Shown: positions 1 to 64,000 of the stretch, in pieces
How positions within the stretch are numbered: the stretch's first letter is position 1
Layout: every line of letters begins with the position of its first letter
NCBI RefSeq assembly: GCF_900099835.1
Contig: NZ_FNKP01000002.1
Coordinates: 1 to 64,000, forward strand
Direction of reading: 5' to 3'
Length of the DNA stretch: 64,000 bases
Source: Paraburkholderia fungorum
Lineage (GTDB): Bacteria > Pseudomonadota > Gammaproteobacteria > Burkholderiales > Burkholderiaceae
Position numbers and translations under genes: made by a program
Notes under the pieces: generated by a model
Told to the model about the DNA's origin: nothing
What the model saw: only the letters and a program-made list of their open reading frames with translations
The model's database searches: none

Positions 1-3
1 CCC

Positions 4-31
4 TATACTTCTTCTTAAGGGAAAACCCTAG
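4..31 (+). promoter_or_regulatory. Predicted -10 box and GGGAAAACCCTAG motif
   Basis: A TATACT hexamer at 4-9 is a good -10 box, which puts the transcription start near 16. The motif GGGAAAACCCTAG at 19-31 follows at once; the same 13 bases recur at 31417-31429. The -35 region lies before the window. Seen directly; the promoter role is inferred. Confidence 0.4.
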
Positions 32-58
32 CAACGCAATCACCAACCGGGAGTCGCC

Positions 59-217
59 ATGAGCTTCATTTTTGCACTGTTCCAAAAGGTCAGCGATCTC
101 TTTGCGTCGCCCCATCTGCCGCTGGATTCGGACTATTCGTTCGAGGCTCGCAGCCGCGAATCGGAGCGCGTGCGCAAGGCACAAGCAACGCTGTTCGGCA
201 TCAAGCTGACCGACTAA
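59..217 (+). CDS. Small conserved-looking hypothetical protein, 52 aa
   Basis: A complete 52-residue frame starts ATG at 59, ten bases after a CCGGGAG ribosome-binding site, and stops TAA at 215-217. The protein begins with a hydrophobic/aromatic stretch (MSFIFALFQKVSDLF) followed by a charged helix rich in Arg and Glu and ends in FGIKLTD. It is too short for standard ORF cut-offs. I do not recognise the family; small proteins of this size are common in Burkholderiaceae. A good -10 box upstream, a clear RBS and a structured terminator-like RNA beginning 2 nt after the stop support a real, independently transcribed gene. Confidence 0.65.
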   Translation: MSFIFALFQKVSDLFASPHLPLDSDYSFEARSRESERVRKAQATLFGIKLTD

Positions 218-218
218 G

Positions 219-333
219 AAAGCCACGTAGTACCAGCCCAATCGCGAAACAACGCGTATGGGCGCGCACGTCGGGTGCGCATTGAATTGATTGAGGCCAC
301 TGTTCGCAAACGCGTACCGTGGCTTTTTGTTTT
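219..333 (+). ncRNA. Nested-stem structured RNA with terminator, 3' of the small gene
   Basis: Four nested helices can be drawn by eye. The outer stem pairs AAAGCCACG (219-227) with CGTGGCTTT (318-326) and continues, after a 2-nt bulge, as GTAC (230-233) with GTAC (314-317). An 8-bp stem with one bulge pairs 236-243 with 289-297. An apical hairpin pairs GCGCAC (264-269) with GTGCGC (275-280). The outer stem runs into TTTTTGTTTT, as in an intrinsic terminator. This could be a 3'UTR-derived sRNA or an elaborate terminator; the sequence cannot decide between them. Confidence 0.5.
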
Positions 334-676
334 GGGCAATCCAGAACGGGCGGGCGCTCTTGCTCGCTGTGTCTTAGCCGCGTTGCCAATTATTTCTCCT
401 GCGAAATGAATGTAACGGAGCCTGACGTTCAGCCGACGTAATTTGCCTGCAATCTTTCGCGCAGGCCTTTGTTGGCAAGCGGGAAAGTCCGGCTGGGCGG
501 CTTTTCATCCGTCCCTTACTCTGAAATGACCTCTTACAAGTGCTCACGTATTCGCGAGGTTTGCACCGCTAAAGTTGGTCTCAAGCGTACGGCGTCCGGT
601 TCGATCCCGATGTCGCAGACCCAGGTCGAACGAACACGGACGCCGGCTTCGATACAAACTTTGATGGGAGGTCACA
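334..676. other. Intergenic region, no convincing gene
   Basis: About 340 bases without a supported gene. A short inverted repeat GCCTGC (445-450) / GCAGGC (461-466), followed by CTTTGTT, is the only structure I see. The rest presumably carries the promoter of the downstream secreted protein. Confidence 0.4.
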
Positions 677-970
677 ATGAAAACCTTTAACAAGACGTCG
701 CGTTCGATTATTGCCACGCTGCTCGCAGGTGGCGCATTGCTCGCAGCAGGCAGCGCCTTCGCCCAGGAGCGGGTGTACATCGACAACGGCCCGGCCGCAT
801 ACGGCCAGCCGCACATGACGCCGGTGGGCGTGTCGATCAACCTCGGCTGGCATGGCGACCGTTACTACGACGGTCACCGCTACTGGTCGCACGACGAATG
901 GATGCGCAATCATCCGCACGACCGTGATCCGCACCATCACGACGATCATCGCGACCCGCACCACGATTAA
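677..970 (+). CDS. Small secreted protein with His/Asp-rich tail
   Basis: 97 aa, starting ATG at 677 after a GGGAGG ribosome-binding site. Residues 1-29 form a Sec signal peptide: basic n-region with KTSR, a hydrophobic Leu/Ala core and an AFA-Q cleavage site. The mature protein is only about 67 residues, with Tyr/Gly/Trp-rich middle and a C-terminal tail (from about residue 80) made almost entirely of His, Asp, Arg and Pro. Such tails often bind metal ions, but no binding is shown here. No family recognised. Two hairpins follow the stop, the second being a plausible terminator. Confidence 0.75.
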   Translation: MKTFNKTSRSIIATLLAGGALLAAGSAFAQERVYIDNGPAAYGQPHMTPVGVSINLGWHGDRYYDGHRYWSHDEWMRNHPHDRDPHHHDDHRDPHHD

Positions 971-980
971 TGCGTGCATG

Positions 981-1045
981 ACGCCGCCGCATCTGGCGGC
1001 GTGAAGTCCCCAAAGCCGGTCCTTCCTCGCGGAGACCGGCTTTGT
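981..1045 (+). terminator. Tandem hairpins after the His-rich protein
   Basis: First hairpin: ACGCCGCC (981-988) / GGCGGCGT (995-1002). Second: AAAGCCGGTC (1012-1021) / GACCGGCTTT (1034-1043), a perfect 10-bp stem ending in TTTG. The second is the better intrinsic terminator although its T-tract is short. Confidence 0.55.
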
Positions 1046-1123
1046 TACGTTCGGCGCGGCGATCGGTGTGCTGCGTTATGCTTTTAAGCTTTCAATTCGA
1101 TATTGGAAGCAAGGGAGAGTGTG

Positions 1124-2038
1124 GTGGACAAGGCGACAATCGGAGTGGTGGGCTCGGGGCTGATGGGCGTCGGAATCGCGACGCAAAGTGCGTTGCATGG
1201 ACACAGGACGATCGTCCACGACGTCGACCCGGCGCGTCTGGCGAGCGTGGCGCCTAAAGCGGAAGCGGTGCTGGACGAACTGATCGACTGCGGGCGGATC
1301 GATCTCGCGGCGAAAACGGCCGCGCTGGCCCGCATCGAGACGCATACGCAGATCGATGTGATGGCGTCCGCGAACTTCGTGATCGAGGCGATTCCCGAGG
1401 TGCTCGAACTGAAGCATCGGCTGTATGCAACGCTGACCGGACTGCTCGCCGACGACGCGATTCTCGCCAGCAACACCAGCGGCTTCCCGCCCGACCAACT
1501 CGTCGCGCCGCTGCGCGCGAAAGAGCGTTTCGTGATCGCGCATTTCTGGAATCCGCCGCACATGATCCCGCTGGTCGAAGTCGTGCCCGGCACCGCAACC
1601 TTGCCGGAGGTCACGCAGCAAACCGCCGCGTTGATGAGCGCGATCGGCATGGAGCCGGTCGTGCTGGAAAAGGCGATTCCGGGCTTCGTCGGCAACCGGA
1701 TCCAGTTTGCGGTGTTGCGTGAGGCGTTGAACATCGTCCGCTCCGGTGCGGCCACGGCGGACGAGGTCGATCGGGTGATGAAGGCGTCGCTCGGACGCCG
1801 GTGGAGCATCGTCGGCCCGTTCGAAGGCGCCGACATGGGCGGCCTCGATACTTTCCTCGATATCTCGTCGCATCTGATGCCCGAGCTTGCCAAGGACGAA
1901 GACGTGCTCGATCTGCTGCGCAAGCAGGTGGAGGCGGGGCGTGTCGGTGTGCGCAGCGGCGCGGGCTTCTACGAATGGGACGACTCGCATCTCGCGCAGG
2001 TCAGGGCGGGGCGTAAGAGCCTGATCAGCCGAGGCTGA
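1124..2038 (+). CDS. 3-hydroxyacyl-CoA dehydrogenase family protein
   Basis: About 304 aa. The frame opens at TTG 1103, but AAGGGAG at 1111-1117 sits 6 nt before GTG 1124, so GTG 1124 is the likely start. Residues 10-15 (GSGLMG) are the Rossmann NAD-binding loop. HFWNPPHMIPLVEV in the middle matches the catalytic His / substrate segment of 3-hydroxyacyl-CoA dehydrogenases, and the C-terminal half (GFVGNRIQFAVLREALN, then a helical dimerisation domain) matches the family. It would oxidise a 3-hydroxyacyl-CoA or related hydroxy acid with NAD+. Exact substrate (hydroxybutyryl-CoA, carnitine-type or other) cannot be told; neighbours give no pathway. Confidence 0.85.
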   Translation: MDKATIGVVGSGLMGVGIATQSALHGHRTIVHDVDPARLASVAPKAEAVLDELIDCGRIDLAAKTAALARIETHTQIDVMASANFVIEAIPEVLELKHRLYATLTGLLADDAILASNTSGFPPDQLVAPLRAKERFVIAHFWNPPHMIPLVEVVPGTATLPEVTQQTAALMSAIGMEPVVLEKAIPGFVGNRIQFAVLREALNIVRSGAATADEVDRVMKASLGRRWSIVGPFEGADMGGLDTFLDISSHLMPELAKDEDVLDLLRKQVEAGRVGVRSGAGFYEWDDSHLAQVRAGRKSLISRG

Positions 2039-2188
2039 TGCAGCGTTAAAACCGGTGTGAAGCCGCATGCGTTGAAACCTAGATGCTCCACGCACGCGGC
2101 TTCGCACCAGGGCATGCCGGCATGCGCCGCCGCGCTGCGGTATAACTAGCCGTCCCGCCTCATCCACCGAATTTCCAAAATCACGCTC

Positions 2189-2800
2189 ATGTCCCACTAC
2201 TTCTACGACCCCGCCGCCGGTCACGGCCTGCCGCACGATCCGTTCAAGGCCATCGTCGCGCCGCGGCTGATCGGCTGGATTTCGTCACGCGCGACCGACG
2301 GCACGTTGAATCTCGCGCCGTACAGCTTCTTCGGCGCGTTCGCCACGTTTCCGGCGATCATCGGTTTTTGCAGCGAAGGGCGCAAAGACAGCGTGTCGAA
2401 CATCGAGGCCACCGGCGAATTCGTGTGGAATCTGGCGAGCAGGCCGCTTGCCGAGCAGATGAACCGCTCGTCCGCGCCGGTCGCACCGCACGTCGACGAA
2501 TTCGAACTCGCGGGGCTGACGCCTGCGCCCGGCCGCAATGTGTCCGTTCCGCATGTGGCCGAGTCGCCGGCCGCGCTCGAATGCAAATTGCTGCAAGTGG
2601 TGCGTCTGCATACGCTCGACGGCACGCCGATGGACAACTATCTGTCGCTGGGGCAGGTGGTCGGCGTGCATATCAACGAGGCGTATCTGAAAGACGGTCT
2701 GTTCGACACCCACGCCGCGCAACCGATCATGCGGGCGGGTTATCGCGCCGACTACGCGGAAATCGGCGAGATGTTCCAGATGTTCCGCCCAAACGCCTAG
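2189..2800 (+). CDS. Flavin reductase family protein (FMN-binding split barrel)
   Basis: 203 aa, ATG 2189. The N-terminal half, with PRLIGWISSRATDGTLNLAP, YSFFGAF and then SNIEATGEFVWNLA, is typical of the DIM6/NTAB-type flavin reductase-like proteins that bind FMN in a split beta-barrel. Length is usual for the family. Members either supply reduced flavin to monooxygenases or are stand-alone flavoproteins; no monooxygenase partner is adjacent, so the role is open. It lies between the dehydrogenase and cupin genes on the same strand with about 100-150 bp gaps. Confidence 0.85.
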   Translation: MSHYFYDPAAGHGLPHDPFKAIVAPRLIGWISSRATDGTLNLAPYSFFGAFATFPAIIGFCSEGRKDSVSNIEATGEFVWNLASRPLAEQMNRSSAPVAPHVDEFELAGLTPAPGRNVSVPHVAESPAALECKLLQVVRLHTLDGTPMDNYLSLGQVVGVHINEAYLKDGLFDTHAAQPIMRAGYRADYAEIGEMFQMFRPNA

Positions 2801-2899
2801 CCTTCCGCAGCAGTCGCGCTCACTGGCCCGCTTGATGCTTGCAACCGACGCTCCAACGCGTCGTTTTCAACTGCCGGCTCACTCTCCAGGAGCGCGATC

Positions 2900-3334
2900 A
2901 TGTCCACCGAACTCGCTACGCAATTCAGTCATGTCCGTCCGCAAGACACGTCCTACGTGGATCAGGGCTTGCGGGACTTCTTTCTCTACCGCGATCTGGG
3001 CATCGCAGAGGCGACCGGCGGCAAGGTCCTCGCGCAACTCGTCAAGGCGAATCACGCACCAGAGCAAGGCACCGGCTGGCACCGTCATGAGGCCGATTTC
3101 CACATTGTGATCATGCTGAAGGGCTGGGCGCGCTTCATGTACGGCGACAAGGAGACGCTCGTCGCCGCCGGCGATTGCGTGCACCAGGCGCCGGGCATCG
3201 TCCACTACCTGTTCGATTACTCGCCGGATATGGAGTACATCGAAATCGTGTCGCCTGCCGATTTCAAATCGATCGATGCGGAAGGGCCGTGCGAAGTGCC
3301 GGGCGTGACGCCGTGGAAGAGCGTGGCGGCTTGA
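2900..3334 (+). CDS. Cupin domain protein
   Basis: 144 aa, ATG 2900 with CAGGAGCG just upstream. A single cupin barrel is visible: motif 1 around GTGWHRHEADFHIVIMLKG supplies two His and a Glu/Asp-like ligand set, followed by the GD-containing motif 2 (AAGDCVHQAPGIVHYLF) with the last His. This is a compact metal-binding fold used by dioxygenases, isomerases and binding proteins. No further assignment is possible. The downstream 138 bp up to the convergent PHA depolymerase gene holds no gene. Confidence 0.85.
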   Translation: MSTELATQFSHVRPQDTSYVDQGLRDFFLYRDLGIAEATGGKVLAQLVKANHAPEQGTGWHRHEADFHIVIMLKGWARFMYGDKETLVAAGDCVHQAPGIVHYLFDYSPDMEYIEIVSPADFKSIDAEGPCEVPGVTPWKSVAA

Positions 3335-3472
3335 AGTCGGAGCCTGAAGGTCACGGCATGAAGCGTGAGGGCAGGAGCGCGGCCAACTTCGCGCTCTGGC
3401 GCAAACTGTTCGACGGGCGCGGCGCGAACCCGAGAAAAGGGTCCGCCGCGCGTTCGTAGAAACCGAACCTGT

Positions 3473-4945
3473 TCACTGCGCAGCCGGTGGCCGCCTGCGC
3501 GTCGCTCGCGTTGTCGACTGCGGCTTTGTCTTCGTCGTAGAAGCCCCGCTGCCGTTGACTCTCGCGGCAGAAGACCCATTCGACGCAGCCGCCTCCACCA
3601 CGACATCGACCACTGCTGCGGCAGCCGGCGCAGCGGGCGCAACCTCGACAGCCGTAGCTACCGGCACAGACACCGGCTGAATCGTTCGCGCGCGCGAACT
3701 CACCAGTACCGCGCGCGGTTCGTTGTCGTAAATCACGGCCCGCACACGCGGATAAATCTGCCGCTCCCAGCGTCGTCCGTTGAATACGCCGTAGTGGCCG
3801 ACGCCGGTTTGCACATGATGCGTCTTCAGATACGGCCTGAGTTTGTCGCACATATCCTGCGCGGCGAGCGTCTGCCCGACTGCGCAGATGTCGTCCTTCT
3901 CGCCTTCGACGGTCAGCAACGCAGTGCGCCGTATCTTCGACGGCTCGACCAGACGCCCTTGCACCTCGAGTTCGTGCAACGGCAGCGCATGCCGCTGAAA
4001 AACCGTGTCGACGGTTTCCAGATAGAAGTCGGCGGTCAGATCCATCGTCGCGAAATATTCTTCGTAGAACGTGTGAATCGTGTCGGCTTTCGCGGGATCG
4101 CCCTTCGCGCGTTCGTAGTACATCGTTTCGAACGAATCGAAATGGCGGTTCAGATTCATCGCCATGAACGCGGTCAGTTGCACGAACCCCGGATACACCC
4201 GCCGATGCGCGCCCGCAAAACCGAACGGCACCGCGCTGATCAGATTCCGCTCGAACCAGTCGAGCGGCTTGCTCTTCGCCAGATCGTTGACGCGCGTCGG
4301 ATTGATCCGCGTGTCGAGCGGGCCGGCCATCAACGTCATGCTGGCCGGTTGCGCGGGATGATCGTCGGCGGCCATCAGCGCGACGGCGGCCAGCGCGGCC
4401 ACGGTCGGCTGACACACGGCCAGCAGATGCGAGCCGGGTCCGATCTTCTCCGTGAAGTCGATCACGTGCTGCACGAATTCGTCGAAACCGAAGCGGCCCT
4501 GGCTGAGCGGCACGTCGCGCGGATTGTGCCAGTCGGTGATGTACACGTCGTGTTCGGCGAGCATCGTGCGCACGGTGCCGCGCAGCAGCGTCGCGAAGTG
4601 GCCGGACATCGGCGCGATGACGAGCACGCGCGGCTGCGGCGTGGCAGGCACGCTCGCCTTGCGGAAATGCAGCAGCGAGCAGAACGGCGTGCGGGCGGCG
4701 ACTTCTTCGACGATCGCTACCGGCTTGCCGTCGCTCACCACGCTGTCGATCCCGAACGGCGGCCGCACGGGCGTCAGTCCCGCGAGCGTCAGCAATTCGC
4801 AGGACGCGCGGATCGAGCGGCCATGCGGCGAGTCGCCGAACGCGGGCCACGCATCGAGCGAGTGATTCATCAGCGCCGCGCTGTGCCGCAGCGGCAGCAT
4901 CATGTCGGCGAAGGCCTGATAGGCCGGATATGCGAACAGGTTCAT
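3473..4945 (-). CDS. phaZ: Intracellular polyhydroxyalkanoate depolymerase
   Basis: About 490 aa. The frame extends to 5017, but ATG 4945 gives the classical N-terminus MNLFAYPAYQAF; GAAGG lies just before it. The alpha/beta-hydrolase of intracellular PHB depolymerases is evident: the lipase-box equivalent AVCQPTV carries the nucleophilic Cys used by this family, EKDDI supplies the Asp and GVGHYGVF the His. It hydrolyses stored PHB granules in the cytoplasm. The catalytic domain ends near residue 410; the last roughly 70 residues are Ala/Val-rich, then Ser/Thr-rich, and end in a basic segment (ATRRRPPAAQ), longer than the usual family length. Confidence 0.9.
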   Translation of the reverse strand: MNLFAYPAYQAFADMMLPLRHSAALMNHSLDAWPAFGDSPHGRSIRASCELLTLAGLTPVRPPFGIDSVVSDGKPVAIVEEVAARTPFCSLLHFRKASVPATPQPRVLVIAPMSGHFATLLRGTVRTMLAEHDVYITDWHNPRDVPLSQGRFGFDEFVQHVIDFTEKIGPGSHLLAVCQPTVAALAAVALMAADDHPAQPASMTLMAGPLDTRINPTRVNDLAKSKPLDWFERNLISAVPFGFAGAHRRVYPGFVQLTAFMAMNLNRHFDSFETMYYERAKGDPAKADTIHTFYEEYFATMDLTADFYLETVDTVFQRHALPLHELEVQGRLVEPSKIRRTALLTVEGEKDDICAVGQTLAAQDMCDKLRPYLKTHHVQTGVGHYGVFNGRRWERQIYPRVRAVIYDNEPRAVLVSSRARTIQPVSVPVATAVEVAPAAPAAAAVVDVVVEAAASNGSSAARVNGSGASTTKTKPQSTTRATRRRPPAAQ

Positions 4946-5162
4946 AACCTTCGCACGAGTGCAGGAAAGGAAGGAGTTCAAACAGAGGCAAGTCATGTGC
5001 CATGCATGCATACGCACTGACAGGGCGTGGTGCGCATTGGCATAGCATTTGCGCGCGTCAGTCGGATGGGCCGGAATTGCCGCGCTTTGGTGCGTGCGCG
5101 CACGACGGCGTGCATGGCGGCCGTCAGGCGTCGGTCGAACGCCTCATCTGGAGGAGAAACGT

Positions 5163-5834
5163 ATGGCCAATACCCCGCAAACCTCGCTGACCACGCTCAC
5201 GATCAGCAGCAAGAATTATTCGTCGTGGTCGCTGCGCGGCTGGCTCTTGACGAAATTCAGCGGCCTGCCGTTCGACGAAATCGTGATGCCGATCGACGAC
5301 CCGGCGGCGCGCGCCGAATTGCTGCTGCTGTCGCCGTCGATTCTGGTGCCGTGCCTCGTTCACGACGGCATCAAGATCTGGGACACGCTGGCGATCGCCG
5401 AGTATCTGAACGAATTGAAGCCCGAGGCGGCGCTGTTGCCGAAGGACATTCGCGCGCGTGCGCATTGCCGCTCGATTTGCGGCGAGATGCATTCGGGTTT
5501 CGGCTCGCTGCGCTCGGCGCTGCCGATGAACCTGAAGGCGCACTTTCCGGGCTTCAAGGTCTGGGCGCGCGCGCAGTCCGATATCGACCGGATCGTGTCG
5601 ATCTGGGGGGATTGTCTGAAGCAGTACGGCGGCCCGTTCCTGTTCGGCGAACGGACGGCGGCGGATGCGATGTACGCGCCAGTGGTGACGCGTTTCGTGA
5701 CTTACGACGTGAAGCTCGACCCTGAGATCGTCGAATACGGGCAGCGGATCATGGCGCTGCCCGAGATGCAGGAATGGATCGCCGATGCGCAGCAGGAAGC
5801 CGAGGAGATCGACGAACTGGATGTCGAGTTCTGA
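5163..5834 (+). CDS. Glutathione S-transferase family protein
   Basis: 223 aa, ATG 5163 with an ideal GGAGGAG site (the frame is open further upstream but has no RBS). The N-terminal thioredoxin-like domain starts ISSKNYSSWSLRGWLL, with SILVPCLVHD and the DTLAIAEYL segment (glutathione-contact region), followed by an all-helical C-terminal domain with FGERTAADAMYAPVVTRF. Substrate unknown. It is convergent with the chemoreceptor gene, the gap being only 70 bp. Confidence 0.9.
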   Translation: MANTPQTSLTTLTISSKNYSSWSLRGWLLTKFSGLPFDEIVMPIDDPAARAELLLLSPSILVPCLVHDGIKIWDTLAIAEYLNELKPEAALLPKDIRARAHCRSICGEMHSGFGSLRSALPMNLKAHFPGFKVWARAQSDIDRIVSIWGDCLKQYGGPFLFGERTAADAMYAPVVTRFVTYDVKLDPEIVEYGQRIMALPEMQEWIADAQQEAEEIDELDVEF

Positions 5835-5904
5835 CGCCGTTGCGCTGCCGGCGTGGGTGCATTGAGACACACTGCGCCAGCAGCAGCTTTCATGACTCTA
5901 CAAA

Positions 5905-7878
5905 TCAATCGCGCGCGTTATCGAGCTTGAACACGCTGACCACCTGCGCAAGACGCGCAGCCTGATCGCGCAACTCGGCCGCCGCGATTTCCGCTTCTCC
6001 GACCATCGTCGCGTTTTGCTGGGTGGCCTCGCCGATCTGCGTGACGGCCAGGTTGATCTGTTCGATGCCGCCCGATTGTTCGCGCGACGCGACGCTGATT
6101 TCACCCATGATCGCGCGCACCTGCCCGACCTGTTCGACGATGCCCTGCATGGTCGCGCTGGCGTGTTCGGCAATCTTGAAGCCGCTTGCCACGGTCGCCG
6201 TCGACGTCGCGATCAGACTTTCGATCTCCTTCACCGAGGCCGCGCTGCGTTGTGCGAGCGCGCGCACTTCGGATGCGACCACCGCGAAGCCCTTGCCGTG
6301 CTCGCCCGCGCGCGCGGCTTCGACAGCCGCGTTCAGCGCGAGGATGTTGGTCTGGAATGCGATGCTTTCGATCACCGTCGTGATCTCGGCGATCTTCTGC
6401 GACGAGCGGCTGATTTCGCCCATCGTCGACACCACGCGTTCGACCGCGCGGCCGCCTTCGAGCGCGGCGTCGGCGGCGCGCGTGACGAGCGTGTTGGCTT
6501 GCGTGGCGTTGTCCGCGTTCTGCTGCACGGTCGACGTCATCTGCTCCATGCTCGCCGCCGTTTCCTCCAGGCTGCTCGCCTGCGTCGCGATCCGCATAGC
6601 GATGTTGCCGCTGCCTGTGGCGATCTTTTCGGTGCCGTGCGACATATCCGCCGATGCATGGCGCACCTGTGCAACGATTCGCGCAAGGCCTTCGCCGATG
6701 CCGTCGATCGACTGCATCAGCCGGCCGATTTCATCGGCGCGCGCGTTGCCGTGTTTTGCGACGCGCACCGAGAGATCGCCCGACGCGAAGCGCTCGGACG
6801 CGTTGGCGGCTTCGTCGAGCGGACGGCTCACGAGACGTCGCACCGCGATCAGGAACAGCACCGCGAAGCCGCCGACCAATGCGAAGCCGAGCAGCAGGAA
6901 CTGATTGCGGGTCTTGACGACCTCGGCCAGCACCTCGTCGCGCGGCGCGATGCCGCCGACCAGCCATTGCCATTCCGGCACGGTCACGAACGATACGAAC
7001 TTGTCGCGCGCGTTGGGCTCGCTGAGCGTGCTGTCGGCGGAACGGTAGTCGAGTTCGCCCTGTTTCAGGTCCAGCATCTGCTGATACGGGGCGTTCGCGT
7101 CGTCCGCTTTCTGGCCGGCGGCGGCCGGATGGACGATCAGCTTGCCGCGATCCGCGCCCTTCGACGCATCGACGACAAAGTAGTAACCGCTATCGCCGAT
7201 CTTCAGATTGCGGATGCCGTCTTCGACCGATTGAATCTCCTTGTCCACGTTCACGCCGACGAACAGCGCGCCGATCACGCGGCCGCTCGCGTCGGTAATC
7301 GGCCGATATTGCGTAGTTAAACGTTTGCCAAAAAGCGCGGCCAGTCCCGTGTAAGACTGGTTCGCGAGCAGCCGCGCGTAAGCGGGTGCCTTGCGGTCGA
7401 GCAGCGTGCCGATCGCGCGGCTGCCGTCCTGTTTTTTCAGCGACGTCGTCACGCGGACGAAATCGTCACCCGTGCGCGCAAACACCGTGGCCACCGCGCC
7501 GCTGCGTTCGAGGAACAGGTCGGGGATCGTGAAATCCAGGTTCAGAACCTTGTCGCCGGCCTTGAGGGTGGGCGTCGCGATTCCGCCGATATCGACTTTT
7601 TGCGTTTCGTCGAGCGTGTAACTGGTGGGCAGGAAACTGGCGAACAGCGACATCGAGCGATCGACTTCCGCCGACAGCGCCTTGTCGAACAGCGTGATCA
7701 TCGCGGCGATCGAGCGGTCCTTTTCGGCAATCCGTTGAAGAACCTGGTCACGGACCTGCTGGCTGGCGGAACGGGTGAGCGCCCACGTGAAGGCGGCGAA
7801 AATCAACGCTACCAGCGCGCACGACAGTACGGCGAGCCGGGCGCCAACGCTGGCGCGGCGAAGAGAGAGAAAATCCAT
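5905..7878 (-). CDS. Methyl-accepting chemotaxis protein with Cache sensor
   Basis: 657 aa from ATG 7878; the frame continues upstream to 8139 but the extension is basic and lacks an RBS, whereas [20 protein letters not shown] begins a clear N-terminal membrane segment. Order: TM1 (about 10-35), a periplasmic Cache-type domain of roughly 250 residues ([27 protein letters not shown]), TM2 ([20 protein letters not shown]), HAMP, then the cytoplasmic signalling domain with its conserved hairpin tip ([20 protein letters not shown]). Receives a small-molecule signal and controls CheA. No che genes are adjacent, so it is an orphan receptor. No C-terminal CheR-binding pentapeptide is visible. Confidence 0.93.
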
Positions 7879-8247
7879 TGGCAATCGCGGAGTAATAGGG
7901 GACAGGCGGATACGCGGACCATGCGCGGGCATGGCTGGCGTCGATGTCTGGTTAACGGCCGCGAAGGTGGTTGGCTTTAGTGGCGCGAAAGGGGTTTGTA
8001 ATTGGGCGTGGGTTTGTTGCGGGTTGGGTGCGGCGCCGGGGTGCTTGCCACGCAGCTTGTGTGAACGCCAGCGCTTTATCGTTTTACGAATGACGTGACG
8101 TGCGTAGGAGTGGCGGAATTTCTCGTCACGCCACCCCACCCCACACGATTGCCACCACGCTGCCTTTTGTACGCGTCATCGCTGGCTCAGCCAGTGTCGG
8201 CTTCAGCAAGCCGTGCCAGATCTGCGGAGCAAATGGGGCCGCTCAGG
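7879..8247. other. Intergenic region between copA and the chemoreceptor gene
   Basis: About 370 bp holding no supported gene. It should carry the chemoreceptor promoter on the minus strand; I found no convincing flagellar sigma-28 pair. The inverted repeat GTGGCG (8110-8115) / CGCCAC (8129-8134) about 115 bp past the copA stop may be part of its terminator. A cueR-like regulator gene is not present here. Confidence 0.4.
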
Positions 8248-10944
8248 TCAGCGCGCCCCGCGCCACGTCCGCAGCAGCAATGCGTTCGTCACCACGCTGA
8301 CGCTCGAAAACGCCATCGCCGCGCCCGCCAGCATCGGATTCAACAAGCCCAATGCAGCCAGCGGAATGCCGATCAGGTTGTACACGAACGCCCAGAACAG
8401 GTTCTGCTGGATCTTGCGCCAGGTCTTGCGCGAGATGTCGATGGCGTCGGCCACCAGCGCCGGATCGCCGCGCATCAGCGTGATGCCGGCCGCGTGCATG
8501 GCGACATCGGTGCCGGTTGCCATCGCAATGCCGATGTCGGCGGCGGCGAGCGCGGGGGCGTCGTTGATGCCGTCGCCCGCCATCGCAACGATGCCCGCGC
8601 AGCGGATCTTCAGGTCGCGGATCACGCGGGCTTTATCGTCCGGGAGAACTTCGGCGTGGAATTCGTCGATGCCGAGCGCGTGGGCGACGCTCGCCGCGCT
8701 GCCGTGGTTGTCGCCGGTAATCAGCACGCTTTTGATGCCCATTTGCGCGAGCCGCTCGACGGCGGCGCGGGCGGTGGGCTTCACGGTATCGCCGAATGCG
8801 ATGAGGGCGAGCGCGGCGACGTTGCCGGGGCTGCGCTGCATCAGCCAGGAAACGGTGTTGCCGGCGGCTTCGAGTTCGCTGGCGCGCGCGGCCGATTCAG
8901 GCGTGAGTTCGATGCCGAGTTCGTTGAGCCAGCGAGTACTGCCGAGCGCCAGCGTCCTGCCGTCCACGTTCGCTTCGACACCGCGACCGGCGATGGCGCG
9001 AGCGGCAGAGCCGGTTGGGACGGCTTGTTCAGCGGATTGGATCTCGGCTTGCGCAGCGGATGCAACCTGCACACCCGTTTGCATGCCCGCCGCCAATGTC
9101 GGCTCTGTCGCAGCCCCCACATCGGAGTTCCCGACTCCGCGCGCGATGAATGCAGCAAGCGCCGGATTTTGCGTTTCCGCCAGTTCGCCACGCTCGTCCG
9201 CTCCGGCCGCCACCGCTTCATACGCCTCGACCACCGCACGCGCCAACGGATGATCGCTGTGCCGCTGCACGGCCGCCGCCAATCGCAACGCCTCGTCGCG
9301 CGTAATCTGGCCGATTGGCTCGAATGCGGTCACCGATGGCCGGCCGAGCGTCAGCGTGCCGGTTTTGTCGAAGGCGACGATGTTCACCCGATGCGCCGTT
9401 TCCAGCGCTTCGGCATCCTTGATCAGCACGCCGTGCCGCGCTGCGACGCCGGTGCCGGCCATGATCGCGGCGGGCGTCGCCAGGCCGAGCGCGCACGGGC
9501 AGGCGATCACCAGCACGGCGACCGCGTTCAGAATCGCCGTTTCGCCGCCAGCCCCGGCGAGCAGCCAGCCGACCAGCGTGAGCGCCGCAATCGCCAGAAT
9601 TGCCGGCACGAAGATTTCGCTGACGCGGTCCACCAACCGCTGGATCGGCGCTTTCTCAGCCTGCGCGCTTTCGACGAGGCGGATGATCCGCGCGAGTGTC
9701 GTCTCCGCGCCGATCGCCGTGGTCGTGACCGCAATCGCGCCCTCGCCGTTGATCGAACCCGCTGTGACCGCATCGGGCGCCTGCTTCGGCACCGGCAGGC
9801 TTTCACCGGTGATCAGCGATTCGTCGATATGCGTGCGGCCTTCGAGCACCGCGCCGTCGACCGGTACGCGTTCGCCGGGACGCACGATCACGACGGTGCC
9901 GACGCCCACCTGCGCGAGCGGCACGTCGCGTTCCTCGTGGCCGACGCGAATCCGCGCGCGATCGGGACGCAGCGCGTTAAGCGCGCGGATGGCGTCAGTC
10001 GTCTGACGCTTCGCGCGCGCTTCGAGCCATTTGCCGAAGCGCACCAGCGTAATCACGACCGCCGACGCCTCGAAATACAGATGCAGCGTGTCGCCCGGAT
10101 GCCCCAGCAATTCGTACACGCTGATGCCATAAGCCGCCGACGTACCGAGCGCGACCAGCAGGTCCATATTGCCCGCGCCTGCGCGTATCGCCCGATAGGC
10201 CGCGCGATAGAAGCGCGCGCCGAAGCCGAATTGCACGATCGACGCAAGCGCGAATTGCAGCCACGGCGGCAGCATCGCGTGGATGCCTAACCATTCGCCG
10301 ACCATCGGCGCGACCAGCGGCAATGTCAGCAAAGCGCACACGATGACGGCGACGAGGTCCTGGCGTGCCTGATCGCGTTTGCGGTCGGCGGGGGTGGCTT
10401 TGTCGGCGGTGTCCGCGGCGACAGGTGCTGCGGGCGGCGCGATTGGCTCGGCTTCGTAGCCGGCTTTCCTGACGGCGGCGATCAGCAAGGCGGCGTCCGG
10501 CGTCGCATCGTTCATGGTGACGGTGGCCGTTTCAGTCGCCAGATTCACCGATGCGCTCGCGACGCCCGGCACTTTCGCCAGCGCTTTTTCGACGCGCATC
10601 GCGCACGATGCGCAGGTCATGCCGCCGATCGCGAGTTCCGTCGCATGCGGAACGTGAGACGGCGCTGGTTCGGCGGAAACGGATGGCGTGGCGTCGTAGC
10701 CCGCCTTGCGCACGGCATTGGCGAGCGTTTCGGGATCGACGGTGTTGTCGCTTTCGATACGCGCCTGCTCGGTGGCGAGATTCACCGACGCACGCGTCAC
10801 GCCCGGCACTTTCGCCAGCGCCTTCTCGACGCGCATCGCGCAAGACGCGCAGGTCATCCCGCCGATGTCCAGTTCGGTGGTGCGGCCGGGGAGTTGAGAA
10901 AGGGCAGCGCCTGCGGGGCGCTGCGTGTTGGCAAGTTCGGTCAT
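8248..10944 (-). CDS. copA: Copper-translocating P1B-type ATPase
   Basis: 898 aa from ATG 10944. Two N-terminal heavy-metal domains each carry GMTCASC (first at about residues 29-35, second near 100). Membrane segments follow, with the transport motif CPC in [13 protein letters not shown], the phosphorylation site DKTGTLT, the SDHPLARA nucleotide-binding segment, GRGVEA and the hinge [10 protein letters not shown]. This exports Cu(I) from the cytoplasm. Between HPLARA and GRGVEA there is an Ala/Glu/Gln-rich insert of about 60 residues not usual for CopA. The promoter upstream is of CueR type. No copZ or cueR lies next to it. Confidence 0.95.
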
Positions 10945-10987
10945 GGTAGGTAAGGCTCGCAACGGCATGGGGCCGCATCGTGAACCC

Positions 10988-11018
10988 AGTATCGACCTTC
11001 CTATGATGGGAAGGTCAA
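10988..11018 (-). promoter_or_regulatory. CueR-type copA promoter and operator
   Basis: On the minus strand TTGACC (-35, 11018-11013) and GATACT (-10, 10993-10988) are separated by 19 bp, the over-long spacing typical of MerR-family activated promoters. The spacer region holds a perfect dyad, ACCTTCC-N7-GGAAGGT (10995-11015), close to the known CueR operator. It lies 44 bp upstream of copA. Seen directly; assignment to CueR rests on the known consensus and the target gene. Confidence 0.88.
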
Positions 11019-11059
11019 GGACGGATTGTGTGGCGAGCCCCTTCAGGGCAAGTTCGGCC

Positions 11060-11728
11060 TCAGAATGCCGGCGGCGCATCGAGCATTGCCTGCCCGACGG
11101 CCTTCTGTTCGTCCGATGCGCGGTCCAGCAAAGTGTCGGCCGCCCCGCGCCGGTCCGCAGCTTCCTTGTTCTGCCCGAGCTTCCACTTGCCGACCAGCCG
11201 TGTCACCTCGATCTCGATCCCGACAATCGCCCCAAGCATCTGCTTGATGAAGTCAGCGGGCGCGTCGCCCATTTTCCATGGCACCGCTTCGCCGGCTTCC
11301 ATCTTGCGCGTCAGCCTCGCGACCAGCCCGCGCACGAACGCTTCGTCATCGCGCACGGCAATCCGCCCATGCGCGTGCACAACGATGTAGTTATACGTAG
11401 GCACCTGCCGATGCGTGTCGTGTTTGCTCGGGTACCACGTCGGCGAAATGTAGGCCGCCGGCCCCTGAAAGATCACGAGCGCGTCGGGATTCGTCGCTGC
11501 TTCCTGCCAGACAGGGTTCGCGCGGGCGACGTGCGCACGCAGAATCAGGCGGTTTTCAGCCGATGCCGTCGCGTCGCCCGCTGCGGAAATCGTTTCGGCC
11601 TCGAACGGCAAATGGTTCGCGTCGAGCCCGTTCGGCCCATTCGTGATCAACGCGCCGAACGGCTGCTCGGCGATCAGGCGGTGGAGAACCTCTGGACGGT
11701 TCTCTTCGAAATGGGCGGGCATGTACAT
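11060..11728 (-). CDS. PaiB-like FMN-binding negative transcriptional regulator family protein
   Basis: 222 aa from ATG 11728 ([19 protein letters not shown]), with CCGGAGCG as RBS; the upstream extension of the frame is AT-rich and unlikely. The protein matches the PaiB / FMN-binding split-barrel family: N-terminal MYxPxHFEExRPEVL, then [20 protein letters not shown], and [24 protein letters not shown] in the middle. Family members bind FMN or haem-like ligands; regulatory activity was proposed for Bacillus PaiB, but many are of unknown role. It ends 116 bp before the copA start, with the copA promoter between them. Confidence 0.85.
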
Positions 11729-12064
11729 AAAACGCTCCGGATACGAAAAATAGGGGGACGAAAAAATGAAAATAAAAGCTAAATAAAGCGCCGGAAAGCC
11801 AGCGCGTAAAAACGACCCGTGACTCGCTCGCTGGCATAAGTGTCGCGAAAACCATCGACCGTACCGCAAATGACGCGCCCTGACGCGTTATCCCGCGCAT
11901 TTCTTGCCTTTGCGCTTGCCTGACAGGCAAGGATACGATACAACCCGAAGTTGTCGGCATTGCGATCCGCAGACAGGCTGCGCTGGGCTTTGGGAGACCA
12001 CGCAAACACGTATCGCTGCGCGCCGGCCTCTCCCATAGGACCGCACGTTCCGCCACCTCAACGA
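11729..12064. other. Divergent promoter region between paiB-like and DUF1254 genes
   Basis: About 336 bp between divergent genes. The paiB side (11729-11790) is AT-rich. A perfect dyad, CTTGCCT-GAC-AGGCAAG, lies at 11915-11931 and is a candidate operator or short hairpin. No further gene is supported; the open frame from 11951 leading into the lipoprotein gene lacks a signal peptide and RBS until 12065. Confidence 0.4.
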
Positions 12065-13486
12065 ATGATAAAAAATCGCCGAGAACCGTTTTCGTTTCAT
12101 TGGACCTGCGCATCGCTCGCAGGCCTCGCATTTCTGGCTGGTTGCGCTTCGTCCAGCCCGTCCGTGACGCCCAACAAGACTGGCTGGATCAAGGACGAAG
12201 TCGCCGATTCGTACGTCTTCGGTTATCCATTGGTGCTGATGGGCGTCGCGCGCGACGCGGCGGTCGGCACCGAGCCGGGGCAGGCTCCAATTAATACGCT
12301 GCGCCACGCGCAGGCGCTGCCGCCGATCGGCGCGGCCAATCCGACGCGCCCCAGTCTCGACACGCTCGACTCGACCGGCTGGCTCGACGTCGGCGCCGAA
12401 CCGGTGATCATCTCTTTGCCCGATTCGCACGGCCGCTATGTCGACGCCCGCGTGCTCGACATGTGGACCAACGTGGTGTGGTCGACCAGTTCCCAGTTCG
12501 CCACGCGCGCGGCGGGCATCAAGGCGCAAAGCATTGCGTTCGTCAGCCCGGACTGGAAGGGTGATTTGCCGAAGAACGTGACGCGAGTCGACGTGCCGAC
12601 CCACAACGCGTGGGTGAGCGTACGCATCCAGTCGAACGGCACGCGTGATCTGACGGCGGTGCGCAAGTTGCAACGCGCGATCCGGGTCGTGCCGCTGAGC
12701 GTCTACGTCGGCGACACGCATGCTGCCCAGGTTGCGCCGCCCCGCAGCAATTCCGCCGACACCGCCAGCGCCACCGCTACGACTCCGGCCGCGCAGGTCG
12801 CCGCGCTCGACGCGAACGGTTTTTTCAGCCGCCTCGCCGATGCGCTGCCTGACAATCCGCCGACACCAGCCGATCCGCACGCGCTGAAAATCCTCTCGGA
12901 TTTCGGTGTGATACCCGGCGAACCGGTGAAGCTGCCGAACGCAACCGCCGTCGTCAACGCAGGTCTCGCGGACGGCCACGAGCGCGTCGCCACGCCGCCG
13001 ACCAACGTGCTGAGCGCCAACGGCTGGAGCTGGTTCGGCGACGGCGTGGGCAACTACGGCCCCGACTACGCCTTGCGCGCTTATGCGGCGAGCACTCAGC
13101 CGGGCATCGGCACGAAGGACGACGAAGTACGCGCGGTCGTCACCCAGGACAGCGACGGTCACGCGCTGAACGGCGCGAACCGCTACGTGATTCACTTTGC
13201 GCCGAACCAGTTGCCGCCGGTGCGCGGCTTCTGGTCGATCACCGCGTACACGAAAGATGGCGCATTGGGTGAAAGTGCGCCTGCGCGCCTGGCGGTCGGC
13301 GATCGTAACGGCGCGCGCCGCAATCGCGACGGCTCGCTCGACGTGACCGTTTCGTCGACGCGCAGCAGAAGCGGCAACTGGCTGCCCGCGCCGCGCAGCG
13401 ATCTGCAACTGGTGCTGCGTCTGTACGCACCGAAACCGCAGGCCACCGACGGAAGCTGGCAACCGCCCGCCGTCGTGCGTCAATGA
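12065..13486 (+). CDS. DUF1254/DUF1214 domain lipoprotein
   Basis: 473 aa from ATG 12065; this start gives a signal peptide with a lipobox (LAFLAGC), Cys being about residue 25. The N-terminal half (DEVADSYVFGYPLVLMGVARD, DMWTNVVWSTSSQF) is DUF1254 and the C-terminal half (RYVIHFAPNQLPPVRGFWSITAYTKDG) is DUF1214, the usual pairing. Expected to be membrane-anchored and face the periplasm. Function of the family is not established. A long hairpin follows directly after the stop. Confidence 0.88.
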   Translation: MIKNRREPFSFHWTCASLAGLAFLAGCASSSPSVTPNKTGWIKDEVADSYVFGYPLVLMGVARDAAVGTEPGQAPINTLRHAQALPPIGAANPTRPSLDTLDSTGWLDVGAEPVIISLPDSHGRYVDARVLDMWTNVVWSTSSQFATRAAGIKAQSIAFVSPDWKGDLPKNVTRVDVPTHNAWVSVRIQSNGTRDLTAVRKLQRAIRVVPLSVYVGDTHAAQVAPPRSNSADTASATATTPAAQVAALDANGFFSRLADALPDNPPTPADPHALKILSDFGVIPGEPVKLPNATAVVNAGLADGHERVATPPTNVLSANGWSWFGDGVGNYGPDYALRAYAASTQPGIGTKDDEVRAVVTQDSDGHALNGANRYVIHFAPNQLPPVRGFWSITAYTKDGALGESAPARLAVGDRNGARRNRDGSLDVTVSSTRSRSGNWLPAPRSDLQLVLRLYAPKPQATDGSWQPPAVVRQ

Positions 13487-13497
13487 TGTGAGTCGAT

Positions 13498-13532
13498 GCG
13501 ATGCGTCGGTGACCGGATCACCGATGCATCGC
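13498..13532 (+). terminator. 15-bp hairpin after the DUF1254 gene
   Basis: GCGATGCGTCGGTGA (13498-13512) pairs with 13518-13532 over 15 bp, one of them G-U, around a 5-nt loop. There is no T-tract, so it may act as an mRNA 3' stabiliser or a Rho-assisted terminator rather than a classical intrinsic one. Confidence 0.5.
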
Positions 13533-13604
13533 GTCGCGCAAGACATTGCGTCCTGCGAAGTACGTCAGCGAGATGACAACGCGCTGTCAATAACACCTTG
13601 AATC

Positions 13605-13642
13605 GTGGTTTATTCGTTGCCTGATGGCGGCGGATAAACCAC
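13605..13642. repeat. Inverted repeat GTGGTTTAT / ATAAACCAC
   Basis: Perfect 9-bp arms at 13605-13613 and 13634-13642, extendable to 12 bp with one G-U pair, separated by a GC-rich stretch. It lies about 130 bp before the DUF748 gene start and could be an operator or an mRNA leader hairpin. Confidence 0.4.
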
Positions 13643-13770
13643 TCCGTCACGCGGATGTTTGTAAAACCGCGCTCGACATTTCTATCCCCCACGAGATTCA
13701 CGTTTTATACTGCCGCTTGCGGGATTTTCGTTTTCGCGGCGGGCTTGCCGCCGCATTACCCAAGACCGAG

Positions 13771-16700
13771 ATGGCAAGCCTTAATAAAGCATCACTAGCA
13801 TCATCCATGCAGACCGTGCGCGAGGTTGCGCAGTCACGTCGCACGCGGCGGGTCCTGATAGGTCTGCTGATCTTTCTCGTATTGTTCGGTCTGCTCGGCT
13901 TTTTCGCGGCGCCCCCGCTGATCCGCCACATCGCCGCGCAACAACTCAGCAAGCAGCTCGACCGGCCCGCCTCGATTGGCCGCATCGCGCTCAATCCTTA
14001 TACGCTCCGCCTCGAAGCCGACAACGTGCATATCGGCGAGCGCGGCGGCGCTGGCGATTTCATCGATATTTCGCGGCTGATCGTGAAGCCGTCGTGGAGT
14101 TCGCTGTTTCGCGGTGCGCCGATCGTCGATGAAGTGCAGGTCGACTCGCCACGCTTTCATATCGTTCGGTATGACGCGCAGCGCTTCAATTTCACCGATC
14201 TGATCGAGAAGTTTTCGAAGCAGCCCGCCAAGCCCGACAGCAAGCCGACGCTTTTCTCGGTGTCGAATATTCGTGTCGAAAACGGCCAGATTACGTTCGA
14301 CGACAAACTGCTCGGCGCGACCCATGTGATCGACCAGTGGAAGCTCGGCATCCCGTTTATCGCCACGCTGCCTTCGAAAACCGATATTTTCGTCGAGCCG
14401 CTGCTGCGTGCGCGGATCGACGGCAGTCCGCTTGCTATCGACGGCCGGACCAAGCCGTTCGCCGCGTCGCGCGAGTCGGAAGTGTCGCTGCGTTTCGACG
14501 GGCTCGATGTGCCGCGACTGATCTCGTACGCGCCCACTACGCTGCCAATCGTCGTGCAGTCGGGCAAGCTCTCTACCGATCTCAAGCTCAATTTCGTGAT
14601 GTCGAACGACGCGCCTTCGTTGCGCGTCGCGGGCACCGTCGATCTGAACGACGTGGATGTGCAGGACCGCAACAAAGCGCCGTTCTTCGCGGCGCGCGCG
14701 GTGCACGTGGCGGCGGCGTCGCTTGAACCGCTGAAAAGTCTTTACCACTTCGACGATATCCGTATCGACGCGCCCAGCGCCAATCTCGCGCGCGACAAAG
14801 ACGGCGTGCTGAGTGTCGAGCGGATGTTTGCGCCAGCGCCTACGGCGCAGAATGCGCAGGCATCGGCGAGCGCGTCCGCGCCGGTCGCTGCGTCGGGCGC
14901 AGCGCCTGCCGCCAACACTAAAGCCGAAGAAAAGGCCGCCCCGCCTCTCGATCTATCGATCAAACGCTTCGCGCTCGCCGACGGCACCGTCAAGGTCCAT
15001 GACGAGGCGGCCTCGCGCCCGGTCGACCTCGGTCTGCAAAAGCTCGCAGTCACGCTCACCGATTTTTCGACGCTCGCCACCACGCCCGCGCACTACACGC
15101 TGAACACGGAACTGGGCGACGGCGGTTCGCTCGGCGCCGAGGGTGCAGTGGGCCTCGTAGCGAAGACGGCCAGCGCGAAACTCGATCTGAAGTCGCTGAA
15201 GCTGCCGGTCCTGCAGCCCTACATCGATACCGCAACGGCGGCTCAGGTGACCGACGGCGCGCTGTCGGCGACGGTCAATATCGACGCGAACTGGTCGAAG
15301 TCGCCGGTCGCGTTGACGGTCGCCGATACGCAACTGGACGTGCAGTCGCTGAAGCTCGCCTCGCGCGACAATAAAGCGCCGGTGATCGCGCTCGCGCAGG
15401 GCCAGGTGGCGGTCAAGCAGGTGGACGTGGCGGCGCGTACGGCCGACATAACCAGCGTTGCCACCACTGGTCTCACGGTGGATGCGCAGCGTCTGAAAGA
15501 CGGCAGCATCAACCTGAGTTCGCTCGCCGGGCCGCACGAAACCGCGCAGCAGCGCACCGCGATCCACGCGGCGAAAAAGGCGCACGAAGAAGGGCCGGCG
15601 TGGCACTACAAGATCGGCGAGTTGAACCTGAAAGACGCCACCGTCGATTTCACCGACAGCACCACGCCGCGTCCGGTCAAGCTGAGCATCACGCCGATGC
15701 AACTGAAAGTGCAGCAGATCAGCGACGACCTGAGCCGTCCGCTGCCGGTCGATCTGCAAGCCACGCTGAACAAAAAAGGCACGCTCGGCGTGAAGGGCGA
15801 CGTCACGGCGACGCCGCTCAAGGTGGCCGTCAAGGTGAACGCGAACCGGCTCGACGTGGCGGCACTCGAACCTTACTTCGGCAGCAAGCTGAATGCCGTG
15901 ATCGCGAGCGCGCTGCTCAACGCAAACGGCGATCTCGCGCTGAGCCAGGCGAAGTCGCTGAAAGCGAACTACCGCGGCGACGTGGCGCTCGTCGACGTGC
16001 GTATGCTCGACAAGGCGACTTCGGACCCGTTCGCGGGTTGGGGCTCGCTCGCGCTGTCCAACCTGAAGGCCGATTACGACGAACATGGCACGGTCGTGGA
16101 CGCGGGCCGCGTCACCTTCACGAAGTTTTACGGAAGCGTGCTGCTCGACGCACAAGGCAAGCTGAATCTGAAGGACGTCGTCGCGCATGAAAGCGGCGCG
16201 GCGCAATCGCTCACACGAACCAAAGGGGGCACCGAACCCGTGCCGTTGACGCCGCCTGCGGCGTCGGCGGCGGTGGTTGCGTCCGCGCCCGTGGCGGCCT
16301 CGCCCGCCATGGTCACCGCGGCGACGCCGCCGCAAAGCCCGGTCAGGATGCACTTCGGCCAACTGGTGCTGCAACAGGGCCGCGTGACGTACACGGACAA
16401 CTTCATCAAGCCGAATTACAGCGCGAACCTGGTCAACATTCAGGGTACGGTGGGCGCGTTCGGCACGCAGTCCACCACGCCCGCGCCGGTCGATATCGCT
16501 GCAAAGCTTGCGGCTAACGGTCCGCTGTCGATACGCGGCACGATCAATCCGCTGATCGCCAAACCGGCGCTCGATCTGACCGCGAGCGCGCACGATATCG
16601 AGCTGACCAACCTCACGCCGTATTCGTCGAAATATGCGGGCTATCCGATCACCAAGGGCAAGCTGAACGTCGATCTGCATTACAAGCTCGATAACGATCA

Positions 16701-17529
16701 ACTGAATGCGGACAACCATCTGTTCATCGATCAACTCACGTTCGGCGATCACATCGACAACGATACGGCGACCAAACTGCCGGTGCGCCTCGCTATCTCG
16801 CTGCTGAAGAATTCGCGCGGTGAAATCGACGTGAATCTGCCGGTGTCGGGCTCGCTGTCGAATCCTGAGTTCAGCGTGGGCGGGTTGATCTGGCATGCCG
16901 TGCTCAACCTGTTGCAAAAGGCGGTGACTGCACCGTTCTCGCTGATCGCTCACGCGTTCGGCGGCAATGGCGAGGAATTGGGCTACGTCGAATTCGAGCC
17001 GGGTTCCGCGACGCTCTCGGATGCCGACAACAAGAAACTCGACACGATCGTGAAGGCGCTCGCCGATAAATCGTCGGTGAAGATGGACCTGATCGGCCGT
17101 GTCGATCCTGCTGTCGACGAACCGGCGTTGCGCACGCTGTACGTCGACCGCCTCGTCAAGCAGCAGAAGATCAAGGATGTGGTGGGCAACGGCGAGAGCG
17201 TGGATTTGTCGACCGTCACGCTCGATCCGAAGGACTACGACAAGTACCTGACCAAGGCCTACAAGTCCGCCGACTTCAAGAAGCCGCATAACTTTGTCGG
17301 CCTGACCAAGAGCGTGCCGGACAGCGACATGAAGGCGGCGCTCGCGGCCAATGCGCCGATCAACGACGCCAGCCTGCGCGAGCTTGCGCAACAGCGGGCG
17401 CAGAGCGTGCAGCAGTATCTGGACGGCAAGATCGACAGCAGCCGCGTGTTCGTCGTCGCGCCGAAGCTGAACGCCGATGGCATCAACGACAAAGGCGCGA
17501 CCACGCGCGTCGATTTCGGCTTGAAATAA
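13771..17529 (+). CDS. Large DUF748 / AsmA-like envelope protein
   Basis: 1252 aa from ATG 13771; the frame is open to 13624 but the membrane anchor (VLIGLLIFLVLFGLLGFFAAPPLI) sits about 30 residues after 13771 as expected. After the single N-terminal TM comes a long beta-rich region of AsmA/DUF748 type (LDRPASIGRIALNPYTLRLEADNVHIGE at its start), with Ala/Pro-rich linkers near residues 370-390 and 840-870. The last 200 residues (VEFEPGSATLSDADNKKLDTI) resemble an OmpA-like motif seen at the end of DUF748 proteins. Relatives are thought to act in outer-membrane assembly or lipid transport; that is family inference only. Confidence 0.88.
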   Translation: MASLNKASLASSMQTVREVAQSRRTRRVLIGLLIFLVLFGLLGFFAAPPLIRHIAAQQLSKQLDRPASIGRIALNPYTLRLEADNVHIGERGGAGDFIDISRLIVKPSWSSLFRGAPIVDEVQVDSPRFHIVRYDAQRFNFTDLIEKFSKQPAKPDSKPTLFSVSNIRVENGQITFDDKLLGATHVIDQWKLGIPFIATLPSKTDIFVEPLLRARIDGSPLAIDGRTKPFAASRESEVSLRFDGLDVPRLISYAPTTLPIVVQSGKLSTDLKLNFVMSNDAPSLRVAGTVDLNDVDVQDRNKAPFFAARAVHVAAASLEPLKSLYHFDDIRIDAPSANLARDKDGVLSVERMFAPAPTAQNAQASASASAPVAASGAAPAANTKAEEKAAPPLDLSIKRFALADGTVKVHDEAASRPVDLGLQKLAVTLTDFSTLATTPAHYTLNTELGDGGSLGAEGAVGLVAKTASAKLDLKSLKLPVLQPYIDTATAAQVTDGALSATVNIDANWSKSPVALTVADTQLDVQSLKLASRDNKAPVIALAQGQVAVKQVDVAARTADITSVATTGLTVDAQRLKDGSINLSSLAGPHETAQQRTAIHAAKKAHEEGPAWHYKIGELNLKDATVDFTDSTTPRPVKLSITPMQLKVQQISDDLSRPLPVDLQATLNKKGTLGVKGDVTATPLKVAVKVNANRLDVAALEPYFGSKLNAVIASALLNANGDLALSQAKSLKANYRGDVALVDVRMLDKATSDPFAGWGSLALSNLKADYDEHGTVVDAGRVTFTKFYGSVLLDAQGKLNLKDVVAHESGAAQSLTRTKGGTEPVPLTPPAASAAVVASAPVAASPAMVTAATPPQSPVRMHFGQLVLQQGRVTYTDNFIKPNYSANLVNIQGTVGAFGTQSTTPAPVDIAAKLAANGPLSIRGTINPLIAKPALDLTASAHDIELTNLTPYSSKYAGYPITKGKLNVDLHYKLDNDQLNADNHLFIDQLTFGDHIDNDTATKLPVRLAISLLKNSRGEIDVNLPVSGSLSNPEFSVGGLIWHAVLNLLQKAVTAPFSLIAHAFGGNGEELGYVEFEPGSATLSDADNKKLDTIVKALADKSSVKMDLIGRVDPAVDEPALRTLYVDRLVKQQKIKDVVGNGESVDLSTVTLDPKDYDKYLTKAYKSADFKKPHNFVGLTKSVPDSDMKAALAANAPINDASLRELAQQRAQSVQQYLDGKIDSSRVFVVAPKLNADGINDKGATTRVDFGLK

Positions 17530-17545
17530 GGGCTTTTCTGAATGC

Positions 17546-17580
17546 GCATGCCGCAGCGTGTTGTACGCGCTGCGGCATGC
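17546..17580 (+). terminator. 13-bp perfect hairpin after the DUF748 gene
   Basis: GCATGCCGCAGCG (17546-17558) pairs perfectly with CGCTGCGGCATGC (17568-17580) around a 9-nt loop, 17 nt after the stop. No T-run follows, so termination efficiency is uncertain. Confidence 0.55.
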
Positions 17581-17751
17581 AGGCGTGTCGAAAGCGCGTT
17601 GCCTTCTTGTTGTTCTTCCCCTCCCATGCATCGCTTTGCGGCAACCCTCGCCGCACGCGTTTTATCGCTCGATGCAAAGCCGATATGCACACTTTTTTAC
17701 CTTGTATCGTGGCTGGTCATACAGCCGGATGACAGCCGCTATCCGATTCGC
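17581..17751. other. Upstream region of the OmpA-lipoprotein / BvgA-like locus
   Basis: Sequence between the DUF748 hairpin and the possible 33-codon frame. It holds a run of six T (around 17690) and AT-richer sequence than its surroundings, so the locus promoter is probably here, but no clean -35/-10 pair stands out. No gene is supported. Confidence 0.35.
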
Positions 17752-17853
17752 ATGAAAGCGGTCGAAGCGTCTGATGGGAATCTAGGATTGCTCCCATTCC
17801 TTGCATGTCTTCTCGTATTCATACTCGGAGTCTTCTCCCGGACGATGCGCTAG
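17752..17853 (+). CDS. Possible 33-aa single-pass membrane peptide
   Basis: A 33-codon frame, ATG 17752 to TAG 17851-17853, encodes a short acidic N-terminus, a continuous hydrophobic segment (LLPFLACLLVFILGVF) and a basic end (SRTMR). It stops 12 nt before the lipoprotein gene start. The composition and position fit a membrane microprotein or a translated leader, but no good ribosome-binding site is visible, so the call is tentative. Confidence 0.3.
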   Translation: MKAVEASDGNLGLLPFLACLLVFILGVFSRTMR

Positions 17854-17865
17854 ACGCAGACCGCA

Positions 17866-18924
17866 ATGACATTGCAGCTAACGACGCTGGTATGCGCTTT
17901 AGCCTTAACGGGCTGTGCAGGCCATGCAGCGCGTGAACGGCTCGGCATCCAGGATGCGAGCGTGCTGAAAACGGGCATTGGCGCCAGTCAGGGTGAAGCG
18001 GCGGGCGCGGCCAACTCTCAATGGGTCAACACCTACGCGTCGATCGGCAGCAGCCGCAAAGCATTGGCGTCGTTGCAAAAGCGTCTCGATCAGTTGCCGG
18101 GCGACAAAGACAACTACTTCCACGCCAAAGCGCAATGCTGGATCGACACCGCCAGGCAAACGCGCGACGCAAACGACGATTGGGGTTTCGTCGAAGAGGC
18201 CATCGGGCAGGCGGCTGAGATCACAATGAGCCTCGAGCGAGGCGAGCCGATTTCCGCTGCGAATCCCGCGCTACGTACCGTGTCCACGGTGCGGCCCGAT
18301 CTGTGGAATATCGTCAACGCAATCAAGATGGATGCGGCCGTAGCCAGTTGTCCAGAAGCGCAACCGCTGCTCGCCTGCGCCGAAGTCGGGTTGATGCAGG
18401 CCGGTCACGATGCGTGGACCCGCAGCTTCGCCACTGCCGAAAAGCGCTTGCCGCAGATTCAGCAGAACCTGCGCGAATCGGCGGAATTGACCCTGCAATG
18501 CAAGACGGCGATGCCGCAGCGAATGTCAACGCCGGCTGAATCGTCGCCACAAAAGATGACGTTGCGCGCCGACTCGCTGTTCCGTTTCGGCGGCGCCGAC
18601 AACAGCGCCATGCTTGCCGCCGGCAAGGTCGAACTGGACGCGCTAGCGGCGCACCTCAAGACAGCTTCTGTCACGAGCAAACTGAAAATTACCGGCTATA
18701 CCGACCGGCTCGGCGGCAACGCCTATAACCGGCACTTGTCGCTGCAACGCGCACACACGGTCGAACAATATCTACGCGGACGCGGCGTGACATTGCCGAT
18801 CAAGGTGCAAGGCCGGGGCAGTGAGAATCAGAAGGTGGATTGCCGGCAAACACAACGCGACGAACTGGTGCAATGCCTCGCACCGAATCGCCGCGTCGAG
18901 CTGGAATTTGCAGGCGCTGACTAG
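17866..18924 (+). CDS. OmpA-like lipoprotein
   Basis: 352 aa, ATG 17866. A short signal peptide ends in a lipobox LTGC (Cys about residue 17). The central region (about 40-225) is helical with conserved-looking Trp and four or more Cys (CWID, CPEAQPLLAC, LQCK); no family recognised. Residues about 230-350 form an OmpA C-terminal peptidoglycan-binding domain: LRADSLFRFG, ITGYTDRLGGNAYNRHLSLQRAHTVEQYL and NRRVELEF. Probably anchors outer membrane to peptidoglycan. It stands 76 bp before a BvgA-like regulator and may be part of the same locus. Confidence 0.88.
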   Translation: MTLQLTTLVCALALTGCAGHAARERLGIQDASVLKTGIGASQGEAAGAANSQWVNTYASIGSSRKALASLQKRLDQLPGDKDNYFHAKAQCWIDTARQTRDANDDWGFVEEAIGQAAEITMSLERGEPISAANPALRTVSTVRPDLWNIVNAIKMDAAVASCPEAQPLLACAEVGLMQAGHDAWTRSFATAEKRLPQIQQNLRESAELTLQCKTAMPQRMSTPAESSPQKMTLRADSLFRFGGADNSAMLAAGKVELDALAAHLKTASVTSKLKITGYTDRLGGNAYNRHLSLQRAHTVEQYLRGRGVTLPIKVQGRGSENQKVDCRQTQRDELVQCLAPNRRVELEFAGAD

Positions 18925-19000
18925 TCAGCAGCGCTTTTGCATCGGGGCGGCATGCAGCGCCAATAAACAACAGTGAGCGTTTTCACGAGGATAAAAAACC

Positions 19001-19633
19001 ATGTCAACAACTCTGATTATCGATGACCATCCCGCATTCCGAATGATCATCAAAATGCAGCTCCAGCAGTTGCTGGGCATCGAAGAGGTAATCGAAGCGG
19101 ACAACGGCCAAACCGCCGTTGAAATGGCCCGGCAGTTCACGCCGAAACTCGCCATTCTGGATCTGGATATTCCGCGTATCAGCGGACTCGATGTGATTCC
19201 ACGGCTCAAGCTTGCTCATCCGCCCATTCGCGTTCTGGTGCTGTCCGGTCACGATCCCGCCACGTTTGCCCCGCGCGCAATGCGTTCGGGCGTTCACGGC
19301 TTTGTCGGCAAGTCGCAGGAAATGAAGGAGATCATGCGAGGCGTGGAGGCGGTGCTGGCGGGTTACACGGTGTTCCCGGTCACAGCCGGCGGCGGCGCGA
19401 CGCCCAACATCAGCACCGAACACGAAGAAGACCGCGTGCGCATGCTGTCCGACAAGGAGCTCGTGATCTTGCAGATGCTGTCGAAAGGCATGTCGAACAA
19501 GGCTATCGGCGACGCGCTGTTTATCAGCGACAAAACCGTGAGCACTTACAAGAGCCGTATTCAGGAAAAGCTTGGACTGTCGTCGCTGGCCGCGCTGATC
19601 GAGTTTGCTTCGTTGCATAAGCTGATCGATTGA
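19001..19633 (+). CDS. BvgA-like LuxR-family response regulator
   Basis: 210 aa, ATG 19001. Receiver domain at 1-120: acidic pair DD near residue 8-9, phosphoacceptor Asp54 in LAILDLDIP, LSGHD and the conserved Lys in FVGKS. A LuxR/NarL helix-turn-helix follows at about 147-205 (LSDKELVILQMLSKGMSNKAIGDALF then DKTVSTYKSRIQEKL). Wording across the whole protein, notably GYTVFP, SNKAI and KTVSTYKSR, is close to Bordetella BvgA and E. coli EvgA. Those regulators take phosphate from the Hpt domain of hybrid kinases BvgS/EvgS; the next gene encodes an Hpt protein, so it is the expected partner. Confidence 0.92.
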   Translation: MSTTLIIDDHPAFRMIIKMQLQQLLGIEEVIEADNGQTAVEMARQFTPKLAILDLDIPRISGLDVIPRLKLAHPPIRVLVLSGHDPATFAPRAMRSGVHGFVGKSQEMKEIMRGVEAVLAGYTVFPVTAGGGATPNISTEHEEDRVRMLSDKELVILQMLSKGMSNKAIGDALFISDKTVSTYKSRIQEKLGLSSLAALIEFASLHKLID

Positions 19634-19714
19634 GTTTTGCGGTTTATGAATAACGTGACCATGGCGCGGTTTATCTTCGACTTCCGGTGCCCGTGCGTGC
19701 AAAAGGCGCGGCGC

Positions 19715-21379
19715 ATGTCGATCCGTTTCGTGACGTTGTCGGGATGTTTCATTGCGTTTGTACTGCTGTTGTGTATGTTTCCGGCGCAGGCCAATGCGGC
19801 TTCGCGAGTTGGCGCCGCGTCAACGCCGGTACTCAACGGAAACTCCAGTCCCGCAGTTGAAGCGAACCAGCACGGCGCAGTCATCCCGTTGCCGCAACCG
19901 CTTGACGACATCGACGCACATGAAGGGGGCAGCTCCGGCCCCCCTCTCGCTACCATGGCGAGCGGTGACGGATCCGCGCTCGCTGAAACTGCACAGGACG
20001 ATGCATTCGCGAGGCCTACGTGGTCGATCACGCTGGGGTTGGCGCTCGCTTTGTCGCTTGCGGCTGGTGTGAGCGTTGCGCTAATCGGCGCGTTTCTGTC
20101 CCGGTCTGCAACACGGCGGCTGGTTGAAAAGCAGAAACAGGTGGCCGACCAGTGGGCTCGTCGTTATGAGGCCGCAGACGCGCGATGGCGGACCGCGCAA
20201 ATCCACGGATGGAATCACGCGCAAGCGCACGGCAATCCGTGCGCGGTTGACACTTCTAATTCGTTCGGGCTTTCCGGTGCGACACGTTTTCTTGTCGAGG
20301 CACCCTTGCTCGCAGTGGCGAATCTGCTCGATTGTTTCAACGTACCTGCCGTGCCATCCAGGCCTTCACCGCCACTGGCCACGATCCAATACGCGTTGCG
20401 GACGTGGAGTCAAACGCTCCGCGATCTGCTCGATACGTCTCCGCTGGAATCGCGCACTCTGGTTATCGACGAAAGCGAGACGAACCTGCGCGAACTCGCA
20501 GATGGAGTCGTCGGTTTATTGGCACCGTTTGCAGCGAACCAGGGTGTGCGTATCAGCGTGAATGTCGATCCCGCCGTGGCGGAGACGATTCTGGCCGACC
20601 ATGCGCGCGTCGGCCAACTCTGTTTTCATCTGCTGGGCCGCGCGATTCAACTCAGCCGGCATCAGGAGATCGTGCTCATGGTGGGCGCTGAGCCTTTGAA
20701 TGCGGGTTCGCAGCGAATCCTGATCGGCTTGATGGAGGCGGGTGAGAAAAGCGCGCCGGCTGAGCGACGTCCGCAGGCCGATTGCATCCTGTGTCAGCCA
20801 GACATGGCCGGCAAGCGGTCCGACGAAACGGATGCCTGTCTGCCACTGTGTCAGGCGCTTGCACAGCGCATGCAGGGTGAACTTTCAGTCTCGCGCGGGC
20901 TGGACGCAATCGCTAGCGTCAGCTTCGAGGCGCAGTTTGCCGTCGTGGAGAAGCGGTCGTTAGCAAGACCGGTTTGTGACGACGTGCAAACCTCCGCTTC
21001 CTCCATCGCGACGGGACTACCGGCTGACTCAGTCAGCGGCTCCTACGAGCCATTCGATCATCGTTTTCTGGATTCGCTGTCCGAAGAAGGGGTCAATCTT
21101 TCCATCTTTCTGGACGGCTGGCGACGAGCAATGGCCGACGACGTGGCACGCCTCGGCGTGTTGTGGCGTCAGGGTGAGCCTGATCATCTGCGTAGCGTGT
21201 TGCACCGGTTGAGCGGCGCTGTTGGCCTCGTCGGCGCGCGCAGCCTGATGGAAGCGTTGCGGCGGGCGAGTGTCTCGCCGCTGGAGCAAAGCACGATTTC
21301 GATTGAGTCGTTGATTGAACGGGCGAGGAACCTTGCGATGCAACTCGAAGCGCGGCCCGCAGCACCGGGGAGCACCTGA
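19715..21379 (+). CDS. Kinase-like membrane protein with Hpt domain, catalytic motifs lost
   Basis: 554 aa from ATG 19715, which gives a normal signal peptide (MSIRFVTLSGCF to AQANA); the frame also opens at TTG 19637 and ATG 19646. After a low-complexity segment comes one TM (ITLGLALALSLAAGVSVALIGAFL, about 125-150). The next 250 residues align in wording with the hybrid-kinase core, e.g. LRELADGVVGLLAPFAANQGVRISVNVDP and LADHARVGQLCFHLLGRAIQLS, but the H-box His is absent, the N-box Asn is replaced and no glycine G-boxes are seen. The C-terminus is a good Hpt domain (FDHRFLDSLSEEGVNL to LHRLSGAVGLVGA) with the phosphoacceptor His at about residue 497. It could relay phosphate but probably not generate it. 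Confidence 0.8.
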   Translation: MSIRFVTLSGCFIAFVLLLCMFPAQANAASRVGAASTPVLNGNSSPAVEANQHGAVIPLPQPLDDIDAHEGGSSGPPLATMASGDGSALAETAQDDAFARPTWSITLGLALALSLAAGVSVALIGAFLSRSATRRLVEKQKQVADQWARRYEAADARWRTAQIHGWNHAQAHGNPCAVDTSNSFGLSGATRFLVEAPLLAVANLLDCFNVPAVPSRPSPPLATIQYALRTWSQTLRDLLDTSPLESRTLVIDESETNLRELADGVVGLLAPFAANQGVRISVNVDPAVAETILADHARVGQLCFHLLGRAIQLSRHQEIVLMVGAEPLNAGSQRILIGLMEAGEKSAPAERRPQADCILCQPDMAGKRSDETDACLPLCQALAQRMQGELSVSRGLDAIASVSFEAQFAVVEKRSLARPVCDDVQTSASSIATGLPADSVSGSYEPFDHRFLDSLSEEGVNLSIFLDGWRRAMADDVARLGVLWRQGEPDHLRSVLHRLSGAVGLVGARSLMEALRRASVSPLEQSTISIESLIERARNLAMQLEARPAAPGST

Positions 21380-21381
21380 AG

Positions 21382-22440
21382 ATGACCAGACCGTTGGCGC
21401 TGATTGAAGGCGATCTCGCGCTCCCAGACGCGCGGCTGCTGAGTAGCTTGCCGCCGCCGTTCGGTTTGCGCCCACAGCCAGCGCGCTCCACTGCGCAACG
21501 CGACGCGGAGCGAGTCGCCGCTGCCGCAGCACAAGAGGCAATCCGGACAACCGCGAGGCACAAGACGCCGGTGCGTCGAAAGCCGCTTCCGCCGGGCACC
21601 ATGTTTCGCTTTTTTTACAAGGTGCGAACGCCACGCGACTATTCCGCTCATATCCAGGCACAACTGGACGAAGCGAGGTACTACCTCGAAGCCGGTAAAA
21701 CACGTGTGCGTTCGTCGCGCCGAGATTACGTGCTGGGGGCGGGTATTTTCGCGGCTACGGGTATCGCGCTGGCCTGGTTGCTGACAACCACCGCAATGCG
21801 TGACGCTGAAAAAGCCGACGCGACGCTGATAGCGCGTCCCGCTGTGGTTCATTCGGAAGAAACGGCCTTGCAGGCTGAAGCGGCGTTCAAGGTTGCCCCG
21901 ACGGTTGTGCAGAATGCGGCTTCGATGGCGAAACCGGTGCCTCTTGCCGTGCGTCCGGTTGAGTCCAAACCATCGCGTCAGGCTGCGCTTCCGGCCGAAC
22001 TTGCGGCATCGTCGCGGCATACCGGGTCGTACAAGATCACGAGAACTCTGGCTTCCGACGCCGCTACTCGCCGCGCCAGTGCGAGCGTCAACGCTAGCAT
22101 CGACACCAGGCCCAGCGCGCCGAGTTTGCATCTGGGCAAGACGCCGATCGACGATCGCCTGACACTAAGTCGCTCAGCAGATCCGTCCGCACAAGCTTCA
22201 ACATCGGCGCAACCCGAGTGGACCGCACGCGTGCCTTCAACCGATGCGGCACCCGAGCAGGCCGCATTGCTCAACTGGGCCGCCCAGCAGCGGCGCACCT
22301 CGGCGGTTGCTGCGTCGACTACGATAACCCCGGTCAGCGCGTCGGCGACACCGGCCGACGTCACATGGAACGCCCGCATGACTCAGCGCCGGGTCACGGA
22401 CAACCCTGGCGCGTTCAGCGCCAACGCATCCCAACGGTAA
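21382..22440 (+). CDS. Single-pass membrane protein of unknown function
   Basis: 352 aa, starting 3 nt after the Hpt gene stop, so translationally coupled to it. Residues 1-110 are cytoplasmic, with a basic proline-rich patch (PVRRKPLPPGTMFRFFYKV) and an amphipathic helix ending in RSSRRDY. One TM segment (VLGAGIFAATGIALAWLLTTTAM, about 115-137) is followed by about 215 residues of Ala/Ser/Thr/Pro-rich, probably disordered sequence. No known domain recognised. The operon suggests it works with the BvgA-like regulator and the Hpt protein. Confidence 0.75.
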   Translation: MTRPLALIEGDLALPDARLLSSLPPPFGLRPQPARSTAQRDAERVAAAAAQEAIRTTARHKTPVRRKPLPPGTMFRFFYKVRTPRDYSAHIQAQLDEARYYLEAGKTRVRSSRRDYVLGAGIFAATGIALAWLLTTTAMRDAEKADATLIARPAVVHSEETALQAEAAFKVAPTVVQNAASMAKPVPLAVRPVESKPSRQAALPAELAASSRHTGSYKITRTLASDAATRRASASVNASIDTRPSAPSLHLGKTPIDDRLTLSRSADPSAQASTSAQPEWTARVPSTDAAPEQAALLNWAAQQRRTSAVAASTTITPVSASATPADVTWNARMTQRRVTDNPGAFSANASQR

Positions 22441-22447
22441 ACAAAAA

Positions 22448-22471
22448 AAGCCCGACCAAAAGGTCGGGCTT
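22448..22471 (-). terminator. Terminator downstream of acnA
   Basis: AAGCCCGACC (22448-22457) pairs with GGTCGGGCTT (22462-22471) around AAAA. On the minus strand it runs into seven T, making a strong intrinsic terminator for acnA; on the plus strand only two T follow, so it may also weakly end the 352-aa gene. A second imperfect copy, CCGACC-gtga-GGTCGG, lies at 22527-22548. Confidence 0.8.
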
Positions 22472-22562
22472 CAAAGTCGGCTGCGCCCTCCACAGGACGC
22501 AGCCCCTGCAAAACAGCCATGCCGTTAGCCCGACCGTGAGGTCGGACTGAACTGAGTCGAGC

Positions 22563-25280
<2,718 letters not shown>

Positions 25281-25320
25281 GGTGTTTTCCTTGGTTTGAT
25301 CGCGGAACTACAGTACTGAA

Positions 25321-26772
25321 CTAGATGACGTAAAGATCGACATATTCATTGACCGGCATGGCTTCGAGCCTTGTCTGATCGAGCGACACGTCGAGAATCG
25401 CCAGTTGTTGCCTGACCGGAAAGCGCCGCGCGAGGTTGGTCCTGAACTTCTCGACCAGCAACGGAATCCCGTCTTCACGACGGCGCTTATGACCGATTGG
25501 GTATTCGACTACGACTTCGTCGAACCTTGATCCATCGTTGAATTCGACCGTCAGTGCATTGGCGATCGAACGCTTCTCGGGATCGTGGTAATCCTGCGTG
25601 AACTGCGCGTCTTCGACACATTCCATCCTGGCGCGCAACACATCGATACGCGCGTCCTGCGCGACCGAATCTTCGTAATCCGCGGCCGTCAGGCGACCGT
25701 GGATCAGCGGCACGGCGATCATGTACTGAATGCAATGATCGCGATCGGCCGGGTTGTCCAGCGGGCCCTTCTTGTCGATGATGCGGATCGCGGCCTCGTG
25801 CGTGCGAATCGTGATCCTGCTGATCTCGTCCACGCTCCGGCCTCGCGCCGCGAGTTGCGCGTTCAATGCGAGCGCTGCTTCCACCGCAGTTTGCGCATGG
25901 AATTCTGCCGGAAAAGAAATCTTGAAGAGTACGTTTTCCATCACGTACGAGCCATACGGACGCTGGAATCTGAACGCGTTGCCGTTGAACAGCACGTCGT
26001 AAAAGCCCCACGTCTTCGCCGTGAGCACCGACGGATAGCCCATCTCGCCGGTTTTCGACATCAGCGCCAGACGTACGGCGCGCGAAGTCGCGTCGCCCGC
26101 CGCCCACGATTTGCGCGAACCCGTGTTCGGCGCATGGCGATACGTGCGCAGCGCGTGCCCGTCGACAAAAGCCTGCGACACCGCGTTGATCAGCTCGTCG
26201 CGCGACAGGCCGATCATTTGACCGACCACCGCTGTCGACGCCACTTTCACCAGCAATACGTGATCGAGCCCGACCTTGTTGAAGGAGTTTTCGAGCGCGA
26301 TACAACCTTGAATTTCGTGCGCCTTGATCATGGCGATCAACACGTCTTGCATCGTCAGCGGTGCTTTGCCCGCTGCGATGGCCGTGCGCGAGAGCCAGTC
26401 GGCTGTCGCGAGAATTCCGCCGAGGTTATCCGACGGATGCCCCCATTCGGCGGCGAGCCACGTGTCGTTGAAGTCGAGCCAGCGAATCATTGCGCCGATG
26501 TTGAAGGCCGCCTGAACCGGGTCGAGCTGGAACGATGTGCCTGGCACCTTGGCGCCGTTGGGGACGATCGTGCCCGGCACGATCGGTCCCATCAGCTTGG
26601 TGCAGGCCGGGTAGGAGAGCGCCTCGAGTCCACAGCCGAGCGTATCGATCAGGCAATGGCGCGCGGTTTCCAGCGCGAGCTTGCCGTCGATCGTGAAATC
26701 CAGAACGTAGTCGACGATATCGACCAGGACGGAATCCGGGTCGGGTCGTACGTTGGAAATCGGAGCGGACAT
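25321..26772 (-). CDS. prpD: 2-methylcitrate dehydratase (MmgE/PrpD family)
   Basis: 483 aa, ATG 26772. MmgE/PrpD family throughout: [20 protein letters not shown] near residue 40, [44 protein letters not shown] and the [18 protein letters not shown] segment. The family dehydrates 2-methylcitrate to cis-methylaconitate in propionate breakdown; many Burkholderia copies are annotated as bifunctional with aconitate hydratase. Its length is usual. It lies between a small exported protein gene and acnA, all on the minus strand. Confidence 0.94.
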
Positions 26773-26797
26773 CGGGGAGCGTTCCTGACGACGTTGT

Positions 26798-27307
26798 TTA
26801 GTTGGTGGTCCGGTTGATCGCGTTCGATTGCGTCGGAGCCGGCGCGCCTTGCGTCATCGCTGCCGTCTTGCATTCGTCGGCGAGGCGCGAGCTGTCCTTG
26901 TCCTGGAACAGCATTGCCTTGGTCGGGATCACGACCAGATCCATGCCCGTTGCGGCGTCGTGGAAGCGGTCTGCGCCGGTGGTGGTCGCTTCGCGCGGCA
27001 GATTGTAATTTTTGTTGGCCCAGTGAACCGTGACGATCTGGTCACGCTTCATGTCGCCCTTCAGGTCGAAAGCCAGACCTTCGGCGCACGACCACTTTTC
27101 CGAGCCGTCCGGTACCGGATCGACCTTCGCTTCCTTGGCCGGGTTAGCTTTGCGCTTGATCAGGCGACGCGGTTCCGGGCGCTTTGCCACGGCCTTCTTC
27201 GCTGCCGGCTTGGTGGTGGTCGCTGTTTGTGCGGCGGCTTCCGTCGACAGGGTCAGCATCGTCGTGGACAGGGCGCCAATCACGGCGGCGATCATCAGCT
27301 TTTTCAT
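26798..27307 (-). CDS. Small exported protein, possibly MliC-like
   Basis: 169 aa, ATG 27307. N-terminal signal peptide ([27 protein letters not shown]), then a Lys/Arg/Ala linker ([18 protein letters not shown]) and a compact domain of about 95 residues: [38 protein letters not shown] and LADEC, with two Cys that could form a disulphide. Order and spacing are reminiscent of membrane-bound lysozyme inhibitors (MliC-like), but the match is by eye only. It sits between prpD and prpC, 25 bp before prpD, so it is probably in their transcript despite no obvious metabolic link. Confidence 0.75.
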
Positions 27308-27411
27308 GGAGAAAACCTTTCTATCTAGTTTCAGTTAAACATTACGCGGGCTACCGGTCCTGGCGACCGCGTGGGTTGAACTGCACGCGCTTTGAAAGCG
27401 CACAGCGACCG

Positions 27412-28599
27412 CTATTTTCTCCTATTTAGCGGCAGGTACTTCAAATTCTCAGGTCCGGTGTAGTTCGCGCTGGGTCGGATGATCTTGTTGTCGACCCGCT
27501 GCTCGATGATGTGCGCGCTCCACCCTGCCGTGCGCGCGATCACGAAAATCGGCGTGAACATCGCCGTCGGCACGCCCATCATGTGATACGACACCGCGCT
27601 GAACCAGTCGAGGTTCGGGAACATTTTCTTCGCGTCCCACATCACCGATTCGAGCCGCTCGGCGATGTTGAACAGCTTCGTATTCCCCGCTTCCTTCGAC
27701 AGCTTCTTCGCCACGTCCTTGATGACCACGTTGCGCGGATCGGAGATCGTGTACACCGGATGGCCGAAGCCGATCACGACTTCCTTATTCTCGACGCGCC
27801 TGCGGATATCGGCTTCCGCTTCGTCGGGCGTCTGATAGCGCGACTGGATTTCGAACGCGACTTCGTTGGCGCCGCCGTGCTTCGGGCCGCGCAATGCGCC
27901 GATCGCGCCGGTGATCGCCGAGTAAATGTCGGACCCCGTGCCTGCAATCACGCGCCCCGTGAAGGTCGACGCGTTGAATTCATGCTCTGCATACAGGTTC
28001 AACGACACATGCATCGCATCGACCCAAGCCTTCGACGGCTCGACGCCATGCAACAGATGCAGGAAATGGCCGCCGATCGAATCGTCGTCGGTTTCGACCT
28101 CGATGCGCTTGCCGTTGTGCGAATAGTGATACCAGTACAGCAGCATCGAACCGAGCGACGCCATCAGCTTGTCGGCGATATCGCGTGCGCCCGGCAGATT
28201 GTGGTCGTCCTTCTCCGGCAGCACGGTGCCGAGCACCGAGACGCCGGTGCGCATCACGTCAATCGGATGCGCAGCGGCGGGAATCCATTCGAGCGCGGCC
28301 TTGACGTTGGCGGGCAGGCCGCGCATGCCTTTGAGTCTGGTTTTATATGCCTGAAGCTCGGCCTGCGTGGGCAGCTTTTCGTGGACCAGCAGATACGCGA
28401 TTTCTTCGAATTCGCAGGCGCTCGCGATGTCGAGAATGTCGTAGCCGCGATAGTGCAGATCGTTGCCGGTCTTGCCGACCGTGCACAGCGCGGTGTTGCC
28501 CGCCGTCACGCCGGACAGGGCGACGGATTTTTTGGGCTTGAAACCGCTTTGTGGGGTGCTGCCGCCTTGTGCGTCTGTGGATTGCGTCGTCTCACTCAT
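27412..28599 (-). CDS. prpC: 2-methylcitrate synthase
   Basis: 395 aa, ATG 28599. Citrate synthase fold with the shorter PrpC N-terminus ([27 protein letters not shown]). Active-site segments are in place: the first His in HEFNASTF, the oxaloacetate-binding GGANE after LRGPKH, and GFGHPVY. It condenses propionyl-CoA with oxaloacetate. The isocitrate-lyase partner prpB is not in the window. Distinct from the housekeeping gltA at 36065, which is about 430 aa. Confidence 0.95.
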
Positions 28600-28764
28600 C
28601 TCCCGCCATCTCCCTTGAGCTTGCGTGCGTTGGTCCTGCGAGCTATTTTCCCTACGTACTGCTGCTGCGCCAGCCGTATGTTCGACGCCGGTTTTTCATC
28701 GCCGCGAAGGCCTGTGCTGTGATCAAGGCAGCGCGCACCGGGCGCGATTGCATGCCCCGAACGC

Positions 28765-29781
28765 TCACGACGCAGCTTGTCCGTTAGCGCCCACTTCTGC
28801 GAAAAGCGGCGCGGCGTCTTGCGGAACCGCGCGGCCCGTCGCTTGCGCACGGCGCAGCACCGACCAGTAATAGCGATAGCTCGCGCGATCGTGCAGCGTG
28901 TCGTGATAGCGCGTCGGCCCCCATTGCGCCGACTGCGCGGCCAGCAGGATTTCAGTGGCCGTGGCGATCTCTTCGTCGCGCGGAGCAAATGCGGCGACGA
29001 TCGCCTCGATCTGCGCCGGGTGAATGCTCCACATGCGCGTGTAGCCGAACTCGTTGCGGGCCCGCGCTGCGTCGTTCGCGACCACGCTCATGTCGCGCAC
29101 TTCGGTGCTGACGTTATGCGACGGCACCTTGCCGTATGCATGACAGGCCGCCGAAATTTCCAGTTTCGCGCGACGCACCAGCGGATGATCGAACTGACCC
29201 GGAGAGCGCATGGCCGTGTCGGGAATCGCGCCGTTGTGCGCGGAGACGAAGTCCATCAAGCCGAAGCTCAATGCTTCGACGCCCGGCAGCGCGGCCAGAT
29301 CGAACACGCGCGTGAGCGCACCGTGGGTTTCGACCAGCAGTTGCACCGGCACCGGCTGCGTGATGCCGAGCTCGCGCCGCGTCGCCTCGATGAACGCGAC
29401 CATTTCGGCGGCATCGGGAACGTTGCGGATTTTCGGAAGGGTAATGTAAGCCGGCGCGCGCTTCGCGGCACGCAGAATGAGACGGACGTCGTCGCGCCAG
29501 TGCGCGTGATCGAAGTCGTGAATCCGTACGCCGACGCGCCCGAAACGGTCATGCTCGCTGCCCAGAAGCGACGCGACCAGTTCCGCGTGCTCCGCTTCGC
29601 GGCCGACTTGCGCACCGTCTTCGCAATCGAGCGTGATGTCGAACACCGGGCCGAGTTGCTGCTGCAGCGCGAGCGACTTCAGCATCAGCTTTTCGCTGCC
29701 GGCGTAGTGATCGCAGGCAGGTAGCACAAGCGGCGGCACTTCGCCGTCAAACAGCACTTCGGCGGGGGTGGGGGCGCGCAT
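28765..29781 (-). CDS. HpcH/HpaI aldolase / citrate lyase family CoA-ester lyase
   Basis: 338 aa from ATG 29781 (MRAPTPAEVLFDGEVPPLVLPACDHYAGSEKLM); the frame runs to 29868 without an RBS. TIM-barrel CitE-like enzyme: ITLDCEDGAQVG carries metal-binding acids, followed by RIHDFDH, ITLPKI, VETHGALTRVFDLAALPGVEALSFGLMDF and the C-terminal WSIHPAQIEAI. Members cleave malyl-, citramalyl- or citryl-CoA. The neighbourhood (prpC, mdh) fits a role in C3/C4 acid metabolism, but the substrate cannot be fixed from sequence. Confidence 0.88.
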   Translation of the reverse strand: MRAPTPAEVLFDGEVPPLVLPACDHYAGSEKLMLKSLALQQQLGPVFDITLDCEDGAQVGREAEHAELVASLLGSEHDRFGRVGVRIHDFDHAHWRDDVRLILRAAKRAPAYITLPKIRNVPDAAEMVAFIEATRRELGITQPVPVQLLVETHGALTRVFDLAALPGVEALSFGLMDFVSAHNGAIPDTAMRSPGQFDHPLVRRAKLEISAACHAYGKVPSHNVSTEVRDMSVVANDAARARNEFGYTRMWSIHPAQIEAIVAAFAPRDEEIATATEILLAAQSAQWGPTRYHDTLHDRASYRYYWSVLRRAQATGRAVPQDAAPLFAEVGANGQAAS

Positions 29782-29925
29782 CGTCGGCGTCAGGGGCGTG
29801 GGGTTGTTTAGTGAAAATATGATTCGGATGAACTCTGCCTGAGCGTGACTGCTGTCAGGTGATTGCAAAGCGCATTCGGATCAGATGCGAAAGACCGGAA
29901 TTGCATAAATTCCGGCATTCGCACG

Positions 29926-29970
29926 AAAAAAACCGGAACCCGCCGCGGTGAAGCTACGGAGTTCCGGTTT
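29926..29970 (-). terminator. mdh terminator
   Basis: AAACCGGAAC (29930-29939) pairs with GTTCCGGTTT (29961-29970). On the minus strand the hairpin runs into seven T (29932-29926), a typical intrinsic terminator 15 nt after the mdh stop. A second hairpin, CCGGAATT-gcata-AATTCCGG, follows at 29894-29914. Confidence 0.8.
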
Positions 29971-29985
29971 ATCTGCATCAGGGGC

Positions 29986-30969
29986 TTAGCCGAGCAGGTG
30001 TTGAACGCCGTCGCGCTCTTCCAGCAATTCCTGCAGCGTGCCGTCCATCTTTTCGCGCGAGAACGCGTCGATTTCCAGACCTTCGACGCGCTTGTACTCG
30101 CCGTTTTCGCACGTAACCGGCACACCGTAGATGATGTCTTCCGGGATGCCGTACGAGCCGTCCGACGGAATACCCATCGTGACCCACTTGCCGTTCGTGC
30201 CCAGAACCCAGTCACGCACGTGGTCGATTGCAGCATTAGCCGCCGACGCCGCCGACGACAGGCCGCGCGCTTCGATGATCGCTGCGCCGCGCTTGCCGAC
30301 GGTCGGGATGAACGTGTTGCGGTTCCATTCTTCGTCGTTGATCAGCTTGGTCAGGTCCTGACCTTCAGCCGTTGCAACGCGGAAGTCCGGGTACATGGTC
30401 GGCGAGTGGTTGCCCCACACAGCCAGCTTTTCGATCGACGCGACCGGCTTGCCCGACTTGGCAGCCAGTTGCGACAACGCGCGGTTGTGGTCCAGGCGCA
30501 GCATGGCGGTGAAGTTCTTCTTCGGCAGATCCGGCGCCGACTTCATCGCGATGTATGCGTTGGTGTTAGCCGGGTTGCCGACCACCAGAACCTTCACGTC
30601 GCGGCTGGCGACTTCGTTCAGCGCCTTGCCCTGAACCGTGAAGATTTCGGCGTTTGCCGACAGCAGGTCCTTACGCTCCATGCCTTTCGAACGCGGGCGT
30701 GCGCCGACCAGCAGGGCCACGTCTGCATCCTTGAATGCAACTTTCGGGTCGTCAGTGATCACGACACCCGACAGCAGCGGGAATGCGCAATCATCCAGTT
30801 CCATCACGACGCCTTTGACGGCGCCTTGCGCTTGCGGGAGGTCGAGCAGTTGCAGGACAACCGGCTGGTCCTTGCCGAGCAGATCGCCATTGGCGATGCG
30901 GAACAGCAGGGAGTAAGCGATTTGACCTGCGGCGCCGGTGACGGCAACGCGCTTTGCGGGCTTAGCCAT
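29986..30969 (-). CDS. mdh: Malate dehydrogenase
   Basis: 327 aa, ATG 30969, with CTGGAG upstream. LDH/MDH superfamily of the cytosolic-type MDH group: [21 protein letters not shown] at the NAD site, [18 protein letters not shown] (mobile loop Arg residues), [10 protein letters not shown] and the catalytic His in [13 protein letters not shown]. It oxidises malate to oxaloacetate in the TCA cycle. Divergent from the gntR-sdh block; length is normal. Confidence 0.96.
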
Positions 30970-31462
30970 TGAGAAATCTCCAGGACGATGCGTTAGACGC
31001 TAGGGAAAACGCCATTCTATATGCGCGTTCAGCGAAGCGTTATGAAACACGGCGGAATTCACTGTTCGCGTGCGGCCCTGTAATTCGACGGGGCCAGGCG
31101 GCGCGTTGCGGCAAGATCGCCGTGCCGGAAACCTTTACTGAGCGGGAGCGGAATAAGGTGGCGCCGAGGTAGCCGCTGCACGGTGCGGGCTCCTGCAAAC
31201 AGCGCGTTTCGGCAAGCGTCTGACCAACGAATGGCGGCGAATCGAAACCTGAACTGCGAGGGAACTGCATGGTGCGCAGTGGCTGCCGAAGCGTCGCGGC
31301 GCTGTGTCAGAACAGCTGCCGAAAAACCCGCAAACCCTTGCTCGCCAAGGAGTGTAGGAGTCGTCATGCACAAAGTCAACATTATCTTATGTCTTATATA
31401 AGACACATCTATTGCGGGGAAAACCCTAGACGCACCCCAGCCCTTTATGATGAAATGCGCGC
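30970..31462. other. Divergent regulatory region between mdh and gntR
   Basis: 493 bp with no supported gene. On the mdh side a minus-strand -10 box TAGAAT (31019-31014) precedes a CTAGGGAAAAC element (31000-31010). On the gntR side lie a 16-bp palindrome (31390-31405) and GGGAAAACCCTAG (31417-31429). The middle (about 31040-31330) shows nothing recognisable. Confidence 0.5.
31390..31405. promoter_or_regulatory. 16-bp perfect palindrome, probable operator
   Basis: TGTCTTATATAAGACA is self-complementary over all 16 bases and sits 57 bp before the gntR start in AT-rich sequence that probably contains the core promoter. Size and symmetry fit a GntR-family operator, so autoregulation by the adjacent gene is the simplest reading. 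No second copy was found near mdh, acnA, prpC, sdhC or gltA. Confidence 0.65.
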
Positions 31463-32263
31463 ATGAATTCGAACCCGGCGAATACCACGAACCCGAGCGG
31501 CCAAGGGGCCGCGGGCGAGGGTGTACCCGCCAGCACTCCCGCCTCGTCGCCTACTTTTAGCCCCCTGTATCAGCAGATCAAAGGGCTGATTACGCAGAGC
31601 CTCGAAAGCGGTGAATGGAAGCCGGGCGAGATCATTCCTAGTGAAGTCGAATTGGCGGCAAGATACAAGGTCAGTCAGGGGACGGTGCGCAAAGCCATCG
31701 ACGAACTGGCCGCCGACAACCTGCTGGTGCGCCGCCAGGGCAAGGGCACTTTTGTTGCGACGCACAACGAAGATCGCGCCCAGTTTCGCTTCCTCAGATT
31801 ACTGGCCGATGACGGCGCGGAGCATCCGCACGTCAGCCGCCTGCTTGAATGCCGCCGTTTGCGCGCTTCTGCCGACATTGCCCGTCAACTCGATCTGAAG
31901 CCAGCCGACCCGGTGGTGCTGATCAAGCGTTTGCTGCAGTTCGACGGCGAAGTCACGGTCCTCGATGAAATCTGGCTGCCTGGCGCCGTGTTTCGCGGAC
32001 TGACGCTCGAACGGTTGTCGGAGTACAAGGGTCCCCTCTACGCGATGTTCGAGACGGAATTCGGCACCCGCATGATTCGCGCCACGGAGAAAATCCGCGC
32101 GGTCGCAGCGGATCCTTCTGTGGCCGACCTGCTGCATGTGCCCGCGGGTTTTCCGTTGCTGTCGGTCGAACGCGTGTCCTATACCTATGGGGACCGGCCG
32201 GTTGAAGTCCGGCGAGGTTGGTATGTCACAACCGGGTATTACTATCAGAACGATCTGAGTTGA
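31463..32263 (+). CDS. GntR-family transcriptional regulator (HutC/UTRA type)
   Basis: 266 aa, ATG 31463. A disordered Asn/Pro/Ser-rich start (about 30 residues) precedes a winged helix (about 32-100: YQQIKGLITQSLESGEWKPGEIIPSE, LAARYKVSQGTVRKAIDELAADNLLVRRQGKGTFVA). A UTRA effector domain follows (DPVVLIKRLLQFDGEVTVLDEIWLP, LSVERVSYTYGDRPVEVRRGWY). It stands between mdh and sdhCDAB and is placed to control TCA-cycle genes in response to an organic acid or related effector; ligand unknown. Confidence 0.93.
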   Translation: MNSNPANTTNPSGQGAAGEGVPASTPASSPTFSPLYQQIKGLITQSLESGEWKPGEIIPSEVELAARYKVSQGTVRKAIDELAADNLLVRRQGKGTFVATHNEDRAQFRFLRLLADDGAEHPHVSRLLECRRLRASADIARQLDLKPADPVVLIKRLLQFDGEVTVLDEIWLPGAVFRGLTLERLSEYKGPLYAMFETEFGTRMIRATEKIRAVAADPSVADLLHVPAGFPLLSVERVSYTYGDRPVEVRRGWYVTTGYYYQNDLS

Positions 32264-32420
32264 GTCGGGCTGAATGAAGGCGCGGCGTCCCACACGCGCG
32301 CCTGTTTGACGGCGTCTTTATCGCGTGTGCTGTAACGGACCTGTAGTGGTTTTCGCTGCAGCGCGATATAAAAAGGCGCTAAAATTGCGGATTAGTGTGA
32401 CTACATAGTAGGGGTCTAGC

Positions 32421-32837
32421 ATGGCAGAAGCCGTAAAAAAACCGAGGCCGGAATTCCGGAATATCGGTATTGGGCAGATATTGACGGCATACCGTCTCCC
32501 GCTCGCGGGGCGCGTGTCGATCTTGCACCGCGTGAGCGGTGGTCTTTTGTTTGTTTTCCTTCCGTTCCTGCTGTACCTCTTTGATCAGAGCCTGACTTCA
32601 GAATTGAGTTTCGAAGGCTTCAAAGGTTTCCTCTCCAATATCATCGTCAAGCTCATCACGCTCGTTCTGGCGTGGGGTTTCCTGTTCCACTTCTGCGCCG
32701 GCGTCCGCCATCTGATGATGGACACCAATCACGACTCCGTGACGAAGGAAAAAGGCAAGTCGACCTCCATCGTCGTTATCGTCGTGTCGTCGCTGCTCAC
32801 CATCGCATTCGCGGCGAAACTGTTCGGAGCATTCTAA
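32421..32837 (+). CDS. sdhC: Succinate dehydrogenase cytochrome b556 subunit
   Basis: 138 aa, ATG 32421 after a GTAGGGG stretch. Three membrane helices; the signature RVSILHRVSGGLLFVFLPFLLYLF lies near residues 32-55, and FHFCAGVRHLMMDTNH carries the haem-ligand His region. Membrane anchor and quinone site of complex II. First gene of sdhCDAB; only 3 nt separate it from sdhD. Confidence 0.95.
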   Translation: MAEAVKKPRPEFRNIGIGQILTAYRLPLAGRVSILHRVSGGLLFVFLPFLLYLFDQSLTSELSFEGFKGFLSNIIVKLITLVLAWGFLFHFCAGVRHLMMDTNHDSVTKEKGKSTSIVVIVVSSLLTIAFAAKLFGAF

Positions 32838-32840
32838 AAA

Positions 32841-33209
32841 ATGTCATCAAATAACCGGATCGGTTCGAAGCGTCTCGTTGTCGGCGCGCATTACGGTCTG
32901 CGCGACTGGCTCGCGCAACGCATCACCGCCACGATCATGGCGGTCTACACGGTTATCCTGCTCGCCTGGTTCTTCGGCGCGCGCGATTTCTCGTACGACG
33001 GCTGGGCCTCGATCTTCGCGACGCAATGGATGAAGCTCGCTACGTTCGTCACGCTGCTTGCACTGTTCTACCACGCGTGGGTTGGTATCCGCGATATCTG
33101 GATGGACTACGTGAAGCCCGTTGGCGTGCGCCTGACCCTTCAGGTGCTGACGATCGTCTGGCTGCTCGCATGTGCGGGCTACGCTGCGCAGATTCTCTGG
33201 AGAGTGTAA
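32841..33209 (+). CDS. sdhD: Succinate dehydrogenase membrane anchor subunit
   Basis: 122 aa, ATG 32841. Three hydrophobic helices; [22 protein letters not shown] opens the first and [18 protein letters not shown] holds the His that helps bind haem b with SdhC. Complex II anchor. Its stop is 4 nt before sdhA, so the operon is tightly coupled. Confidence 0.94.
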
Positions 33210-33213
33210 AAGA

Positions 33214-34989
33214 ATGGCTGCAATCAAGAATTCTCTGCCGCGTCGCAAGTTTGACGTGGTCATCGTCGGCGCAGGCGGCTCGGGAATGCGCGCTTCGCTG
33301 CAACTCGCGCGCGCCGGTCTGTCGGTCTGCGTGCTGTCCAAGGTGTTCCCGACGCGTTCGCACACGGTCGCGGCTCAAGGCGGCATCGGTGCCTCGCTCG
33401 GCAACATGAGCGAAGACAACTGGCACTACCACTTCTACGACACGATCAAGGGTTCCGACTGGCTCGGCGACCAGGACGCGATCGAGTTCATGTGCCGTGA
33501 AGCACCGAACGCAGTCTACGAACTCGAACACATGGGCATGCCGTTCGACCGTAACGCAGACGGCACGATTTATCAGCGCCCGTTCGGCGGCCACACCGCC
33601 AACTACGGCGAAAAGCCGGTGCAACGCGCCTGCGCGGCGGCTGACCGTACCGGTCACGCGCTGCTGCACACGCTGTATCAGCAGAACGTCGAAGCAAAGA
33701 CGCAGTTCTTCGTCGAATGGATGGCGCTGGATCTGATCCGCGACGCCGACGGCGATGTGCTCGGCGTGACCGCGCTGGAAATGGAAACCGGCGACGTCTA
33801 CATCCTCGAAGGCAAGACCACGCTGTTCGCAACGGGCGGTGCAGGCCGGATCTTCGCGGCATCGACCAACGCGTTCATCAACACCGGTGACGGCCTCGGC
33901 ATGGCTGCGCGTTCGAATATCGCGCTGCAGGACATGGAATTCTGGCAATTCCACCCGACCGGCGTGGCCGGCGCGGGCGTGCTGATTACCGAAGGCGTGC
34001 GCGGCGAAGGCGGCATTCTGCGTAACTCGAACGGCGAGCGTTTCATGGAACGCTACGCACCGACGCTGAAGGATCTGGCGCCGCGCGACTTCGTTTCGCG
34101 TTCGATGGACCAGGAAATCAAGGAAGGCCGCGGCGTGGGTCCGAACAAGGACCACGTGCTGCTCGACCTGTCGCACATCGGCGCAGAGACGATCATGAAG
34201 CGTCTGCCGTCAATCCGCGAAATCGCGATGAAGTTCGCGAACGTCGATTGCATTAAAGAGCCGATTCCGGTTGTGCCGACCATTCACTATCAGATGGGCG
34301 GTATCCCGACGAACATCAACGGTCAGGTCGTCGGTACGGCGCGCGGCCACGAAGAAGTCGTCAACGGTTTCTACGCAGTGGGCGAATGCTCGTGCGTGTC
34401 GGTGCACGGTGCAAACCGTCTCGGCACGAACTCGCTGCTCGACCTCGTGGTGTTCGGCCGCGCGGCCGGCAACCACATCGTCAAGCACGTGCAGAGCATG
34501 AAAGAGCACAAGCCGCTGCCGGCCGATGCTGCCGACTTCGCGCTGTCGCGTCTGGACAAGCTCGACAAGTCGTCGTCGGGCGAGTACGCGCAGGACGTCG
34601 CGAACGACATCCGCAGCACGATGCAGGCTCACGCCGGCGTGTTCCGTACGTCGGAGTTGCTGGCGAAGGGCGTCGAGGCTATTCGCGAAGTGGCTGGACG
34701 TGTCGACAACATCCATCTGAAGGACAAGTCGAAGGTGTTCAACACGGCCCGCGTCGAAGCGCTGGAAGTGGCGAACCTGATCGAAGTGGCACGCGCCACG
34801 ATGGTCTCGGCCGAAGCGCGCAAGGAAAGCCGTGGCGCGCACGCGCAGAACGACTTCGAACATCGCGACGACGAAAACTGGCTGCGCCATACGTTGTGGT
34901 TCAGCGAAGGCGACCGCCTCGACTACAAGCCGGTTCACATGCAACCGCTGACCGTCGAATCCGTGCCGCCGAAAGCGCGTACCTTCTAA
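33214..34989 (+). CDS. sdhA: Succinate dehydrogenase flavoprotein subunit
   Basis: 591 aa from ATG 33214 (4 nt after sdhD; the frame opens at 33172 inside sdhD). FAD-binding Rossmann motif [21 protein letters not shown], then [16 protein letters not shown] with the His to which FAD is covalently attached, HPTG, and the catalytic Arg region in [22 protein letters not shown]. Oxidises succinate to fumarate in complex II. Full length. Confidence 0.97.
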
Positions 34990-35013
34990 GGCACCAGTCA
35001 AAGGAATTCAGAA

Positions 35014-35718
35014 ATGGCAAAGCGTATATTTGAAATCTACCGCTACGACCCGGACAAGGATGCAGCACCGCGCATGCAAACGTACGAGATCGACATCGAC
35101 TCGCACGAACGCATGCTGCTCGACGCGCTCCTGAAGCTGAAGGCCGTGGACGAGACCTTGTCGTTCCGTCGCTCGTGCCGTGAAGGCGTGTGCGGTTCGG
35201 ACGCAATGAACATCAACGGCAAGAATGGTCTGGCGTGTCTGACGAACCTGAACGATCTGCCGCAAAAGATCGTGCTGCGTCCGCTGCCGGGCCTGCCGGT
35301 CATTCGCGACCTGATCGTCGACATGACGAACTTCTTCAACCAGTATCACTCGATCAAGCCGTACCTGATCAACGATACGCCGCCGCCGGAAAAGGAACGT
35401 CTGCAGTCGCCGGAAGAACGCGACGAGCTCGACGGCCTGTACGAATGTATTCTGTGCGCGAGCTGCTCGACGTCGTGCCCGAGCTTCTGGTGGAATCCGG
35501 ACAAGTTCGTCGGCCCGGCTGGCCTGCTGCAAGCCTATCGCTTCATTGCGGACAGCCGCGACGAAGCGACGGGTGAACGCCTCGACAACCTGGAAGATCC
35601 GTACCGTCTGTTCCGTTGCCATACCATCATGAATTGCGTCGACGTTTGCCCGAAGGGCCTGAACCCGACCAAGGCGATTGGCAAGATCAAGGAATTGATG
35701 GTTCGCCGCGCGGTCTGA
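35014..35718 (+). CDS. sdhB: Succinate dehydrogenase iron-sulfur subunit
   Basis: 234 aa, ATG 35014. All three clusters are visible: 2Fe-2S in [21 protein letters not shown], 4Fe-4S in [16 protein letters not shown] and 3Fe-4S with [17 protein letters not shown]. It passes electrons from SdhA to the quinone site. Its stop is 1 nt before sdhE. Confidence 0.97.
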
Positions 35719-35719
35719 G

Positions 35720-35992
35720 ATGGACGAAACATCGCATCAGTCCGACCCTCTCCGCCGGGCGCGCCTTCGTTGGCGTGCCCGGCGGGGCCTGCTGGAAAAC
35801 GATCTGATCTTCGAACGTTTTTTCAGCCGATATGAGCATGACCTCAGCGATGCCGACGTAGGCGCACTTACGCGCCTGCTCGAGCTGAGCGATAACGACC
35901 TGATGGACTTGCTGCTTGTGCGCAAGGAACCGGAGGGCGAGCTTGCCGACCCGGATGTAATCCGTGTTCTGGAGCTGCTGCGCAACGCTTGA
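35720..35992 (+). CDS. sdhE: FAD assembly factor SdhE
   Basis: 90 aa, ATG 35720, directly following sdhB. It has the RGxxE signature in RARRGLLENDLIFERFF followed by a helical DxxDLMDLLL segment, characteristic of SdhE/YgfY (Pfam Sdh5). It assists covalent flavinylation of SdhA; position within the sdh operon agrees. A helical-bundle protein of normal size. Confidence 0.93.
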   Translation: MDETSHQSDPLRRARLRWRARRGLLENDLIFERFFSRYEHDLSDADVGALTRLLELSDNDLMDLLLVRKEPEGELADPDVIRVLELLRNA

Positions 35993-36064
35993 GCGCCGCC
36001 AGCCTGTTGTTCCAGGCGTGCAATTATCGAAACCCTGTTTCCATACTTCGATTGAGGATGTGCT

Positions 36065-37366
36065 ATGACCCCGTCAGATGTTAAAGCCACGCTATCGTTC
36101 AGCGACAATTCGCCGAGCGTTGAAATGCCGATTTACAAGGGCACTTTGGGCCCGGACGTAATCGACATTCGCAAACTGTACGGCCAGACCGGCAAGTTCA
36201 CGTACGACCCGGGCTTCATGTCGACGGCGGCGTGCAATTCCGCAATCACCTACATCGACGGCGACAAGGGCGAGCTGCTGTACCGCGGCTACCCGATCGA
36301 CAACCTCGCTGAAAACGCAGACTTCCTCGAAAGCTGCTACCTGCTGCTGAAGGGCGAGCTGCCGAACGAGAAGCAGAAGGAAGAGTTCGTCAAGACCGTG
36401 ACGAATCACACGATGGTGCATGAGCAAATGCACTTCTTCTTCCGCGGCTTCCGTCGCGACGCGCACCCGATGGCGATTCTGGTGGCTGCTGTCGGCGCGC
36501 TGTCGGCGTTCTATCACGACTCGCTCGACATCAATAACCCGCGTCACCGTGAAGTGTCGGCAATCCGCATGATCGCGAAGCTGCCGACGCTGGTCGCAAT
36601 GGCGTACAAGTACAGCATCGGCCAGCCGTTTGCGTACCCGAAGAACGACCTGTCGTACAGCGCGAACTTCATGCACATGATGTTCTCGAACCCGTGCGAA
36701 GAGTACAAGGTCAACGACGTGCTGGTGCGCGCACTCGACCGCATCCTGATCCTGCACGCAGACCACGAACAGAACGCTTCGACCTCGACCGTGCGTCTCG
36801 CCGGTTCGTCGGGCGCGAACCCGTTCGCGTGTATCGCTGCAGGTATCGCCTGTCTGTGGGGCCCGGCGCACGGTGGTGCGAACGAAGCCGCGCTGAACAT
36901 GCTGGAAGAAATCGGCTCGGTCGACAACATTCCTGAGTTCATCAAGCAGGTGAAGGACAAGAACTCGGGCGTGAAGCTGATGGGCTTCGGTCACCGCGTG
37001 TACAAGAACTACGATCCGCGTGCGAAGCTGATGCGCGAAACCTGCCACGAAGTGCTGGAAGAGCTGGGTCTGCACGACGACCCGCTGTTCAAGCTCGCCA
37101 TGGCACTGGAAAAGATCGCTCTGGAAGACGAATATTTCGTGTCGCGCAAGCTGTACCCGAACGTCGACTTCTACTCGGGCATCGTGCAGCGCGCACTGGG
37201 CATCCCGACGTCGATGTTCACGTGTATTTTCGCGATGGCACGTACGGTCGGCTGGATTGCGCAGTGGAACGAAATGATCGCCGATCCGGAACAGAAGATT
37301 GGCCGTCCGCGTCAGCTGTTCATCGGCGACACGCAGCGCGAAGCCAAGCCGATCGCGCAACGTTGA
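36065..37366 (+). CDS. gltA: Citrate synthase, type II
   Basis: 433 aa, ATG 36065. Large bacterial hexameric type: N-terminal domain with the beta-rich segment [25 protein letters not shown], then [10 protein letters not shown] (catalytic His), [12 protein letters not shown] and [14 protein letters not shown] (second His, oxaloacetate Arg). Condenses acetyl-CoA and oxaloacetate. It follows sdhE by 72 bp and ends the block with a strong terminator. Confidence 0.97.
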
Positions 37367-37445
37367 TTCGGTTGGAAGTTGTTTAGTTCGTAGCAGCAGT
37401 TTGCTGCGGGCAAAAGCAGTTTCGCAATCCGATGATGATTGAAAG

Positions 37446-37486
37446 ACGCCCCAACGGGATTTATCCGTTGGGGCGTTTTGTTTTTT
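37446..37486 (+). terminator. Intrinsic terminator after gltA
   Basis: ACGCCCCAACGG (37446-37457) pairs with CCGTTGGGGCGT (37465-37476) over 12 bp around a 7-nt loop and runs into TTTTGTTTTTT. A textbook intrinsic terminator closing the sdh-gltA block. Confidence 0.92.
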
Positions 37487-37838
37487 GCGCGGGAGACGGG
37501 CTGACTCTTTCGGGGTGCTCGCAAACGGGCATGCATCCATGAGCCCGACGCAATTGCAGATGGCGTGTGGGCGAGACCAAAGTGCCTTGGAGTCGTTGCG
37601 TTCGATAGAAACCGCTCCAGCTGTTTCAAAGCGCTTCATACGAATTAGCCGCATGCCGGCGCATGCACTCGCCGGTATGCTCACTCTTTCCGGGTGTCAT
37701 CGATACAGGTATCGTCACTACCACCCAACTCCCTGTTTTTTATCGGTTTTTCCGCTGATGGAGGGTCGCGTGGCAAGGTTCTGCGTGGCATAATCGACTG
37801 ACACAGTCAGCCCGAAAGCTATTACTACCCCGCATACC
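37487..37838. other. Intergenic region upstream of leuC
   Basis: About 350 bp. Open frames here have no RBS or family likeness. Near 37700 is a stretch whose translation would be rich in His/Tyr/Arg, but it is not Leu-rich, so I do not call it a leu leader. The leuC promoter must lie close to 37780-37830; no clear boxes. Confidence 0.4.
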
Positions 37839-39248
37839 ATGGCACAGACTCTCTACGACAAATTGTGGAACACGCACGTGATCCACACGGAAGAAGACGG
37901 TACTTCGATTCTTTATATCGACCGTCACCTGCTGCACGAAGTGACCAGCCCGCAGGCGTTCGAAGGCCTGAAGCTGGCTGAGCGTCCCGTGTGGCGCATC
38001 AGCGCGAACCTGGCCGTGTCGGACCACAACGTCCCGACTACCGACCGCACGCACGGTATCGCCGATCCTGTCTCGAAGCTGCAAGTCGACACGCTCGATT
38101 CGAACTGCGACGCCTATGGCATCACGCAGTTCAAGATGAACGATCTGCGTCAAGGCATCGTGCACATCATCGGGCCGGAGCAGGGCGCTACGCTGCCGGG
38201 CATGACGATCGTCTGCGGCGACTCGCACACGTCCACGCACGGCGCGTTCGGCGCGCTCGCGCATGGCATCGGCACGTCGGAAGTCGAGCACGTGCTGGCC
38301 ACGCAAACGCTCTTGCAGAAGAAGAGCAAGAACATGCTGGTGAAGGTCGAGGGTCCGTTGCCGCGCGGCTGTACCGCGAAGGACATCGTGCTCGCGATCA
38401 TCGGCAAGATCGGCACGGCGGGCGGTACGGGTTATGCCATCGAATTCGGCGGGTCGACCATCCGTTCGCTGTCGATGGAAGGCCGTATGACGGTCTGCAA
38501 CATGGCGATCGAAGCAGGCGCGCGCGCCGGCATGGTCGCCGTGGACGACACCACGGTCGAATACCTGAAGGGCCGTCCGTTCTCGCCGGAAGGCGTCGAG
38601 TGGGATCACGCGGTCGAATACTGGAAGCAGTTCAAGTCCGACGACGGCGCGCATTTCGATCGCGTGGTCGAACTGAATGCCGCTGAAATCGTGCCGCAAG
38701 TCACGTGGGGCACGTCGCCGGAAATGGTCACGGCTGTTGACGGCCGCGTGCCCGATCCGGAACGCGAAAAAGATCCGGTCAAGCGCGACGCGATGGAACG
38801 TGCATTGAAGTACATGGCGCTCGAACCGAATGCGCCGATCGAGTCGATCAAGCCGGACAAGATTTTCATCGGTTCGTGCACGAACGCGCGTATCGAAGAC
38901 ATTCGCGCCGCGGCTTATGTCGTGCGCAAGCTCGGCCGCCGTGTTGCACCGAATATCCGTCTGGCCATGGTGGTGCCGGGTTCGGGTCTCGTGAAGGCGC
39001 AAGCCGAACGCGAAGGTCTCGACAAGGTCTTCACCGACGCCGGTTTCGAATGGCGCGAGCCGGGTTGCTCGATGTGCCTCGCGATGAACGCCGACCGCCT
39101 CGATCCGGGCGAGCGTTGCGCGTCCACGTCGAATCGCAACTTCGAAGGCCGTCAAGGCGCAGGTGGCCGCACGCACCTCGTGAGCCCTGCAATGGCAGCG
39201 GCTGCGGCAATCGAAGGTCACTTCGTCGATATTCGGAAGCTCGGGTAA
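37839..39248 (+). CDS. leuC: 3-isopropylmalate dehydratase large subunit
   Basis: 469 aa, ATG 37839. Aconitase family: [33 protein letters not shown], the cluster Cys residues in [16 protein letters not shown] and [11 protein letters not shown]. With LeuD it isomerises 2-isopropylmalate to 3-isopropylmalate. Stop 3 nt before leuD; no entericidin-like gene is inserted between them. Confidence 0.97.
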
Positions 39249-39251
39249 ATC

Positions 39252-39905
39252 ATGGATAAATTCATCGTACACACTGGCCTCGTGGCGCCGCTCGATCGCG
39301 AGAACGTCGACACGGACGCGATCATTCCGAAGCAGTTCCTGAAGTCGATCAAACGCACTGGGTTCGGCCCGAACGCGTTCGACGAATGGCGTTATCTCGA
39401 TCACGGCGAGCCGGGTCAGGACAATTCGAAGCGCCCGCTGAATCCGGATTTCGTGCTGAATCAGCCGCGTTATCAGGGCGCTTCGGTGTTGCTGGCGCGC
39501 AAGAACTTCGGTTGTGGCAGCTCGCGTGAGCACGCGCCGTGGGCGTTGCAGCAATACGGTTTCCGCGCGCTGATCGCGCCGAGCTTCGCCGACATTTTCT
39601 ACAACAACTGCTTCAAGAACGGCGTGCTGCCGATTGTGCTGACCGAGCAACAGGTCGATCACCTGTTCAACGAAACGTACGCGTTCAACGGCTATCAGCT
39701 GATCGTCGACCTCGAAGCGCAAGTCGTGCGCACGTCCGACGGCAGCGCTGAATATCCGTTCGAAGTCGCCGGTTTCCGCAAGTACTGTCTGCTGAACGGT
39801 TTCGACGACATCGGCCTCACGCTGCGTCACGCGGACAAGATTCGTCAGTTCGAAGCAGAACGCCTGGCAAAGCAGCCGTGGTTGAATCACCGCATCGTCG
39901 GTTAA
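39252..39905 (+). CDS. leuD: 3-isopropylmalate dehydratase small subunit
   Basis: 217 aa, ATG 39252. Swivel domain with [20 protein letters not shown] and the substrate loop [15 protein letters not shown]. Partner of LeuC. Coupled to leuC by a 3-nt gap. Confidence 0.97.
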
Positions 39906-39981
39906 AGGTGTGCGGGCCTTTCGGGGCCCGTTCGCTGACTCGCGTTTGAAAAGTCCCGAAGAAAATCATCAAGGAATTCGC

Positions 39982-41049
39982 ATGAAGATCGCAGTGTTGC
40001 CGGGCGACGGCATCGGTCCCGAAATCGTCAAGGAGGCTGTCAAGGTCCTGAACGTACTCGGTGAAAAGTTCGAACTCGAGGAAGCGCCGGTTGGCGGCGC
40101 GGGCTACGAAGCAAGCGGCCACCCGCTGCCGGATGCGACTCTGGCGCTGGCGAAAGAAGCCGATGCGATCCTGTTCGGCGCAGTCGGCGACTGGAAGTAC
40201 GACAAGCTCGAACGCGCTCTGCGTCCGGAGCAGGCCATTCTGGGTCTGCGCAAGCATCTGCAACTGTTCGCGAATTTCCGTCCGGCTATCTGTTATCCGC
40301 AACTCACGGGTGCATCGTCGTTGAAGGAAGAGATCGTGTCGGGTCTCGACATCCTGATCGTGCGCGAATTGAACGGCGACATTTACTTCGGCGCGCCGCG
40401 CGGCGTGCGTGAAGCGCCGGACGGCCTGTTTGCGGGCTCGAAGGAAGGCTTCGACACGATGCGCTATTCGGAACCCGAAGTGCGCCGCATCGCGCACGTC
40501 GCGTTCCAGGCCGCGCAAAAGCGTGACAAGAAGCTGACTTCGGTCGACAAATCCAACGTGCTCGAAACGTCGCAATTCTGGCGTGACGTGATGATCGACG
40601 TATCGAAGGAATACGCGGACGTCGAGTTGTCGCACATGTACGTCGACAACGCGGCCATGCAACTCGTGAAGGCGCCCAAGGCATTCGACGTGGTGGTCAC
40701 CGGCAACATGTTCGGCGACATCCTCTCCGACGAAGCCGCGATGCTGACGGGTTCGATCGGCATGCTGCCGTCGGCCTCGCTCGACAAGAACAACAAGGGC
40801 TTGTACGAGCCGTCGCACGGTTCCGCGCCGGATATCGCCGGCAAGGGCGTGGCGAATCCGCTGGCGACCATTCTGTCGGCCGCCATGATGCTGCGTTACT
40901 CGCTGAACAAGGCAGAGCAGGCGGACCGCATCGAAAACGCGGTGAAGAAGGTGCTTGAGCAGGGCTATCGCACGGGCGACATTCTCACGCCGGGTTGCAA
41001 GCAGGTCGGCACGGTCGCGATGGGCGACGCCGTTGTGGCGGCGCTGTAA
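39982..41049 (+). CDS. leuB: 3-isopropylmalate dehydrogenase
   Basis: 355 aa from ATG 39982 ([15 protein letters not shown]), with AAGGA upstream; the frame opens at 39910 without RBS. Substrate and NAD motifs: [55 protein letters not shown] and [14 protein letters not shown]. Oxidatively decarboxylates 3-isopropylmalate to 2-oxoisocaproate. Third leu gene of the cluster. Confidence 0.97.
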
Positions 41050-41098
41050 AGCGCGTCGGAGCATCAACGGTAAGCAGGGCTGGCAACGGCCTTTAAAA

Positions 41099-41130
41099 CG
41101 TAAATTGGCCTCTTTAGAGGCCAATTTACG
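41099..41130. terminator. 14-bp perfect hairpin after leuB
   Basis: CGTAAATTGGCCTC (41099-41112) pairs with GAGGCCAATTTACG (41117-41130) around TTTA. On the plus strand no T-run follows; on the minus strand four T follow. Likely ends leuB transcription in part or protects the 3' end. Confidence 0.55.
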
Positions 41131-41194
41131 CGTAAAACAGACAACAGCGACGGGCTGAAGCGGCGAACGACGTCGCCAGATCCCGGTTTTCGTG

Positions 41195-41200
41195 TATATT
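41195..41200 (+). promoter_or_regulatory. Predicted -10 box of the asd leader
   Basis: TATATT at 41195-41200 is a good -10 hexamer; no clear -35 is 16-18 bp upstream. The expected start site is near 41207, which would make the leader ATG leaderless. Inferred. Confidence 0.4.
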
Positions 41201-41206
41201 GTGACG

Positions 41207-41326
41207 ATGGCGCAGATCTCAAAAATCTCCTCGATTTCCAAACTTCACGGCAAAACGGCCCGTGCGGTTGAACTCGCCATTACCACCATCAAAACGATTA
41301 CCCCGAAAACGATCACGAAACGCTGA
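41207..41326 (+). CDS. Thr/Ile-rich leader peptide upstream of asd (candidate attenuator)
   Basis: A 39-codon frame, ATG 41207 to TGA 41324-41326, ends 84 bp before asd. Its last 17 codons read AITTIKTITPKTITKR with 7 Thr and 5 Ile, like the Thr/Ile-rich regulatory run of the enterobacterial thrL leader peptide. Asd makes the aspartate semialdehyde from which Thr and then Ile are built, so the codon bias fits the product. Competing hairpins follow directly. No classical RBS is seen; translation may be leaderless from the TATATT promoter, or start at GTG 41201 in the same frame. Confidence 0.5.
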   Translation: MAQISKISSISKLHGKTARAVELAITTIKTITPKTITKR

Positions 41327-41337
41327 TCGTCCGTCGT

Positions 41338-41389
41338 GCCCGCTCATCTTCCCCGCGCGGTCACTGCGGGCAAAGATGCGGGGAAGTTT
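41338..41389 (+). promoter_or_regulatory. Mutually exclusive hairpins of the asd leader
   Basis: Structure A pairs CTTCCCCGC (41348-41356) with GCGGGGAAG (41378-41386), then TTT. Structure B pairs GCCCGC (41338-41343) with GCGGGC (41366-41371). They interleave, so only one can form, as in a terminator/antiterminator switch. The T-tract is short, so control of translation (GGAAG is inside helix A) is an alternative. Confidence 0.45.
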
Positions 41390-41410
41390 CCATTCGAAGG
41401 GTATGAAGTC

Positions 41411-42532
41411 ATGAACGTAGGTCTCGTAGGTTGGCGCGGCATGGTCGGCAGCGTCCTGATGCAACGCATGCAGCAGGAAGGCGATTTCGACTTGATCGAA
41501 CCGGTGTTTTTCAGCACCAGCAACGCGGGCGGCAACGCGCCGTCGTTCGCCAAAAACGAGACCAAGCTCAAAGATGCGACAAGCATCGACGACCTGAAGA
41601 AGTGCGACGCGATCATCTCGTGCCAGGGTGGTGACTACACGAACGACGTGTTCCCGAAGCTGCGCGCAGCGGGCTGGAACGGTTACTGGATCGACGCGGC
41701 TTCGTCGCTGCGCATGAAGGACGACGCGGTCATCATTCTCGATCCGGTCAACCTCGACGTGATCAAGAATGCGCTGGTCAAGGGCCAGAAGAATTTCATC
41801 GGCGGCAATTGCACGGTCAGCCTGATGCTGATGGCGCTCGGCGGCTTGTTCCGCGAAGGCCTCGTCGACTGGATCACGGCTATGACGTATCAGGCCGCTT
41901 CGGGCGCGGGCGCGCAGAACATGCGCGAACTGCTGCAACAGATGGGCACGCTGTACGGTGCAGCCAAGGAAGACCTGGCTGATCCGTCGTCGGCGATTCT
42001 CGATATCGACCGTCGCGTGCTGGCTGCAATGAACAGCGACCGCATGCCGACCGACAACTTCGGCGTGCCGCTCGCCGGCTCGCTGATTCCGTGGATCGAC
42101 AAGGATCTCGGCAACGGCATGTCGAAGGAAGAGTGGAAGGGCGGCGCTGAAACCAACAAGATTCTCGGTAAGCCAGCCATGGGCACGCCGGGCTCGATCC
42201 CCGTCGACGGCCTGTGCGTGCGGATCGGCGCAATGCGCTGCCACTCGCAGGCACTGACCATCAAGCTGAACAAGGACGTGCCGCTGGACGAAGTGAACAG
42301 CATCCTCGCGTCGGGCAACGACTGGGTCAAGGTCGTGCCGAACGAGCGCGAAGCCACCGTGCGCGATCTGTCCCCGGCTGTGGTCACGGGCACGCTGACG
42401 GTGCCGGTCGGCCGCGTGCGTAAGCTCGCGATGGGCGGTGAATATCTGTCGGCATTCACGGTCGGCGATCAGCTGCTGTGGGGCGCTGCGGAACCGCTGC
42501 GTCGCATGCTTCGCATTGTGCTCGACAAGTAA
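41411..42532 (+). CDS. asd: Aspartate-semialdehyde dehydrogenase
   Basis: 373 aa from ATG 41411 ([20 protein letters not shown]), with GAAGG as RBS; the frame opens at 41336 inside the leader hairpins. NADP-binding GWRGMVGS at the start, the catalytic Cys in [13 protein letters not shown], and [16 protein letters not shown] with the active-site His. Product feeds Lys/DAP, Met, Thr and Ile synthesis. A Thr/Ile-rich leader frame lies upstream; a strong terminator follows. Confidence 0.97.
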
Positions 42533-42570
42533 AGTAAACTACGCGCTCACGACGCGTAGAAAACTCAAGA

Positions 42571-42597
42571 AGCGTCGCGCTTGCGCGGCGCTTTTTT
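42571..42597 (+). terminator. Intrinsic terminator after asd
   Basis: AGCG-t-CGCG / CGCG-g-CGCT stem with a short loop around 42580, running directly into TTTTTT (42592-42597). A clear intrinsic terminator separating asd from the fimV-like gene. Confidence 0.85.
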
Positions 42598-42671
42598 CAT
42601 TGTGTGCTCCGAAAATCTTGTCTCTTTCCAATCGCAAAAAAGGGCTGCGCGCTGACGCGGCAGGAGTCCCG

Positions 42672-45161
42672 ATGACCCTTCGACTCTCGTCCCTTCGGGC
42701 CATGTTCATTCATCGACGTAAGGGCCGTCTGGCGGCTGCGGCTGCACTGGCTTTGGCGCTAACCGGCGCGGGGCTGGGCAACGCGCTTGCCGCGCCGGAT
42801 TCGACCGCGAGCGCGCCCGATGCCGCTTCGGTGTCGTATGCGGCGGGCAGTCAATACACGGTGAAGCCCGGACAGTCGCTGAATGACGTGGCGATCGCCG
42901 TCACGCAGTCACACGACAAGGCGACGCTCGCGCGGGCGTCGCACGCATTGTTCGACGCGAACCCGAATGCGTTTATGAGCCACGATCCGAGCCGGATGCG
43001 AGTCGGGGCGGCGTTGACGGTGCCGGCGCTGGATGCGACGGGTGCGTTGGCGGCTTCGGCTTCGTCGGCGGCCTCGGCTTCTGGGGCGGCTACGGCGACG
43101 ACTGGCGCGACGCAGGCCAATGCGGCGGCGAGCAGCGCGGCAAGCGCTGTAACGCCCGCAACGGTTTCAGGGACGGCAAGCGCGACCACTGAGGCAAGCT
43201 CCCCGGCGCAGGCGGGTGCAGCTGCGAGCGGTGCGATTTCGTCGGCGCCGGCAGCAGGGTCGCAGCCGGCCGCTGTGTCTGCTAGCGACACACGCGCGTG
43301 GTCCGGGTCGGTTCAACCGTCAGCGAGCGAACCCGTTGCCGCGACACAGCCGCCGGCTACTGCTGCCGCGCCGGTGTCGGCTGCTCCACTGCCGGCATCG
43401 CAGCCGAAAGTCTCCAGTTTGCAGCAGTTGCTCGCGCTGAAAAACCGGGTGCTCATGGAGTTGCAGAAGCACGGCATTGGCGGCGCTCCGGCGGCGGGAG
43501 GGGCGGTGGCGACTAGCGGCGTGGCGTCGGCGGCTGGCGCTTCCGCGGCAACCCCGGTTGTGCCTGGTCATGGGGCGGCGACGGCTCCCACGTCGAATAT
43601 TGGCGGGATGTCGCAACAGAATCTGAGCATCGCGGCAGCGATCGGCGCTGCGCTGGTCGTGCTGCTGACGGCATTGCGTATCCGTCGGCGTAAGCGCGAG
43701 AACGTCGCGGCGGCGCAAGCGGCGGCGGCAGATCGCGAGGTGGCGGCGCGGGAGGGCGAATCGCCGGCCATCGTTGCGACTCCCGACGAGACGTCGGTGT
43801 CCGACGCATCTGACGACAAGGACGCGGCCGTCATCTCGGCAGCAGCGCTGGCTGCCGCTGAACGCGAGGCGGCTGAGGGCGAGGCTGCGCAACGGGAAAC
43901 AGCGGAGCGTGAGGCTGCGGAGCGCGAGGCGGAAGCCCGTCACGCGGCCTCGCAGGCGGCGGCCGAGCGCGCGGCAACAGAACAAGCCGCAGCAGAACAG
44001 GCCGCAGCCGAGCGTGCCACGGCAGAACGCGTGGCGGCAGAGCAAGCCGCAGCCGATCACGCACGCGCTCAGCAAGCAGAACACGAAGCAAAACAAGTAG
44101 CAGAGCACGAAGCCACAAATCACCCGTCACAAGCTGATGCGCTCTCGCAAGAGGCCAACCTGGCCGCGTCCAGCAATGTCTGGGAGGAGTCGCGTGCTAC
44201 GACGCCCGCATCGGCCGAACCGGTTTCCGGGCTAAACCCGACTACCCCGCCGCCGGTCGACCTCGATTTCAGCCCGGAACCTCTACCTGAGCATCACCAC
44301 GACCATATCGATGGGGCGACCACCGCAGCGAGCCTCGCTGCCGCGGCAGAACTCGGCGCCGAAGCTTTGCCGCTGACCGCACTCGAGCCAATCGATGAAC
44401 CCATCCAGCAAGAGGAACTCGCTCGCCGCTTGCAATGGAATGACGAGCCGGCGCCGGGGGCGTCGGCGGAACAACAAGAACTATCGGCAGAGCCGCAAAA
44501 CAATCAGAACGTACCACCACCTGTGATCGATTTTCCGCAACAACACGCCGAGCCGCATGCAATCGTGCCGCCCGGTCAGCCGTTCAATGACGCAAATCAC
44601 GCCGACGCCGACGAAGCGAGCGATGTGCCGGTGCCTTCGGTTCCCACCATGTCGATACCGCCGGTGCCGACCGAATTCCCGGCCGATGCCATTGATGCCT
44701 TCAGCAGCCTCGACATGCCGCTGCCGCCGCGTATCGAATCGACGGCGGACGACATCCGCGCACCCGTCTCGCTGACGACCCAGCCGGTTGTGTCGCCGGA
44801 AACGACCGCCCAACAGGCATTCGCGCCGCGCGAGGACGACGCCCCCCATATCGCCGATGAAATCGCCGCCGGCACCGCAGGCCCGGCTGCTGTCGCGGGC
44901 CTCGGTGCAGCCGGTTTCGGCGCGCTGAAGCTCGACTTCGATCTGGAGTTGCCGCCGAGCCCGGCGCAGCCCTGGCCGGCGTTCACCCCGACCGATCTGA
45001 TCCGTATCGCCCGCAACAAGCTCGATCTGGCCTCCGAGTACATCGAACTCGGCGACCTGTCCGGCGCGCGCACGCTTATCAACGAAGTGATCGAGGCGAA
45101 CGATCCGGCCACCCGCACCGAGGCTCGCGCGTTGCTCTCGACTCTCGCCCCGTTGTCGTGA
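42672..45161 (+). CDS. fimV: FimV/HubP-like polar protein
   Basis: 829 aa from ATG 42672 with CAGGAG upstream. Signal peptide ([21 protein letters not shown]), then a LysM-type peptidoglycan-binding module ([17 protein letters not shown] to [10 protein letters not shown], about 55-115), a long Ala/Ser/Thr-rich linker, one TM ([22 protein letters not shown], about 318-338), a coiled coil of Ala/Glu repeats (about 390-490), an acidic Pro-rich region and the C-terminal FimV tetratricopeptide motif ([24 protein letters not shown]). FimV/HubP proteins organise the cell pole for type IV pili and chemotaxis. Overlaps truA by 4 nt. Confidence 0.88.
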
Positions 45162-45970
45162 AGCGGGTTGCATTAGGCGTCCAGTACGACGGCGCGGCAT
45201 TCGGCGGCTGGCAGATGCAGCCGCACGGCAATACCGTGCAGAACGTGCTCGAACACGCGTTGGCCGAGTTCGCGCGGACGCCCGTGCGCACGGTGGTGGC
45301 AGGTCGCACGGATGCGGGCGTGCATGGAATCGGCCAGGTCGTGCATTTCGACACCGAACTCGACCGCGCCGACAGTTCGTGGGTTCGCGGCACGAATGCG
45401 TTCCTGCCGAAAACGATCGCCGTGCAATGGGCCAAGCCCATGCCGGATGAATTTCACGCGCGCTTTTCGGCGTTCGAGCGAACCTATTACTACGTGCTCT
45501 ACGTCAATCCCGTGCGCTCGCCGATGCTGGCGACGCGGGCCGGCTGGGTGCATACCCCGCTCGATGTCGACGCGATGCGTGCGGGCGCCGCGTATCTGAT
45601 CGGCGAGCACGATTTTTCGTCGTTCCGTTCGTCGCAATGTCAGTCGAAAACGCCGATCAAACACCTGTATCAGATCGACGTCAGGCAGCAGGGCGATTTC
45701 ATCCACTTCCGCTTCAGGGCGAATGCTTTTTTGCATCATATGGTGCGTAACCTGATGGGCTGCCTTGTCAGTATCGGACGAGGCAATTACCCGCCCGAAT
45801 GGATGGCCGAGGTGCTCGCGGCTCGTAGCCGTGATTGCGCCGCGCCGACGTTTATGCCGGATGGGTTGTATCTGGCGCAGGTGGGCTATCCTGAGCAATT
45901 CGCCGTGCCCGCGCCGCAGACTGGCAGCGTGCCATGGAGCACTGTATGGACCGAGCAGGCGCAAACATGA
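45158..45970 (+). CDS. truA: tRNA pseudouridine(38-40) synthase
   Basis: 270 aa, GTG 45158, overlapping the fimV stop (GTGA). The catalytic Asp is in [27 protein letters not shown] and [17 protein letters not shown] are typical. Modifies the anticodon arm of tRNAs. Stop overlaps the trpF start (ATGA). Confidence 0.96.
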
Positions 45971-46680
45971 AAGCAACCGAAAATCTGGTGAATTCCGCCG
46001 ATGCCGCCGCGCCGCAGCAGCGCGCGCCGCATCGCACGCGAATCAAATTGTGCGGGCTGTCGAAGCCGGAAGATGTCGCACACGCGATCGATCTTGGCGC
46101 CGACGCGATCGGCCTCGTGTTCTATCCGCCGAGCCCGCGCTCGGTGAGTGTCGCGCAGGCGGTCGAACTGGTGCACGATGTGCCGCCGTTCGTGTCGGTG
46201 GTCGGCCTGTTCGTCAACGCGACGCCGGAGTGGATCAGCGAGGTGGTCAGCAATGTCGGGCTCACGTTGTTGCAGTTCCACGGCGACGAGACGCCGGAGC
46301 AGTGCGAAGCGCTCGCCAGCGTTGCGGGTTTGCCTTGGTTGCGTGCGTTGCGGGTTGCGGCGGATACTCAGCCGGCTGATTTGGTAAAATCAGCTTCCAA
46401 CTATTCAGCAGCCAGCGGCCTCCTGTTCGACACCCATGTCGAAGGCTATGGCGGCGGCGGGAAGGTTTTCGATTGGTCACTTATTCCAGCAGAGCTCGCG
46501 CGTCGGGCCGTTTTGAGTGGTGGGTTGAACGCGCAAAACGTCAGTGATGCGATCCATCGCGTGCGCCCGTACGCGGTCGATGTCTCGAGCGGCATCGAAG
46601 TAGAGGGCGCCAAGGGCGTGAAAGATCACGCCCGGATGGCAGCGTTTGTACGCGCAGTGCGCGCGGCAGACGCCGAATGA
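45967..46680 (+). CDS. trpF: Phosphoribosylanthranilate isomerase
   Basis: 237 aa from ATG 45967, overlapping the truA stop by 4 nt (the frame also opens at 45934). N-terminal 25 residues are non-conserved; the TIM barrel starts [15 protein letters not shown], with the catalytic Cys, followed by [49 protein letters not shown] and [18 protein letters not shown]. Third step of the chorismate-to-Trp pathway. Confidence 0.96.
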
Positions 46681-46740
46681 TTCAGGCGGCCGGTTTTCCT
46701 CCTGCGAAAACCTGGCGCCACACTGATAAGAGTGATCACC

Positions 46741-47934
46741 ATGTATAACTTGCCTGACGAAAGAGGCCATTTCGGCCAATATGGCGGCGTGTTCGTCGCT
46801 GAAACGCTTGTGCACGCACTTACCGAGCTGCGTGAAGCGTACGAGAAATTCCAGAAAGATCCTGAGTTCGTCGCGGAATACGAGCGCGAGTTGAAGCATT
46901 TCGTCGGCCGTCCGTCGCCGATTTATCACGCGAAACGCTGGAGCGAAATGGTCGGCGGCGCGCAGATTTTTCTGAAGCGCGAAGACCTGAACCACACCGG
47001 CGCCCACAAGATCAACAACGTGATCGGCCAGGCATTGCTGGCGAAGCGCATGGGCAAGCCGCGCGTGATCGCGGAAACGGGCGCAGGTCAGCATGGCGTG
47101 GCGACAGCTACCATTGCCGCGCGTTTCGGTATGGAATGCGTGGTCTACATGGGCGCGGAAGACGTGCGCCGTCAGGCCGCTAACGTGTACCGGATGAAGC
47201 TGCTCGGCGCCACGGTCGTGCCGGTCGAATCGGGCTCGCGTACGCTGAAAGACGCGCTGAACGAAGCCATGCGCGACTGGGTGACGAACGTCGAAAGCAC
47301 GTTCTACATTATCGGCACGGTGGCTGGTCCGCATCCTTATCCGATGATGGTGCGCGACTTCCAGCGCGTGATCGGTGACGAATGCAAGGTGCAGATGCCG
47401 GAAATGGTGGGTCGTCAGCCAGACGCCGTGATCGCGTGCGTTGGCGGCGGTTCGAACGCAATGGGTATTTTTTACCCGTACATTGACGACACTTCGGTGA
47501 AGTTGATCGGCGTCGAGCCAGCTGGTGACGGCATTGAAACCGGCCGTCACGCGGCGTCGCTTCTTGGCGGCACACCTGGCGTGTTGCACGGAAACCGTAC
47601 CTATCTCCTTCAGGACGAAAACGGTCAGATCATGGAGACGCACTCGGTGTCCGCTGGTCTCGACTACCCGGGCGTGGGTCCCGAGCATGCGTGGCTAAAA
47701 GACAGCAAACGCGCTGAATACGTCAGCATCACCGACGAAGAAGCGCTTAAAGCGTTTCACGACTGCTGTCGCATCGAAGGCATTATTCCGGCGCTCGAGT
47801 CCAGTCACGCGCTGGCGTACGCCGCGAAGCTCGCGCCGACGCTGCCGAAGGACAAGGTCCTTCTGGTCAATTTGTCGGGCCGTGGCGACAAGGACATGCA
47901 TACGGTCGCCGAGCGATCGGGCATTCAGTTCTGA
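46741..47934 (+). CDS. trpB: Tryptophan synthase beta chain
   Basis: 397 aa from ATG 46741 (GTG 46732 is in frame but less likely). PLP Lys in [31 protein letters not shown] (phosphate loop) and [13 protein letters not shown]. It joins indole and serine. Followed 11 bp later by a methyltransferase gene, then trpA, so alpha and beta subunit genes are split. Confidence 0.97.
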
Positions 47935-47945
47935 GCGCCGCGACG

Positions 47946-48854
47946 ATGCGTGACGAGTTCGACGAGCCGCAGCAGGCGATTGAAACGACGAGTCCGGCCA
48001 CCGACGTAGCGGTGGCCGAGGCGCCCGCGCCTTTGCTGGCGCAGGTGCCTGCCGGCATTCAGCTGTTGAACCGCGATTTTCTGACCGATGTGGCGAACAT
48101 TCCGGACGGGTCGATCGATCTGATCGTCTGCGACCCGCCTTACGGATTGGGCAAGGACTACGGCAACGACTCCGACATGCGCACCGGCGAGGATTTTCTC
48201 GCATGGACGCGTGCCTGGCTCGAGCTGGCGGTTCCGAAGCTCAAGCCGTCCGGCTCGCTCTACATTTTCTGCACCTGGCAGTATTCGCCGGAAATCTTCA
48301 GTTTCCTGAAGACCAAACTCGTGATGGTCAACGAGATCATCTGGGACCGGCGCGTGCCGAGCATGGGCGGAACGGTGCGCCGATTTACTTCGGTGCACGA
48401 CAACATCGGCTTTTTCGCGGTATCGAAGGATTATTTCTTCGATCTCGATCCCGTCCGCATCCCGTACGATGCAGTCACGAAGAAGGCGCGTTCGCGTAAG
48501 TTGTTTGAGGGAAGCAAGTGGTTGGAGCTTGGCTATAATCCAAAGGACCTCTGGTCGATATCGCGGCTGCATCGGCAACACGCCGAGCGCGTCGCGCATC
48601 CGACCCAGAAGCCGCTGGAAATCGTCGAGCGAATGGTGTTGTCCAGTTGTCCGAAGGGCGGGCGCGTGCTCGACCCGTTCATGGGCAGCGGCACTACCGC
48701 CGTCGCTTGCGTCCGTCATCAGCGCGAATTCGTCGGCTATGAGATCAATGAAAGTTACTGCGCGATAGCGCGCGAGCGCGTCAGCGCCGCCGCTGCTCCT
48801 CCCGTGGCTCGCCGTGCCAAAGGCAAGGCGGCCCGGCAAGCCGAAGTCCAGTGA
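47946..48854 (+). CDS. Orphan DNA methyltransferase (beta-class, N6/N4 amino type)
   Basis: 302 aa, ATG 47946. Catalytic motif IV DPPY (residues 63-66) comes before the SAM-binding motif I in [14 protein letters not shown] (about 250), the order of beta-class amino methyltransferases; HPTQKPLEI precedes motif I. No restriction gene is near. Residues 1-35 are Ala/Pro/Glu-rich. It lies between trpB and trpA, 11 bp after the former and 64 bp before the latter, clearly within the trp operon. From memory, an orphan enzyme at this place in Burkholderia cenocepacia was reported to modify GTWWAC; not checkable here. Confidence 0.92.
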
Positions 48855-48918
48855 GCGAAGCGCTGCTCAAGTCAGCGCGCGCAAATCACGCGCAGTAGCC
48901 CAAATTCGAGAAAATTCC

Positions 48919-49731
48919 ATGTCCCGTATCAAGAACACGTTTGCCGCGTTGTCCGCTGAAGGTAAGAAAGGCCTGATTCCGTTCATGACGGCCGGCGATC
49001 CGGACCCAGCTCGCACGGTCGAATTCATGCACGCGCTCGCCGCTGGCGGCGCGGATGTGATCGAGCTCGGTGTGCCGTTTTCCGACCCGATGGCCGATGG
49101 TCCGGTGATTCAGCAGTCGTCCGAACGCGCTTTGGCGCATGGCGTGTCATTGCGTCACGTACTCGCCGACGTCAAGCGATTCCGTGAAACAAACGACAAG
49201 ACTCCGGTCGTGCTGATGGGTTATGCCAATCCTATCGAGCGGATGGGCGCCGAAGCCTTCGCGAAAGCCGCGCAGGATGCTGGCGTCGATGGCGTGCTGG
49301 TTGTCGATTACCCGCCGGAAGAGTGTGCTAACTTCGCTGATCAGATGCGATCTGCGGGGATCGATCCGATCTTCCTGCTTGCGCCGACTTCGACGGACGA
49401 GCGTATTGCCGAAGTTGGTAAAATCGCCAGCGGCTATGTCTACTATGTGTCGCTGAAAGGCGTGACCGGATCGGCAAATCTGGACGTTTCCAGCATCGCG
49501 AGTAAAATCCCGGCCATCAAGTCGCGCGTACCCCTGCCGGTGGGCGTCGGTTTTGGCATTCGTGACGCGCAAACGGCGCGTTCGGTGGCCGAAGTGTCCG
49601 ATGCCGTCGTGATCGGCAGCCGTATCGTCCAATTGCTCGAACAGGCGGCTCCCGAAACCGCCGCCGAAACGCTCACGCGTTTCATCGCTGAAGTGCGCGA
49701 GGCGCTCGATAGCGTCGCGACTGCCCGATAA
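48919..49731 (+). CDS. trpA: Tryptophan synthase alpha chain
   Basis: 270 aa from ATG 48919 ([29 protein letters not shown]); the frame opens at 48814 inside the methyltransferase gene. Catalytic Glu in [16 protein letters not shown] and catalytic Asp in [23 protein letters not shown] and [12 protein letters not shown] bind phosphate. Cleaves indole-3-glycerol phosphate and channels indole to TrpB. Confidence 0.97.
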
Positions 49732-49809
49732 CAGTTATTTTGTCGCTGTAGTGTGTGCGGCGGGTTTATCCCGCCGTTTGCACGACTGTTGACCCCAGAA
49801 GGATTCAAT

Positions 49810-50682
49810 ATGAGCTGGCTCGATAAGCTGCTGCCGCCAAAAATCAAACAAACCGACCCGAAGAACCGCAAGGGGATTCCGGAAGGCTTGTGGATCAAGT
49901 GTCCGTCATGCGAAGCCGTGCTGTATCGCAACGACGTCGAGGCGAACTTGCATGTTTGCCCGAAGTGCGACCATCACATGCGGATTGGTGCGCGCGAGCG
50001 GCTCGACGGCCTGCTCGATCCGGAAGGGCGCTACGAAATCGGCCAGGAAATCGTTCCGGTCGATGCGCTGAAGTTCAAGGACAGCCGTAAGTACCCGGAT
50101 CGTCTGAAAGAAGCAATGGACGACACCGACGAAACCGACGCGATGGTCGTGATGGGCGGTGCGATCCACACGATTCCCGTGGTGGTGGCGTGCTTCGAGT
50201 TCTCGTTCATGGGCGGCTCGATGGGTTCGGTAGTCGGCGAGCGCTTTGCGCGCGGCGCACAGAACGCGCTCGAACAGAAAGTGCCGTTTATCTGCTTCAC
50301 CGCTTCGGGCGGCGCGCGGATGCAGGAAAGCCTGCTCTCGCTGATGCAGATGGCGAAGACCACGGCCATGCTGACGAAGCTCGCCGAAGCCAAGCTCCCG
50401 TTCATCTCCGTGTTGACCGATCCGACGATGGGCGGTGTGTCCGCGAGTTTCGCGTTCCTCGGCGACGTGGTGATTGCCGAGCCGAAGGCGCTGATCGGCT
50501 TCGCCGGCCCGCGCGTGATCGAGCAGACTGTTCGCGAAAAGCTGCCGGAAGGCTTCCAGCGCGCCGAGTTCCTGCTGACGAAGGGTGCGGTCGATATGAT
50601 CGTCGACCGTCGCAAGCTGCGGGAAGAGATTGCCCAATTGATGGCGTTGTTGAGCCATCAACCGGCCGACGCGGTCGCTTAA
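49810..50682 (+). CDS. accD: Acetyl-CoA carboxylase carboxyltransferase beta subunit
   Basis: 290 aa from ATG 49810 ([14 protein letters not shown]), with AGAAGGA upstream. Zinc ribbon CPSC-x18-CPKC (about residues 36-58), then the crotonase-fold carboxyltransferase domain with [36 protein letters not shown] and [13 protein letters not shown]. With AccA it makes malonyl-CoA. The trpA-accD-folC order is common in proteobacteria. Confidence 0.97.
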
Positions 50683-50760
50683 ACATTCGATCGCACGGAA
50701 ATTGACAGTGGTCCGCTGCTGAAGCGCGGCCCTCTCAGGCAGGAAAAGTAGTTAAAAATA

Positions 50761-50798
50761 GCGCGCCGCGTGAGTGATCAAGCGGCGCGCTGTCATTT
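50761..50798 (+). terminator. Hairpin after accD
   Basis: GCGCGCCGC (50761-50769) pairs with GCGGCGCGC (50782-50790), followed by TGTCATTT. Strong 9-bp GC stem but poor T-tract. The rest of the accD-folC gap shows nothing further. Confidence 0.5.
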
Positions 50799-50959
50799 CC
50801 GGGATAATCACGGTCTCGCAACGCGGCGGAGTTGTCCCAGTAGCTTGAGCGTGGCTTTGTGCGCATAAAGTCTGCGTCAGGCGTCGCTCCAGGGTCAAAG
50901 CCGGGCCGCCCCGCGCTCATCCGTACCACCGCCTAACCGATTTACTCGCGATTCACTCG

Positions 50960-52270
50960 ATGACCACATTCCCCTCCCTCGACGCGTGGCTCACGCACCT
51001 TGAATCCGCGCATCCTGTCGGCATCGACATGGGTTTGGGACGCATTAGCCAGGTACGCGACGCGATGCAACTGTCGTTCGCGTGCCCGGTCATCACGGTC
51101 GGCGGGACGAACGGCAAGGGCTCGACGTGCGCGATCCTCGAATCCATTCTGCTGCGCGCCGGTTTCACCGTGGGTTGCCACACGTCGCCGCATCTGCTGA
51201 CGTTTAACGAGCGCGCGAGGGTGAACGGCACCATGGCGAGCGACGCCGAACTGCTGCTGCACTTCGAAGCGGTCGAAACTGCGCGCCTCAGCCTCGCCGA
51301 GCCGGTTTCGCTGACTTACTTCGAATTCACAACCTTGGCGATCATGAGCCTGTTCGCATCGCGCGGACTGGACGCAGTGATTTTCGAGGTGGGCCTAGGC
51401 GGCCGGCTCGACGCGGTGAATATCCTCGATACGGATTGCGCGATCATCACGAGCATCGATATCGATCACACGGAATATCTCGGTGATACGCGCGAGAAAA
51501 TCGCGTTCGAAAAAGCAGGCATTTTCCGTCCGGGCAAGCCGGCGATCTGCGCCGATCCGGTACCACCGCAATCGTTGATCGACCATGCGGAGAAAATTGG
51601 CGCCGAATTGTGGTTATTTGGCCGCGATTTCCGCTACGAAGGCCAGGCGGGCAGCGAGCGCCAGCAATGGAGTTACGTCGGTCCGACCATGCGTCGCTCG
51701 GCACTCGCCTACCCGGCATTGCGCGGCGCGAATCAGTTGATCAATACGTCGGCGGCATTGGCGGGGCTCGAGGCACTGCGCGACCGTTTGCCCGTGTCGG
51801 CGCAGGATATCCGCCTCGGTCTCGCCAACGTGGAATTGCCCGGACGTTTCCAGGTGCTGCCCGGCAAACCCGCGATCGTGCTGGACGTCGGCCACAACCC
51901 GCACGCCGCCGCGGTGTTGTCGCAAAACCTCGGCAACATGGGTTTTTTCCCGTACACCTACGCAGTATTCGGCGCGATGCGCGATAAGGACATCGCCGGC
52001 GTGCTGACGCATCTGAAGGGCGAAATCGACCATTGGTGCGTGGCCGATCTGCCTACTCCGCGAGCGGCATCGGCAGAAGAACTTGCTGCGGCGTTGCGCG
52101 AGCAGGGTATCGAAGACGGCGCCGACAGCAGCGTCACGCGCTACGCAACACCTGCAGAGGCTTTCCAAGACGCGCTAAAACGAGCGTCAGAGAATGATAG
52201 AATCGTGGTTTTCGGCAGCTTCTACACGGTAGCAGGCGTGATGGCCTACCGTAAATCGCAGCAACACTGA
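50960..52270 (+). CDS. folC: Bifunctional folylpolyglutamate / dihydrofolate synthase
   Basis: 436 aa, ATG 50960. Mur-ligase-like: P-loop in VGGTNGKGSTCAILES, HTSPHLLTFNERARVNG, TYFEFTTLAIMSLFA and EVGLGGRLDAVN, then the DIDHTEYLGDT segment and LDVGHNPHAA in the C-terminal domain. Adds glutamate to dihydropteroate and folates. 29 bp before the SPOR-protein gene. Confidence 0.96.
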   Translation: MTTFPSLDAWLTHLESAHPVGIDMGLGRISQVRDAMQLSFACPVITVGGTNGKGSTCAILESILLRAGFTVGCHTSPHLLTFNERARVNGTMASDAELLLHFEAVETARLSLAEPVSLTYFEFTTLAIMSLFASRGLDAVIFEVGLGGRLDAVNILDTDCAIITSIDIDHTEYLGDTREKIAFEKAGIFRPGKPAICADPVPPQSLIDHAEKIGAELWLFGRDFRYEGQAGSERQQWSYVGPTMRRSALAYPALRGANQLINTSAALAGLEALRDRLPVSAQDIRLGLANVELPGRFQVLPGKPAIVLDVGHNPHAAAVLSQNLGNMGFFPYTYAVFGAMRDKDIAGVLTHLKGEIDHWCVADLPTPRAASAEELAAALREQGIEDGADSSVTRYATPAEAFQDALKRASENDRIVVFGSFYTVAGVMAYRKSQQH

Positions 52271-52299
52271 ACGGGCGCCAGGCTCGAACCAAGCGATTC

Positions 52300-53229
52300 A
52301 TGGGAATTTTCTCGTTCGGCAAGAAAGACGACGCACCTACCCGGCGCGGCGCAAACACCAGTTCCAATCGGGCTGCCCGTGGTGAGCGCGTGGAGCGGCG
52401 AACCCGCCGCACCGAGCGCCCCGTCGACGCAGACGCGATGCTGCTCGACCCCACGTTGCCGGAAAAGCAGCGTGCGCGGCGCCGGCTCGTTGGCGCGATC
52501 GCGCTGGTCGTGGCGGCCGTCATCATTCTGCCGATGGTGTTGGACTCGCATCCGAAGCCCGTCACAGACGATATCTCCATCGACATCCCCAGCCGCCCTG
52601 CGCCAAAAGTCTCACGCGCGGTCGAAGACACGCAGGCTGGCGTAGCGCCCGACAACCCAACGCCTGACGCAGGCCTCGCCGCGTCCGCGCTGGCGCCGGC
52701 AACGGCGGCGAACTCGGGCAAGAGCTCGACAAAGCAGGGCACAGACACCACGGCAGCGGCCTCGACGCCAGCAACGAAGCCAGCGGCGGCGAAACCGCAG
52801 GCACCGGCAACCGCAGTCAATGCCGCACCGGCTGCGCCTGTCGCGGCAGCCAAGCCGGCGGCCAGAACGCCGTCCACGCAATCGTCAGCGCGTAATACCG
52901 AAAGCGCAGCCACCGCCGGCGACGAGGACACCAACACAGCCGCCGCTAGCGCAATTGCGAACTCCGGCACGCCGGCATCGCCTCCTGGCAGCCGTTTCGC
53001 GGTTCAACTGGGTGCTTTCGCCGACGAATCCAATGCGCGTAACTGGGCAAGCAGGTTGAAAGCGGCGGGCGTGCCCGCATATACCGAACATCGAAAGCAG
53101 GCTGACGGCACAACGCTTACGTTGTTGCGCGCCGGTCCGTTTGCCGACCGTGCAGCGGCCACCGCCGCGATTGCGAAGGTTCGTGCGGCCGGCTTGACGT
53201 CGAGCTCGAACAGCGGCACGGCACAGTAA
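52300..53229 (+). CDS. SPOR-domain protein (DedD-like)
   Basis: 309 aa, ATG 52300. Cytoplasmic basic N-terminus of about 70 residues, one TM (LVGAIALVVAAVIILPMVL, about 67-85), a long Ala/Thr/Pro-rich periplasmic linker and a C-terminal SPOR domain (FAVQLGAFADESNARNWASRLKAAGVPAYTEH, about 228-300) that binds denuded peptidoglycan at the septum. Position folC-dedD-cvpA-purF is the conserved one, so a DedD-like role in division is likely. Confidence 0.9.
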   Translation: MGIFSFGKKDDAPTRRGANTSSNRAARGERVERRTRRTERPVDADAMLLDPTLPEKQRARRRLVGAIALVVAAVIILPMVLDSHPKPVTDDISIDIPSRPAPKVSRAVEDTQAGVAPDNPTPDAGLAASALAPATAANSGKSSTKQGTDTTAAASTPATKPAAAKPQAPATAVNAAPAAPVAAAKPAARTPSTQSSARNTESAATAGDEDTNTAAASAIANSGTPASPPGSRFAVQLGAFADESNARNWASRLKAAGVPAYTEHRKQADGTTLTLLRAGPFADRAAATAAIAKVRAAGLTSSSNSGTAQ

Positions 53230-53236
53230 GCCAGCG

Positions 53237-53731
53237 ATGTTCACTGCCTTCGACTACGCTGTAATGGCGGTGATCGGTTTGTCGGCGTTGCGCGGCACGT
53301 GGCGCGGTTTTTTGTCTGAGATATTCGGGCTGATCGGCTGGATAGCGGCGTTTTTCATTGCCTGCCGCTTTGTCGGTTACGTGGTGCCGCATATCCCGTC
53401 CACGTGGCCCGGCGGCGCGTTGACCCAGTGGCTGGTCGCTTTCGCGCTCGTGGTGATCGGTGTGGTACTGGTAGTGGGCGTGCTGAATGCACTGCTGAGC
53501 CGCATCGTGCAGGCAACCGGCTTGAGCGGCGTGGACCGCTCGCTCGGTTTGATGTTCGGCCTCGTACGCGGGGTGATTCTGGTGCTGATTCTGGTCGCCC
53601 TTGCTGGCTTGACCGAACTCCCGGAACAGGATTTCTGGCGCAACGCCCTGCTTCGGCCCTATGCGGTCGAGGGCGTGCACGTAATGAAACCGCTGCTTCC
53701 CGAGACGCTTGCTGCCTACGTCCGAGTGTGA
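53237..53731 (+). CDS. cvpA: CvpA family membrane protein
   Basis: 164 aa, ATG 53237, 7 bp after the SPOR gene. Four hydrophobic segments; the family signature is DYAVMAVIGLSALRGTWRGFLSEIFGLIGWIAAFF near the start, and SGVDRSLGLMFGLVRGVILVLI between TM3 and TM4. E. coli CvpA is linked to colicin V production and bile tolerance; mechanism not settled. Upstream of purF as in many proteobacteria. Confidence 0.94.
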   Translation: MFTAFDYAVMAVIGLSALRGTWRGFLSEIFGLIGWIAAFFIACRFVGYVVPHIPSTWPGGALTQWLVAFALVVIGVVLVVGVLNALLSRIVQATGLSGVDRSLGLMFGLVRGVILVLILVALAGLTELPEQDFWRNALLRPYAVEGVHVMKPLLPETLAAYVRV

Positions 53732-53890
53732 CGATCAGGTGAGCGGTCGGAGGAACATAGCAGGACTCCGGCGCAGCCGGCTGCCTTGATGCGACAACGC
53801 GCGTAACACCGCGCTTCGTCACATGACTTCGCGACCCTCATCGCAGGCACCGGACGCCATGACGAATTTCGTACCTTTGAAGGACATGCC

Positions 53891-55441
53891 ATGTGCGGCA
53901 TCGTAGGCGTAGTTTCCCACTCCCCGGTCAATCAGCTGATCTATGACAGCTTGCTGCTCCTGCAGCATCGCGGTCAGGATGCCGCCGGTATCGCGACAGC
54001 GGACGGCAGCAATTTCCACATGCATAAGGCGAACGGCATGGTGCGCGACGTGTTCCGCACGCGCAACATGCGCAGCTTGCCAGGCACGACCGGTATCGGC
54101 CAGGTCCGTTACCCGACTGCCGGTTCTGCATCGAGCGAAGAAGAGGCCCAGCCGTTCTACGTGAACGCGCCGTTCGGCATCATCCTCGCGCACAACGGCA
54201 ATCTGACCAACTGGCAGCAGCTGAAAGATGAGATGTTCCGCATCGATCGCCGCCACATCAACACGAATTCCGACACCGAAGTCATGCTCAACGTGCTCGC
54301 GCACGAATTGCAGCTGTCCAGTTCGGGTCTGCAACTCGATCCGGCCGCGCTGTTCAAGGCGGTGTCGGGCGTGCATCGCCGGGTGCGGGGTTCGTACGCG
54401 ATTGTTTCGCTGATCGCCGGTTACGGACTGCTCGGCTTCCGCGACCCGTTTGGTATCCGTCCGCTGTGCCTCGGCAAGCAGGAAACGGCTGAAGGCGTCG
54501 AATGGATTCTGGCGTCGGAATCGGTCGCGATCGAAGGTATCGGCTTCGAATTCGTGCGCGATATCGAGCCGGGCGAAGCGATTTTCATCGACATCGAAGG
54601 TAATCTGCACTCGCAGCAATGCGCGACGAACCCGAGCCTGAACCCGTGCATTTTCGAACTCGTGTATCTCGCGCGTCCGGACTCGGTGCTCGACGGCGTG
54701 CCGGTCTACAACGTGCGTCTGCGCATGGGCGACTACCTCGCCGAGAAGATCAAGCGCGAGCTGCCCGACGTCACGATCGACGTTGTGATGCCGATTCCCG
54801 ATTCGTCCCGTCCGGCCGCGATGCAGGTCGCGAAGAAGCTGGGCGTCGAGTATCGCGAAGGCTTTTTCAAGAACCGTTACGTCGGCCGTACCTTCATCAT
54901 GCCGGGTCAGGCAGTGCGCAAGAAGTCGGTGCGTCAGAAGCTGAACGCAATGGGCATCGAGTTCAAGGGCAAGAACGTGCTGATCGTCGACGACTCGATC
55001 GTGCGCGGCACGACCTCGCATGAAATCGTGCAGATGGCGCGCGATGCAGGCGCGAACAAGGTGATTTTTGCGTCGGCGGCGCCGCCGGTGAAATTCCCGA
55101 ACGTCTACGGTATCGACATGCCGACGCGCGGCGAACTCGTCGCCCACGGCCGCACGGACGAAGAAGTTGCGCGCATGATCGGCGCGGATCACCTCGTGTA
55201 CCAGGACGTCGAAGCGCTGAAGCAGGCTGTGCGCGACACGAACCCGGCGCTGAAGGAGTTCGAAGCATCGTGTTTCGACGGCAACTACGTGACCGGCGAC
55301 ATCACGACCGAGTACCTCGACCGCATCGAAACCGCGCGTCTCGCACCTTCGTCGCAATCGGATCGCGACGCAGCGAGCGAAGCGATCGACGGTGGCGCCC
55401 CGGCGCGTTCGCAACTGCATCTGCAGTTGTCGGTGGGCTAA
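53891..55441 (+). CDS. purF: Amidophosphoribosyltransferase
   Basis: 516 aa, ATG 53891. Mature enzyme starts with Cys2 of MCGIVGVVSHSPVN, the glutaminase nucleophile. QHRGQDAAGI, HNGNLTN and the phosphoribosyltransferase PRPP site VLIVDDSIVRGTTS are present. First step of purine synthesis. Followed by a hairpin and then the metZ riboswitch region. Confidence 0.97.
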   Translation: MCGIVGVVSHSPVNQLIYDSLLLLQHRGQDAAGIATADGSNFHMHKANGMVRDVFRTRNMRSLPGTTGIGQVRYPTAGSASSEEEAQPFYVNAPFGIILAHNGNLTNWQQLKDEMFRIDRRHINTNSDTEVMLNVLAHELQLSSSGLQLDPAALFKAVSGVHRRVRGSYAIVSLIAGYGLLGFRDPFGIRPLCLGKQETAEGVEWILASESVAIEGIGFEFVRDIEPGEAIFIDIEGNLHSQQCATNPSLNPCIFELVYLARPDSVLDGVPVYNVRLRMGDYLAEKIKRELPDVTIDVVMPIPDSSRPAAMQVAKKLGVEYREGFFKNRYVGRTFIMPGQAVRKKSVRQKLNAMGIEFKGKNVLIVDDSIVRGTTSHEIVQMARDAGANKVIFASAAPPVKFPNVYGIDMPTRGELVAHGRTDEEVARMIGADHLVYQDVEALKQAVRDTNPALKEFEASCFDGNYVTGDITTEYLDRIETARLAPSSQSDRDAASEAIDGGAPARSQLHLQLSVG

Positions 55442-55453
55442 ACGCCCGTCACC

Positions 55454-55490
55454 GCTCGCGACGTGGCCCGCTGCACGCCACATCGCGAGC
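55454..55490 (+). terminator. Hairpin after purF
   Basis: GCTCGCGA-c-GTGGC (55454-55467) pairs with GCCAC-a-TCGCGAGC (55477-55490): 13 pairs with one mismatch, 12 nt past the stop. Only a weak T-rich tail (GTGTTAG) follows. Confidence 0.5.
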
Positions 55491-55506
55491 GTGTTAGCAT
55501 GACGGC

Positions 55507-55565
55507 TTGCGTCGATTTGATCTCAGCTTGCGGACGCGGGGCAACCCGAAACAGCTAAAGCGAAA
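55507..55565 (+). ncRNA. SAM-II riboswitch aptamer upstream of metZ
   Basis: The conserved SAM-II elements occur in order: P1 GCGTC (55509-55513) / GACGC (55533-55537), GATTTG in the loop (55514-55519), GCTTGC just before P1 closes (55526-55531), then a joining region with a small extra hairpin GGG-gcaa-CCC (55538-55547) and the downstream pseudoknot strand with GAAACA and GCTAAAG (55554-55560). SAM-II aptamers (Corbino-type metA elements) control methionine genes in alpha- and beta-proteobacteria. Here it lies about 170 bp before the homocysteine-forming enzyme MetZ, which fits exactly. Confidence 0.83.
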
Positions 55566-55568
55566 GGT

Positions 55569-55607
55569 GGGAAAGCCGCAATTATCCGCCTCCGCTCCAG
55601 CTTTCCC
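55569..55607 (+). promoter_or_regulatory. Hairpin between SAM-II aptamer and terminator
   Basis: GGGAAAGC (55569-55576) pairs with GCTTTCCC (55600-55607). It begins 4 nt after the aptamer's last conserved bases, so it may be part of the expression platform. Confidence 0.45.
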
Positions 55608-55616
55608 GCACATGAA

Positions 55617-55650
55617 GCCCGCTTATGCCGACGCAAAAGCGGGCTTTTTT
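55617..55650 (+). terminator. Intrinsic terminator in the metZ leader
   Basis: GCCCGCTT (55617-55624) pairs with AAGCGGGC (55637-55644) and runs into TTTTTT (55645-55650). It lies between the SAM-II aptamer and metZ, so transcripts that reach metZ must read through it; this suggests SAM-dependent termination. Confidence 0.85.
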
Positions 55651-55729
55651 GTTGCTGCCGTTCGTGGTCGCGCCTGGTTTGCCGAGGCGCACCGGACGCA
55701 GCCATCGAACATTGGAAACCAGAACCAAC

Positions 55730-56920
55730 ATGGACGACTCCCTGAATTTCGATACGCTGGCAATCCGCTCGGGTACAGCGCGCAGCGACTTCAACGAGCA
55801 CTCGGAAGCGATTTTCCTGACCTCGAGCTTCGTGTTCGAGAGCGCCGCGGACGCAGCCGAACGCTTCAAGAACTCCGAAGACAACTTCACCTACTCGCGT
55901 TTCACGAACCCGACTGTGTCGATGTTCCAGGACCGGCTGGCCGCGCTCGAAGGCGGCGAGGCGTGTATGGCGACGGCGTCGGGCATGGCCGCGATCATGT
56001 CGGTGGTGATGTCCACGTTGCAGGCCGGCGACCATCTGGTCAGCTCGCAGGCGCTGTTCGGCTCGACGCTCGGCATGTTCTCGCAGATCTTCAGCAAGTT
56101 CGGCATTACGACCACCTTCGTCGATCCGACCGATCTGGACGCGTGGCAAAACGCAGTGCGTCCCGAGACGAAGATGTTCTTCCTCGAAACGCCGTCGAAT
56201 CCGCTGACCGAAGTGTCCGACATCGCCGCAATCAGCAAGATCGCGAAAGCGGCGAACGCGGTGTTCGTAGTCGACAACTGCTTCTGCAGCCCGGCGCTGC
56301 AACAGCCGCTGAAGCTCGGCGCGGACGTCGTGATGCATTCGGCCACCAAGTTCCTGGATGGTCAGGGCCGCGTGTTGGGCGGCGCGCTGGTCGGCTCGAA
56401 GAAATTCATCATGGAAAAGGTGTTTCCGTTCGTGCGTAGCGCCGGGCCGACGCTGTCCGCGTTCAACGCGTGGGTGCTGCTCAAGGGCATGGAAACGCTG
56501 TCGTTGCGCGTCGATAAACAGTCGGCGAATGCGCTCGAAATCGCGCGCTGGTTAGAGACGCATCCGGCCGTGAATCGTGTGTTTTATCCGGGGCTGGAGT
56601 CGCATCCGCAGCATGAGTTGGCGATGCGTCAGCAGAAGTCGGGCGGCGCGATTCTGTCGTTCGAATTGAAGGGCGACACGCCGGAGCAAATGCGCGCGAA
56701 TGCATGGCGCGTGATCGACAGCACGAAGATCTGCTCGATTACCGGCAATCTCGGCGATACGCGCACGACCATCACGCATCCGGCCACGACCACGCACGGC
56801 CGTGTGACGCCGGAAGCGCGTGCAGCGGCGGGTATCAGCGAAGGTTTGATCCGGCTGGCCGTGGGTCTGGAACATCCCGGCGATATTCGCGGCGATCTGG
56901 AGCGCGGTCTGGCGGGTTGA
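55730..56920 (+). CDS. metZ: O-succinylhomoserine sulfhydrylase
   Basis: 396 aa from ATG 55730 (MDDSLNFDTLAIRSG); the frame opens at 55625 inside the leader terminator. PLP-dependent Cys/Met-metabolism family: YSRFTNPTV, ATASGMAAIMSV, VVDNCFCSPALQQPL, and the PLP Lys in HSATKFLDGQGR; SITGNLGDTRTTITHPATTTHGR is typical of MetZ. Uses O-succinylhomoserine and sulfide to form homocysteine directly. A SAM-II riboswitch lies upstream, giving end-product control. Confidence 0.95.
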   Translation: MDDSLNFDTLAIRSGTARSDFNEHSEAIFLTSSFVFESAADAAERFKNSEDNFTYSRFTNPTVSMFQDRLAALEGGEACMATASGMAAIMSVVMSTLQAGDHLVSSQALFGSTLGMFSQIFSKFGITTTFVDPTDLDAWQNAVRPETKMFFLETPSNPLTEVSDIAAISKIAKAANAVFVVDNCFCSPALQQPLKLGADVVMHSATKFLDGQGRVLGGALVGSKKFIMEKVFPFVRSAGPTLSAFNAWVLLKGMETLSLRVDKQSANALEIARWLETHPAVNRVFYPGLESHPQHELAMRQQKSGGAILSFELKGDTPEQMRANAWRVIDSTKICSITGNLGDTRTTITHPATTTHGRVTPEARAAAGISEGLIRLAVGLEHPGDIRGDLERGLAG

Positions 56921-57057
56921 TCTGCGGAGTAGGGGCGGGCGCGGGTTTCTGCGCCCGATGGTTCAGCGGGCCCCGGCACTCATTGAAGCAGGAATCGAAG
57001 CTACAAAAGCGGGCCGTTCTGTTCCGGGCGGCTCGCGCCATCCAACTCTCGTCAGAC

Positions 57058-57837
57058 TCAATGACGCAACGCGCGCCACTGCCCGGGCGCGAGCCCGAAA
57101 CGCCGCGTGAATGCGTGCGTGTACGCGCTCTGATCGCCGAAACCGATGTCTAGCGCGATATCGGTCAACGAAAGACGCGGGTCTGCGAGTAGCGTGATCG
57201 ACGTGTCCAGGCGCAGCCGCTGCAAATAGCGATGCGGTGTTTCGCCGAAAGCGTCGATAAAAAGCTGATGAAAGCGCCGCATGCCGAAGCCGCAATGCGC
57301 GGCAAGATCGGCGATACGTAACGGCTCCGACAGATGCGCGCGCAGCCAGAGGTCAATGCGCGCAAAGTCGAGCCCCGCGCCGGTTGCCTGCATGCCGGCC
57401 GTCGTGCCCGCATCGGCGATCAACGCAGCGCCCAGGCGGGCCGCTGCATCCCAATGAAACCGCCGGCTGTCGAGGTCGTCGCCCTGTGCGCCGCCGGTGG
57501 CGTGCGCCGCGATCCGATGCACGAGTTGCGCTAGCGATGTGTCGACCGTCACGGCGCGTGCGCGGTCGAACAGGCGTTCCGGCACGGCCAGCGACGTAGC
57601 CGGTAAATCCAGCACCAACTGCCGGTTTTCGCCGACACCCGCATAGTCGTGCCGCGCGCCGGCCGGAATCAGCCACGCCGAGCCGGCGTCGATTTGCTGC
57701 GCGACGCCGTCTACCGCCATCACCATCGCGCCGTCCAGCCCGAGCACGACCTGGTGAAAGTCGTGCACGTCCGACGCCTCGATCGCGCCGTAACGGCGCA
57801 GCGAAACGCTAGGGGCAGTGACGGCAGCGTGGCTCAT
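57058..57837 (-). CDS. AraC-family transcriptional regulator
   Basis: 259 aa, ATG 57837. N-terminal cupin-like sensor half (FHQVVLGLDGAMVMAVDG, AWLIPAGARHDY), C-terminal pair of helix-turn-helix motifs (IADLAAHCGFGMRRFHQLFIDAFGETPHRYLQRLRLD and LSLTDIALDIGFGDQSAYTHAFTRRFGLAPGQWR). Effector and targets unknown. It is convergent with metZ and 62 bp downstream of the FKBP gene on the same strand. Confidence 0.92.
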   Translation of the reverse strand: MSHAAVTAPSVSLRRYGAIEASDVHDFHQVVLGLDGAMVMAVDGVAQQIDAGSAWLIPAGARHDYAGVGENRQLVLDLPATSLAVPERLFDRARAVTVDTSLAQLVHRIAAHATGGAQGDDLDSRRFHWDAAARLGAALIADAGTTAGMQATGAGLDFARIDLWLRAHLSEPLRIADLAAHCGFGMRRFHQLFIDAFGETPHRYLQRLRLDTSITLLADPRLSLTDIALDIGFGDQSAYTHAFTRRFGLAPGQWRALRH

Positions 57838-57899
57838 TCGCGTGCTTCAGCTTCGGCTTCAGTTCAGCGCAATGCGCAAAACCGAAAACAGCGAAAAAC

Positions 57900-58241
57900 T
57901 TAAACGTCGAGCAATTCGACTTCAAACACGAGCGTCGCGTTCGGCGGAATCACGCCGCCCGCGCCGCGCACGCCGTAGCCGAGTTGCGGCGGAATGGTCA
58001 GCTTGCGGGTGCCGCCGACCTTCATGCCTTGCACGCCTTCGTCCCAGCCCTTGATGACCATGCCGCCGCCCAGCACGAACGCGAACGGGTCGTTGCGGTC
58101 CTTGCTCGAGTCGAACTTCTGGCCGTCGGTCAGCCAGCCGGTGTAGTGCACGCTGACGGTCTTGCCCGCGACGGCTTCAGCGCCGCTGCCTTCAACGATG
58201 TCTTCGTACTTCAGGCCGGATTCGGTAGTCACAGTCGACAT
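57900..58241 (-). CDS. FKBP-type peptidyl-prolyl cis-trans isomerase
   Basis: 113 aa from ATG 58241, preceded by an ideal AAGGAG; the frame extends to 58358 without RBS. Minimal FKBP domain without signal peptide or insert: [48 protein letters not shown] and [17 protein letters not shown], with the ligand-pocket aromatic residues retained. Cytoplasmic folding helper. Confidence 0.95.
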
Positions 58242-58447
58242 GTGTCGCTCCTTGATCAATTCGTAAAAACCGACATTGTAGGCGTGTTGACGGCTTGCCG
58301 GCCACGATTGCCGACGAATGCCGCGTGGCACGCGGATTGCGTGACGCCAGCATGGCAATTAGCCATCCGGCCAGGCTGGTCGTGCCGGACGCCGTGCCTA
58401 TAATGGGGCTATTTCAATCATCATGCACTGCCTGAGAGGGCTCGATT

Positions 58448-59257
58448 GTGACAACGTCTTCAACCGGCGCTGCTGGCGCATCGCCGGTGTCTTCTTCCGG
58501 CTTCGCCGTATCCGAACGCACGGCCCATCTTCGGGCAGAAACCGCACTGTTCATGCGCGATCATGTGCTGTCACTGGTGTCGCACGACTTGCGCGGCCCG
58601 TTGAATGCCATTCATAGCTGGGCGTATGTGCTCGAGCGCAAACTCGACGCGAACGATCCCAACGCGCAACGCGCGGTCACCGGTATTCGCAATGGCGTTG
58701 ACCAGCAGGTGAAACTGCTGGAAACCATCGTCGACGCGACGCGCGCCGAGACCAAATCGCTGGCGCTCGCATACGCGCCGTTCCCGCTGCATCCGCTGCT
58801 CGACGAAACTGCGGAGGAGGTCCGCTCCGGCCTCGCCCGTTCGCGCGGCGTCGAAGTCGCGGTCGACTCGCAACTCGCCACCGAACAACTCAATGGCGAC
58901 CGCGAACGCCTCGCTGCCGCGCTGTGGGTCATGCTCGCGTTCGCGGTCGAAGCGAGCGCCGAAGGCGCGGCCGTCACGCTGTCTGCGCGCGCGGACAGCG
59001 GCGCGTGGCACGCCACCGTCACCTACGTTTCGAACGAAACCGCGCTGAACGATCCGGCGCTGCCTCATCTGCTCGAAGCATTCGCGCGCAAGCAGGCCGG
59101 CGAGCCGCGCGAAGCGAAGCGGATCGCGTGGGTCTTTGCGCTTTGTAAACGGGTCGCGGAAGCGCATGGCGGCAATTTCGAGCAAAGCGATTCGAGCGGC
59201 GGCGAGCCGGTCACGCTTTCGTTACGTGTTCCGCTGAGCGCGGTCGGACCGAAGTGA
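58448..59257 (+). CDS. Histidine kinase-like protein with degenerate ATP-binding domain
   Basis: 269 aa, GTG 58448. No TM segments. HisKA dimerisation domain with an intact H-box (LSLVSHDLRGPLNAIHSWAYVLE, His about residue 46). The following region has the shape of a kinase ATPase domain (PLLDETAEEVRSGLARSRGVEVAV, DRERLAAALWVMLAFAVEAS, CKRVAEAHGGNFEQSDSSGGEPVTLSLRVPL), but the N-box Asn is missing and the G1 and G2 glycine motifs are not found (RIAWVFA stands where GLGLA is expected). It may accept phosphate or act as a dimer scaffold rather than a self-sufficient kinase. No response regulator is adjacent. Confidence 0.85.
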   Translation: MTTSSTGAAGASPVSSSGFAVSERTAHLRAETALFMRDHVLSLVSHDLRGPLNAIHSWAYVLERKLDANDPNAQRAVTGIRNGVDQQVKLLETIVDATRAETKSLALAYAPFPLHPLLDETAEEVRSGLARSRGVEVAVDSQLATEQLNGDRERLAAALWVMLAFAVEASAEGAAVTLSARADSGAWHATVTYVSNETALNDPALPHLLEAFARKQAGEPREAKRIAWVFALCKRVAEAHGGNFEQSDSSGGEPVTLSLRVPLSAVGPK

Positions 59258-59313
59258 CGCGCGCCATTGCGGCATCTCGTGCGCGCGTAACTTTTCATCG
59301 AGCTTTCACCCTC

Positions 59314-59319
59314 TATACT
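59314..59319 (+). promoter_or_regulatory. Predicted -10 box upstream of the CNNM/CBS gene
   Basis: TATACT at 59314-59319 lies 30 bp before the likely TTG start; a weak TTTTCA at 59292-59297 is 16 bp upstream. Plausible promoter. Confidence 0.4.
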
Positions 59320-59348
59320 GACAACTTTTGTTGCCGGAGCCCTTTGCT

Positions 59349-60692
59349 TTGATCCAGGTTGTCGCTCTCATTGGTGCGTTGCTTCTCGTTGCCCTCAACG
59401 GTTTTTTTGTCGCCGCTGAATTCGGCCTGGTCAAACTCCGGCAAACGCGCGTGCAAAGCCTCGCCACGCGGCACGGTTTGCGCGGACGTTTGCTCGCGAA
59501 GGTTCATGGGCGTCTCGACGCTTATCTGTCCGCGTGCCAGCTGGGTATCACGCTTGCATCGCTCGGGCTGGGCTGGATCGGCGAACCGGCATTTGCCGAG
59601 TTGATCACGCCGCTTTTCAAGCTTGTCGGCGTCGAGTCGGAACGGCTGATTCACGGTATCTCGCTGTTCTTCGCGTTCTCGTGCATTTCGTTCCTGCATA
59701 TCGTGGTGGGTGAACTTGCGCCGAAGTCGCTGGCCATTCGCGAGGCGGAGAAGGTGTCGCTGTGGGCGGCCATGCCGCTCTACGGTTTCTACTGGGCGAT
59801 GTATCCGTTCATCTGGGTGCTCAATTCGAGCGCCAATGCTGTGCTGAGAATGGCGGGTCTGGACGCCGATCACGGCCACGATTCGCATTATTCGACCGAA
59901 GAACTGAAGCTGATTCTGCGCGGACGTCGCGCGAATGTGGCGACTGAACTCGGTTCGCCTGCAGACGCGTATAGCCAGGACGAGTGGAACACAATTGCGC
60001 ACTCGCTCGATTTCTCGCGTATGACCGTGTCGGACCTGATGCGCCCCGCGTTCGAGATGGTCGGCTTGCGGCGCGACCTGCCGTTGCGCGAGAACATGCA
60101 GATCGTCGCGCAGCATCGTTTCAGCCGTTATCCGCTGTTCGACGATGCGTCTGGCGAACGGGTGACCGGCATGATCCATTTGAAGGATCTGCTGCTCGCG
60201 CGTCACGCGGGCAGCACGCTTGACGACCTGTCGAAATATGCGCGGCCGGTTCAATACGTGAAGCCTGAAATGCCGGCGCTCGAACTGTTCCGGCGCTTCC
60301 GTAAAGGCGCGCCGCACCTCGCGCTGGTGGGTCACAAGAACGCGAAGCCGATCGGTTTCCTGACGCTCGACAACCTGCTCGGCGCGCTGGTCGGTCAGAT
60401 TCACGACGAGTTCCGTCAGGGCGATGCCGACTGGACTCGCATGGACGACGGCACGTTGATGGGCAAAGGCAGTTTGCCGGTAGTGTCGCTGGAGCGCGCG
60501 TTGGGGATCGATATCGACGAGGGGAAAGCCGAATCGGTTGGCGGGCTGGTGATTCAGGCGCTCAACGATCTGCCGTCGGAAGGACAGCGGGTGGAGTTCG
60601 ATCGCTTCGACGTGGTGGTCAAGAAAATGAAGGGGCCGCGTATCGTGCTCGTGCGCGTGTATCCGCGAACCTTCGACGACGAAGGCGGTTGA
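59349..60692 (+). CDS. CNNM/CBS-domain membrane protein (HlyC/CorC family)
   Basis: 447 aa from TTG 59349, chosen because CGGAG lies 10 nt before it and the product then begins with the first helix (LIGALLLVALNGFFVAAEFGLVKLRQTRV); TTG 59328 is the alternative. Order: CNNM/DUF21 transmembrane domain (1-185), CBS pair (about 205-330: MTVSDLMRPAFEMVGL, LFDDASGERVTGMIHLKDLL, LALVGHKNAKPIGFLTLDNLLGALVG), CorC/HlyC C-terminal domain (DGTLMGKGSLPVVSLERALG). Family members are linked to Mg2+/Co2+ transport; the haemolysin name is historical. Confidence 0.9.
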   Translation: MIQVVALIGALLLVALNGFFVAAEFGLVKLRQTRVQSLATRHGLRGRLLAKVHGRLDAYLSACQLGITLASLGLGWIGEPAFAELITPLFKLVGVESERLIHGISLFFAFSCISFLHIVVGELAPKSLAIREAEKVSLWAAMPLYGFYWAMYPFIWVLNSSANAVLRMAGLDADHGHDSHYSTEELKLILRGRRANVATELGSPADAYSQDEWNTIAHSLDFSRMTVSDLMRPAFEMVGLRRDLPLRENMQIVAQHRFSRYPLFDDASGERVTGMIHLKDLLLARHAGSTLDDLSKYARPVQYVKPEMPALELFRRFRKGAPHLALVGHKNAKPIGFLTLDNLLGALVGQIHDEFRQGDADWTRMDDGTLMGKGSLPVVSLERALGIDIDEGKAESVGGLVIQALNDLPSEGQRVEFDRFDVVVKKMKGPRIVLVRVYPRTFDDEGG

Positions 60693-60725
60693 TTTACGCG
60701 CCACTCGCGACAAGTCATCCAGTAA

Positions 60726-60758
60726 GAAAAGAGCACGCAAACCACGCGTGCTCTTTTT
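60726..60758. terminator. Bidirectional terminator between convergent genes
   Basis: GAGCACGC (60731-60738) pairs with GCGTGCTC (60746-60753); TTTTT follows on the plus strand and AAGAAAA precedes it, giving a T-run on the minus strand. It serves both the CNNM gene and treY. Confidence 0.9.
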
Positions 60759-60795
60759 ATTTCAAGGGTCGCCCGGAGCCAGCGCGGGCGAGTCC

Positions 60796-63657
60796 TCAAC
60801 TGCGCGGCACACCGTCCTCGACCAGCACGGCAATCGGCATCGCCGCCAGCGCATCGCGCAAATACAGCAGGCCGTTTTCGTCGACCTTCGGCGCGGCAGG
60901 GCTCAGCCAGTCGAACAGCGCCCGCGATGATAGATCCGACGGCACTTCCACGGCCGTGTCCCCCCACTTCGCGGCGTCCACCAGCGGCAGTTCGCCGTCG
61001 TCGCCGAGTAGCCCCGCGGCCAGCCGGCTCGCCACCACCACTGCCCACGCATTGCCATGACGCCGCGCAAACGCAATCACGCTCGACGCATGCGTGCCGC
61101 GCACCGTCAGCGGCAAATAGGTGCTTTGACTCAGCAACTCCGGCAGATGCTCGCGCAACGCAAGCACACGTTGGACGACCGCCAGCTTCACACGTCCGTC
61201 GTGCCAGGTGGATAGAAATTCCGACGGCGGCGTCTGAACCAGTAACGCCTCGCGCTTCGCGAAATCGACGGGACGCCGATTGTCGGGATCGACGAGGCTG
61301 AAGTCCCACAGTTCGGTGCCTTGGTAAAGGTCGGGAATCCCAGGCGATGCGAGCCGCAACACCGTCTGCTGCAAGCTGTTCAGCGCGCCCGCCCGGCCGA
61401 TTCGCGCGACAAACGCCGCCAGTTCCTTCAGGAAGCCATCGCGCCGCTGCGGCGCGAGTATGTCGAACAGGAAATCGCGGCAGCCCGCCTCGTAGGCTTC
61501 GTCGGGCGCGAGCCAGTTGGTTTGCAGCTTCGCTTCCCGCAGCGCCTTCAGCTGCCATTGCGCGACGCGCTCGGCCAGTTCCTTGACGCCCGCTTCGTCG
61601 TCCGGCTGCAGATCGGGTGGCCAGCACCCCACCAGCGTCTGATACAGCATCGCTTCGGCCGCCGCGCCGGGCGCCCAGTCGTCGCTGCGGTCCTGACTCA
61701 CGCTGCTAATCGGCTCGCCATCGAGCGCACGACGATGCGGCACATTCAGCGTCGACCACGCGCGCAACGTCGCGCTCCAGTCGTCCGCGATTTCGCTCAG
61801 CACCGCGAGCCGCGCACGCACGTCCTCGCCGCGCTTGTGATCGTGTGTGGCCGTAGCCAGCAACGCGTGCGGAAACCGCTGCGAACGTTCCAGATTGGCC
61901 GCGTGAAATTGCTCGACCGACAAAGCGAATTCGCCCGGATCGGAGCCAACCTCGTTACGCGACAGCAACCGTCCATAGCGATAACACGCTGTATCTTCAA
62001 CCGCCTTCGCAGCGACCGGCGCGGTCAGTTGCGAAAATAGCGTCTGCGCGGTGCGGCGTGACGAGCCTGCATGCGGCGGCGGTCCGCCACTCTGACCCGG
62101 CTGCTGCGGTTGCGCGCCGGGTCGTGGGTTCGGCATTTCTTCCGCGCTGCCGCCGAGCCACGCATTTACGCGCTCCAGCACGACGTGATCCGCGCGCGAC
62201 AATGTTGCCTTCGCGCTCGCCAGAGCCTGATCGAAATAAATGTTGTCGGTCGCGCTGCGCAAGCCGTTCTGCGGATAAATCCGGTACACCGGAAAATGCA
62301 CGACCAGTTCGGTCAGCACGCGGCGCAGCGTGGTGAACGTGAAGTCACGCGTCGTCAGCGAATCGCGTGCGATGCGATGCAATGCGCGCGCCGCGCGATC
62401 CAGTTCCGCCGACAGGTTTTCCGCGAGAATCTTGCGACGCGCGGCCAGTGCTTCGTCTTCGAAACGCGGACTGCGGCCGGTCAGTTCGGTCCACGTGCGC
62501 GCGAGCGGTTCCGCGCCGGCCGGGTCGTGCAGCAGCGCGCCGACGTCGCTCATGAAGTCGTAGCCCGTGGTGCCGTCCACGGGCCAGTCGTCTCGCAACG
62601 GCTCGCCCCGGCCGAGAATCTTTTCGACCACGACATACGGCGCCGTGTCGCGCAATTCCGTGAGCCGCTGCCGCAAGCGCTGACAATATTCGCGCGGTTC
62701 CGCGAGTCCGTCGACGTGGTCGATCCGCAGGCCATCCACCACGCCTTCCTGATACAGCCGGAAAACCAGCGCATGCACGGCGTCGAATACTTCGGGTCGC
62801 TCGACGCGCACGCCGGCCAGCGTCGAGATATCGAAGAAGCGCCGCCAGTTCACTTCATCGGATGCGGTGCGCCACCACGCGAGGCGGAAGTGCTGCCGCT
62901 CGATCAGACGATGCAAGCGGTCGCGCGTCACCGGATCGTCGGGCGCATACGCTTGCAGCACGAACTCGATCGCCGAGCCGCCGTGCTGCGCGACGAACTC
63001 GCGCAACGCATTGCGCGCTTCGGCGGCGCGCGGCTGGTCGGTCGGTTGCGTCGTCAGTCCCTGGAAACGCTCGGCGAGCGCGCTGAGGTCGGCGCGGTCC
63101 GCGCTTTGCAGGATCGACGCGTAATCGATCGGGCAGATCGGGAACACATGTGGGCCATAGCCGATGTAAAAGCGGCCCGTGTCGGCGGCGAAATGCAGCG
63201 CGATGCGGCCCGCCGCGAGTTCCTCACCGTAGGGCGCGCCGAGCGTGGGCTGCAGCACCTTGCCGCGCAAGGCCGGATCGGGTGAATGCCAGTCCACGTC
63301 GAAATGGCGGGCATACGCGCTATGGCGTCCCCATTCGAGGATGTCGAGCCACCACGCGTTGCTCGATCCGCCGACGCCCATGTGGTTCGGCACCATGTCG
63401 ACGATCAGCCCCATGTTGTGCGCGCGCAGTTTGTCGACGAGGCGCTTGAGGGCCGCCTCGCCGCCGCATTCGGCGCTGACCTGGTTGTAGTCGACGGTGT
63501 CGTAGCCGTGCATCGAGCCGGGCTCGGCGGTCGTGATAGGCGATGCGTACAGATGGCTGATGCCGAGCGCCGCGAAGTAGTCGACGTGCTTCGCGGCGTC
63601 GTCGAAAGTGAAACCGCGGTGGAACTGGAGGCGAAGCGTGGAGCGCGGGACGGTCAT
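60796..63657 (-). CDS. treY: Malto-oligosyltrehalose synthase
   Basis: 953 aa, ATG 63657. GH13 TreY: N-terminal PRSTLRLQFHRGFTFDDAAKHVDYFAALGISHLYASPI, MVPNHMGVGG, the nucleophile segment DGLRIDHVDGLAEPREY, the acid/base Glu in VVEKILGRGEPL, and the long insert domain and C-terminus ending DLYQGTELWDFSLVDPDNRRPVDF. Converts the reducing end of maltodextrins to a trehalosyl unit for TreZ. Overlaps the malQ stop by 4 nt (ATGA), showing coupling. Confidence 0.95.
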   Translation of the reverse strand: MTVPRSTLRLQFHRGFTFDDAAKHVDYFAALGISHLYASPITTAEPGSMHGYDTVDYNQVSAECGGEAALKRLVDKLRAHNMGLIVDMVPNHMGVGGSSNAWWLDILEWGRHSAYARHFDVDWHSPDPALRGKVLQPTLGAPYGEELAAGRIALHFAADTGRFYIGYGPHVFPICPIDYASILQSADRADLSALAERFQGLTTQPTDQPRAAEARNALREFVAQHGGSAIEFVLQAYAPDDPVTRDRLHRLIERQHFRLAWWRTASDEVNWRRFFDISTLAGVRVERPEVFDAVHALVFRLYQEGVVDGLRIDHVDGLAEPREYCQRLRQRLTELRDTAPYVVVEKILGRGEPLRDDWPVDGTTGYDFMSDVGALLHDPAGAEPLARTWTELTGRSPRFEDEALAARRKILAENLSAELDRAARALHRIARDSLTTRDFTFTTLRRVLTELVVHFPVYRIYPQNGLRSATDNIYFDQALASAKATLSRADHVVLERVNAWLGGSAEEMPNPRPGAQPQQPGQSGGPPPHAGSSRRTAQTLFSQLTAPVAAKAVEDTACYRYGRLLSRNEVGSDPGEFALSVEQFHAANLERSQRFPHALLATATHDHKRGEDVRARLAVLSEIADDWSATLRAWSTLNVPHRRALDGEPISSVSQDRSDDWAPGAAAEAMLYQTLVGCWPPDLQPDDEAGVKELAERVAQWQLKALREAKLQTNWLAPDEAYEAGCRDFLFDILAPQRRDGFLKELAAFVARIGRAGALNSLQQTVLRLASPGIPDLYQGTELWDFSLVDPDNRRPVDFAKREALLVQTPPSEFLSTWHDGRVKLAVVQRVLALREHLPELLSQSTYLPLTVRGTHASSVIAFARRHGNAWAVVVASRLAAGLLGDDGELPLVDAAKWGDTAVEVPSDLSSRALFDWLSPAAPKVDENGLLYLRDALAAMPIAVLVEDGVPRS

Positions 63658-64000
63658 GGCGTATCAGGCTCCGAAGAAGCGTTGGAAGAGGGAGTGGCAA
63701 CCTGGGCGGCGCGGCGCGCGCGATCGACGGCGAGCAGGCGATCGCAGAAGGCCTCGTCGTTGAACAGTTCGTCGACCGGCAGGCTCAGACGACGCCGCCA
63801 GTTCGGGTGCTCGTCGATCGAACCGGGCAGATTCGGCTGATCGACCAGCGCAAGCAGATCTTCGAGCGGAAACGTGACGAGCGGGCCTGGGGTCGCCGCG
63901 ACGAAGGCCAGCGCCTCGTCCACGGGCGCGCTGTCGGCGGGCGGCGCGCTCACGCCCGGTGCGGCCACGCCCGCCTGCTGGAACGCGCGCCACAACTCGA
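63654..64000 (-). CDS. malQ: 4-alpha-glucanotransferase, C-terminal part (truncated by window end)
   Basis: Only the last about 115 codons are in the window; the gene runs off the right edge. The end of the GH77 domain is recognisable: ALAFVAATPGPLVTFPLEDLLALVDQPNLPGSIDEHPNWRRRLSLPVDELF, followed by a non-conserved Ser/Ala-rich tail. MalQ transfers glucan units between maltodextrins and is commonly adjacent to treY and treZ in Burkholderiaceae. Stop overlaps the treY start. Confidence 0.88.
   Translation of the reverse strand, partial: ELWRAFQQAGVAAPGVSAPPADSAPVDEALAFVAATPGPLVTFPLEDLLALVDQPNLPGSIDEHPNWRRRLSLPVDELFNDEAFCDRLLAVDRARRAAQVATPSSNASSEPDTP

Follow-up and report, generated by a model that had tools for sequence, protein, structure and literature searches.

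Organization of the asd locus

The window analyzed here is a 64,000-nucleotide stretch of Paraburkholderia fungorum DNA (contig NZ_FNKP01000002.1, positions 1 to 64,000), part of a genome of 8.58 Mb in four contigs, and the features of interest lie around asd, which encodes aspartate-semialdehyde dehydrogenase (Table 1). The gene was named in a first-pass annotation of the sequence, and the name agrees with the families searched; the closest named Asd proteins are those of Paraburkholderia, at 98% identity. Asd supplies lysine, diaminopimelate, methionine, threonine and isoleucine. A hairpin with T6 lies directly after the gene, and asd is therefore probably transcribed alone. Another long, AT-flanked hairpin (GTAAATTGGCCTC TTTA GAGGCCAATTTAC) occupies positions 41100-41130 in the interval between leuB and the asd promoter, and is probably the end of the leu transcript.

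Table 1. Features of the asd locus, numbered from the first letter of the window
Feature	Coordinates	Strand	Basis or remark
Promoter-like site, TCGCCA - 16 nt - TATATT	41173..41200	+	sole promoter-like match in 40900-42700
Leader frame, 39 codons + TGA, MAQISKISSISKLHGKTARAVELAITTIKTITPKTITKR; leaderless, transcript start predicted at or near the ATG	41207..41326	+
Thr/Ile run, last 17 codons of the leader frame, presumed control codons	41273..41323	+	6 Thr, 4 Ile
P0, hairpin over the last codons and stop, 41310-41315 with 41324-41329	41310..41329	+
S1, 41336-41343 with 41357-41364, one mismatch (41339/41361)	41336..41364	+
S2, 41348-41356 with 41378-41386	41348..41386	+	interleaves with S1; second helix of the first-pass annotation
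Shine-Dalgarno-like AAGGG of asd	41397..41401	+	sequence
asd, aspartate-semialdehyde dehydrogenase, 373 codons	41411..42532	+	open reading frame; relatives; name from the first-pass annotation
Terminator-like hairpin with T6, 3' of asd	42577..42597	+	sequence

The first codons of asd (GTAGGTCT, 41417-41452) are nearly invariant in nucleotide sequence. They and their neighbours are also common in loci that have no leader frame, and an RNA role for them was rejected on this ground. Among the early codons, CTC and AGC are found mostly in leader-bearing loci, and CTG and TCG in many others.

A leader frame ending in threonine and isoleucine codons

As the first-pass annotation had proposed, an ATG frame of 39 codons (41207-41326) closes with TGA at 41324-41326 and leaves 84 nt to the asd ATG at 41411. 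Its last 17 codons (LAITTIKTITPKTITKR), credited there with seven Thr and five Ile, contain six Thr and four Ile by our count, and the whole frame has seven of each. The frame has the make-up of an attenuator leader, being short, placed upstream of a biosynthetic gene and enriched in end-product codons (10 of 17 are Thr or Ile); with both strands of the window taken together, there are 1506 frame tails of 17 or more open codons, and the next best of them has seven. A chance origin of the run or of the whole element is rejected on these tail counts, the retention of the codons in relatives, and the matches to the RNA across the family.

Conservation in relatives had been named as the test of the proposal, and similar frames with a Thr/Ile run are present in 158 of 210 asd upstream regions, from genomes overlapping in species such that the loci are not independent. 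A frame was counted if it has at least six Thr or Ile in its last 16 codons and a stop approximately 72-110 nt before asd; for a later batch the limits were at least five Thr or Ile and a stop 65-115 nt before asd. Loci L047-L050, L077 and L079 were left out of the count by the first criterion; the last five show no such frame, and L047, which starts inside asd and cannot be judged, is included in the 52 loci without one. Two loci below the threshold (L181 and L183) were judged only by eye and in alignment A2, described with the helices. The 80 named loci include 48 with a Thr/Ile-rich frame shortly before asd (L001-L046, L064 and L067), assigned by their record titles to Paraburkholderia, Burkholderia, Caballeronia and Trinickia; the rest are 29 loci without the frame, together with L069, L051 and the unjudgeable L047.

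The frames of the relatives are 37-56 codons long, with a variable middle and a Thr/Ile-rich end that is kept, and the run is still present where Asd is only ~70% identical. Comparison of nearest neighbours shows that Thr or Ile positions remain Thr or Ile in 868 of 929 cases within the last 17 codons versus 477 of 580 earlier in the frame. In the same comparison, 45 of the 83 pairwise gaps inside the frame have lengths divisible by three and 38 do not; after the stop, 6 of 40 gaps do. Substitutions in the leader number 283, 263 and 334 at codon positions 1, 2 and 3 respectively, and its codon differences are non-synonymous in 502 cases versus synonymous in 218; both the positional pattern and the non-synonymous excess count against a protein role for the leader. 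These comparisons suggest that the codon run is under stronger selection than the peptide. Frameshifting or read-through from the leader into asd was rejected because the stop-to-asd spacing in the relatives does not keep to a single reading frame.

Where the leader frame is named at all among the 40 relatives listed, it is as a hypothetical protein. Parvibium lacunae (L069) has a Thr/Ile-rich frame before asd followed by RNA unlike the Burkholderiaceae element, and may represent the same control in an independent or strongly diverged form. Three loci of reduced or small genomes retain asd with a decayed leader: a Vallotia endosymbiont (L051) has a leader remnant without an ATG, L182 also lacks the ATG, and L181 has no Thr/Ile-rich open frame. 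It looks as if control is being lost in these three.

Promoter spacing and a predicted leaderless start

Shuffled sequences predict an average of 0.4 promoter-like matches in 40900-42700, the interval in which the site upstream of the leader is the sole one. The first-pass annotation listed the lack of a ribosome binding site and a possible leaderless start as weak points, and both observations hold in the window and generalize to the relatives. In 153 of the 158 loci, a -10-like TAnnnT hexamer has its end 6-9 nt upstream of the leader ATG (6, 7, 8 and 9 nt in 98, 21, 29 and 5 loci respectively, with spacings of 4-10 nt allowed and ties broken towards 6-7), most often as TATATT (74 loci) or TAGACT (69 loci), and none of these 153 loci has a Shine-Dalgarno-like 4-mer before the ATG. 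The absence of a ribosome site agrees with a leaderless start: by its sequence the leader has what is expected of a leaderless mRNA, with a -10 at start distance from the ATG and no Shine-Dalgarno sequence, and we predict that its transcript begins at or near the ATG. As reported in part of one study of Burkholderia cenocepacia, the mapped starts of 114 genes, including 24 for tRNAs, coincide with the annotated start codon or lie no more than 10 nt from it (PMC4603805), showing that leaderless messages occur in the family; the main text of that report does not mention asd.

Conserved and interleaved RNA helices

The end of the leader frame and the RNA behind it can form three conserved helices, P0, S1 and S2. 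For P0, the mean longest helix over 54 distinct stop regions is 6.70, compared to 6.29 (sd 0.06) when the partners are dealt anew and 4.09 (sd 0.13) when the letters are shuffled.

Two interleaving hairpins had been proposed downstream of the frame, and they fare differently in the relatives. The second (41348-41356 with 41378-41386, CTTCCCCGC/GCGGGGAAG) is S2, and it stands: all nine pairs are present in 61 of 67 distinct cores, and the single, very divergent L121 (TATTCTAAG/CTTAGAATA) also has nine pairs, both partners being altered in seven of them relative to the usual sequence. In L181 and L183, S2 could not be made out by eye. These S2 counts were made by script since alignment A2, consisting of 43 rows from distinct cores plus L121, L181 and L183, misaligns the S2 3' strand; the structure counts throughout leave out L051 and L182, which have no ATG, and L069, with its different RNA.

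The first proposed helix (41338-41343 with 41366-41371) is complementary in the window and only partly kept in relatives, with 78.2% of cells paired among 43 distinct relatives. Its innermost pair (41343-41366) is broken in 35 of the 43 and its outermost pair (41338-41371) in 15, with the central pairs mostly kept; among 500 shuffles, 146 reach its two doubly changed pairs, 19 its doubly changed cells, and 15 its covariation score. S1 is the better pairing, with 94.5% of cells paired (43 distinct rows) and an extra pair (41335/41365) in most relatives, and the first helix is set behind it as the conserved partner, though its central pairs persist. Four pairs and 10 cells of S1 are changed on both sides, values reached by 5 and 0 of 500 shuffles respectively, and its count of pair types is reached by 235 of 500; 12 of the 43 rows lack its first pair. 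Sliding the S1 partner by +3 gives 80.4% paired cells, a covariation score of 0.185 versus 0.137, and fewer double changes. S1 variants include CTGC/GCAG in the g3 loci and TATGTCCAC/GTGGACATA in L181, and only five of eight pairs form in L121. As to the compensatory changes by which the first-pass annotation proposed to judge both helices, they are thus present in S1, in P0 and, through L121 alone, in S2, and do not support the originally proposed first helix as the conserved partner.

In 154 of 154 loci, the start of S1 lies 7-11 nt downstream of the leader stop. S1 interleaves with S2, both helices are conserved, and they may either exclude each other or form together. The S1/S2 linkers are 3-6 nt, 0 nt (in 64 of 67) and 11-24 nt among the 67 distinct cores, which by sequence is the layout of an H-type pseudoknot. 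Folding energies for 13 sequences are -6.3 to -9.9 kcal/mol for S1 versus -12.5 to -16.1 kcal/mol for S2. The mean probability of S1 in nested folding, a method that cannot judge pseudoknots, is 0.01, and a third nested fold, in which the S1 5' strand pairs with the S2 3' strand, is the best in 10 of the 13 cores folded alone. The multiple pairing options of these strands in the folding models may explain their rigid primary sequence.

Distribution of the element

With an E limit of 0.01, a covariance model of the RNA following the frame, built from 36 relatives, has matches in 274 of the 398 genomes of the family, representing 10 of 25 genera, one of which rests on a single match (E 0.003). 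There is a single match in 273 of the 274 genomes, and the exception (G158) also has two asd copies. The element adjoins asd in the loci read, and the match runs into the start of asd where coordinates were compared (e.g. G171:C1:982274-982384, with asd from 982382). An order-level search yields matches in 8 of 399 genomes, six of which are in the family. Occurrence outside of the family was rejected, as the two matches concerned (L217 and L218; E 3e-4 and 0.009) fall inside long open frames, with asd absent from the 3 kb retrieved for each.

The output step

The short T-tract that the first-pass annotation conceded is as described in the window, with five T in the 9 nt after S2 and a longest run of three. 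Five T are also found there in other loci (29 of 155, the window's type included), and the tract is not conserved: the longest T-run in these 9 nt is 1, 2 and 3 in 72, 42 and 41 of 155 loci respectively, no run exceeds three in any of the 155, and the g3 and g24 loci, possibly Cupriavidus-like and Ralstonia-like respectively, have lost the tract. A terminator of the E. coli type is therefore unlikely across the group, and one of the thr operon type is not supported; the hairpin after asd, with its T6, provides the contrast. Rho sites are C-rich, and the 28 nt after the leader stop (41327-41354) contain 14 C, 8 T, 5 G and 1 A, a C-rich and A-poor composition that makes Rho the first suspect. 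The likeliest output is a premature stop of transcription that lacks a canonical U-tract, with Rho suspected by composition alone.

A proposed model for control of asd by threonine and isoleucine

The conserved leader element before asd is real and is probably a switch that senses Thr and Ile. We propose that it is a cis-acting attenuator in which ribosomes stall at Thr and Ile codons, tying asd to the charging of the corresponding tRNAs and acting through a non-classical output, and assign this reading a probability of about 0.5. From the frame, its codon run, the promoter spacing and the helices P0, S1 and S2 with their conservation, we infer the following course, from transcript start through stalling and the on-state to output. 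Transcription would begin with the A of the leader ATG or a nucleotide next to it, and ribosomes would load on the leaderless message. With Thr and Ile plentiful, a ribosome would reach the stop, open P0, and cover the S1 5' strand, which lies 8 nt past the stop; S2 would then form freely once its 3' strand emerges, and asd expression would be low. With Thr or Ile short, the ribosome would stall upstream in the codon run and leave S1 free to form before S2 is complete, either excluding S2 or locking the pseudoknot, and asd would be expressed. Given the size of a ribosome footprint and the 7-11 nt by which S1 follows the stop, the S1 5' strand should be covered when a ribosome sits at the stop codon, but not when it is stalled in the Thr/Ile run.

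A broader form of this model is put forward tentatively: a lineage-wide Thr/Ile sensor in which ribosomes on a leaderless frame toggle an H-type pseudoknot and set asd expression through Rho or translation, with no intrinsic terminator, such that the shared step rather than the Thr branch is controlled. The surroundings of hom, lysC and two ilvA-like genes in this genome showed no comparable Thr/Ile codon run, upstream coverage being short for the ilvA-like genes. If the model is true, two end products would control the Asd step shared with others, an unusual wiring, and leader-peptide control of the aspartate pathway would be extended to a large bacterial family. The element would also be a compact conserved test case of a leaderless frame and a possible pseudoknot regulating without a U-tract terminator.

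The main rival retains the sensing and places the output in translation: ribosome access to asd would be gated by the pseudoknot or by S2, whose end lies 24 nt upstream of the asd ATG, a mechanism that has also been proposed for the actinobacterial LEU element. The lack of a conserved U-tract after S2 and the H-type layout of S1 and S2 agree with this, as does the precedent of the LEU element, in which a leader and a pseudoknot are reported together with a stem covering the Shine-Dalgarno box (PMC1262725). Against it, the openness of the asd start in nested folding does not differ between a free S1 strand (0.54) and a masked one (0.53; n=107), and masking of the start by nested structure was accordingly rejected, although such folding is blind to pseudoknots. 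Pairing of the asd Shine-Dalgarno sequence with the codon run exceeds the controls by little if at all, at 11.85 versus 11.43 (sd 0.21) for shuffled letters and 11.28 (sd 0.13) for partners dealt anew (121 distinct rows). We consider translational output possible but rather unlikely.

A classical attenuator of the enterobacterial thr type, with S2 as the intrinsic terminator and either S1 or the originally proposed first helix as the antiterminator, is improbable. Most known proteobacterial amino-acid leaders are classical attenuators, S2 is strong and interleaved with S1, and the window is among the loci with five T after S2, but T-runs no longer than three throughout the 155 loci and the loss of the tract in g3 and g24 weigh against it.

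The remaining two alternatives are both very improbable. Leaderless leader frames with trans roles are on record in passages of PMC7298713, and the leader peptide or a short leader RNA could likewise act in trans in the manner of peTrpL/rnTrpL of Sinorhizobium meliloti, but the asd leader peptide drifts outside of the Thr/Ile run and the element adjoins asd in the loci examined. Similarly, the very high primary sequence conservation of the S1/S2 core and the lack of a match to the element among 4227 Rfam families (E up to 1) could suggest a ligand- or protein-binding RNA, such as a riboswitch-like pseudoknot with the frame as a passenger, but the Thr/Ile run and the start spacing are kept, and in Parvibium lacunae (L069) the Thr/Ile frame upstream of asd is followed by a different RNA.

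Relationship to known leaders

Comparison of positions 38000-45000 with the 4227 Rfam families at E up to 1 gave three weak matches, none of which is inside 41150-41411. The asd RNA motif of lactic acid bacteria (RF01732) is also an RNA element located before asd, and neither it nor any other Rfam family matches the present element. The cis-acting Thr/Ile attenuator proposed here resembles the enterobacterial thr leader (RF00506) in placing Thr and Ile codons in a leader frame upstream of aspartate-pathway genes; it differs in the gene controlled, the lack of a conserved U-tract, the predicted leaderless start, and the absence of a match over the RF00506 cut-off. Thr_leader matches exceed the cut-off in none of 21 genomes searched, with weaker matches in nine of the 21 and none in the genome carrying the window; as a control, the model matched in 5 of 14 named genomes and exceeded the cut-off in one.

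The closest architecture found in print is the LEU element upstream of leuA in Actinobacteria, which in the passages of PMC1262725 combines a leader of end-product codons with a pseudoknot-capable RNA, no terminator being described there. It differs from the asd element in its Leu rather than Thr/Ile codons, its gene and its host group (PMC1262725). The topology of the LEU type fits the asd element, in which the interleaving of S1 and S2 is read from sequence. The trpL transcript of Sinorhizobium meliloti likewise begins with the leader ATG, and differs in its Trp codons, its transcription terminator and the trans-acting products described for it (passages of PMC7298713). The Corynebacterium ilvB-II motif is similar in that a conserved frame of end-product codons was found via conserved RNA before a biosynthetic gene, and differs in having branched-chain codons, ilvB as its gene, and a terminator stem followed by uridines (passages of PMC10272879).

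No description of an asd leader was found in a literature search that covered mainly non-subscription papers and was judged by titles and the openings of abstracts, and asd is not mentioned in the relevant passages of PMC2965389, PMC4833913, PMC10272879, PMC5688073 and PMC8632094. In Burkholderia thailandensis, positions -79 to -54 of the asd mRNA are listed in part of PMC4035088 as a computed sRNA target.
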